Assembly (NCBI GenBank): GCA_030145395.1
Contig: JAQYVR010000156.1
Location: 1 to 38,223, forward strand
Source: Desulfobacteria bacterium
GTDB taxonomy: Bacteria; Desulfobacterota; Desulfobacteria; Desulfobacterales; C00003060
Length of the DNA: 38,223 bases
Reading direction: 5' to 3'
The notes under the pieces: generated by a model
The model's input: only the letters and a program-made list of their open reading frames with translations
What the model was told of the DNA's origin: nothing
The model's database searches: none
Position numbers and translations under genes: made by a program
In this document: piece after piece, positions 1 through 38,223 of the stretch
How positions within the stretch are numbered: the stretch's first letter is position 1
Layout: every line of letters starts with the position of its first letter

Positions 1-25
1 ATGGACTGAGAAATTGAAATTCTCT

Positions 26-49
26 GCAGTCCCGATAAATCGGGACTGC
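26..49. repeat. Perfect 11-bp inverted repeat at the window edge
   Basis: GCAGTCCCGAT is followed after two bases by its exact reverse complement. No T-run follows on either strand, so it is not a classic intrinsic terminator. It lies about 115 bp upstream of the first gene and could belong to the end of a gene outside the window or to a dispersed hairpin family. No second copy was found here. Confidence 0.6.
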
Positions 50-165
50 GGCCGGCAGAGGCGGACAAGGGTTAGCGAGCGCATAGATAGCCACCTTCGC
101 AGCAGATGGCTTTATCGTGGGCCTTGGTGTAAGCTTCTAATTAAGAACGCAAAAGGAGATATCTT

Positions 166-834
166 ATGACTGCTTGTCTAAGAATTATGTTAGTTGTGAT
201 GGTTAGTGCTGCCTTAGCGATCCCAACAGGGTGCGCCACAAAAAACGCCACCCAGGCGGGCTTTCTCGAGAATTATCCTGTCTTCGAACCAGGCCCAAAA
301 GGGGGTGCTGATCGGGTCTATTTCAAGAGGGGCGCCAATTTCGGGGCTTACAACAAAGTGATGATGGATCATGTCGTATTCTATTTCAAAGATGACGCCG
401 AATATAAAGGCATACATGCTGACGAGTTGAAAGAACTGGCAGATGCATTCCACAAGGCTGTGGCAGAGGCACTGCAGGGCGCTTATCCATTGGTGGACAA
501 GCCGGGCCCTGATGCCATGCGTATCCGTGCTGCCATTACGGAAGTTGTGCCAAGTAAACCAGGACTGAGCGCGGTCACAACGGTTGTCCCCGTGGGCCTT
601 GCACTAAGCACCATTAAGAAGGGTGTAACTGGACAGCATGCTTTCGTTGGCAAGGCAACCTTGGAAGCAGAAATACTTGACTCCCTCACAAATGAGCGGA
701 TTCTCGCTGTTATTGACACCAAAGCAGGCGGTAAGCTCTCAGGTGTAACTAAGTGGGGTGCGGCCAAAGATGTCTTTCAATTATGGGCAAAAAGGCTCAG
801 AGCTATGCTGGACGAAGCCCACGGTAGGAAATAG
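166..834 (+). CDS. DUF3313-type lipoprotein
   Basis: A 222-residue exported protein. The N-terminus has a hydrophobic stretch ending in a lipobox with Cys23 (PTGC), so it should be lipidated and held in the envelope. The body (about residues 50-215) resembles the DUF3313 family of Gram-negative lipoproteins, whose function is unknown; the C-terminal VTKWG..KD.F..WA segment is a useful marker. The ATG follows an AAAGGAG ribosome-binding site. It sits 94 bp upstream of the Mla-type lipid transport genes on the same strand, so a role in envelope lipid handling is possible but is inference. A degraded copy of its last 45 or so residues is at 9758-9937. Confidence 0.75.
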   Translation: MTACLRIMLVVMVSAALAIPTGCATKNATQAGFLENYPVFEPGPKGGADRVYFKRGANFGAYNKVMMDHVVFYFKDDAEYKGIHADELKELADAFHKAVAEALQGAYPLVDKPGPDAMRIRAAITEVVPSKPGLSAVTTVVPVGLALSTIKKGVTGQHAFVGKATLEAEILDSLTNERILAVIDTKAGGKLSGVTKWGAAKDVFQLWAKRLRAMLDEAHGRK

Positions 835-927
835 CGGTGACAATGAAGATTCTAACCTTTCGGGGCTCGAAACTGATAAAGGTTGAGGACGGATAGTACG
901 GCTTTTAATCCGTAAGGGGGATCGGCA

Positions 928-2061
928 GTGTCCGAAATACGAAAGCTGGGCTTTAGTCGGCCCACGGAAGGTGAGATTCTTGTCCAACTGGCAGGGAGCT
1001 GGAGAATTGGCCAAGAGCTCCCTTCGGAAAGCGACGTGCAGACCCAGCTTAAATCTGGCCCTCCGATACAGCGTATTGGCTTCGACAGCAGAGAACTCAC
1101 AGGCTGGGACACGGGCCTTCTGAGCTTTTTGATTAAAGTTCTTGAACATTGCTCGACAGCCAAGATCGAAGTAGAGAAAGATGGACTGCCTGAGGGCGTA
1201 CAGCGGCTCATCGCACTAGCGACTGCCGTTCCTGAGAAGAAAGACGCAAAACAGCAAGGTGAGCGTCCGTCGTTTCTAGCGCGGGTGGGCGAGGATGCAA
1301 TCGTGTTCGTGAAGTCGGCAGGCGAGCTGATCACCTTCCTCGGAGAAGCCTGTGTGGTCGTCGCCAGGCTGTTGACCGGAAAGGTCCGCTTTCGTCTCTC
1401 TGACCTGGGTCTTTTTCTCCAGGAATCTGGCGCCCAAGCCCTTCCGATCGTTTCCCTTATCAGTCTCCTTGTGGGCTTGATCTTAGCTTTTGTTGGAATC
1501 ATCCAGTTGAAGCTCTTCGGGGCCCAGATCTACGTAGCCGATCTAGTGGGGATCGCCATGGTCCGTGAGATGGGGGCCATCATGACGGGCATCGTCATGG
1601 CAGGTCGCACAGGAGCTGCTTTTGCGGCCCAGCTAGGCACCATGGAGGTCAACGAGGAGATCGATGCCCTGAAGACTCTGGGCATTCCTCCCATGGAATT
1701 TCTGGTGCTCCCCCGGATGCTTTCATTAACGCTGATGATGCCCCTTTTGTGCCTGTATGCCAACCTGATGGGGATCCTGGGTGGCGCAGCGGTCGCCGTG
1801 GGCGTCTATGGCGTGAATCCAATCCTCTATTTCAACCGCACCAGGGAGGCTGTGGGCCTGAATGATTTGGGGATAGGGCTGTTTATGAGCGTTGTTTTCG
1901 GAGTGCTGGTGGCCCTTGCTGGCTGTCTCAGGGGCATGCAGTGCGGCCGCAGTGCGTCCGCTGTAGGGGGCGCAGCAACCTCTGCGGTGGTGACGGGAAT
2001 TGTCGCCATCATCGTGGCCACAGCCATCATAACTGTGATGTGTGATGTGATAGGAATTTGA
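928..2061 (+). CDS. mlaE: STAS-MlaE fusion ABC permease (phospholipid transport)
   Basis: Inner-membrane permease of an MCE/Mla lipid transporter. Residues 1 to about 100 form a soluble STAS-like region, the fold of MlaB in E. coli; residues about 110-377 are the MlaE (DUF140) permease with several membrane segments. The family signature is clear around REMGAIMTGIVMAGRTGAAF and the following EEIDAL. The start is GTG after a GGGGG-type ribosome-binding site. Because the STAS part is fused to the permease, a separate MlaB subunit is not needed, and none is encoded nearby. It leads the set mlaE-mlaF-mlaD-auxiliary lipoprotein. The substrate is probably phospholipid by family knowledge; direction of transport cannot be told from sequence. 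Confidence 0.9.
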   Translation: MSEIRKLGFSRPTEGEILVQLAGSWRIGQELPSESDVQTQLKSGPPIQRIGFDSRELTGWDTGLLSFLIKVLEHCSTAKIEVEKDGLPEGVQRLIALATAVPEKKDAKQQGERPSFLARVGEDAIVFVKSAGELITFLGEACVVVARLLTGKVRFRLSDLGLFLQESGAQALPIVSLISLLVGLILAFVGIIQLKLFGAQIYVADLVGIAMVREMGAIMTGIVMAGRTGAAFAAQLGTMEVNEEIDALKTLGIPPMEFLVLPRMLSLTLMMPLLCLYANLMGILGGAAVAVGVYGVNPILYFNRTREAVGLNDLGIGLFMSVVFGVLVALAGCLRGMQCGRSASAVGGAATSAVVTGIVAIIVATAIITVMCDVIGI

Positions 2062-2068
2062 TAGCCCA

Positions 2069-2140
2069 CAGGGATCAGGAAATGGGTTTCACTATCTATC
2101 GAGATCTTGAAAACAAGCTGACCCCCGATCCCTGACCCCT
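2069..2140. repeat. 7-bp iterated units with an inverted partner, mlaE-mlaF spacer
   Basis: At 2120-2140 three consecutive 7-bp units of the type GAYCCCY occur (middle unit GATCCCT at 2127-2133). The reverse complement AGGGATC lies upstream at 2070-2076, so the two sides can pair over about 50 bases. The element lies inside the likely mlaEFD transcript. Confidence 0.55.
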
Positions 2141-2156
2141 GTAAGCTATTAGAGAT

Positions 2157-2915
2157 ATGAATCAAAGAGAAGCTCACATAACAGTCCGCGACCTTACCAT
2201 GGCATACGGAAGCTTCGTTTTGATGCGAGACATGAACTTCACGATCAACCGTGGTGATATTTTCATTATCATGGGAGGTAGCGGTTGTGGCAAGAGCACA
2301 CTTATGCGGCACCTGGTGGGCCTTAAAGCCCCTGCCAAGGGGCAGGTTTTCTACAATGGGATAAGCTTCTGGGATGCGCCGCCTCAGGAAAGAGACCGCA
2401 TTATGAGAGGGGTGGGCATTCTTTACCAGAGTGGCGCGCTGTGGAGTTCCATGACCTTAGCGGAAAACGTGGCCCTCCCCTTGGAGCAGTATACGGATTT
2501 AAATCCCGGCGAAATCCGCGAAGTGGTTTCACTGAAGCTGGCACTCGTGGGCCTGGCAGGCTTTGAGGAGTTTTACCCGTCTGAGATCAGCGGTGGCATG
2601 CGCAAGCGGGCCGGCTTGGCACGAGCCATGGCTCTGGACCCGGAACTTCTTTGTTTTGATGAGCCATCAGCCGGGCTCGATCCGGTGAGCGCAAGACGGT
2701 TGGATGATCTGATTCTGGAACTTCGAGACAGCCTGGGCGCCACTGTGGTGGTAGTGACACATGAACTGGCGAGCATCTTCGCCGTGGGAGACAACTCGGT
2801 TTTCCTCGATCCAGAGACCCGAACCGTGATTGCCGGTGGGGATCCGAACGAGCTTCTGGCAGAATCTGAGGACCCAAAGGTGCGAAGTTTTCTTACCAGG
2901 GGAGAGACAGGGTGA
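2157..2915 (+). CDS. mlaF: MlaF-type ABC transporter ATPase
   Basis: A 252-residue ATP-binding subunit that would pair with the MlaE permease. Walker A is GGSGCGKST near residue 41, the signature is ISGGMRKRAGLARAMA, and Walker B/D-loop reads CFDEPSAGLDP. The switch histidine is in VVTHEL. Length and motif spacing are normal for MlaF. The ribosome-binding site is weak (AGAGAT). It acts on the cytoplasmic face of the inner membrane and powers movement of lipid through the MlaE-MlaD complex. The order permease-ATPase-MCE protein is the standard one. Confidence 0.92.
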   Translation: MNQREAHITVRDLTMAYGSFVLMRDMNFTINRGDIFIIMGGSGCGKSTLMRHLVGLKAPAKGQVFYNGISFWDAPPQERDRIMRGVGILYQSGALWSSMTLAENVALPLEQYTDLNPGEIREVVSLKLALVGLAGFEEFYPSEISGGMRKRAGLARAMALDPELLCFDEPSAGLDPVSARRLDDLILELRDSLGATVVVVTHELASIFAVGDNSVFLDPETRTVIAGGDPNELLAESEDPKVRSFLTRGETG

Positions 2916-2940
2916 GGGAGGGAAGTGAACAACCCTATAT

Positions 2941-2984
2941 GGAATGTTGGAATAGTGGGGTGCACTCCAACACTCCTTCACTCC
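2941..2984. repeat. 8-bp iterated units in inverted halves, mlaF-mlaD spacer
   Basis: The left half has plus-strand units of the type GGAATGTT; the right half has the same kind of 8-bp unit on the other strand (CTCCAACA, CTCCTTCA). The centre GGGGTGCACTCC is nearly palindromic. The 21 bases at 2964-2984 match 10546-10566 in reverse complement at 19 of 21 positions. Confidence 0.6.
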
Positions 2985-3020
2985 TAGTTCTTTCGCAGAC
3001 ATTGGGGGAACAGATAGACC

Positions 3021-4022
3021 ATGAATAAACAAGTAAGCAAGACGGTCATCGGAGGTTTTGTCATCAGCGCCATCGCTTTGCTGGTTGTGGGCATACTCAT
3101 CTTTGGCAGCGGCAAGTTCTTCAAAAAGACGAGTAAGTATGTTCTTTTTTTTGAGGGTTCTGTGAAGGGTTTGAGTGCCGGGTCACCGGTGGCTTTTCGA
3201 GGGGTGACAATCGGCTCAGTAGCAAGTGTGCTCCTGCATGCGGATCCCGAAACCCTGAATGTCCAGATCCCCGTGATCATTGACCTGGAGCCAGACAGGG
3301 TGCGCCTGACTCGCGGAGCACGTGGCTCTCGGCAGAAGAATTTACCAAAACTCATAGACCTCGGAATGAGGGCACAGCTTACAATGGAAAGCTTGGTCAC
3401 TGGCCAGTTGATGATTGACTTAGATTTCCACCCTGAAGAGCCTGCTAGGCTGGTGGGCACTGACCTCAAGTATCCTGAGATTCCTACTATTCCTTCCACT
3501 TTTGAACAGATCACAGAGGTTGTTGAGAAGCTTCCGATCAAAGAGATCTTCCAAAAACTTTCAGCTGCTGCTGACGGCCTGGAACACGTTCTTAATTCTC
3601 CTGAGTTAAAGGAGATTATTTCCTCCCTCAAGGGGGCTGCTCAGGGGGCTGACAAACTGATCATGAGTGCGAACAAGCTTGTCAAGAATGTTGATGGTCA
3701 GGTCGGACCTCTGGCAGAGAGTATCAAGGTAACTGCCATGGACGCTCAAAAACTGCTTAAGGACGTGGACAGGGAAATAGTACCTGTGGTGTCGAGCATC
3801 CGGACTGCCGCTGATGCGGCTAAGGCTGCCTTGGTGCAGGGCGAGGAGACGCTTAAAACACTTGAAAATGGTATCGGGGAGGATTCTGCCTTGGTTTATG
3901 ACCTGAGAAACGCCTTAAAGGAGTTGTCTTCAGCATCCCGATCCATACGAGTTTTGGCTGACTACTTAGAACAATACCCGGACGCCTTAATTCGGGGTAA
4001 AGGTTCACTAGGAGGTAAGTGA
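3021..4022 (+). CDS. mlaD: MlaD-like MCE-domain protein
   Basis: A 333-residue protein with one N-terminal membrane segment (about residues 9-31), a single MCE domain (about 38-125, with the typical GL..GSPV.F.GV.IG pattern), and a long helical C-terminal part rich in heptad-like Leu/Ala spacing (about 170-320). MCE proteins form periplasmic hexameric rings or tubes that bind lipid and deliver it to or from the permease. It is longer than E. coli MlaD (about 183 residues) and closer in plan to longer single-MCE proteins such as those with needle-like helical tails. Its stop codon overlaps the next start as TGATG, so translation of the two is probably coupled. Confidence 0.9.
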   Translation: MNKQVSKTVIGGFVISAIALLVVGILIFGSGKFFKKTSKYVLFFEGSVKGLSAGSPVAFRGVTIGSVASVLLHADPETLNVQIPVIIDLEPDRVRLTRGARGSRQKNLPKLIDLGMRAQLTMESLVTGQLMIDLDFHPEEPARLVGTDLKYPEIPTIPSTFEQITEVVEKLPIKEIFQKLSAAADGLEHVLNSPELKEIISSLKGAAQGADKLIMSANKLVKNVDGQVGPLAESIKVTAMDAQKLLKDVDREIVPVVSSIRTAADAAKAALVQGEETLKTLENGIGEDSALVYDLRNALKELSSASRSIRVLADYLEQYPDALIRGKGSLGGK

Positions 4023-4645
4023 TGGGCCACATGTCTATTCGATTTGCGGTATTTGTCCTTGGCCTCTCTCTCGTTGTTTCGGCAGGATGTCTCAACCTTG
4101 GTGAGGGCACACAAGAGACGACGAGGTATTATGTTTTGAGTCCCCTCTCCATCTCAGAACTGAAAACGGAAGTCCTTGACGACACGAAGTCCGTGGCCAT
4201 CGGTCTGGGTCCTGTAACCTTTCCGGAGTATCTCAATCGACCTCAGGTTGTAGTCCGCGGCGGCCGCAATCAGCTACAGATCGCTGAGTTTGCCCGCTGG
4301 GCAGAGCCGTTGGGGGAGAATTTTTCTCGCGTCCTTGCGGAGAACCTTTCGTCTCTGCTCGCTACGAATCACATCACTCTCTTTGGCAGCAAGGGATGGA
4401 TGCCAACGAACTATCAAGTGACGGTGGACGTTGTCCGCTTTGACGGAACCCCCGGTGAGAAGGCTTCGTTGGTCGCTCGCTGGACGGTTTTGGGAGATGA
4501 CAGGGCAAAGGTGCTCCAGAAGAAGTCAAGTTTTTCTGAGCCCACAGACGGGCAGAGCTACGAGGCGCTGGTCTCAGCCGAGAACAGATTGGTGACGGCT
4601 CTCAGTCGCGAGATTGCAGCTGCAATTAATGCCGTGGCCCAGTAG
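4022..4645 (+). CDS. PqiC-like ABC-type transport auxiliary lipoprotein
   Basis: A 207-residue lipoprotein of the DUF330/PqiC type that accompanies MCE transporters and is thought to contact the outer membrane end of the system. The start is the ATG at 4022, chosen because AGGAGG lies six bases upstream and the ATG overlaps the mlaD stop. The signal sequence ends in a lipobox with Cys23 (VSAGC). Family-like features include YYVLSPL near the start, the GP...P.YL.RP..V.R segment, and F.RWAEPL.... before a C-terminal helical end. It most likely completes the four-gene MCE lipid transporter. Confidence 0.85.
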   Translation: MGHMSIRFAVFVLGLSLVVSAGCLNLGEGTQETTRYYVLSPLSISELKTEVLDDTKSVAIGLGPVTFPEYLNRPQVVVRGGRNQLQIAEFARWAEPLGENFSRVLAENLSSLLATNHITLFGSKGWMPTNYQVTVDVVRFDGTPGEKASLVARWTVLGDDRAKVLQKKSSFSEPTDGQSYEALVSAENRLVTALSREIAAAINAVAQ

Positions 4646-4793
4646 GAAAAGGCCGCTGTCAAATTAGCTTCTAATTTTACCTTGTCACATTCGAACAAGA
4701 CTTGGTGCGAAATAAGAAGTGGTTGAAGGCATGCCCGAGCACTTGAAGAACTCAATATTAAAGTTAGGCTGCATATCAAGAGGGAAAATTATT

Positions 4794-5213
4794 ATGAAGT
4801 CCCAAGAAAAACTACTCTTATACGGGATCTTAATACTTGTATCGCTAGTGGTGAGTCTATCAGCATGTTCCCCGAACGAAGAATCAACGGACGAATCCCT
4901 TCCCCGGATCTCTGGGACGGAGATAGACGTTCCCCAGGTCTCTGGTACGCAGATAGAACAGATTCGCCAAAAAGTCCGGGAGTCCGAACTGGGCGAGTTC
5001 CCGAAAGCTATGTGGAGCGCGGTAAATTGGCTGGAGGATTCAGCACGGATTGTCGTCCATATTCGCATAGACGAACTCGAAGATCCAGAACTCCAAGACA
5101 GATTCTGTGAGCGTGCTGGAGAACTCATTCGATCCGGTCTGCTTCCCGGTCAATCCTTTGACTTGTACATAATCCACGCGGATGACGTTCAGAGCTGCCA
5201 GCAAGAAAGTTGA
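4794..5213 (+). CDS. Small lipoprotein, function unknown
   Basis: A 139-residue protein starting at the ATG at 4794, which follows an AGAGGG site; an in-frame ATG at 4731 lacks a comparable site and would place sequence before the signal peptide. The hydrophobic leader ends in LSAC, so Cys25 is the probable lipidation site. An acidic linker contains two near-identical short segments of the form SGTEI/SGTQI. The rest is a mixed helix/strand domain that I do not recognise. It follows the MCE genes on the same strand after about 150 bp. Confidence 0.65.
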   Translation: MKSQEKLLLYGILILVSLVVSLSACSPNEESTDESLPRISGTEIDVPQVSGTQIEQIRQKVRESELGEFPKAMWSAVNWLEDSARIVVHIRIDELEDPELQDRFCERAGELIRSGLLPGQSFDLYIIHADDVQSCQQES

Positions 5214-5406
5214 TGTTGGCAAGAAGTCATGCACTGGGGTGTTGGCGGAAGTATAGGCCGCCTGCTTTGCGTTTCTATATTTTCTGAGGCAAGACAAATA
5301 ATTGAACATTTAGTTCTTCATCATAGATCCCATACATTCTCTGACAAAGGCTATCCGGGCCCAGAGGGCCAGGTTTCCCAGACCGTAATAAAAGGTGGCA
5401 AATATC

Positions 5407-6358
5407 ATGAGGCTGCTCGGCAACAAATCTGGAATAAGCTGCTTTATTACGTTACTTGCCGCCGCTCTGGTCTTGACGTTCATTCCGGCTGTTGCGCTGT
5501 CTGCTGCCCAGGGAGGACAGGATCCGCAGGACGTATCTCAAGAACAGATAGAAGAATTCAAAGAAGTAAAAAAGGCGGCCAAAAAGGCGAAAGTAGCAAA
5601 GGCCGTTAAGGAAGATGCGACCGGAACCGACCCGCGCTCATTTTCTAACAAGTGGATGCCCTATTATCGCTATACGGAATTGGAAAATGAACTGATACAG
5701 CAAGATGTGACAGCGTTCCGCACTATTGGCTTCAGCCCTCGAGTTGGCATGTTCTATGAAGTGCCGCTCGCCCAGTACCGTGATTTCAGCGATGTGCCAG
5801 GATTCCCGCCGGGCGCTGATAGTGATGCGATTGGCATGGGAGACATGGATCTCAAGTTTTTGTTCAGACCGGAAGCCTTAGAGTTTACATACGGTAAAGA
5901 TGGGAAAATGAGCGGTAGTGTGCTGCTCGGTACGGATTTTGTACTTCCCACGGCAACCGATGATGCGTTAGCCGGCGATGCCTTTTTGTTCGCACCGATA
6001 GTGGCTTTTGTGTTCGACATGCCTTTCTATGGATTTGTCGCTGCGTTGAAACCTCTACTACTTTGATGTTTATAAGAAAGACTCAGCCCCGGAAACGTCG
6101 CGGTACGTCGGAAAATGGTTTTACATGCAGCCCTTGACGAAACCGGGCCCCTGGTGGGGAGGTTTCTTTTTGTTACCTGAATTTCAGCCGATCTACGATT
6201 TCGAAACAGACGATTTTTCCTTATGGATTGGTGTTGAACTCGGCAAGATCCTGGCCCCGGGCAGAATCGCTTATATCAAACCAGGCTGGGGTATTGATAA
6301 TTCAGAACTTACAGACCGCAAGTCTACCTTTGAGGTTGGGTTCCGGTGGTTCTTCTAA
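5407..6358 (+). pseudogene. Outer-membrane beta-barrel protein broken by a +1 frameshift
   Basis: An ATG at 5407 follows an AAAGGTGG site and opens a protein with a signal peptide, a short Lys/Ala/Glu-rich helical segment and beta-barrel-like sequence. The frame stops at 6066. The next frame continues the barrel without a break from about 6050 to 6358 and ends in an aromatic residue (FRWFF), the usual outer-membrane C-terminus. Removing one A from the AAA at 6049-6051 joins the frames as ..AALNLYYFDVYKKD.. and gives 316 residues. The reading is therefore either a recent frameshift mutation, or a one-base error in the sequence. The protein resembles the MetA-pathway-of-phenol-degradation-like/transporter group, as does the product at 8704. 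Confidence 0.75.
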
Positions 6359-6406
6359 GTTATAGTTCAAATCAAAAGACTCTGGGGAATTCACTCGCCT
6401 TAGCCG

Positions 6407-6434
6407 TTCAGTGCCTCACATTAGGCACATTGAA
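6407..6434. repeat. Imperfect hairpin upstream of the Kazal gene
   Basis: GTGCCT (6411-6416) pairs with AGGCAC (6423-6428), flanked by TTCA and TGAA that can extend the stem across a short bulge. There is no T-run. It lies between the broken barrel gene and the Kazal lipoprotein gene. Confidence 0.4.
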
Positions 6435-6454
6435 CAAGGATAGGGAGAGACACG

Positions 6455-6739
6455 ATGGACAAACGATTGCTATCTCTTGCATTAATTATAGGAAGTACTC
6501 TTTTTTCTCAATCATGTTTATCTGCAGGCAGAGGAGCCGAAACGAATGCTACATCCTCAGCGAATATGGACGCATCGGAAAGATACGTTTGCGCTGATCC
6601 ACGGCCAGAGATATGCACGCAGGAGTATATTCCCGTTTGCGGTCAACGCCGAGGCGGAGATACGCGAATTTACTCGAACGGGTGTACTGCTTGCTCGGAT
6701 AAATCAGTAGCCAGCTATGTTCCTGGAAAGTGCCCATAG
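6455..6739 (+). CDS. Kazal-type protease inhibitor domain lipoprotein
   Basis: A 94-residue secreted protein. The leader ends at Cys21 (SQSC), a plausible though weak lipobox. The mature part holds six cysteines at 46, 54, 62, 77, 80 and 93 with the Kazal hallmarks: seven residues between the second and third Cys, PVCG, and YSNGCTAC. Kazal domains inhibit serine proteases by inserting a rigid loop into the active site; bacterial members are usually small envelope or secreted proteins of unproven target. The start follows an AGGGAGAG site. It lies between the broken barrel gene and the sulfatase on the same strand. Confidence 0.8.
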   Translation: MDKRLLSLALIIGSTLFSQSCLSAGRGAETNATSSANMDASERYVCADPRPEICTQEYIPVCGQRRGGDTRIYSNGCTACSDKSVASYVPGKCP

Positions 6740-6837
6740 ATTTGGGGCGAGAGGCCTAACTTCAGCGGACTACACCGGTGTTTCGTTGCGCCTCACACCG
6801 GCCTGGGGAAGATGTCAAGAGAATGGGAGGAACAAGC

Positions 6838-8691
6838 ATGAAACACGAAGAAAAAGACAACCGCTCGGAAGTGGCCCGACGCACTTTCGTAAAGAGTGCG
6901 ATCATACTCGCTTTGTCGCTAGGCCTTAGTATCACTTCAACCGTTTCGGGTCTTTTTATAGGGACCGGCGTAGCCGCTCAGCAGAACAAGAGGCCCAATA
7001 TTCTCCTTATCGTTGCCGACGACATGGGTTACTCGGACCTGGGAAGTTACGGAGGCGAGATTAATACACCGGTCTTGGACAATCTGGCCCAGAAAGGCAC
7101 GCGCTACACTGACTTCTATGTGAGCCCTACGTGCTCGGTCACCCGATCCATGCTGCTCAGCGGGACGGACAACCACGTTGCCGGCCTGGGTAACATGGGC
7201 GAATTGAACGCTCCGAACCAAGTGGGAAAACCCGGTTACGAGGGCGTGCTCAACAAACGTGTGGCCACAGTCGCTTCGTTGCTGCAAGACAACGGCTATC
7301 ACACCTACATGGCCGGTAAATGGCATCTGGGCGTGAAAGCGGACGAGATCCCGCACGCCCGCGGGTTTGAGCGTGATTTCTCGACGCTTGTCGGCGGCGG
7401 GAGTCACTTCGACAGCCAGTGGAACATTGAATGGCAGACACCCAAGATGCCGTATACCGAAGACGGGCGCCCCGTTGAGAAACTGCCTAGGGATTTCTAC
7501 TCCAGCAAGAACTACACCGACAAGACCATACAGTTCATTAAAGAGGGCCGCAATGACGGTAAACCCTTCTTTGCCTACATGGCATTTACGGCTCCCCACG
7601 GCCCGCTGCAGGTGCCGGATGACTGGCTGCGCCGCTACAAGAACCGCTACGACGAAGGCTGGGATACTATCCGTAAAGAGCGCCTGGCGCGCATGCAGGA
7701 ACTGGGCATCGTGGACAAAGGCGTCAATACCGCCAACCGGTTGTTTTTCCTGCCAAGGGCCTCACAGCTGGCGGTTGGAGCACGCAAGATACAGGGGCGG
7801 AAGATGGAAATTTTTGCCTCAATGGTTGAATACATGGACGACCAGATCGGGCGGGTATTCGATTATTTGAAAGAGATTGGGGAATACGACAACACAGTTG
7901 TTATTTTCTTCTCCGACAACGGGGCTGAAGGAAATGACTTAAGAGGAATGTATTCAGGTCAACCCGGGACCGCGGGGTTTATGCATGCAGTCAACAATTT
8001 TGCCGAAAACGGGCATAATTCCATTGGCCGAAAGGGTACCTACTCCGAATACGGTCCGGCATGGGCGCAGGTAGGCATGACGCCCTTCCGGATTTACAAA
8101 GGATGGGTCTCGGAAGGCGGTACACGCTCGCCGTTGATAGTCAGCGGCCCCGGCGTGCAGAGTGCCGGCGAAATTAATAAAGAGGCCGTGCTCCATGTCA
8201 TGGACATTGCTCCGACAATACTGGAGCTGGCCGGCGTCCAGCATCCCTCTACTTATAGGGGTCGTGAAATTGCCCCTATGCAGGGCAAGTCCTGGGTAGG
8301 GATGCTTGCGGGCAGTACCCAATCACCCCGAGGTCCAGGTGACTGGCTGGGCTGGGAACTGTTCGGTAACCGGGCGATTCGTCAGGGGGACTGGAAGATC
8401 AGCTGGCTTTATCAACCCTTCGGTACTTACGACTGGCAACTATTCAACCTTGCCGATGACCCTGGCGAGCAGTACGACCTGTCCGACAAGTTCCCTGATA
8501 AAAAGAAGGAGCTTGTCACTCTGTGGGATGAGTATGTTGAGATGAACGGGGTGATCATCGGAGAAAGGTCGCCCTTTGAAGGAGCGAAAAAGGCGCTTCC
8601 CGATTCGGTGCCGGAGTTTGATAACTACCCGCCTGTCCGTGGCATGGAAGCGATTCCTCATAAAAAACTATTGGAACTTCGAAATAAATAA
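6838..8691 (+). CDS. Tat-exported arylsulfatase
   Basis: A 617-residue sulfatase of the alkaline phosphatase superfamily, hydrolysing sulfate esters in the periplasm. The ATG at 6838 is chosen because GGGAGG lies seven bases upstream and the product then starts with a Tat-type leader (ARRTFVK, residues 13-19, before a hydrophobic stretch). Metal-binding Asp residues are in VADDMGYSDLG (59-69). The residue normally converted to formylglycine is Cys99 in CSVTR. Downstream, GKWHLG, APHGP and FSDNGAEG are typical. Canonical sites read C-x-P/A-x-R; here the third position is Val. No maturase gene is in the window. Twelve bases separate it from the next gene, an outer-membrane protein, so the two are probably co-transcribed. 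Confidence 0.92.
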   Translation: MKHEEKDNRSEVARRTFVKSAIILALSLGLSITSTVSGLFIGTGVAAQQNKRPNILLIVADDMGYSDLGSYGGEINTPVLDNLAQKGTRYTDFYVSPTCSVTRSMLLSGTDNHVAGLGNMGELNAPNQVGKPGYEGVLNKRVATVASLLQDNGYHTYMAGKWHLGVKADEIPHARGFERDFSTLVGGGSHFDSQWNIEWQTPKMPYTEDGRPVEKLPRDFYSSKNYTDKTIQFIKEGRNDGKPFFAYMAFTAPHGPLQVPDDWLRRYKNRYDEGWDTIRKERLARMQELGIVDKGVNTANRLFFLPRASQLAVGARKIQGRKMEIFASMVEYMDDQIGRVFDYLKEIGEYDNTVVIFFSDNGAEGNDLRGMYSGQPGTAGFMHAVNNFAENGHNSIGRKGTYSEYGPAWAQVGMTPFRIYKGWVSEGGTRSPLIVSGPGVQSAGEINKEAVLHVMDIAPTILELAGVQHPSTYRGREIAPMQGKSWVGMLAGSTQSPRGPGDWLGWELFGNRAIRQGDWKISWLYQPFGTYDWQLFNLADDPGEQYDLSDKFPDKKKELVTLWDEYVEMNGVIIGERSPFEGAKKALPDSVPEFDNYPPVRGMEAIPHKKLLELRNK

Positions 8692-8703
8692 GGAGGCATT
8701 CAT

Positions 8704-9732
8704 ATGAAAACGGGAAAAACATATAATGGGTTGCTGGCTTTTCTTGTTAACCTGGCGATCATATCAATGTTTAGCGCATCGGCCTTTGCCGTAGACGACG
8801 GTGCACGTGCCTACTGGAAGGGGAGGGACGGCACTCAGGGCGTGTCTGTCCAGTACCTGAACTTGAATATGCAAGCCTCCGACAGCCAACAATTTGATCC
8901 AGGACAATACATCTATGCAAATTCGGACGCCGAGGCCAATATCTTTATCGCTAACTATGTTCGCCACATGACACTGTTCAATCGGCCGTCGTCGCTTGCC
9001 GTTAACCTTGCCGGGGGTAGTGTCGATGTCGATGTCAGCGGTGCAGTGGCAGGGTTTCTACCCCCTGGCGTTTCAGTAGGTGACTCGTTCAGCCAGTCCG
9101 CCTCCGGATATGCTGACCCAAGTATACAGTATGTGATTAATCTTTTTGGCACCCCGCCGCTCAAGGCCAACTTTGACTTGTTAGATTACGAACCGACCTG
9201 GACCATCGACGCTGCGGTGATGCTGGGGTTGCCAGTCGGTGAGTACGACGACGATAAACTTGTGAATCTAGGTCTAAACCGGTGGTTTGGCCGTATCGCC
9301 CTGCCTATCAAATACCACTTCGGTGTGTTTACCCGCGGCTACATGAAGAGTCTTGAACTGATCCCCTCGGTATGGCTTTTCGCTGAGAACGATGACTTTC
9401 TGGGCCAAAAACTGGAGAACGATCCCATGTGGCAGATCGAAGCGCATCTGACCAATGATTTTACTCCCAGTTTTTTCGGCTCACTGGATCTGCTTTACCG
9501 CAGCGGTTTCCAGTCAGAAATAAATGGTGTTGAAGTGGGAGATGATCTCGACATTGGGAATCTTGGCTTTACCTTCAATTATCAAGCAACGGACAACCTC
9601 GCCATACGCACTAGTTACAGCTCCAACGTGTTTGGCGACAACGATCTGGATAACAGTATTATTCGGATGCAGTTTGTCTACGGATGGCATCGGGATATGG
9701 AAAACATGAAAAAGCTACAGGGTGGCCATTGA
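8704..9732 (+). CDS. Outer-membrane beta-barrel protein (phenol MetA-pathway-like)
   Basis: A 342-residue exported protein with a signal peptide cleaved near AFA (about residue 29) and a body of alternating amphipathic strands with aromatic girdles. The pattern, including LGLPVGEYDDDK, RWFGRIALPIKYH and a late region of paired strands, matches the transporter/MetA-pathway-of-phenol-degradation family of outer-membrane proteins. The start has an excellent site (AAGGAGG, seven bases before ATG). As the immediate partner of the sulfatase it may carry substrate or product across the outer membrane; this is inference. Confidence 0.75.
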   Translation: MKTGKTYNGLLAFLVNLAIISMFSASAFAVDDGARAYWKGRDGTQGVSVQYLNLNMQASDSQQFDPGQYIYANSDAEANIFIANYVRHMTLFNRPSSLAVNLAGGSVDVDVSGAVAGFLPPGVSVGDSFSQSASGYADPSIQYVINLFGTPPLKANFDLLDYEPTWTIDAAVMLGLPVGEYDDDKLVNLGLNRWFGRIALPIKYHFGVFTRGYMKSLELIPSVWLFAENDDFLGQKLENDPMWQIEAHLTNDFTPSFFGSLDLLYRSGFQSEINGVEVGDDLDIGNLGFTFNYQATDNLAIRTSYSSNVFGDNDLDNSIIRMQFVYGWHRDMENMKKLQGGH

Positions 9733-9757
9733 GATCCCGTTGCTTGCTCAATGACAA

Positions 9758-9937
9758 GCCTGGATTAGTGCGTATTGCTTATCCATTGTAGTACTGGCTG
9801 CAGTAGTTGACAGAGAAACGGGCAAGAAATACAAGGTGGCCAAAACTGTGACAAAATGGGGCCACGTCAAAGATATATTTAATCAACGGGCAAAAAAGTT
9901 TCGCGAACGCCTGGATAAGCTGAGTGGGAGAGAATAG
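9758..9937 (+). pseudogene. C-terminal remnant of a DUF3313-type lipoprotein gene
   Basis: An open stretch without a start codon translates to a segment that aligns with the last 45 or so residues of the protein at 166-834. Shared features are LA.V.D..G.K, an identical VTKWG, KD.F...AK..R..LD and a final GR+charged residue before the stop at 9935. The upstream part of the gene is missing, and the frame is closed by a stop at 9752. This looks like the end of an old duplicate, most of which was lost when neighbouring genes were inserted or deleted. Confidence 0.75.
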
Positions 9938-10031
9938 AAGGGTGGCATTGTTTGGGGGATTTGATAACTGCTATGCCACGAGACTGGAGATTAACCCTGT
10001 AAAGAGGTTCTTGCAGGAAGGAGGAAGAACT

Positions 10032-10526
10032 ATGAAAACGGCTGTTTCGTTACTTGTTTTGTTGCTACTCACAACATTCCTTGCGGGATTTGCTGCAGCC
10101 CAAGAGCTGATTATATACCCGAGCAAGGGCCAGAGTCAGGAGCAAATGGAGCAGGATAAGTTTTCCTGTTACTCATGGGCCAAGCAGCAGACGGGCTTTG
10201 ATCCCATGGAGGTGCCCAAGGCAACTGCTCCACCGCCAAAACAAGAGGCCCCAAAGGGAGGCGTGGCCCGCGGTGCCGCGCGAGGTGCGCTGGCTGGAGC
10301 AGTGGTTGGTGAAATAGCTAATGACGACGCGGGCAAGGGAGCGGCCGCTGGTGCTGCAGCAGGCGCTTTGTTCGGAGGCATGAGGCGGCGCGACCAGGCG
10401 AGACATCAGCAACAAGCGGAGCAGCAGTGGGCCCAGGAGCAATCAGCTCAGTACGCTCAAAGGCGCAATGAATACAACCGCGCCTATGCAGCATGCCTGG
10501 AAGGTAAGGGGTACACTGTGAAGTAG
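10032..10526 (+). CDS. Glycine-zipper exported protein
   Basis: A 164-residue protein with a clear signal peptide (about residues 1-23, ending AAAQ). Residues about 77-117 are a Gly/Ala-rich double segment of the YMGG/glycine-zipper type (GGVARGAARGALAGAVVG and GKGAAAGAAAGALFGG), predicted to insert as paired membrane helices. It is followed by a Gln/Arg-rich helix and a conserved tail with C155 (AACLEGKGYTVK) that may pair with C46 (FSCYSWA). The ATG at 10032 is preceded by AAGGAGGAAG; an upstream in-frame ATG at 9924 would put 36 residues before the signal peptide and overlaps the DUF3313 remnant. Function is unknown beyond envelope association. Confidence 0.8.
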   Translation: MKTAVSLLVLLLLTTFLAGFAAAQELIIYPSKGQSQEQMEQDKFSCYSWAKQQTGFDPMEVPKATAPPPKQEAPKGGVARGAARGALAGAVVGEIANDDAGKGAAAGAAAGALFGGMRRRDQARHQQQAEQQWAQEQSAQYAQRRNEYNRAYAACLEGKGYTVK

Positions 10527-10537
10527 ACTGACCGCCT

Positions 10538-10569
10538 GGATGTCTGGAGCGATGGAGTGTTGGAGTAAT
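10538..10569. repeat. 8-bp tandem array (four units)
   Basis: Four consecutive 8-bp units of the type GGAGTGTT occupy the spacer between the glycine-zipper gene and the next gene. Units differ at two to four positions. The middle three units match the inverted half of the array at 2964-2984. Confidence 0.65.
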
Positions 10570-10588
10570 GGTCGGAAAGGAGTTAAGC

Positions 10589-11017
10589 ATGAAAAAGCTG
10601 CAAATAAGCCGGTTCAAACTCACAGGTTTAGTCCTCTTGTGCCTTCTGGTTACACCTCTCCCAGTCACGGCTGGTGACTTTGACGGATCTAAGCCACTGC
10701 TCTGCGCGGTAACCGAGGCCCTCGAGTGCGGGCCCGATGGCGAGTGCCGGCGGGAAAGTGCTGAGAAGGTCAACATTCCGCGGTTTCTCAGAATTGACTT
10801 CAAGAGGAAGACAATCAGCGGCACGCTGGAGAGTGGAGAGGTCCGGACCGCCAAAATCGAAAACATGGCACGCAGTGATGGGAAGCTGATTCTTCAGGGG
10901 GTGCAAAACGGCAAGGGCTGGAGTATGGTGATTACCGAGGCAACAGGAAAGATGACCGTGACTGCCTCTGACGATCGGGCTGGTTTTATCGTCTTTGGTG
11001 CATGCATTGCCAATTAG
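10589..11017 (+). CDS. Exported protein of unknown function
   Basis: A 142-residue protein with a signal peptide (cleavage near VTAG, about residue 29). The start at 10589 has AAGGAG seven bases upstream and puts the signal peptide at the true N-terminus. The mature part has a Cys pair (about residues 40 and 47 in a CAV...ECG pattern), a strand-rich middle and a late Cys near the C-terminus (FGACIAN). It looks like a small periplasmic beta-structured protein. I do not recognise the family. It lies between two other envelope genes on the same strand. Confidence 0.65.
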   Translation: MKKLQISRFKLTGLVLLCLLVTPLPVTAGDFDGSKPLLCAVTEALECGPDGECRRESAEKVNIPRFLRIDFKRKTISGTLESGEVRTAKIENMARSDGKLILQGVQNGKGWSMVITEATGKMTVTASDDRAGFIVFGACIAN

Positions 11018-11111
11018 TCGGCCTCGGGCGCTGCTCTGCATGAAATGAAGTGATGTTGGCGACCACAACAGCAGGGTTTGGCTGTAAGAAATGACTTAGG
11101 GGGCAGTTCAA

Positions 11112-12185
11112 ATGAACAGACTTCGTATCACCTGCATCACCTTGGCCATACTGTATCTCACTGGCTGCGCAACCATCGGGCCACAGACCATAGCCCGTGA
11201 CAGATTCCGTTATACGGACGCGATCTCAGATTCCTGGAAAAGGCAGATGCTGCTGAACATGGTCAAGATTCGATATGCGGATGCCCCGGTTTTCCTCGAG
11301 GTTTCATCCATCATCAGTCAGCAACTCGTGGAAGCCGAGTTCCACGGGAGTCTTTCCTGGGATGCTTTCTTAGCCACAGACAGTCAGACTGTGGGGGGGC
11401 GTGGCAAATACGCTGATCGACCGACCATCACCTATCAGCCCCTCATGGGCGAAAAGTTCAGCCGGAGCCTGATGACGCCAATCCGCCCCGCCGCTATCTT
11501 GTCTCTTGTTCAGTCCGGCCGGCCAGTCGATATCTTATTTCGGGTTTGTATAGAGTCCGTGAATGGTATCTATAACCGTGTCGACGGAAGGATTAGGACC
11601 CATCAGGCTGATCCTGATTTCTACCGCCTTATTGATTCCCTCCAAAAGATTCAGGACTCCATGGCCGTGGGAACACGCATCCGGGAAACAGAAGACGGGA
11701 AACGAGCCACCATGATTTCCTTCCGCAAGAAGGATATTGATCCCAATATCGTGGCGGAAATAAATATTGCGAAGAAATTACTCGGCCTAAATCCCGGACT
11801 GCAAGAATTTAAGGTTTCTCAGGGTGCCGTTGCTCAGGACGACCAGGAGATTGCCATATTGAGCCGTTCAATGCTTGAAATCCTCCAGGAACTGGCCGCA
11901 TACATTGATGTCCCTGAAACCCATGTGGCCGAACAACGCGCTGCACCTAACCTTGTGGACGACAAGGAGATGGCCGGTGATATACCTCCTATTTTTCGTG
12001 TTCAAAGCGATAGCAAGAAGCCTGCTGACGCCTTTGTGGCAGTACAATATCGGGACCACTGGTTCTGGATTGATGACCGGGACTTCACATCAAAAAAGAT
12101 GTTCAGTTTCTTGATGTTTCTCTTTACTCTGGCCGAGACGGGTACTCCCCAACAGGCTCCTGTACTCACTATTCCAACCGGTTAA
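11112..12185 (+). CDS. Lipoprotein of unknown function
   Basis: A 357-residue protein with a short leader and a strong lipobox, LTGC with Cys19. It contains a predicted helical N-terminal part (SWKRQMLLNMVKIRYADAPVF), a middle region with repeated Arg/Asp-rich strands, and a conserved-looking end (FWIDDRDFTSKKMFSFLMFLFTLAETG) followed by a Pro-rich tail. Similar lipoproteins occur as conserved hypotheticals in Proteobacteria, as far as I can recall; I cannot name a function. It is the last plus-strand gene before a convergent porin gene, with 133 bp between them and no clear terminator hairpin seen. Confidence 0.7.
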   Translation: MNRLRITCITLAILYLTGCATIGPQTIARDRFRYTDAISDSWKRQMLLNMVKIRYADAPVFLEVSSIISQQLVEAEFHGSLSWDAFLATDSQTVGGRGKYADRPTITYQPLMGEKFSRSLMTPIRPAAILSLVQSGRPVDILFRVCIESVNGIYNRVDGRIRTHQADPDFYRLIDSLQKIQDSMAVGTRIRETEDGKRATMISFRKKDIDPNIVAEINIAKKLLGLNPGLQEFKVSQGAVAQDDQEIAILSRSMLEILQELAAYIDVPETHVAEQRAAPNLVDDKEMAGDIPPIFRVQSDSKKPADAFVAVQYRDHWFWIDDRDFTSKKMFSFLMFLFTLAETGTPQQAPVLTIPTG

Positions 12186-12318
12186 GGAAAAAAAGAGCAG
12201 CGAAGAAAACTAATTAGAATATAGCCTGAAAGTGCGTGATAAGGGCGTCATTGTCCACATCTTCACCGTGCATCTAATCCCGAAATGTGTAACCAAACGC
12301 AAATAGAGGGGTCAAAAG

Positions 12319-13860
12319 CTAGAACAAGTAATTGAGTTCAAACCGGAATTCATTATAAGAAGGGTCTAAGCCTTCCTTTGTCCTATCTGCATCAACCAGA
12401 CCGATTCGAACCTTTGCTTCTAGATCTGGAAGGAACGGGAATTTGTACCACATATCGGCGTGGATGTTGCCTCGGTCTGTTTTCCTGTGCCCACCCAATT
12501 GTTCTTTCTTGTCATCAAAGTCCATATAGGCATAATCGATTCCCGCTCGAAGCCCTTCAATGATCCCGGCTTTGCCAAAGTCATAGAACGCCTTAACCAT
12601 CCAGGATTGCGTATTGGCTTCCCAGTTATATTGGCCCATGGAACGGGTATAACCGGCAGTAGGGAACCCCCTCCACGGAGTAATAAGATCTGCGTCATCA
12701 GAGGTTTCAGAGTATCCCGCCAATAAGCTTCCCGCACCTTTCTTTAGCACAAGCCGTGCTGCGTAGAGTTTGGCGTCAACAGAGTCTGCATCCTCGTACC
12801 CGTTTGCCGATCCGGTGACACCTGCCAGGCTTCCGTTTAATGCAGCCCCGCCGACCCCTCCGGCGCCGTCATCAAACTGCTGCATATATCTTAATCCCGG
12901 CGTCAGACTCCAACCGTTTGGCAACGGTATTTCATAATTAGGCTCTGCCATGACTGAATAAAACAGATTGGGGACTCCTGTGTACCACAAATCAAGTTTC
13001 AAATTCTTAATCGATTTATTAGTAACCCCAGCTACTATCAGGTCATTCTCTGTATCCTCGTCTGCTGCCGTAAGATTTGCATGAGACAAACCTCTGTGTG
13101 CAGCAGAGTCGTCATTGTTGTTCCATCTACTAATGTCAAATCCATTGAATGTTTTGCCTTTGCCGTCATTGTACGTTATCACATCATGAAATTCCGTATG
13201 ATCCCGCAATTTTTGCTGGGTCAGGTAGCCAAGTGTGACAGTTGTTGCGGACATATCCTTGCTGATTAACGTGCAGCCTTCAAAAGTATTTGGTATCATT
13301 TTCGTATCATTCGATTTAGTCAAAAAGCTTTCAAAGATCTGCCGTCCTATTTTGACGTCGGTCTCATGGAAATGATACTGCAGATAGGCCTGGGCCAAAA
13401 CGGTCATCCCCCAATCACCTTCTTCCATTTTGTCATAACGGGAAAAAGTGCCTTTACCACATCTACCAAAAAGAGCATCATCCTTATCCAGCAGCCCGAA
13501 GTTCTGTGCAGTATAGAGACCTGCGGTTCCACTTACGCCGTGAAGCGGTGCTGTTTTATAAATCAGACTGCCGCCGAGAGCGAACCCGGTCGGATCATGT
13601 ATTGGGGCATTATCATACACCAATTCAAAGTAGTTCATTCGAATCCTTCCATACACCTCACCTTTTGCAAAGACATCACTTAGAGTTGTCGCAGTTTCTG
13701 GCAGTACATTGTAGACTTCCGTCATATTGTTTTTTAATGTTCGTTTGGGCTCATCGGCTGCTGCCGACATTGCTGCAAAAGCGCAGAGTAATACTGCCAC
13801 TATACTTAGGCTTAATGTTGCCATCGCTTTGCTGCGCGGTTGTGCCGGGTCATATATCAT
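12319..13860 (-). CDS. Opr-type outer-membrane porin
   Basis: A 513-residue protein with a signal peptide (about residues 1-35, ending SAAADE), many alternating strands and a C-terminal Phe (FELNYLF), as expected for a 16- or 18-strand porin. The opening EVYGRIRMNYFELVYDN and repeated GY/GR strand motifs resemble the Opr family of porins found in Desulfobacterota and Campylobacterota. The ATG at 13860 follows GGAAG about ten bases upstream; Met13 is an alternative start with a weaker site. It is transcribed away from the nrd operon, with its own 224-bp upstream region holding a sigma-54-like site. Substrate is not evident. Confidence 0.8.
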   Translation of the reverse strand: MIYDPAQPRSKAMATLSLSIVAVLLCAFAAMSAAADEPKRTLKNNMTEVYNVLPETATTLSDVFAKGEVYGRIRMNYFELVYDNAPIHDPTGFALGGSLIYKTAPLHGVSGTAGLYTAQNFGLLDKDDALFGRCGKGTFSRYDKMEEGDWGMTVLAQAYLQYHFHETDVKIGRQIFESFLTKSNDTKMIPNTFEGCTLISKDMSATTVTLGYLTQQKLRDHTEFHDVITYNDGKGKTFNGFDISRWNNNDDSAAHRGLSHANLTAADEDTENDLIVAGVTNKSIKNLKLDLWYTGVPNLFYSVMAEPNYEIPLPNGWSLTPGLRYMQQFDDGAGGVGGAALNGSLAGVTGSANGYEDADSVDAKLYAARLVLKKGAGSLLAGYSETSDDADLITPWRGFPTAGYTRSMGQYNWEANTQSWMVKAFYDFGKAGIIEGLRAGIDYAYMDFDDKKEQLGGHRKTDRGNIHADMWYKFPFLPDLEAKVRIGLVDADRTKEGLDPSYNEFRFELNYLF

Positions 13861-13905
13861 CTTCGCTTTACTTCCTTTCTCTCATAACTTGTTCAATATA
13901 AAGTC

Positions 13906-13922
13906 TGCGGGAGTTGGGCCAA
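13906..13922 (-). promoter_or_regulatory. Possible sigma-54 promoter for the porin gene
   Basis: On the minus strand TTGGCCC is followed at the correct spacing (GG, ten bases, GC) by GCA, 46-62 bases before the porin ATG. The -24 part is close to TTGGCAC; the -12 part (CCGCA for TTGCA) is weaker. The -24 part also lies in a short palindrome AGTTGGGCCAACT. Confidence 0.35.
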
Positions 13923-14084
13923 CTAGTCTATAACATTCAAGAATATGTGAGCGCGGGATGCTTCTGCACGTAATCCAAGAGGGACACCTGTTGGCATTTT
14001 TTTTACGGATTGTAAAGGACTAATTGAGTTCCCGAGGGGGAGCCGGGTGGATTGTTTCTGAACGCTCTCAACCTAATTTGTACT

Positions 14085-14816
14085 TCAATCGAGGATACGG
14101 TTTACTCCCTGCTGCATACTCAAAAGGGCCTCATTCGTGAGGGGCTTAACCTTTTTCAGGTCGGACTCCATGGGATCGGCCGGATTGAAATTTTGCAGGG
14201 TCAGGGGCGGGGCTGCCCGGTCCGCGGAACCCGCTTCAGTCCGCAGGGCTTTCAGCTGCTCCGCCAAGAGGCGAATATCTTCTTCTGAAAGAAGGCCGGG
14301 CGTTACTGTGCATCGAAACACATGGGGAACTTCGGCTGACATAAGAACTTGGATCGATTCCTTGATGATACTCACCGGCACATAGACCCCTGCGCAACGG
14401 GCATACATGGCGTCGTCCAGGGGCCCCTTAACGTCCATGGCCACACAGTCAACCAACTGTTCTGAAATCAGATGCCGGAGGATGTCCGGCTGCGTACCGT
14501 TGGTGTCAATCTTGGTCTTGAAACCGGCCTCGTGAATCTTTCCCAGCAAGGCCGGCAGACCCCGGTGCATAGTAGGTTCCCCTCCCGTTATACAGAGACC
14601 GTCCACCCAGTCCTTGAACGGACTGAGTCGGTCAAGTATCGACTCCAGGGGGATTGTCTCCAGCGTATCGGGTTCTAAGACAAGCCGGTGGTTATGACAA
14701 TAGGGGCACCTGAGGTTGCAATAGGGCAAAAAGATTACGGCACAGACCTGTCCCGGCCAATCCAGGAGTGATGTTTCGATGAAGCCTTTAATAGGGGGAA
14801 GTTGGTCACCGGTCAT
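14085..14816 (-). CDS. nrdG: Anaerobic ribonucleoside-triphosphate reductase activating protein
   Basis: A 243-residue radical SAM enzyme that places the glycyl radical on NrdD. The [4Fe-4S] motif is CNLRCPYC with Cys33, 37 and 40, followed by the SAM-binding GGEP near residue 80. It is longer than E. coli NrdG (154 residues) and belongs to the larger NrdG2-like group. It is the third gene of the nrdD-redoxin-nrdG operon, 37 bp after the redoxin gene. Confidence 0.88.
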   Translation of the reverse strand: MTGDQLPPIKGFIETSLLDWPGQVCAVIFLPYCNLRCPYCHNHRLVLEPDTLETIPLESILDRLSPFKDWVDGLCITGGEPTMHRGLPALLGKIHEAGFKTKIDTNGTQPDILRHLISEQLVDCVAMDVKGPLDDAMYARCAGVYVPVSIIKESIQVLMSAEVPHVFRCTVTPGLLSEEDIRLLAEQLKALRTEAGSADRAAPPLTLQNFNPADPMESDLKKVKPLTNEALLSMQQGVNRILD

Positions 14817-14853
14817 TGGGTCTCTTTCTCCTGGGTTACCAGTGACCCATTGA

Positions 14854-15105
14854 CTAATGATGAGTGACTATATTGGCAAGATAACCCCTGATGCCTCCAC
14901 TGTCGGTAATGGCCGATGAATCGCTCAACACCAGGATCGGAAGGCTCTTTTCAGCCATCTCCACTAACTCGTACCAGGCCAAATTGGCCAGGGCATCCGG
15001 GTTGTCGGGTCCTATTTCTTCTACTGAAATCCCGAGGGCATCCAAGTCAAATTCCTTTTTGATCTCCTGACAGGCACTGCAAAGGCTCTTCGTAAAAAGC
15101 GTCAT
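14854..15105 (-). CDS. Glutaredoxin-like redoxin of the nrd operon
   Basis: An 83-residue protein with an N-terminal CSAC redox motif (Cys9, Cys12) directly after the first strand (MTLFTKSL), the layout of NrdH/glutaredoxins. Its short length and late GG-containing segment also fit the thioredoxin fold. The start is the ATG at 15105, which overlaps the nrdD stop as TGATG and has GGAGG five bases upstream; an ATG three bases earlier and one at 15126 are less likely. Position between nrdD and nrdG suggests it supplies electrons for ribonucleotide reduction; that is inference from context and from known redoxin-dependent class III enzymes. Confidence 0.8.
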   Translation of the reverse strand: MTLFTKSLCSACQEIKKEFDLDALGISVEEIGPDNPDALANLAWYELVEMAEKSLPILVLSDSSAITDSGGIRGYLANIVTHH

Positions 15106-17249
15106 CATTCCCTCCCTGCAAACCAACCTTGATTCCGATATCTATCTTTGAGTTCACCCAGCTTGCCTTTGTTCCAGCTTGAAATCGTCGTAAAATAACC
15201 CGTGATTCGGGTTATTCCATCCACCTCAGTGCTGCCGCACCAGGGGCAGGACTCCTGAAGCCCTCGGCTTACCTTGCCACACTCTTTGCAACTGGTGAAT
15301 TCGGGCGAAAAGGCGATCTGATCATTTTTACTTTGTTTAAAGGTCTTGATCACAAAATTGGCCAATGATTCAGCCGGCGGATTGGACTCACCGAGCCATA
15401 TATGGGTTAAGGCCCCTGCCTCAATGATGGGGTGGAAACGCCCTTCAAGCTTGACTCGCTCGATTGGGTTCATGCTTGCACCCACATCAAAAAGGGTTGA
15501 GTTCGTGTAGTACACCTCGCCCTCGGGGAAATTTCCCTTGATCACCGTGGATGACTCTTCGGGAAAATATTTCAGGTCCAGCTTTGCAAAACGGTACGAC
15601 GTGCTTTCCGCGGGGGTTTGTTCCAGCACAAAGCGCATGTTGTGTTTTCGGCTATGCTGGTCAGCCACAAGCTTCATGTGGGCGATGATTTTAAGGCCAA
15701 ACTTCATCGCGTCAGCGGACGCATGCATCGGCTCGCCCGTGTGGTACTGTATAAGCTCATTCATACCGACCATGCCTATAAGATAGGTGCACCGATGCAT
15801 TCTAAGATACGGCGTTCCATCTAGGTCCATATTGAGCAGGCTCAAGGGCCCAGACTTTTTATGGGAAAGAAGGCTCTCGATAAAATCTCGTTTCTCCTGG
15901 TGGGCCTTTACGGCTATCCGCACAAGCTCACCGATCCTTGTAAAGAGTCTGGTGTCGTCCCCTTGAGCCTCATAGGCAAGTCTGGGCAGATTCAGAGTCA
16001 CATTCTGAAGTGCCGAATACCTCATCTTCCAAGGTTGTTTGGCATCTTCGAGGTCCGATTGCTCCAGTTTGAAGCTCAGTCGACAACACTCAGATATCTT
16101 GGCCGTCTCTCCCCGATCGAACACAAAGTACGTATTTCCCTTGTCAGAGGCCACATCACAGATATGGTTCAAAAAGGCCTCGTGACCAGGCGTCTTGAAG
16201 AACTTCTCCGTGATATGCACCAACGGTTTTGGAAAGAAAAAGGGCCTGCCTGCACCATCTCCACCCTTAAATACGTCAAAGAGCTTCCACACGAAGCGCT
16301 GGGCCTCCTTTTCGTACTCGGCATATGTCTTGCCCGTGTATACGCCTCCCGGGCCGATGGCGGGCACATCCTCGAAGTGTTTGGGGACTTCCCAGTACAG
16401 ATTAATATCTGTAAAGATCGCCTGGCCTCCACGCGCCACCGCCTGCTGTGAAAACTCAAAGATCATCATCTGGGCCAGTTGCTCCACGCCCCGATCATCG
16501 AGTTCTTCCAGATATGGGGCAAAAAACAGATTGACTGCGTCCCAGCCAATGGCACCGGCAAAATTACCCTGTAAGGCTGCTGCAAACTTGACCATGTGGG
16601 CAAGCAGGACCTCGGCATGTTTGGCTGGTTTGGCCATGGCCAAGGAATTGGGCAGATTCAGGCCGAATTTTTTCAGATATTCCAGAGATTGTCCTGAGCA
16701 GTACGGGCGGTCGATGAATCCCAGGTCGTGCAGGTGAATGGCCCCTTGCATATGGGCGTCTCCCACGTCCGGTGAAAACACGTTCAAAAGAGCATATTCC
16801 TTCTTAATACTTTCCGCCAAGGTCAGGTTGGTCGCTTCGGGCCCATGAGGGACATTGGCGTTCTCCTTGTTGGGATGCATGATCATCTGCTCAACGTCGT
16901 ACAGGGGAACTCCAAGACGCGTGTGCAACTTCCGGGCCTGCTCCAACCCCCGTTCAATGAGCTTGGCATCCACCAACTCTCTGATCAGTGGCGAGGTGAC
17001 CATGGAGATGCTGGAGGACAGGATCGTCTCCTGAACTTCCAGGCTGATCGCCTCGGCCGTATCCTGGTCAACCAGGGCTTCTCGGACCATGGCATCCACG
17101 ATCTTTTGACGGTCCCAGCTGTCTATAGCCTCACCAGACGTTCGGACAAAAAGGGCTATGTCTGTGGTTTCGTGCATATGGCCTTCGGTCCCGACTCCGC
17201 TTCGGGAAGTTTCCTTATCAGCATGAGAAAATTCCAAGAGATTGCCCAT
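15105..17249 (-). CDS. nrdD: Anaerobic (class III) ribonucleoside-triphosphate reductase
   Basis: A 714-residue glycyl-radical enzyme that makes deoxyribonucleotides without oxygen. The N-terminal region (about residues 30-115) resembles an ATP-cone regulatory domain. The C-terminus has the zinc-binding cysteines 654, 657, 668 and 671 (CKEC, CPWC) and the radical loop RITGY with Gly684. The internal ISECCRLSF segment carries cysteines of the active-site region. I chose the ATG at 17249, with GGGAGG nine bases upstream; an in-frame TTG 66 bases further upstream is less likely. The gene is preceded by a promoter with NrdR boxes and overlaps the redoxin gene. Confidence 0.93.
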   Translation of the reverse strand: MGNLLEFSHADKETSRSGVGTEGHMHETTDIALFVRTSGEAIDSWDRQKIVDAMVREALVDQDTAEAISLEVQETILSSSISMVTSPLIRELVDAKLIERGLEQARKLHTRLGVPLYDVEQMIMHPNKENANVPHGPEATNLTLAESIKKEYALLNVFSPDVGDAHMQGAIHLHDLGFIDRPYCSGQSLEYLKKFGLNLPNSLAMAKPAKHAEVLLAHMVKFAAALQGNFAGAIGWDAVNLFFAPYLEELDDRGVEQLAQMMIFEFSQQAVARGGQAIFTDINLYWEVPKHFEDVPAIGPGGVYTGKTYAEYEKEAQRFVWKLFDVFKGGDGAGRPFFFPKPLVHITEKFFKTPGHEAFLNHICDVASDKGNTYFVFDRGETAKISECCRLSFKLEQSDLEDAKQPWKMRYSALQNVTLNLPRLAYEAQGDDTRLFTRIGELVRIAVKAHQEKRDFIESLLSHKKSGPLSLLNMDLDGTPYLRMHRCTYLIGMVGMNELIQYHTGEPMHASADAMKFGLKIIAHMKLVADQHSRKHNMRFVLEQTPAESTSYRFAKLDLKYFPEESSTVIKGNFPEGEVYYTNSTLFDVGASMNPIERVKLEGRFHPIIEAGALTHIWLGESNPPAESLANFVIKTFKQSKNDQIAFSPEFTSCKECGKVSRGLQESCPWCGSTEVDGITRITGYFTTISSWNKGKLGELKDRYRNQGWFAGRE

Positions 17250-17348
17250 CTTAATACGCCTCCCAAGGGGTTGGTCATTAGTTCTGTTGCCAAGTCGCAG
17301 CAGGTGACCGGTCAAGGTTGTTAGGTGCTATGTTCCAAACAAACCGAC

Positions 17349-17377
17349 TCTAAACCACAACATATTGTGGTTGTCAA
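17349..17377 (-). promoter_or_regulatory. Sigma-70 type promoter of nrdD
   Basis: On the minus strand TTGACA (17377-17372) is followed after exactly 17 bases by TTTAGA (17354-17349), giving a leader of roughly 90 bases before the nrdD ATG. The spacer is the NrdR box plus one base, so repressor binding would block RNA polymerase directly. Confidence 0.75.
17355..17370. promoter_or_regulatory. NrdR box 1
   Basis: CCACAACATATTGTGG is a 6-bp perfect inverted repeat that matches the NrdR consensus acaCwAtATaTwGtgt at 13 of 16 positions, including nearly all the strongly conserved core. It fills the -35/-10 spacer of the nrdD promoter. Confidence 0.75.
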
Positions 17378-17386
17378 GAAAAAAAA

Positions 17387-17402
17387 TAACAACTTATAGT
17401 AT
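17387..17402. promoter_or_regulatory. NrdR box 2 (degenerate)
   Basis: A weaker match to the same consensus (11 of 16), with core CAACTTATAG. It begins 32 bp from the start of box 1, leaving a 16-bp gap, which is the 15-16 bp gap known for paired NrdR boxes. It lies just upstream of the -35 element. Confidence 0.6.
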
Positions 17403-17585
17403 GCCTGCCCGTGACAGATCGCCCTGAATCGCAGATAACATCTTGCAATCAGGCCGTTTTGGATGATTTGATGGGACATGCAAAGACAAAAGACCAACGA
17501 TCGGAATTGTCGAGACCATTTGCCAGATGCGGGTCAGGATACGGAGTTCGTCCGGCGATGATACTGATCAATCCGGAACCAGTTG
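17403..17585. other. Spacer between mtnA and the nrdD promoter
   Basis: With the promoter and leader, this completes a 336-bp stretch without a gene (17250-17585). Beyond the promoter and NrdR boxes I see no gene, no T-tailed terminator for mtnA and no repeat here. Confidence 0.5.
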
Positions 17586-18626
17586 TTATTCAGAGGCGAA
17601 TAGGCGACGAATCTTAGCCTTAAAAGGCGGGGTGATGACTCCTTTTTCTGTAATAATCGCAGAGACATATCTATGAGGGGTGACATCAAAGGCGGGATTC
17701 TCGATCCCCACGCCCTCGGGCACGCATCTTCTGCCCTGATGGTGGGTAACCTCTTTCTCGTGCCGTTGTTCAATCGGAATCTCTTTTCCGGTTTTGATAG
17801 AAGCGTCGATCGTGGACATAGGCGCAGCCACATAAAAGGGAATCTTGTGTGTTCTGGCAAGGATGGCCACCATGTAGGTACCGATCTTGTTTGCCACATC
17901 GCCATTTGCGGCAATGCGGTCGGCCCCCACGACGACTGCATCGACTTTCCCGCGCTGCATCAAATATCCGGCTGAATTGTCGGTGATCACGGTCACGGGT
18001 ATGCGTGACTCCTTCATCTCCCAAGCCGTGAGGCGTGCACCCTGCAAAAACGGACGGGTCTCGTCAGCAACGACTTCGATCTGTTTTCCGGCCTCCACAG
18101 CTGCTCTAACTACTCCTAACGCGGTGCCGTAGCCGCCAGTAGCCAAGGCGCCTGCATTGCAATGGGTCAAAACACGGTTTCCGTCTTTCAGCAGCCGCTG
18201 CCCCTGGCGTCCCATTGCCTTATTGATGGCAATATCTTCTTCCAGGATCGCCTGGGCCTCTTTCACAAGGCGCAACTTCACCTCTCCCGGTTCCCTGTGG
18301 CTAATCTCATCTGCCACCTTCTTCATCCGTTCAACAGCCCACGCGAGATTTGCCGCTGTTGGACGCGCAGCAACCATTTCACGGCATATGGCATCAAACC
18401 TTGCCCTGAAACGATCCATGCGGGCGGCTCGGATCTTCAGCGCACCTAAAGCAACACCCATAGCAGCGGCCACACCGATGGCCGGGGCCCCGCGAATAAC
18501 AAGGTCTTTAATGGAACGGATGACCGAGCGATAGTCCTTGCAGATAACGTACCTTTCCTGCATAGGAAGCTTTCGCTGATCGATCATGACAACCTGGTCG
18601 TCTCTCCACTCAATTGTCTTTAGCAT
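17586..18626 (-). CDS. mtnA: S-methyl-5-thioribose-1-phosphate isomerase
   Basis: A 346-residue enzyme of the methionine salvage pathway, converting 5-methylthioribose-1-phosphate to the ribulose form. RGAPAIG (45-51) is the substrate-binding signature, the catalytic Cys156 is in THCNAGALATGGYGTALGV and the catalytic Asp236 in VVGADRIAANGD. Length is normal. The start is the ATG at 18626 (MLKTIEW, as in relatives); an upstream in-frame ATG at 18683 abuts a hairpin stem and adds 19 unrelated residues. No other salvage genes are in the window, so the downstream fate of the product cannot be read here. Confidence 0.92.
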   Translation of the reverse strand: MLKTIEWRDDQVVMIDQRKLPMQERYVICKDYRSVIRSIKDLVIRGAPAIGVAAAMGVALGALKIRAARMDRFRARFDAICREMVAARPTAANLAWAVERMKKVADEISHREPGEVKLRLVKEAQAILEEDIAINKAMGRQGQRLLKDGNRVLTHCNAGALATGGYGTALGVVRAAVEAGKQIEVVADETRPFLQGARLTAWEMKESRIPVTVITDNSAGYLMQRGKVDAVVVGADRIAANGDVANKIGTYMVAILARTHKIPFYVAAPMSTIDASIKTGKEIPIEQRHEKEVTHHQGRRCVPEGVGIENPAFDVTPHRYVSAIITEKGVITPPFKAKIRRLFASE

Positions 18627-18683
18627 GTCTCTCGCCCGCTCCCTTTGGTCGCTCGAGCCCCCAGAGGTCACAGAGATAAACAA

Positions 18684-18718
18684 TTTGTCTGATTTCTTGG
18701 GAAGAGAAATCAGACAAA
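18684..18718. repeat. Hairpin 1 of a matched pair upstream of mtnA
   Basis: A perfect 14-bp stem (left arm TTTGTCTGATTTCT) with a 7-base loop. It lies 58 bases before the mtnA ATG, probably in its leader. No T-run follows. See the second hairpin at 18815-18849, which has the same stem and loop lengths and a related stem sequence. Confidence 0.75.
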
Positions 18719-18814
18719 ACCCTCAGCCACTCGCGTGACATTTGCGTGCTTGCCCCGGCCAACACGGATGGGTCTCAGATGAGTGAACACCTCCCGCGAC
18801 AGCGGGATTGCAGG

Positions 18815-18849
18815 TTGACCAGATTTCCCCTCTCAGGAAATCTGGTCAA
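18815..18849. repeat. Hairpin 2 of a matched pair, gatB-mtnA spacer
   Basis: A perfect 14-bp stem (left arm TTGACCAGATTTCC) with a 7-base loop, 131 bp from hairpin 1. Nine of fourteen stem positions match hairpin 1; the five differences are compensated on the other arm. On the minus strand it lies after the gatB stop without a T-run. Confidence 0.75.
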
Positions 18850-18852
18850 AGA

Positions 18853-18879
18853 GTCTGTGCCCTCTGTGAACTCTGTGAG
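18853..18879. repeat. 9-bp tandem array (three units)
   Basis: Three consecutive 9-bp units of the type CTCTGTGAA follow hairpin 2, ending 35 bp from the gatB stop codon. The first unit differs at three positions from the second and the third at one. Confidence 0.55.
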
Positions 18880-18914
18880 AGTAATAAAGCTTCTCTAAAC
18901 TTCGTGATCGTCGA

Positions 18915-20345
18915 CTATTGCTCCAATTCCTTCTTCAGGATCTCGTTGACCATTTTGGGATTTGCTTTGCCGCGGGTGGCCTTCATCACCTGTCCCACAA
19001 AGAATCCAAACAACTTGGTTTTTCCTGCCCTATAATCTGAAACCTCTTTTTCGTGGTTGCTTACCACCTGTTTGACAACATCGGTAATAGCATCAGTATC
19101 TGTAACCTGGACGAGACCTTTTTCCTGGACGATGGTCTCCGGTGGTTTACCGCTCGATACCATCTCGTCAAACACCGTCTTTGCAATCTTGCCGCTGATG
19201 ACCCCCGAGTCGATCAACCGCAGGAGTTCGGCCAGGCGCTCAGGAGAGACCGGGGATTCCTCAATGGTCTTGTTCTCTGCTTTTAACATGCCCAGAATGC
19301 TCCCCATGACCCAGTTGCTGACGATCTTTGGCTCCGGAAAGTGCTCTGCGCATGCCTCAAAATAATCCGCCAGGAGGCGAGAACTTATCAGGACCTGCGC
19401 GTCATACAAAGGAATGTCGTACGCCTCGATAAGACGCGCCCTCTTTTCGTCAGGCAGTTCCGGAAGCGAGCTGCGGATCTCCTCGGTCCATCCTTCATCA
19501 ATCACAAGGGGGAGTAGGTCCGGATCAGGAAAATAACGGTAGTCGTGGGCTTCCTCCTTGCCACGCATGGAGACAGTCACCCCTTTGGCCTCGTCCCAGA
19601 GTCGGGTCTCTTGGACTAGTTTCCGGCCGTCTTCGACGACCCCCTCTTGTCGCTCGATCTCATAGATCAGGGCATTTTCCACGTGTTTAAAGGAGTTCAT
19701 GTTCTTCAGTTCCGCGCGTGTTCCAAATGTGTCTGTTCCCACGGGTCGGATAGAAACATTCGCGTCACACCTGAAACTCCCCTCCTCCATATTCCCGTCG
19801 CATATTTCCAGGTACTGAAGGATGGCTCGCAGTTGTCGAAGATATGCCCCGGCCTCTTCGGGCGTTCGTATGTCGGGTTCGCTCACGATTTCGATCAGGG
19901 GAACCCCTGTCCGGTTGAAATCAACTGCACTAACCGGTCGATGCGGATCGTGTATAAGCTTTCCGGCATCTTCTTCCATGTGTATACGGGTAATGCCGAT
20001 GCGCCTTCTTTTGCCATTGACCTCGATAAAGACATGCCCGTGTTCTGCAATGGGAAGCTCATACTGGGATATCTGGTACCCTTTGGGGAGATCGGGATAG
20101 AAGTAGTTCTTCCGGGCAAACCGGCTTTCACGAGCAATGGTGCAGTTTATAGCCAAAGCCATACGAATGGTGTAGTCCACCACCTTGCGGTTCAGGACAG
20201 GAAGCACGCCGGGCATCCCGAGGCACACCGGGCAAGTGTGAGTGTTGGGCGGTGCCCCAAACTCGGTGGAGCAACTGCAAAAGATCTTGGTCTTTGTCAG
20301 GAGCTGGGCATGCACCTCAAGACCAATTACGGCTTCATATTCCAT
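18915..20345 (-). CDS. gatB: Asp-tRNA(Asn)/Glu-tRNA(Gln) amidotransferase subunit B
   Basis: A 476-residue subunit of the GatCAB complex that amidates mischarged Glu-tRNA(Gln) or Asp-tRNA(Asn). The N-terminus [12 protein letters not shown], the Cys cluster CSCSTEFG...[18 protein letters not shown] and the C-terminal YqeY-like helical domain (ending [12 protein letters not shown]) are all present at normal length. gatA and gatC are not in the window. The start ATG at 20345 has a modest AAGGAA site. Confidence 0.95.
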
Positions 20346-20426
20346 TTCAGCAATATTTCCTTACTTCAAGCCAATCTCTACCGCTCTATGTTCAACTCTT
20401 TGTCGCTGCTTTTGTCAACATACAAG

Positions 20427-20455
20427 GCACTTTAGTTCACTTTAGCTCACTCTCC
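20427..20455. repeat. 10-bp iterated units CACTTTAGYT, gatB-ligase spacer
   Basis: Two full units of CACTTTAGYT and part of a third run directly up to and into the end of the acyl-CoA synthetase gene. A 20-base stretch starting at 20426 recurs at 22778-22797 in the same orientation with one difference. Confidence 0.55.
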
Positions 20456-22405
20456 CTTGAAGATATAATCCAGCGCCTTAGGGTTCTCCACAGAGGCAAG
20501 GTCGCCCGGATCGCCCCCCATATACTTGGTCCTGATCGCCTTTCTTACAATCTTCATCGACCTGGTCCTGGGAAGGTCGGGCACAATCTCAATCGCTCTG
20601 GGTCTGAGGTTCTTCCCCATTATTGTCGTCACGTGTTTTGAGAGGCTTGCTTTGAGTTCATCAGAAGGCTCATGTCCTTCCTTCAGGATCACAAAACAGA
20701 CAATGTCAGAGCCTTTCAGTTTGTCAGGCACCCCGACTACAGCCGATTCCAGGACCGCCTCATGGTCCATCAGGGCCGATTCGATCTCTCCGGCTCCGGT
20801 ACGCACCCCAGCCACGTTAATGGTGTCGTCGGACCTTCCGTGGAGTGTGAGCTGTCCTTGCCTGTCTCTTCTTATGTAGTCGCCATGATACCAGACATCC
20901 GGATTCTTTTCCCATGAAAAGTAGGTGTCAATGTACCGATCCCAGTCCTTCAGGAATCCCCTTGTCAAGGAAGGCGCAGGCTTCAAGAGGACGAGGTGGC
21001 CCTTGCCGATATCGATGAGTTTGCCGTCATCATCGGCAAGCCCTATGGCCATGCCCAGACCGGGCATCCCTACGGAGCATGGCTTCAGGGGCGTGAGCGG
21101 CGATGGCGATACAAGGCAACCGCACATCTCTGTTCCCCCGCTTATGTTTATAATGGGCACACGACCCTCCCCGATATGTTTAAAGACCCACATGTAACTC
21201 TCCGGGTCAAAAGGTTCACCCGTTGAACCGAGAAACTTTAGGGAAGAGAGGTCATACTTCCTTATCCAGTCGTCCCCCTTTGTTTTCAAGGCTCGGCCGT
21301 AAGTGGGAGAAAGACCCAGGTGGGTCAGCCTGTGGCGGCTCACCATGTCGAGAACCCTCTCGTGATCCGGATAGAAAGGGTTGCCCTCATAGATCAGAAA
21401 ACACCCTCCAAAATTCTGAACCCCCATGATCTCCCACGGCCCCATCATCCATCCGATGTTGGTGATCCAGAAGAACCTGGAGTCAGGCTTAACGTCAAAG
21501 TGAAACCCAAGTTCCTTAACAACCTGTGCAAAGACACCGGCAACACGATGGAGCGTGCCTTTTGGCTTACCCGTAGTCCCCGACGAATAAAGGATCATGG
21601 CAAGATCTTCGGCATCAAGAACCGCTGTCTTAAACTGGGCTGATTGTCTGGGCACCAGCTCATGCCACCATAAATCACGACCTTCCTGCCAGGGAATTTG
21701 AGGATCCACCTGTCGCTTTACGACCACTATGTGCTTCAAACTTGGAACTTCTGTGGCCGCCTCGTCACAGGTGGCTTTCAGAGGAATCCGCCGCATCTTA
21801 TAGAAACCAGCATCTGCAGTCAAAAGCACTCGGGCCCCTGCATCTGCCAGTCGGACAGCCAGGGGCTTTGCCCCGAACCCCGAAAATATAGGGATCAGGG
21901 GCGCGCCCAATTTCATGCAGGCCCAGAACGCGACAATCAACTCAGGTATCATGGGCATATAAAAGCCGACAGTGACACCCTTTCTCACCCCCAGGGACTT
22001 CAAGGCATTAGCGCATCGGTTGGCGGCCGTATAAAGGTCGAGGTATGTCCACTTCTCTATGGTACCGTCTTCGGTCTCCCAGATGAAGGCCAGGCGATTG
22101 CTTGCGTGAGGATCCAGAGCGTGGCGATCCAGGCAGTTATAGGCAATGCTGAGCTTTCCGCCTGTGAACCATCGAGCCCTCTCAAACGACTTGGAGCCAT
22201 CCAGATCAAGGATTGTGTCGTATCTCTTGTGCCAGTGCACGCCCAAGCTGTCCATGGCTGCAGGCCAGAACCATTTGATGTCGTTGATCGACTTCTGGTA
22301 CAGCTCCTTGTACGTCTTGATTCCCCATTGATCCATGAAACCTTTTACATTGGATCCTTCAACATACGCCTTGGTAGGCTTCCAAATAATCTGTGAGGTG
22401 TCCAT
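20447..22405 (-). CDS. AMP-forming acyl-CoA synthetase (acetyl/acetoacetyl-CoA synthetase-like)
   Basis: A 652-residue adenylate-forming ligase that activates a short carboxylic acid to its CoA thioester through an acyl-AMP. The P-loop is YSSGTTGKPKG (273-283), the adenylate-binding region contains ISGGTEM, and the hinge region reads HGRSDDTINVAGVR. The usual catalytic lysine motif TRSGK is TRSMK here, keeping the Lys. An ACS-type N-terminal region (GFMDQWGIKTYKELY) is present. The start is the ATG at 22405, with GGAG seven bases upstream; upstream in-frame codons lack such a site. Substrate could be acetate, acetoacetate or another short acid; sequence does not decide. Confidence 0.85.
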   Translation of the reverse strand: MDTSQIIWKPTKAYVEGSNVKGFMDQWGIKTYKELYQKSINDIKWFWPAAMDSLGVHWHKRYDTILDLDGSKSFERARWFTGGKLSIAYNCLDRHALDPHASNRLAFIWETEDGTIEKWTYLDLYTAANRCANALKSLGVRKGVTVGFYMPMIPELIVAFWACMKLGAPLIPIFSGFGAKPLAVRLADAGARVLLTADAGFYKMRRIPLKATCDEAATEVPSLKHIVVVKRQVDPQIPWQEGRDLWWHELVPRQSAQFKTAVLDAEDLAMILYSSGTTGKPKGTLHRVAGVFAQVVKELGFHFDVKPDSRFFWITNIGWMMGPWEIMGVQNFGGCFLIYEGNPFYPDHERVLDMVSRHRLTHLGLSPTYGRALKTKGDDWIRKYDLSSLKFLGSTGEPFDPESYMWVFKHIGEGRVPIINISGGTEMCGCLVSPSPLTPLKPCSVGMPGLGMAIGLADDDGKLIDIGKGHLVLLKPAPSLTRGFLKDWDRYIDTYFSWEKNPDVWYHGDYIRRDRQGQLTLHGRSDDTINVAGVRTGAGEIESALMDHEAVLESAVVGVPDKLKGSDIVCFVILKEGHEPSDELKASLSKHVTTIMGKNLRPRAIEIVPDLPRTRSMKIVRKAIRTKYMGGDPGDLASVENPKALDYIFKGE

Positions 22406-22485
22406 GGCAATCTCCTGCAGTGTTGTCAGGGATTTCTGTACCAGATGTCCTCTCAAAAGGCAAACGACGCCGGCCTGGTTTTCTT

Positions 22486-22514
22486 TTGACAAAGGGGATT
22501 GGGAGATACTATAA
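22486..22514 (+). promoter_or_regulatory. Sigma-70 type promoter for the DUF2065 gene
   Basis: TTGACA at 22486-22491 and CTATAA at 22509-22514 are 17 bases apart, 30 bases upstream of the GTG start. A short inverted repeat GGGAG/CTCCC brackets the -10 element. Confidence 0.6.
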
Positions 22515-22543
22515 ACTCCCCAAAAACTTAGGGAAGGAGAGTC

Positions 22544-22729
22544 GTGGACTACTTTCTGTGTGTGCTGGGCTTGGTAATGATCGTCGAAGGTCTTCCTTAC
22601 TTTGCCGCGCCTTCCAAGATAAAGATTTGGGTTCAAAAGCTTGTTGAACTACCCGATTCAAGTCTCAGGCTGATAGGGTTCCTCCTCATGATCGGGGGAT
22701 TGGGTTTGATCTATTTGGGAAGATCCTGA
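22544..22729 (+). CDS. DUF2065 small membrane protein
   Basis: A 61-residue protein with two hydrophobic segments (about residues 2-20 and 41-58) and the LPDSSLR and IYLGR signatures of the DUF2065/YjeT family. The start is GTG, supported by GGAAGGAG directly upstream. It is divergent from the acyl-CoA synthetase gene and 103 bp before queA. Family function is unknown; it is often near genes of protease or purine functions in other bacteria. Confidence 0.8.
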   Translation: MDYFLCVLGLVMIVEGLPYFAAPSKIKIWVQKLVELPDSSLRLIGFLLMIGGLGLIYLGRS

Positions 22730-22739
22730 AAAAATGCTC

Positions 22740-22745
22740 TATAAT
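22740..22745 (+). promoter_or_regulatory. Possible -10 element for queA
   Basis: TATAAT lies 88 bases before the queA ATG. The best -35 candidate, TTGGGA at 22715-22720, would give a 19-base spacer, so this is weak. Confidence 0.3.
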
Positions 22746-22777
22746 TGTACCCCCTGCCGGCTGTTTTCTTAACTTCA

Positions 22778-22797
22778 GGCACTTTAGTTCGCTTTAG
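22778..22797. repeat. Second copy of the CACTTTAG element
   Basis: GGCACTTTAGTTCGCTTTAG matches 20426-20445 at 19 of 20 positions in the same orientation. It is in the spacer before queA. Confidence 0.6.
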
Positions 22798-22832
22798 GCA
22801 TTGCATTTGAGAATCGCAAGACAAAAATAAAT

Positions 22833-23897
22833 ATGTACTCTTTAGAGGACTACAACTACTCCCTACCGGAAGAGCTTATTGCCCAGGCACCCGTGTCTTC
22901 GCGTGATGAATCGCGGCTGATGGTCCTGGAAAGGAAATCGCAAAGAATATCCCATTACTGCTTTGCGGATATTGTCCGGCTGCTCTCCCCCGGAGATCTT
23001 CTGGTCGTTAACAACACACGCGTGGTTCCGGCCCGCCTGACCGGAACCAAAGAGACTGGAGGAAGAGTAGAGGCACTGCTTCTGAGCTATCCGGGGCAAG
23101 CTGCCGAGTCCAGACGGACGGGCAACCTGACCTGTGAGTGTTTGGTAAAGGCATCCAAGCCCCCGCGTCCAGGCTCAAAGTTGGATTTTAATGGAGACCT
23201 CCACGCAGTTGTCTTGGGCGGAGCTCATGGAGTGTACAAGCTGGAGTTCCGTTTCGAGGGGGACTTTGACACACTGATAGAGAGAGTCGGCCGGATTCCC
23301 CTTCCGCCCTATATTAAGCGTGATGGGACAAGCCCTGCTCCCTGTGACGATCGAGTCTGTTACCAGACGGTATATGCCGAAAAAAAGGGGGCTGTGGCGG
23401 CCCCTACCGCGGGACTCCATTTTTCAGATGGACTCCTCAAGAAGCTGGCAAAGATGGACGTGGAAATCGTTCCCATAACCCTGCACGTTGGTTATGGGAC
23501 TTTTCTGCCGGTGCGGGCCCCGGATATCAGGGACCATCAAATCCATTCTGAGGCGTACGAACTCACGGAAGAAACTGCAGCAGTCATTAACAAAGCCAAA
23601 GATGAGGGGAGACGAATCATCGGGGTCGGCACAACCACTGTTCGCGTCTTGGAGTTTGCTTCCGACCCGGCTGGCCATGTCAGGGCCGGGTCTGGTGAGT
23701 GTGATCTTTTCATCTATTCAGGTTTTGAGTTCAGAGCAATTGACGCCTTAATAACCAATTTTCATTTACCCGAAAGCTCGCTTCTGATGCTGGTTGCCGC
23801 TTTCGCAGGCCGCGACTCTATTCTTAATGCCTATCAAGAAGCGGTTCGCCGAAAATACCGTTTCTATAGCTACGGGGATGCCATGTTGATCTTTTAG
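22833..23897 (+). CDS. queA: S-adenosylmethionine:tRNA ribosyltransferase-isomerase
   Basis: A 354-residue enzyme of queuosine synthesis that transfers and isomerises the ribosyl part of SAM onto preQ1-modified tRNA, giving epoxyqueuosine. Hallmarks are YSLPEELIAQ.P near the N-terminus, VNNTRVVPARL, AAPTAGLHF, the HVG.GTF.PV segment and LITNFHLPESSLLMLV near the end. Length is normal. The ribosome-binding site is weak. It is followed at 262 bp by tgt, which performs the preceding step in the same pathway. Confidence 0.95.
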   Translation: MYSLEDYNYSLPEELIAQAPVSSRDESRLMVLERKSQRISHYCFADIVRLLSPGDLLVVNNTRVVPARLTGTKETGGRVEALLLSYPGQAAESRRTGNLTCECLVKASKPPRPGSKLDFNGDLHAVVLGGAHGVYKLEFRFEGDFDTLIERVGRIPLPPYIKRDGTSPAPCDDRVCYQTVYAEKKGAVAAPTAGLHFSDGLLKKLAKMDVEIVPITLHVGYGTFLPVRAPDIRDHQIHSEAYELTEETAAVINKAKDEGRRIIGVGTTTVRVLEFASDPAGHVRAGSGECDLFIYSGFEFRAIDALITNFHLPESSLLMLVAAFAGRDSILNAYQEAVRRKYRFYSYGDAMLIF

Positions 23898-23929
23898 GCC
23901 GGATAGCGCAAAGCTCAGAAGGCTCAAGT

Positions 23930-23957
23930 GTGAAGCCTCCCCGCCCTGAAGGGCGGG
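23930..23957. repeat. GC-rich hairpin element, copy A
   Basis: A GTGAAGCCT lead is followed by a CCCGCCC-TGAA-GGGCGGG hairpin just after queA. The same lead and hairpin occur in reverse orientation at 35159-35190. Confidence 0.65.
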
Positions 23958-23991
23958 ACTTCCCGGTAAGGAAGATAAACATTCTTGTATA

Positions 23992-25268
<1,277 letters not shown>

Positions 25269-25306
25269 ACCAGAAAAGCGACGGCATCCCCTGTCCCGAT
25301 GGAGCC

Positions 25307-25324
25307 CCACGGGTAAACCCGTGG
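25307..25324. repeat. CCACGGG hairpin, copy 1
   Basis: CCACGGGTAAACCCGTGG, a 7-bp stem, 39 bp after the tgt stop. The 287-bp tgt-to-nifU spacer holds no gene that I can support, but it is full of inverted repeats, including a GCTACGaCGCG/CGCGcCGTAGC pair between the two CCACGGG hairpins. Confidence 0.6.
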
Positions 25325-25426
25325 TCCCACTAAAGTACCCGTCTTCGCCTTCGGCTACGACGCGGTTATCCGCCTCAGCTTCGGGACGACATCGCGCCGT
25401 AGCATATTGATTGTTTGCGCATTCAT

Positions 25427-25444
25427 CCACGGGCAAGCCCGTGG
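25427..25444. repeat. CCACGGG hairpin, copy 2
   Basis: CCACGGGCAAGCCCGTGG, exactly 120 bp after copy 1, with compensated changes at the inner stem (TAAA to CAAG). The bases that follow, GGCGGATAA, are the inverse of TTATCCGCC at 25366-25374 between the copies. Confidence 0.6.
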
Positions 25445-25555
25445 TCTTCTGCGAAGGCGGATAAACCCCGATCCGTAAGGATATACTGGTTGCAAAAACC
25501 GGTGATTACGTTTATGGTTTTCTAAGCTCAAATAATCCAATGGAGGACAATCACC

Positions 25556-25777
25556 ATGAAAGAATCGGTTCAGACGGCCCTTGACCAGATACGCCCCATG
25601 CTTCAGAGAGACGGAGGGGATGTTGAACTAGTTGACGTTGAGGGGGGTATTGTAAAGGTGCGCCTTCAGGGGGCCTGCAAGGGCTGTCCCATGTCTCAGA
25701 TGACGCTGAAGAACGGTATCGAGAAACATCTCAAGCAGGAAGTGCCAGGGGTAGATAGTGTGGAGTCGGTAGAATAG
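25556..25777 (+). CDS. NifU C-terminal domain protein (Fe-S scaffold/carrier)
   Basis: A 73-residue single-domain protein. The CKGC motif (Cys41, Cys44) in [13 protein letters not shown] is the Fe-S-binding site of NifU C-terminal/NfuA-like proteins, which hold or pass [4Fe-4S] clusters. The start ATG has TGGAGGA upstream. It is 75 bp before the aminotransferase gene and may be co-transcribed with it. It lacks the N-terminal scaffold of full NifU, so it is probably a carrier. Confidence 0.9.
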
Positions 25778-25852
25778 CCGTCTCTTTTGCTGAACAAAAC
25801 CTTTGCGGAACCATACACATATGCAGACAGAAGTGGAAATTCGGGTGACAGG

Positions 25853-27031
25853 ATGACAGTATCCGAAAAGGTTCAGACGTTTCTGGAGAAATCCTCGTGG
25901 ATCCGAAAGATGTTCGAGCAGGGAGCGCAGTTGAAGGCGGAACACGGGGCTGAAAATGTATTCGATTTCAGTCTCGGGAATCCTAACCTGGCCCCACCCG
26001 CCCGCTTCAAAGAGGTCCTGATCGAGGTGGCAGGGGCCTCAGGCGCCGGACACCATAGCTACATGCCTAATATAGGATACCCCTCTGTTCGCCAGGCGGT
26101 GGCTGAGTTCCTCTCGGGAGAGCAGGGCGTGGAAGTCACAGAGAATGAAGTAATCATGACCTGTGGGGCTGCTGGTGCGCTAAATGTAATCTTGAGGGCG
26201 ATCATAGGCCCTGGTGACGAGGTAATCACACCGGCCCCTTATTTTGTAGAATACGGCTTTTACGCAGACAATCACGGTGGCATCCTCAAGGTCGTGCCCA
26301 CCAAGTCTGATTTCACCCTTGACCTGGAGGCCATCCAAGCTGCCATCACGCCGAGCACGAAGGCTGTGCTGATCAATTCCCCCAACAACCCTTCGGGTCA
26401 GATCTACTCTGAGGAAAGCCTGTTGCAACTGGGAGCTCTCCTGACGGAAGAAGGGCGCAGACTCAACCGGACTCTCTATCTTATTTCGGATGAACCTTAT
26501 CGAAAAATAATCTTTGATGGGGCGACCGTACCGAGTGTATTCTCCTGCTATCAGGAGAGTATGATCGTTACATCCTACTCAAAGGACCTTTCTATTCCGG
26601 GGGAGCGGATCGGTTTTTTGGCCGTAAATCCCCAGGCGACTTACAAGGAAGATCTGTTGGCCGGCATGGCCCTCGCCAATCGGATACTCGGATATGTGAA
26701 TGCCCCTGCCTTGATGCAGCGAGTCATTCAGTCTGTGCAAGGTGTCTCCGTGGATACGACAATCTACCAAAAGAAGAGGGACCTGCTCTGTGAAGGCCTG
26801 TCAGATTGTGGATACGAATACATAAAACCAAAGGGGGCATTTTATCTTTTCCCCAAAAGCGTCGTCCCCGATGATGTCGCCTTTGTCAAGGCACTCCAAG
26901 AAGAACTAATCCTTACGGTGCCGGGAAGTGGCTTCGGGACGCCGGGCTATTTTCGCATTGCGTTCTGTGTAGATGATGACACGATTACACGGGCTCTTCC
27001 CGGATTCGAACGGGTTTTGAAACGATTTTGA
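25853..27031 (+). CDS. Class I/II pyridoxal-phosphate aminotransferase
   Basis: A 392-residue aspartate-aminotransferase-fold enzyme. The PLP lysine is Lys244 in SYSKDLSIPGERIGF; NSPNNPSG (175-182), SDEPYRK (212-218) and a C-terminal FRIAFC with the carboxylate-binding Arg are present. The start is the ATG at 25853; an in-frame TTG 66 bases upstream is less likely. Amino donor and acceptor cannot be told. It ends 60 bp before an intrinsic terminator. Confidence 0.88.
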   Translation: MTVSEKVQTFLEKSSWIRKMFEQGAQLKAEHGAENVFDFSLGNPNLAPPARFKEVLIEVAGASGAGHHSYMPNIGYPSVRQAVAEFLSGEQGVEVTENEVIMTCGAAGALNVILRAIIGPGDEVITPAPYFVEYGFYADNHGGILKVVPTKSDFTLDLEAIQAAITPSTKAVLINSPNNPSGQIYSEESLLQLGALLTEEGRRLNRTLYLISDEPYRKIIFDGATVPSVFSCYQESMIVTSYSKDLSIPGERIGFLAVNPQATYKEDLLAGMALANRILGYVNAPALMQRVIQSVQGVSVDTTIYQKKRDLLCEGLSDCGYEYIKPKGAFYLFPKSVVPDDVAFVKALQEELILTVPGSGFGTPGYFRIAFCVDDDTITRALPGFERVLKRF

Positions 27032-27090
27032 TCATTATTTCACAATAAATCCACGCTTTATAGCCCTGTATTTTCCGAGCGCTCATCATG

Positions 27091-27123
27091 GGAGTATTTC
27101 TCTTGACAGTGCTCCTTTTTTTT
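27091..27123 (+). terminator. Intrinsic terminator after the aminotransferase gene
   Basis: GGAGTATT pairs with AGTGCTCC (8 bp, two of them G-U) across a 9-base loop and is followed by eight Ts (27116-27123). It separates the aminotransferase transcript from the liv cluster. Confidence 0.75.
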
Positions 27124-27176
27124 GTAACAAATCAGGATGTTATTAGTTCACACCTTTCGGTCGGTCTCTGTCCTCC

Positions 27177-27205
27177 ATGGCATGGCACATACGCATGCCA
27201 TTTTT
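27177..27205. repeat. Inverted repeat with T-run in the livG upstream region
   Basis: ATGGCATG and CATGCCAT pair across a 9-base loop, followed by TTTT on the plus strand. It lies in the 322-bp stretch between aminotransferase and livG, which holds no gene I can support. It could be a second terminator or an attenuator in the livG leader. Confidence 0.45.
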
Positions 27206-27258
27206 GACTGAACTCAAGAAGAGACTTTTCTTAGACAGGCCGTTGAAGAACCCTGCAG

Positions 27259-27293
27259 CCCGCAAAGCACTGCCGTCAGGCAGAACCTGCGGG
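27259..27293. repeat. Two-tier hairpin upstream of livG
   Basis: An outer stem CCCGCA/TGCGGG encloses CTGCC/GGCAG with asymmetric internal loops. The inner core matches the queA-tgt element at 24023-24039 in reverse complement (15 of 16 bases over TTCTGCCTNACGGCAG). The plus strand here is an open frame joined to livG, but the repeat suggests it is not coding. Confidence 0.5.
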
Positions 27294-27353
27294 GAATGCG
27301 CTCGCTGTTGCGGTTCATCACCGTTGAAAGACAGGCTAAGGTCACAACCGGCA

Positions 27354-28172
27354 ATGCAATCCAACGAAACCAAAGAGGGTGAAGTCCTGTTAGAACTTGA
27401 GGACATCAATATGTGTTTTGGCCGGGTAGGTGCGTTAGCTGGCATCAGTCTCCGGGTCAGAAAAGGGGAGATCCATTCCGTCATCGGCCCCAACGGAGCC
27501 GGCAAGACGGTCATGATGAATTGCATAAACGGGCTCTACCATCCGCAGAAGGGAAACATCTACTTCAAAGGGGAAAAAATCAACAAGCTCAAGCCTCATC
27601 AGCGTGCCAAACTGGGAATCGCCAGGACCTTTCAAAAAGTGGAGGTGTTTGGCGGCATGACTGTACTGGGCAATATCCGCCTTGGTCGTCATATCCATCT
27701 CAAATCAGGCATTGCCAGCGGGTCGTTGTATGTAGGCAAAACCGCGCGTGAGGAGGTAGAACATAGGGCCTTTATTGAGGAAGAGATTATTGATCTCTTG
27801 GAGATTGAACATATCAGGAACAAACCGGTCGGCATGCTTCCGTACGGGCTTCAGAAGCGGGTCGAACTGGGTCGGGCCCTGGCCCTGGAACCGGAGCTTC
27901 TGATCCTTGATGAGCCATTGGCCGGCCTGAACCTGGAAGAAGTGGAGGACCTGGCTCGCTTTATTCTGGACATCAACGAAGAAGAGCGCTGGAAGGTTAC
28001 CTGTATCCTGGTGGAACACGACATGGGCGTTGTCATGGATCTTTCTGATCAGGTCTTTGTGCTTAACTTTGGGAACAAGATCATGGATGGCACTCCAGAG
28101 GAAGTCCAAAACCACCCCGAGGTGATCAAGGCTTACCTTGGCGAAGAGGATCTCTATGCCACAAGACGATAA
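27354..28172 (+). CDS. livG: Branched-chain amino acid-type ABC transporter ATPase LivG
   Basis: A 272-residue ATP-binding subunit of a HAAT/Liv importer. Walker A is GPNGAGKT (45-52), the signature is LPYGLQKRVELGRALA, Walker B is LLILDEPLAGLN. The LivG-specific C-terminal extension (VMDLSDQVFVLNFG..I.DGTPEEVQ..P.V..AYLG) is clear. I place the start at the ATG at 27354; the frame is open upstream to 27177, adding 59 residues (GRTCGECARCCG), but these overlap repeats and look unrelated to the family. Its end overlaps the next gene by 17 bp. Confidence 0.92.
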   Translation: MQSNETKEGEVLLELEDINMCFGRVGALAGISLRVRKGEIHSVIGPNGAGKTVMMNCINGLYHPQKGNIYFKGEKINKLKPHQRAKLGIARTFQKVEVFGGMTVLGNIRLGRHIHLKSGIASGSLYVGKTAREEVEHRAFIEEEIIDLLEIEHIRNKPVGMLPYGLQKRVELGRALALEPELLILDEPLAGLNLEEVEDLARFILDINEEERWKVTCILVEHDMGVVMDLSDQVFVLNFGNKIMDGTPEEVQNHPEVIKAYLGEEDLYATRR

Positions 28173-30099
28173 GAAAGGTCGCTTGGGCACGGAGATTACG
28201 AAAGACCTGACGATTCCCCAGCTCTTCGGCGAAAGTGCGGCCCGGTATGGCAAGGAACGGGTGGCCATGCGGGAGAAGGAGTTTGGCATCTGGCGACCCA
28301 TCACCTGGCATGACTACCTGGAGAATGTCAAATACCTTGCTTTGGGTCTCATCAGCCTCGGCCTGAAGGATGGCGACAAGGTCGCCATGATCGGTGACAA
28401 CCGTCCCGAAGGGTTATGGTCTGAGATGGCGGCCCTGTGTGCCCGTGGGGTTGCAGTCTGGCTCTTCCAGGAGTCCCTCGTGGAAGAGGTCAAGTATATT
28501 GTTGACCATTCCGACACGAAATTCCTGTTCGGTGAGGGTCAGGAAGAAGTGGACAAGGCCATCTCCATATTCGATGAATGCCCGAAGTTGGAAAAGGTCA
28601 TATGGGATGACCCCAAAGGGATGCGAAACTACGACCAAGATTACCTCATAAGCTTCAAAGAGGTTCAGGCTCTGGGCAGGGAACTGGACAAGAAGAAACC
28701 GGGGCTTTTTGAAGATACGATCAACAAAGGCCATGGCGGCGAAGTGGCTCTGCTCTTCTACACCTCAGGCACCACAGCACAGCCCAAGGGGGCCCTCCTT
28801 TCTCACTATAACCTGCTGAGCATGGGCAAAAACCTCATGTCGATCGATCCATGCTTTGATACCGACGATTTTGTGTCATACCTTCCCTTTGCCTGGATCG
28901 GCGAGCAGATGATGTCGATTTCGTGCGGTCTCCAGATAGGATTTACAATCAATTTCCCGGAGGAGCCCGAAACAGCACAGGAAAATATCCGTGAGATAGG
29001 CCCCCACGTTATGTTTGCACCCCCGCGTCTGTACGAGCAAATGACTCGCACGGTTCAGGTGAAGTATCTGGACGCCTCTTGGATAAAGAGGAAGATCTTT
29101 GAACTAGGGACAAAGATCGGGTATCACGTTGCCGATCTCAAGTTTCAGAAAAAGTCAGTCCCTTGGTACTGGCAATGCCTTCGGTGGTTTGCATACTGCA
29201 CTCTGCAAAAGAAACTCAAAGACCACCTTGGACTGAGCCGTGTTCGGTATGCTTACTCCGGGGGTGCAGCCATGGGCCCGGATCACTTTCGTTTTTTCCA
29301 CGCCTTGGGAGTAAACCTGAAACAGATTTACGGGCAGACCGAAATAGCCGGCATTTGTGTGACCCATAGAGACGGAGACATCAAGTTTGACACAGTCGGC
29401 CTTCCTATTTCGGAAACTGAGGTGAAGATTACGGAGGAAGGGGAAATTATCTCCAAAAGTCCGTCTGTCTTTCTGGGCTACTACAAGAATCCTGAGGCCA
29501 CAAAGGAGACCCTGCGGGATGGTTGGCTCTATTCCGGCGACAGGGGGTTTATTGACGAAGACGATCACCTGGTGGTCTTTGACCGTTCCAAGGATGTCAT
29601 GACACTGCGGGATGGCCGGCCCTTTTCACCCCAGTATCTGGAAACTCGCTTGAAATTCAGCCCGTATTTGAGAGATGCGTGGGTCGTCGGCGACAAACGA
29701 GATTTCGTGGTAGCGGTTACTTGCATTGACTATCCGGTGGTTGGAAAGTGGGCGGATGAAAAGAAGCTCAACTATACAAGCTATCCGGAACTTTCACAGA
29801 AGCCTGAGGTGTATGATCTGGTCGAAAAACAGATCCGACAGGCCAACAAAGATCTGCCTGAGGTGGCCAGAGTCAGAAGGTTCGTCAATCTATACAAAGA
29901 ATTTGATCCGGATGATGATGAGCTTACAAGAACACGAAAATTGCGTCGTGCCTTTGTGGAAGAAAGGTATGACGATATCGTTGAAGCCCTATATTCCGAC
30001 GCGGAAGTTGTGCATGTTGATACCACCATTACCTATGAGGATGGGAGAAAGTCCCATATCAAGACCGATCTTCATATTCAGAGAGTTGCCGGCGACTGA
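28156..30099 (+). CDS. Long-chain fatty-acid--CoA ligase-like AMP-binding enzyme
   Basis: A 647-residue adenylate-forming ligase. The P-loop is YTSGTTAQPKG (202-212); later motifs include YGQTEIAG, the WLYSGDRGFID region and a C-terminal domain with TRTRKLRR. The plan matches bacterial long-chain or aryl acyl-CoA synthetases that lie within Liv-type clusters. The ATG at 28156 is preceded by GAAGAGGA and lies inside the end of livG, so translation of the two is coupled. This suggests that the imported compound is a carboxylic acid activated on entry; that is inference from context. Confidence 0.88.
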   Translation: MPQDDKKGRLGTEITKDLTIPQLFGESAARYGKERVAMREKEFGIWRPITWHDYLENVKYLALGLISLGLKDGDKVAMIGDNRPEGLWSEMAALCARGVAVWLFQESLVEEVKYIVDHSDTKFLFGEGQEEVDKAISIFDECPKLEKVIWDDPKGMRNYDQDYLISFKEVQALGRELDKKKPGLFEDTINKGHGGEVALLFYTSGTTAQPKGALLSHYNLLSMGKNLMSIDPCFDTDDFVSYLPFAWIGEQMMSISCGLQIGFTINFPEEPETAQENIREIGPHVMFAPPRLYEQMTRTVQVKYLDASWIKRKIFELGTKIGYHVADLKFQKKSVPWYWQCLRWFAYCTLQKKLKDHLGLSRVRYAYSGGAAMGPDHFRFFHALGVNLKQIYGQTEIAGICVTHRDGDIKFDTVGLPISETEVKITEEGEIISKSPSVFLGYYKNPEATKETLRDGWLYSGDRGFIDEDDHLVVFDRSKDVMTLRDGRPFSPQYLETRLKFSPYLRDAWVVGDKRDFVVAVTCIDYPVVGKWADEKKLNYTSYPELSQKPEVYDLVEKQIRQANKDLPEVARVRRFVNLYKEFDPDDDELTRTRKLRRAFVEERYDDIVEALYSDAEVVHVDTTITYEDGRKSHIKTDLHIQRVAGD

Positions 30100-30117
30100 T
30101 CTCAAGGAGTAAGGCCT

Positions 30118-31002
30118 ATGGACGTCTTTTTGATGACCCTGACGACAGGTATCATGGTTGGCGGTATCTATGCCTTAATTGCGCTCGGATGGGTCTTGAT
30201 CTATAAGTGCTCTGGCGTGCTGAATCTGGCAATGGGAGAGCTGACCCTGATCGGTGCGTACGTTTCTCTGAGCTTCTATTCCATGGGCATCCCTTTCGTC
30301 CTGTCGCTCCTTTTCTCTTTGATCATCGGCTTTGTTCTCGGGATCCTGACTGAAAGGATCTTTCTGGACAGACTCATAGGGAAACCGATCTTGTCGGTCA
30401 TCATGGTGACCGTGGGACTCTCTTTCTTCTTCAAAGGGATCGTTGAACTGATATGGGGAACCGATACACGGGTCTTCACGCCGGCTGTTTTTCCATTGGA
30501 ACCGATCCGAATTGGGCCCCTGGTCATCGGTCAAGTATACCTGTGGAGCTTTGTTGCGGCCATTGTTCTTCTTGTTATCTTCGTAGGATTTTTTCAATAC
30601 ACCCGTTGGGGCCTTGCGATGCAGGCCACGGCCGATGATGAAATGGCTGCGCTGTCTCTAGGGGTGAGCGCCCGTTTTGTTTATGCCACGGCCTGGGCTA
30701 TCGCCTTCATGGCTGCCGGCGTTGGAGGCACCCTTCTAGGGAACATCAATGGCCTGAATATCTCCGTGGGCTACCTCGGACTACTGGTCCTGCCCGCTGT
30801 GGTACTCGGAGGCCTTAATTCAGTGCCCGGGGCCATCGTAGGCGGCATCATTATCGGTGTGTTGCAGAACCTGGCCGGGGCTTATCTGGATAAGTACTTT
30901 CCAGGCGGCGTAAAGGAGGTTGCCCCGTTTGTCTTCATGGTTATCTTCCTGCTCTTTAAGCCTCACGGACTCTGGGGCTGGGAAAGGATTGAAAGAGTAT
31001 AG
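30118..31002 (+). CDS. livH: Branched-chain amino acid-type ABC transporter permease LivH
   Basis: A 294-residue inner-membrane permease with about eight hydrophobic segments. Signatures include GGIYALIALGWVLIYK.SGVLNLA.GE near the N-terminus and the coupling loop with TRWGLAMQATADD. The final GGLNSVPGAIVGG and LLFKPHGLWG are typical of LivH. A good AAGGAG site precedes it, 18 bp after the ligase. It pairs with LivM. Confidence 0.93.
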   Translation: MDVFLMTLTTGIMVGGIYALIALGWVLIYKCSGVLNLAMGELTLIGAYVSLSFYSMGIPFVLSLLFSLIIGFVLGILTERIFLDRLIGKPILSVIMVTVGLSFFFKGIVELIWGTDTRVFTPAVFPLEPIRIGPLVIGQVYLWSFVAAIVLLVIFVGFFQYTRWGLAMQATADDEMAALSLGVSARFVYATAWAIAFMAAGVGGTLLGNINGLNISVGYLGLLVLPAVVLGGLNSVPGAIVGGIIIGVLQNLAGAYLDKYFPGGVKEVAPFVFMVIFLLFKPHGLWGWERIERV

Positions 31003-31004
31003 AA

Positions 31005-31076
31005 GCGCAAAGAGCAAAGCGCATAGTGCATAGAGTGTGTTCTTTTCCGCTTTGCGCTATGCGTCATGTGCCATGC
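31005..31076. repeat. 7-bp iterated units in inverted halves, livH-livM spacer
   Basis: Five consecutive plus-strand 7-bp units (31005-31039, type GCGCAAA/GCGCATA) are followed after nine bases by four units (31049-31076) of the same type on the other strand (GCTTTGC, GCTATGC and variants). The halves can fold on each other into a long imperfect hairpin. It fills almost the whole 93-bp spacer inside the liv cluster. Confidence 0.65.
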
Positions 31077-31095
31077 GCCACATCGGAGCGTTCTT

Positions 31096-32196
31096 ATGTC
31101 GACAACATTTTTACCCTGTAGCGTCTATCACGAAGACTACACTCAGGATCATGCCTGGTGGCAGACAAAGTTCATCAGGGGAAAGATGATTCTGCTCCTT
31201 TTGCTCCTATTCGTGGTTATCCCGAAGTTTGCGGACTCTTATGTGCTCAGCGTCTGCAATCAGATCGGGTACACGATCCTGGGAGCGTTGGGAGTACAGC
31301 TTCTGATCGGTTATTGCGGCCAGCTTACTCTCGGACATGCGGCGTTTCTTGCGGTAGGCGCTTACACGAGCACATTGCTCGTCTTGGAGTTTCCGTGGCC
31401 CAAGTTCTTGATGGACTGGGGTCTTGCATACCCGATCAGTATCATCGCCGCCGCTGTGGTCTCCGGGCTCTGGAGTGTCCTCTTTGGGCTTCCTTCCGCC
31501 AGGGTCAAAGGATTCTACCTGATCTTGACAACTATGGCAGCGCAGTTCGTTACTGTCGATTTTGTCATTGCCCAGTATGTGAGCAGGATCGGAGGCCGCG
31601 GCCAGGCTTTTTCCTTGCCCCCCGGAACCATCAAGATCGGGCCGTGGGTGATTGACACCAACCTGAAGGTCTATTTCATGATGGTTGTCTTGGTGATCCT
31701 GTGTGTAATCGGACTAGCCAATTTGCTCCGCTCCCGCGCGGGAAGGGCCTGGGTGGCTATCAGGGATAATGACATTTCAGCTGAAGTTATGGGGATCAAT
31801 ATCATTAAACATAAGCTCCTCGCCTTCTTTGTAGCCGGGTTCATAGGTGGGATCGCCGGGGCCTTCTGGATCAGCAATATAGCGGCCATCAGCTACGAAC
31901 ACTTCCCCTGGTTCTGGTCCCTTTGGCTGGTTGGCGTGATTCTCATTGGCGGGGTGGGATCCATACACGGGACTATCTTTGGCGCAATATTCATGGTAGT
32001 GGTTATGGAGGGTTTACAACTCGCCGTGATGCCCCTTGCCGATACCTATCCCAAGCTGTTGATGGATTTTCTCTTTATCAAGGAGGCCGCCTTTGGCTTG
32101 GCCATCTGTGCCTTTTTGATATTTGAACCGAATGGCTTGGCTTATCGCTGGTGGCAGATCAAGAACTATTTCAACCTCTGGCCGTTTTCGTACTAG
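31096..32196 (+). CDS. livM: Branched-chain amino acid-type ABC transporter permease LivM
   Basis: A 366-residue membrane permease, second half of the LivHM pair. It has a hydrophilic N-terminal stretch before the first membrane segment and the LivM signatures LLIGYCGQLTLGHAAFLAVGAY, the LPSARVKGFYLILTT loop and RAGRAWVAIRDND for coupling to the ATPases. GGVGSIHGTIFGA near the end is also typical. The start is the ATG at 31096 with GGAG eight bases upstream; an in-frame GTG at 31066 lies in the repeat. Confidence 0.93.
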   Translation: MSTTFLPCSVYHEDYTQDHAWWQTKFIRGKMILLLLLLFVVIPKFADSYVLSVCNQIGYTILGALGVQLLIGYCGQLTLGHAAFLAVGAYTSTLLVLEFPWPKFLMDWGLAYPISIIAAAVVSGLWSVLFGLPSARVKGFYLILTTMAAQFVTVDFVIAQYVSRIGGRGQAFSLPPGTIKIGPWVIDTNLKVYFMMVVLVILCVIGLANLLRSRAGRAWVAIRDNDISAEVMGINIIKHKLLAFFVAGFIGGIAGAFWISNIAAISYEHFPWFWSLWLVGVILIGGVGSIHGTIFGAIFMVVVMEGLQLAVMPLADTYPKLLMDFLFIKEAAFGLAICAFLIFEPNGLAYRWWQIKNYFNLWPFSY

Positions 32197-32369
32197 TAGC
32201 GTCATACCTGTGTTTTGTGATGCGTGAGGTTTGTGTCTTGTCCGGTTCTTAATAAAGGAACAACCAAAAGCTATCCTTAATAATATCTTGAGAAAGGGGG
32301 GATCATTAATCGGTTTAGTTGACAGTTAGTGCTTGGAAAGCCTTTCCACTAATAATCAGGGAGGAAATT

Positions 32370-33617
32370 ATGAACACGAGAAATCTGTGGTTCAAGCTCT
32401 TTGTACCGTTGTTTGCCATGGGCATCCTTATCGGCCTTTCGACCACCGCAGGGGCTGCAACGATCAATGTCGGTTCTCTGAACGATATGACAGGTGCCAC
32501 CTCTGACGTTGGCAAGGACTATGCCCTCGGGATTGCTGAGGCCATGCACTACGTGAATGATATGGGAGGCGTCAACGGCAAGAAGATCAAGCTTTATCAA
32601 TTTGATTATGGCTACCGTGTGCCTGAGGCCCTCACTAAGTATAACCTGTTCAAGCGACTTAAGTGCGTGGCAGTCCTTGGATGGGGAACTGGGGACACCG
32701 AGGCCCTGTCGCCCACTATAACCAAGGACAAGATACCTTATGTGTCGGCGTCCTACTCAGGCCACCTGACGGATCCCAAGAAGACACCTTATAACCTGTT
32801 TTTTGCTACGGATTATTCCACCAACGCTAGGGCCGCAATCACGGCCTGGTTCGACAAGAAGTGGCCGAATCACAAGGATTACGGAAAAAGAAAGCCACGC
32901 TTTGCCTGCTCCTACATGTTTGCCTCCCCGTACTGCAGCGCCCCTATCAAAGCCATAAAAGACCAGGCAACCATCCTCGGCTTTGACGTAGGGTCTGATC
33001 AAGACGTCTCGCTTTTTGCCATAGACACCAAGAGCCAGGTCCTGGCCATGAAAGAATTCAAGCCTGATCTGGTCTGGCACGGTAATACCACCATGTCCGT
33101 GGCAGCTACCGTGAGAGATGCTTACTCCTTGGGCCTGGGCGCAGACCATATTGTGAACAACTGGGGTTATGACGAGAACCTGCCGCGTTTGGCCGGCAAG
33201 GCAGCCGAAGGCGTCATGGGGGCCGCGGTATGTGCCTTTTTTGGCCAAGACGTCCCCGGTATGGACAAAGTCGTGGAGTACGCCAAGAAATACAACCCTC
33301 GCATCCCTGTGGAAAAACGGCTCATTCGGACCGTACAGGGCTGGGGAGATGTGCTGATACTCTGGGAAGCCTTAAAGAGGGCAGACAAGGCTGGAGACCT
33401 CGGTGGTGAGAGCATCCTGAAGAACGGCTTTGAGACGTTCAGGAACTTCGACATCGGACTGGGGGCACCACCGGTGAGCTACACGTCCACTGACCACCGA
33501 GTCGCAGGCCAGGTTCCTATCTACGAGTGGAAAAATGGGGCATTTCGTCTGGTTGAACGAGTCGACTTAAAGGGCCGCTGGCCGGACAAGTGGGCCAAAG
33601 AGTGGATAGGCTGGTAA
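32370..33617 (+). CDS. livK: Liv-type periplasmic substrate-binding protein
   Basis: A 415-residue exported type I periplasmic binding protein. Signal peptide 1-27 (ending AGAA), then the NVGSLNDMTGATSDVGKDYALG opening typical of amino-acid and aromatic-acid binders of this class, followed by two lobes (VLGWGTGDTEALSP at the hinge region). Its ligand is not evident; relatives near acyl-CoA ligases bind aromatic or aliphatic acids. The start is the ATG at 32370 after GGGAGGA. A 173-bp spacer precedes it, with no clear terminator or promoter. Confidence 0.9.
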   Translation: MNTRNLWFKLFVPLFAMGILIGLSTTAGAATINVGSLNDMTGATSDVGKDYALGIAEAMHYVNDMGGVNGKKIKLYQFDYGYRVPEALTKYNLFKRLKCVAVLGWGTGDTEALSPTITKDKIPYVSASYSGHLTDPKKTPYNLFFATDYSTNARAAITAWFDKKWPNHKDYGKRKPRFACSYMFASPYCSAPIKAIKDQATILGFDVGSDQDVSLFAIDTKSQVLAMKEFKPDLVWHGNTTMSVAATVRDAYSLGLGADHIVNNWGYDENLPRLAGKAAEGVMGAAVCAFFGQDVPGMDKVVEYAKKYNPRIPVEKRLIRTVQGWGDVLILWEALKRADKAGDLGGESILKNGFETFRNFDIGLGAPPVSYTSTDHRVAGQVPIYEWKNGAFRLVERVDLKGRWPDKWAKEWIGW

Positions 33618-33644
33618 TCCATAGACTCCAAGGAGGTCAGAAGC

Positions 33645-34457
33645 TTGTCAGGGCAAGATCTGATCCTAAAGATCAATAATATTGAGGTCAAGTATCACGA
33701 GGTCATCCTGGTGCTCAAGGGGGTTTCCATTGAAGTGCCCAAAGGAGGTATTGTGGCCCTCCTTGGGGCCAATGGAGCTGGAAAGAGTACCACCCTCAAA
33801 GCGATCTCCGGTCTGTTGAAGCATGAAGACGGCCAGATCACTGACGGGTCGATTGAGTTTAAGGACGAGAGCATTCACAGACTGGGTGCAGAAAAAATCG
33901 CCAAGATGGGCATCGTCCAGGTGATTGAAGGGCGAAGAGTCTTTGAACATCTTACCGTAGAGCAGAATCTCAAGGTGGGCGCCCATATGAGAAGGAGAGG
34001 CAAGTCCGTCAAAGAGGGGCTTGAGGTGGTGTATCACTACTTCCCGCGACTGAGAGAAAAACGCAATGAGGTCGCTGGGTTCGTCAGCGGCGGGGAGCAG
34101 CAGATGACAGTTGTCGGCCGCGCCTTGATGACCAACCCCAAACTGATTCTCCTGGATGAACCGTCAATGGGCCTCGCCCCCCTACTCATCCATGAGATTT
34201 TCAATATTATAACCCGACTCAATCGAGAGGAGAATATTTCGATCCTTTTGGTAGAACAAAATGCCAAGCTTGCCCTCAGTGTTGCTCCGCATGCTTATGT
34301 TATGGAGAATGGCCGCATCGTCATGGACGATACAGCAGAGAGGCTGCGAGAGAACCCTGACATCAAAGACTTCTACCTCGGCTTGACCGACGTTGGAGGT
34401 CGCAAGAGTTTTCGGGATGTTAAGCACTACAAACGAAGAAAAAGATGGCTCACCTAA
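33645..34457 (+). CDS. livF: Branched-chain amino acid-type ABC transporter ATPase LivF
   Basis: A 270-residue second ATPase of the Liv importer. Walker A is GANGAGKST (41-49), the signature VSGGEQQMTVVGRAL, and Walker B LILLDEPSMGLAP, all diagnostic for LivF. It starts at TTG, supported by AGGAGG eight bases upstream; no ATG is available before Walker A in a better place. The C-terminal 20 residues are basic and longer than usual for LivF. Confidence 0.92.
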   Translation: MSGQDLILKINNIEVKYHEVILVLKGVSIEVPKGGIVALLGANGAGKSTTLKAISGLLKHEDGQITDGSIEFKDESIHRLGAEKIAKMGIVQVIEGRRVFEHLTVEQNLKVGAHMRRRGKSVKEGLEVVYHYFPRLREKRNEVAGFVSGGEQQMTVVGRALMTNPKLILLDEPSMGLAPLLIHEIFNIITRLNREENISILLVEQNAKLALSVAPHAYVMENGRIVMDDTAERLRENPDIKDFYLGLTDVGGRKSFRDVKHYKRRKRWLT

Positions 34458-34485
34458 CCCTTGAATTAAACTAGGGAGGTTACAA

Positions 34486-35085
34486 ATGCGCAAGAGATCA
34501 TTAATACTAATAGGTCTTACTGTTGTGGTTCTCGGCACCCTTTTGGTGGCCTGTGCCACGGCGCCGGCGCCAACCGAGAAGAGTTTCCAGGCCCCGGTCG
34601 TCACCCTGAATTCAGTGGAAATGCCCTATTACACGGGATGGTGGTACTTTGACGTAAAAGTCAAACCTACGAAGGGAGACGCTGGGAAGTACGGAGCACC
34701 TTTGGCGCTGGCTTTCGTCTTTGATATTCAAAATCCGAATCAATATCCCGTGATGATGGACGGGCTCAAGTTCACCATCGCCTTTGACGGCATCGATGTA
34801 AACACGGTCAACTCTCCGGATGTTCAGTGGATTCCCGCTGGCAAGACCAATCAGGTTCGGGTCATGGCCATAACCGATGCGAGGGCCGCCTTGTTGAGCC
34901 TGCTGGTGACCGGCGGATTCAAGCTCAAGGAAAGAGGGACGAACGTGTGGGCCCAGCTAGAAACCTGGTGGCTCGCCGCAAAGGATTACTCTCTTTCAAT
35001 CGAAGTGAAAGAGGGTTCCGCTATCTTCAAAGCAGGCGGCGTAATGAACGTTGTCGGCTTCAGCGGAACATTCGCTCCGGAATAA
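34486..35085 (+). CDS. LEA14-like lipoprotein in the liv cluster
   Basis: A 199-residue lipoprotein with lipobox LVAC (Cys23). The segment FVFDIQNPNQYPVMMDGLKFTIAFDG is characteristic of LEA type 2 (LEA14/WHy) domains: a beta-sandwich with the NPN.YP motif. Bacterial members are periplasmic and of unknown role. It has an AGGGAGG site and follows livF by 28 bp, so it is probably co-transcribed. A LEA lipoprotein within a Liv transporter/ligase cluster is not part of the usual set. Confidence 0.78.
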   Translation: MRKRSLILIGLTVVVLGTLLVACATAPAPTEKSFQAPVVTLNSVEMPYYTGWWYFDVKVKPTKGDAGKYGAPLALAFVFDIQNPNQYPVMMDGLKFTIAFDGIDVNTVNSPDVQWIPAGKTNQVRVMAITDARAALLSLLVTGGFKLKERGTNVWAQLETWWLAAKDYSLSIEVKEGSAIFKAGGVMNVVGFSGTFAPE

Positions 35086-35158
35086 TCTTTTCTTGCTTTG
35101 CAGGGTTCGCGAGGCTCGAGTTATGTGCAGGTTAACCCGGGGCTCGCAATGTGTCGCG

Positions 35159-35190
35159 GCCTCCCCGCCATTCAGGCGGGGAGGCTTCAC
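35159..35190. repeat. GC-rich hairpin element, copy B
   Basis: GCCTCCCCGCC pairs perfectly with GGCGGGGAGGC across a 5-base loop (11-bp stem), followed by TTCAC. In reverse complement it reads GTGAAGCCTCCCCGCC and so matches copy A at 23930. It lies between the lipoprotein and the CoA ligase gene. Confidence 0.65.
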
Positions 35191-35232
35191 AATTATAGGC
35201 ACTCGGATTGTGTTACAGGGAAACGAACAATC

Positions 35233-36519
35233 ATGACAGCAGGGATGGATCGCACCTCCGGTCATTACGATGAGAAGCTTGAAACACTCTCTGTAGAAGA
35301 GAGGGCGGCCTATCAGAATGCCGAGCTTCAAAGAATCGTTGAACATGCGTGTGCACACGCCCCTGCGGTAAAGAAGAAGTTTGAGGACAGCCTTACCAAG
35401 CCCGGTGACATCAAAACGGTCAAGGATTTGGAGAGGCTTCCTATTACACACAAGCACGAATTGGCTGAACTCCAACAGAGTGACCCACCCTTTGGCGGCT
35501 TTCTCGGTTTACCCATGGATCAGTTGAAGCGGATATGCATGTCCCCCGGTCCCATCTATGAACCCGAAGAGATTCACAGCCAAAACGATCGTTGGACTCA
35601 GGCTTTTTTTGCAGCCGGTTTTCGCAAAGGAGATATCGGCCAGATTACCTTCAGTTACCACCTGGTTCCCCCAGCCTTCTGGTTTGAGGACGCGCTTCAC
35701 AGGTTGGGATGTATCGCCACTCCGGGTGGTGTTGGGAATACCGAACTCCAGGTTCGGTTGATGCATGACCTTAAGGTCACAGCATATGTAGGCACCCCAA
35801 GTTTTCTGGTTGCCATGTCGAAAAAGGCCCAAGAGGCAGAGTACGACCTACAGCGAGATCTCAATCTGGAAGTCGGGTTCGTGGCCGGCGAGATGCTCCC
35901 CGAGTCCCTCCGTAATGAACTGGAGGCCTCCTTTGAGATGATTGTTCGCCAGGGATACGGTACCGCTGACGTAGGATGCTTGGCCTATGAATGCTACGAA
36001 AAAGACGGAATGCACTTTCCTTATAATTGTATTGTGGAAATCGTGGACCCTGATACGGGCCGTCAACTTGGACCTGGTGAGACGGGAGAAGTCGTAGCAA
36101 CGGTCTTTGACAAAGTCTATCCCATGATTAGGTTTGGCACCGGAGATCTCTCCTATTACACAGATGAACCCTGTTCATGCGGCAGGACAGCCCATAGGCT
36201 GGTAAGAATCCTAGGACGTCTGGACCAGGTAACCAAGGTTAAGGGGATGTTTATTCATCCTTCGAATGTAGATGAAGTGGCAACCAAGTTTCCTGAAATC
36301 GATCGGTATCAGGTGGTGGTGACCCGCGAGGCCCATGTAGACCAGATGGCCTTTGCTGTGGAACTTAGGGAGGGCTGCGAGGCGACAGAAGAGCTTGCCA
36401 AACGGATTGAAGCGGCTATCCCAAGCAGCATGCGGGTGCGCGGAAAGGTCAGTTTCCTTGACAGGGGCACGTTACCTGAAGAATATAGGAAGATCGATGA
36501 CAGAAGGAAATGGGATTAA
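35233..36519 (+). CDS. Phenylacetate-CoA ligase-like AMP-binding enzyme
   Basis: A 428-residue compact adenylate-forming ligase of the PaaK/CapK type. It has YGTADVGCLAYE in the adenylate-binding region, YPMIRFGTGDLSYY and GRLDQVTKVKGMFIHPSNVDEV near the C-terminal domain hinge, and a CSCGRT motif. The start is the ATG at 35233; the frame is open upstream to 35098, but that stretch contains the hairpin element. It is the last gene of the liv cluster on the same strand and is the second CoA ligase in it. Substrate is likely an aromatic or other organic acid, not proven phenylacetate. Confidence 0.88.
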   Translation: MTAGMDRTSGHYDEKLETLSVEERAAYQNAELQRIVEHACAHAPAVKKKFEDSLTKPGDIKTVKDLERLPITHKHELAELQQSDPPFGGFLGLPMDQLKRICMSPGPIYEPEEIHSQNDRWTQAFFAAGFRKGDIGQITFSYHLVPPAFWFEDALHRLGCIATPGGVGNTELQVRLMHDLKVTAYVGTPSFLVAMSKKAQEAEYDLQRDLNLEVGFVAGEMLPESLRNELEASFEMIVRQGYGTADVGCLAYECYEKDGMHFPYNCIVEIVDPDTGRQLGPGETGEVVATVFDKVYPMIRFGTGDLSYYTDEPCSCGRTAHRLVRILGRLDQVTKVKGMFIHPSNVDEVATKFPEIDRYQVVVTREAHVDQMAFAVELREGCEATEELAKRIEAAIPSSMRVRGKVSFLDRGTLPEEYRKIDDRRKWD

Positions 36520-36563
36520 TCTAGATAATACAGAGAGTCTATTCTTTTTACATGAGGATTTCG

Positions 36564-37901
36564 ATGACATTCATTTCAAGAATTCCCCGCACTATACTGA
36601 TCTTCGTTGGTCTATGTCTACTTGTCCTTTTGCGCCCTTCTGCGGTCCTTGCCTCAGAAACATCTGAACTGATTCCTTATCCACTTGTCAGCTTTAGTCC
36701 TGAGGATGGCGCGGCTTTTGTGATACTTGTTGAGAAGGAAACACAGCGTCTCCTGCTGTACGAGTACAAGGACACTTTTTCTCTGAAGAAGGAGTTTTCC
36801 TGTTCCACGGGTAAAGTTACGGGAAGAAAGCAGGAGTCCGGAGACCTGAAGACTCCGGAGGGAATCTACTTTTTCACAAAAATCTTTGAGAAAGAGCATC
36901 TGGCTCCCATCTATGGCATAAGGGCCTTTGTCATGGACTATCCCAATTTCTCGGATCGCAAGTTCGAGCGTGAGGGAAATAACATTTGGCTGCACGGGAG
37001 TGACAAGCCGATCAAGCCCCGAGATTCAAGTGGCTGCATAGCCATGAACAATGACGATCTCGAAGTGCTCTCCCGATATATCCAACTGAATCGCACACCA
37101 ATTATTGTTGCGCAAAAGCTGAACATGACACCTGCCGAGAACCGACTCAAAGACGAAAGAAGTCTCAGAAGATTTATGCGTAAATGGGAAACTGCTTTTG
37201 TCAAAGGAGACTGGGATAGTTTTAGGGCATGTTACAGCAAGCCGAACAGGAATATTGACTCCCTTAAGAAAGCGTGGGATAGGATTCGCACCTTCCGGCA
37301 AGATGATGAGTTCTCATTTAACGTGAGCCTTCAAAACTTGACCCTTTTGCGAGGGAACCCATGTGCTGTTGCCCTTTTTGATCAGGTCATAGACATAGAT
37401 CATCAGATGAAGTCGGTCAACACCAAGCAACTCTTCCTGGAAAAGAGCGGTAGAGCCTGGAAAATTGCGGCTGAAATATCTCGGCCCGATGACCCCAACC
37501 GTGGTGAAAAACCTCCGCTAGTTGCCGCCGTGAATCGCTTTGACCGGCTATTAACAGACCACAGAGCCATTGTGGATCTGGTTGCCGAATGGGCCGATGC
37601 TTGGAGTTCCAAAGATATACACCGATACCGTGCCTGTTATGCCCCGGATTTTCAGGCACAGAAGATGGATCTGAAGGCCTGGATACGTTACAAAGAGAGC
37701 CTGAACAGACAGTATGACCGGATCCGTATTGGAGTTGAAGACCTAAACATTGAGCAGGGTTTGGAACGAAGCACGGCAACCTTCCTGCAACAATACGATT
37801 CGAGTGGATACCAGGCTGTGGGTACCAAGCGCCTTCGGCTCAAACACATCGGGAATGAATGGAAGATCTATCAAGAAACATGGCACAGCATTCAAGAATA
37901 A
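36564..37901 (+). CDS. L,D-transpeptidase (YkuD) with two NTF2-like repeats
   Basis: A 445-residue exported protein. After a signal/membrane segment (about 8-30) comes a YkuD catalytic domain (about 50-185) with His144 (HGSDKP) and the catalytic Cys158 in SSGCIAM, used to cross-link peptidoglycan or attach proteins to it. Two tandem NTF2/SnoaL-like repeats follow (about 193-315 and 335-445), each opening with W..A...D/GDW..(Y/F)RACY. The ATG at 36564 is preferred because GAGGA is six bases upstream; an ATG at 36552 is an alternative. Its end overlaps the next gene by 22 bp. Confidence 0.85.
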   Translation: MTFISRIPRTILIFVGLCLLVLLRPSAVLASETSELIPYPLVSFSPEDGAAFVILVEKETQRLLLYEYKDTFSLKKEFSCSTGKVTGRKQESGDLKTPEGIYFFTKIFEKEHLAPIYGIRAFVMDYPNFSDRKFEREGNNIWLHGSDKPIKPRDSSGCIAMNNDDLEVLSRYIQLNRTPIIVAQKLNMTPAENRLKDERSLRRFMRKWETAFVKGDWDSFRACYSKPNRNIDSLKKAWDRIRTFRQDDEFSFNVSLQNLTLLRGNPCAVALFDQVIDIDHQMKSVNTKQLFLEKSGRAWKIAAEISRPDDPNRGEKPPLVAAVNRFDRLLTDHRAIVDLVAEWADAWSSKDIHRYRACYAPDFQAQKMDLKAWIRYKESLNRQYDRIRIGVEDLNIEQGLERSTATFLQQYDSSGYQAVGTKRLRLKHIGNEWKIYQETWHSIQE

Positions 37902-38223
37902 GAATCCCTGAGCGTTTCTTCCAAGACCCGAGGAGCTGGACGATCCTTCTGGTCGGTGATCTCGGAAAAATAGTCTCTCTTCATCTTACAAAACCTTTAC
38001 TCCTTGCCTCGACAGCCTGTCTTGTTGTGATTTTGGTTGTCTTCATCTATTCAGCGGTGTCCTACAGGTCAGTCCGTTCCGAAAACACAGCGTTGAGCAA
38101 AAATATAGATAGGCTATCGTCAAAGCTTAGAAGCGCCGAAGAGGCCAGAGAAGAGGCCTTGGTTCGATTAGTGTTGTTGGAGATGCGGACCGGGCAGGCG
38201 GCGGGGAAAACAATCAACGATTC
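37880..38223 (+). CDS. Membrane protein with coiled coil (truncated by window end)
   Basis: An ATG at 37880, inside the last codons of the L,D-transpeptidase gene, opens a frame that runs without a stop to the window edge (114 residues visible). It has a basic/aromatic start, one strong membrane segment (about residues 43-62: LLASTACLVVILVVFIYSAV) and then a charged helix likely to form a coiled coil (ENTALSKNIDRLSSKLRSAEE). The overlap suggests translational coupling to the transpeptidase. Its C-terminal domain is outside the window, so the function is unknown; a periplasmic cell-wall partner is possible. Confidence 0.7.
   Translation, partial: MAQHSRIRIPERFFQDPRSWTILLVGDLGKIVSLHLTKPLLLASTACLVVILVVFIYSAVSYRSVRSENTALSKNIDRLSSKLRSAEEAREEALVRLVLLEMRTGQAAGKTIND

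Follow-up and report, generated by a model that had tools for sequence, protein, structure and literature searches.

The gap between gatB and mtnA in this Desulfobacteria contig raises the question of why two long and similar hairpins stand directly upstream of mtnA, and what their matched base changes mean. The gap lies in the window, that is the whole stretch of 38,223 nucleotides analysed, and is bounded by the stop of gatB (18915..20345, minus strand, stop at 18915; TIGR00133) and by the start ATG, at 18626, of mtnA, encoding S-methyl-5-thioribose-1-phosphate isomerase (17586..18626, minus strand; NF004326 and TIGR00512). First, we could confirm both structures exactly as the first-pass annotation had described them. 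Hairpin 1 (18684..18718, plus strand; stem arms TTTGTCTGATTTCT and AGAAATCAGACAAA) and hairpin 2 (18815..18849, plus strand; stem arms TTGACCAGATTTCC and GGAAATCTGGTCAA) have perfect 14-bp stems and 7-nt loops, 9 of 14 positions are identical between the two stems, each of the five differences being paired on the opposite arm, and no T-run follows either stem, plain termination still being unlikely. Second, these are the longest perfect short-loop hairpins of the 38-kb window. A chance origin can be ruled out, since the next longest measures only 11 bp and the window holds two occurrences of the core pattern GATTTC-N(3-14)-GAAATC versus 0.07 expected; genome-wide this pattern was found 11 times, versus once for the reversed control. 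Further short perfect hairpins at 26-49 and 15194-15216 (10 bp and 9 bp, respectively) are unlike the repeat described below. The gene content of the window is unremarkable, including, as far as translations were read, a lipid-transport (Mla-like) operon (928-4645) and a cluster of branched-chain amino acid type ABC transporter genes with acyl-CoA ligases (26-38 kb).

By aligning the gap with similar sequences, we found that both hairpins lie inside a single interspersed repeat of ~290 bp (window ~18628-18915), the two halves of which are inverted copies of each other. Because of this arrangement, any one copy can be expected to show matching stems with paired differences, and the loops of hairpins 1 and 2 are complementary. 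The whole element of the window (18628..18915, plus strand) consists of a core (18628-18881) and a right outer inverted repeat, and was delimited by full-length nhmmer and blast matches and by alignment with 49 other copies. Its parts come in a constant order, namely a left arm (TCTCTCGCCCGCTCCCTTYGGTCGCTCGAGC-CACAGAGATCACAGAGAT), hairpin 1, a short GC-rich hairpin and a variable centre, followed by a second short hairpin (CCCGCGACAGCGGG), hairpin 2 and a right arm (AACTCTGTGCCTCTGTGGGCTCTGTGAGAGA). In the window, the left arm reads TCTCTCGCCCGCTCCC..GGTCGCTCGAG..CAGAGGTCACAGAGA (18628..18677, plus strand); it is conserved in the alignment and part-complementary to the right arm AGAGTCTGTGCCCTCTGTGAACTCTGTGAGAG (18850..18881, plus strand), with which it pairs in the consensus fold. 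The short inner hairpin (18793..18806, plus strand) is present in most copies and the inner TCTCTC/GAGAGA arms in nearly all, while the same CTCTGTG-type motif stands outside each hairpin, in opposite orientations. The loop of hairpin 2, CCTCTCA, is the commonest in the family (49 of 84 copies), whereas that of hairpin 1 reads TGGGAAG here instead of the usual TGAGAGG or a near variant. A motif scan placed the right outer inverted repeat at 18900..18915 on the minus strand, where it reads GTCGACGATCACGAAG (compare GTAASYGATCACGGG for the family); its end coincides with the final base of the gatB stop codon. On the other side the core ends 1 bp from the mtnA start codon; neither the left outer inverted repeat nor a target duplication is recognisable in the window copy.

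Elsewhere in this genome, the stretch from ~18628 to 18888 has a match to its left half at C206 (85%) and to its full length at C211 (66%); further matches lie in other genomes of the genus. In total, 18 of 22 genus genomes carry the repeat, the richest with 52, 45, 36, 24 and 22 matches, where a single copy may yield two matches. From fetched loci we recovered 59 complete copies in one set and 84 distinct full-length copies in a larger one, about 210-340 bp long and without coding capacity. The copies lie mostly between genes, with ORFs of at least 150 aa overlapped by at least 100 bp in only 8 of 61 copies. A scan of 84,980 species genomes for the left-arm pattern yielded 105 stretches, of which 80 were listed by title; all of the latter come from metagenome-assembled genomes, of Desulfobacterota type or unresolved proteobacterial. 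Beyond the genus, we found mostly arms that lack hairpins, and the hairpin-bearing version seems to have expanded within this genus or close to it. One short hairpin-less version, in a single-contig Deltaproteobacteria chromosome (CP070673.1, L229:5240-5450), has both outer ends and a possible 6/8 duplication, and is itself interrupted by an inserted palindrome. Recurrent short copies of ~95-100 bp, with both arms kept and both hairpins lost, occur at L047, L148, L143, L149, L150, L156, L203 and L204, and at L158 and L166 the element halves stand ~350 and 745 bp apart through extra DNA, which in L166 includes a palindrome.

Then, we searched the genus for the joined flanks of 15 copies and found several orthologous sites without the element. 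The clearest is the comparison of L169 with L201 and L202, in which the insert, with ends GTGCCCGGTCA.. and ..TGATCAATTAC, is bounded by AAAACATC and AAAACTTC and consists of GTGCCCGGTCATAAGTATAATAT, the core and AAAAATACCAACGTGATCAATTAC. This comparison places the true ends 16-25 bp outside the core, and a TA (2-bp) duplication as in IS630, which the core ends had suggested, was therefore dropped. The outer ends have in common an inverted motif near GTAASYGATCACGGG; the terminal inverted repeat GTAASYGATCAC is found in the best preserved copies, whose ends GTAATTGATCA, GTAACCGATTA and GTAAGTGGTCA start with GTAA, and is eroded in most others. Among the 12 copies with both ends recognisable, identity of the flanking words peaked at a length of exactly 8 (44%), with 3.5 of 8 bases matching; shuffling the partners gave 2.3, and 4 of 2000 shuffles reached the observed value. 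Four copies reached 6 or 7 of 8 matches, and none did so at shifts of 1-7; duplications other than that of L169 are TACCCTTG/TACCCTTC (7/8), GCTCTATT/GGTCTACT and AGCAAATC/GGGAAATC (both 6/8). In the remaining 8 of the 12 at most five bases match, and most copies are old.

Which transposase could have moved such an element? IS66 elements have ends beginning GTAAGCG and are flanked by 8-bp direct repeats (PMC11946415), and the outer inverted repeat GTAASYGATCACGGG begins like these ends. An apparently complete IS66-type element (L215:776-3352, in genome G015) encodes TnpC (NF033517, E 1e-80), carries GTAACCGTTCACGG on both sides and is flanked by perfect 8-bp repeats (AATAATTG). It is the only IS66 copy with both ends and a perfect duplication. 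In L214, this end motif recurs at either side with one mismatch but there is no clear duplication, and L219 has it on one side only. Where genus IS66 copies have the ends GTAACYGTTCACGG, their agreement with the element consensus is about 13 of 15 bases. IS66 transposases (PF03050) were detected in 8 of 22 genomes, versus 18 of 22 for the element. A search of the IS66 loci for the element found no hairpins, arms or interior likeness, so that any relation concerns the ends only. With its 210-340 bp and no IS66 transposase gene (PF03050), the element is by class at most an IS66-type MITE.

Taken together, these observations make it probable that both hairpins belong to the interior of a single copy of a MITE, a non-autonomous mobile element probably moved by an IS66-type transposase. 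Like a MITE, it forms interspersed non-coding copies, has terminal inverted repeats and was inserted with target duplication at a site found empty elsewhere. The family, for which our search of open-licence papers found no published description, is previously unlisted and probably IS66-type. We propose that a DDE transposase of this type would have moved the element in trans by recognising GTAA..TGATCAC ends, and that the window copy would have been inserted between gatB and mtnA in an ancestor of part of the genus. Copies decay by internal deletion, and the window copy is an old one.

To what extent is pairing itself conserved? RNAalifold predicted 44 pairs from 50 copies, 17 of them with two-sided changes. 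Our own stem count on 50 copies gave 96.3% paired cells and two-sided compensatory change at 15 pairs in 121 cells; shuffled data gave 33 cells, with none of 500 shuffles reaching the observed value, and slid partners gave 3-31. Likewise, the covariation score was 0.283, against 0.107 for shuffled data (0/500) and 0.02-0.11 for slid partners; two or three outer pairs of helix 1 were one column off in this count, which only lowers the score, and the RNAalifold columns are right. For hairpin 2 alone, 9 of 12 pairs showed two-sided change, with 99.3% of cells paired. Comparing nine pairs of orthologous copies, we counted 9 compensated pairs, 5 one-sided changes with pairing retained and 8 broken pairs; six of the compensated pairs come from the window versus G015, where the copies are only 63% identical and replacement by another copy is possible.

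The first-pass annotation had read the matched changes as the trace of selection on pairing. Pairing is indeed maintained across 50 copies, but selection is not the sole possible cause, because the hairpins are inverted copies and template-switch repair of palindromes can pair changes without selection while creating and maintaining perfect hairpins (PMC8794818). We consider it quite possible, if short of probable, that the paired changes reflect template switching at quasi-palindromes during replication, a process that is compatible with the MITE reading. Even where a copy is old, its stems are nearly perfect and enclose short loops; however, the sequence of the loops and of some stem positions is itself conserved from copy to copy, and pairs broken by a change on one side are found as well. 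Extrusion of the hairpins would most likely take place in single-stranded DNA or RNA, and their pairing may be kept either by selection on the element or by template-switch repair. With its perfect hairpins, compensated changes and orthologous pairs, this large natural copy set could separate the two.

We also noticed a second, REP-like palindrome (about CCTGCCCYGTTAAATGCGNAGCCTATTTAACCGGGG) inserted in many copies at the same loop point, CCTC|..|TCA. It lies in the loop of hairpin 2 in L138:501-809, L123:501-804, L125, L117, L136 and L170, in the loop of hairpin 1 in L120, L154, L127, L124, L140, L243 and L273, and in the right arm in L115, L118 and L146; it also occupies loops of unrelated hairpins (L222 and L093). 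REPs within longer palindromes are known from other bacteria (PMC3733652). Repeated insertion into loops hints that these are exposed as single-stranded DNA and, if it holds, would be natural evidence of such hairpins opening into single strands inside cells. It is conceivable but rather unlikely that the subterminal hairpins with their conserved loops have a function within the element, being extruded in vivo as single strands of DNA and required for its transposition or maintenance, and that they serve at the same time as landing sites for a REP-like palindrome restricted to hairpin loops.

A role for the host has to be weighed as well, in which the element would have been domesticated as an mRNA stabiliser, an RNase III site or a 5' leader with ribosome-binding site, and compensation would reflect host-level selection on RNA. 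At the gatB-mtnA junction, the window and G015 have the element in full length, G020 retains one half, G005 has a copy with an internal deletion, and G007 and G001 keep end remnants only; in G010 it is absent and gatB and mtnA overlap. In G005 and G007, which have lost the hairpins, the element end GGAGGAAGCGGGCGAGAGAC, or one similar, is still adjacent to where mtnA starts. This end resembles a ribosome-binding site and was perhaps co-opted for mtnA; judged from sequence only, in the window it would supply the candidate ribosome-binding sequence AAAGGGAG (18639..18646, minus strand). In addition, copies lie intergenically, orthologous ones persist between species, 29 of 41 tandem gene pairs have the element turned with its GGGAGCGGGCGAGAGA end towards the start of the downstream gene (hand count), and orthologous copies show compensatory changes (9 pairs, versus 8 broken). 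On the other hand, copies are often lost, truncated or interrupted, the orientation bias could equally come from an insertion-site preference, the orthologues are non-independent and compensated changes can arise without selection through template switching. We thus regard domestication as doubtful. As a MITE copy, the element would now be only a passive 5' leader of mtnA, its end perhaps giving the ribosome-binding site.

Inverted paired hairpins resemble BIME/REPIN structures, which raised the alternative that a Y1 (RAYT or IS200/IS605) transposase acting on single-stranded hairpins moved a REP/BIME-like element. Y1 transposases were found in 20 of 22 genomes, most of them in G005 and G021, which are both copy-rich, whereas G007 (36 matches) and G011 (15 matches) have no Y1 match and the element was near none of 20 fetched Y1 loci. 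Moreover, we observed 8-bp target duplications, which are not generally expected of Y1 transposases. This alternative is therefore weaker than IS66 and appears improbable to us.

Finally, a structured RNA leader controlling mtnA (riboswitch- or attenuator-like), as the first-pass annotation implied, would fit the place of the hairpins in the gatB-mtnA gap, their strong paired stems and compensatory changes. It is nevertheless so improbable that we rejected it, since this structure adjoins many unrelated genes and relatives carry mtnA behind halved, deleted, remnant or absent copies. An Rfam search gave no family at or above the gathering score. The case illustrates how a conspicuous and conserved structure in a leader can turn out to be a fossil mobile element.

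Several known systems can be set beside this element. ERIC and NEMIS/Correia are fold-back intergenic repeats of about 100-160 bp with MITE-like behaviour, but they differ from it in sequence, target duplication and host group, and it has two separate perfect hairpins within arms. REP, BIME and REPIN sequences (PMC3733652, PMC2817692, PMC3116915) are likewise interspersed intergenic palindromes, often in inverted pairs; the unit described here is much longer, has outer inverted repeats and 8-bp duplications, and shows no linkage to Y1 genes, and no GTAG/CGTC tag was noticed in it. IS66 elements are alike in ends that start with GTAA and in 8-bp direct repeats (PMC11946415; L215), and unlike in having transposase genes, a length of ~2.6 kb here and nothing detectable in common in the interiors. 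With bacterial MITEs such as MITEPsy1 (100 nt, PMC3189936), the element has in common that it is short and non-coding, with terminal inverted repeats, a target duplication, many intergenic copies and ends resembling those of a complete IS, but it differs from MITEPsy1 by long internal covarying hairpins with conserved loops, by an 8-bp rather than a 4-bp duplication, and by ends that are IS66-like rather than IS5-like.
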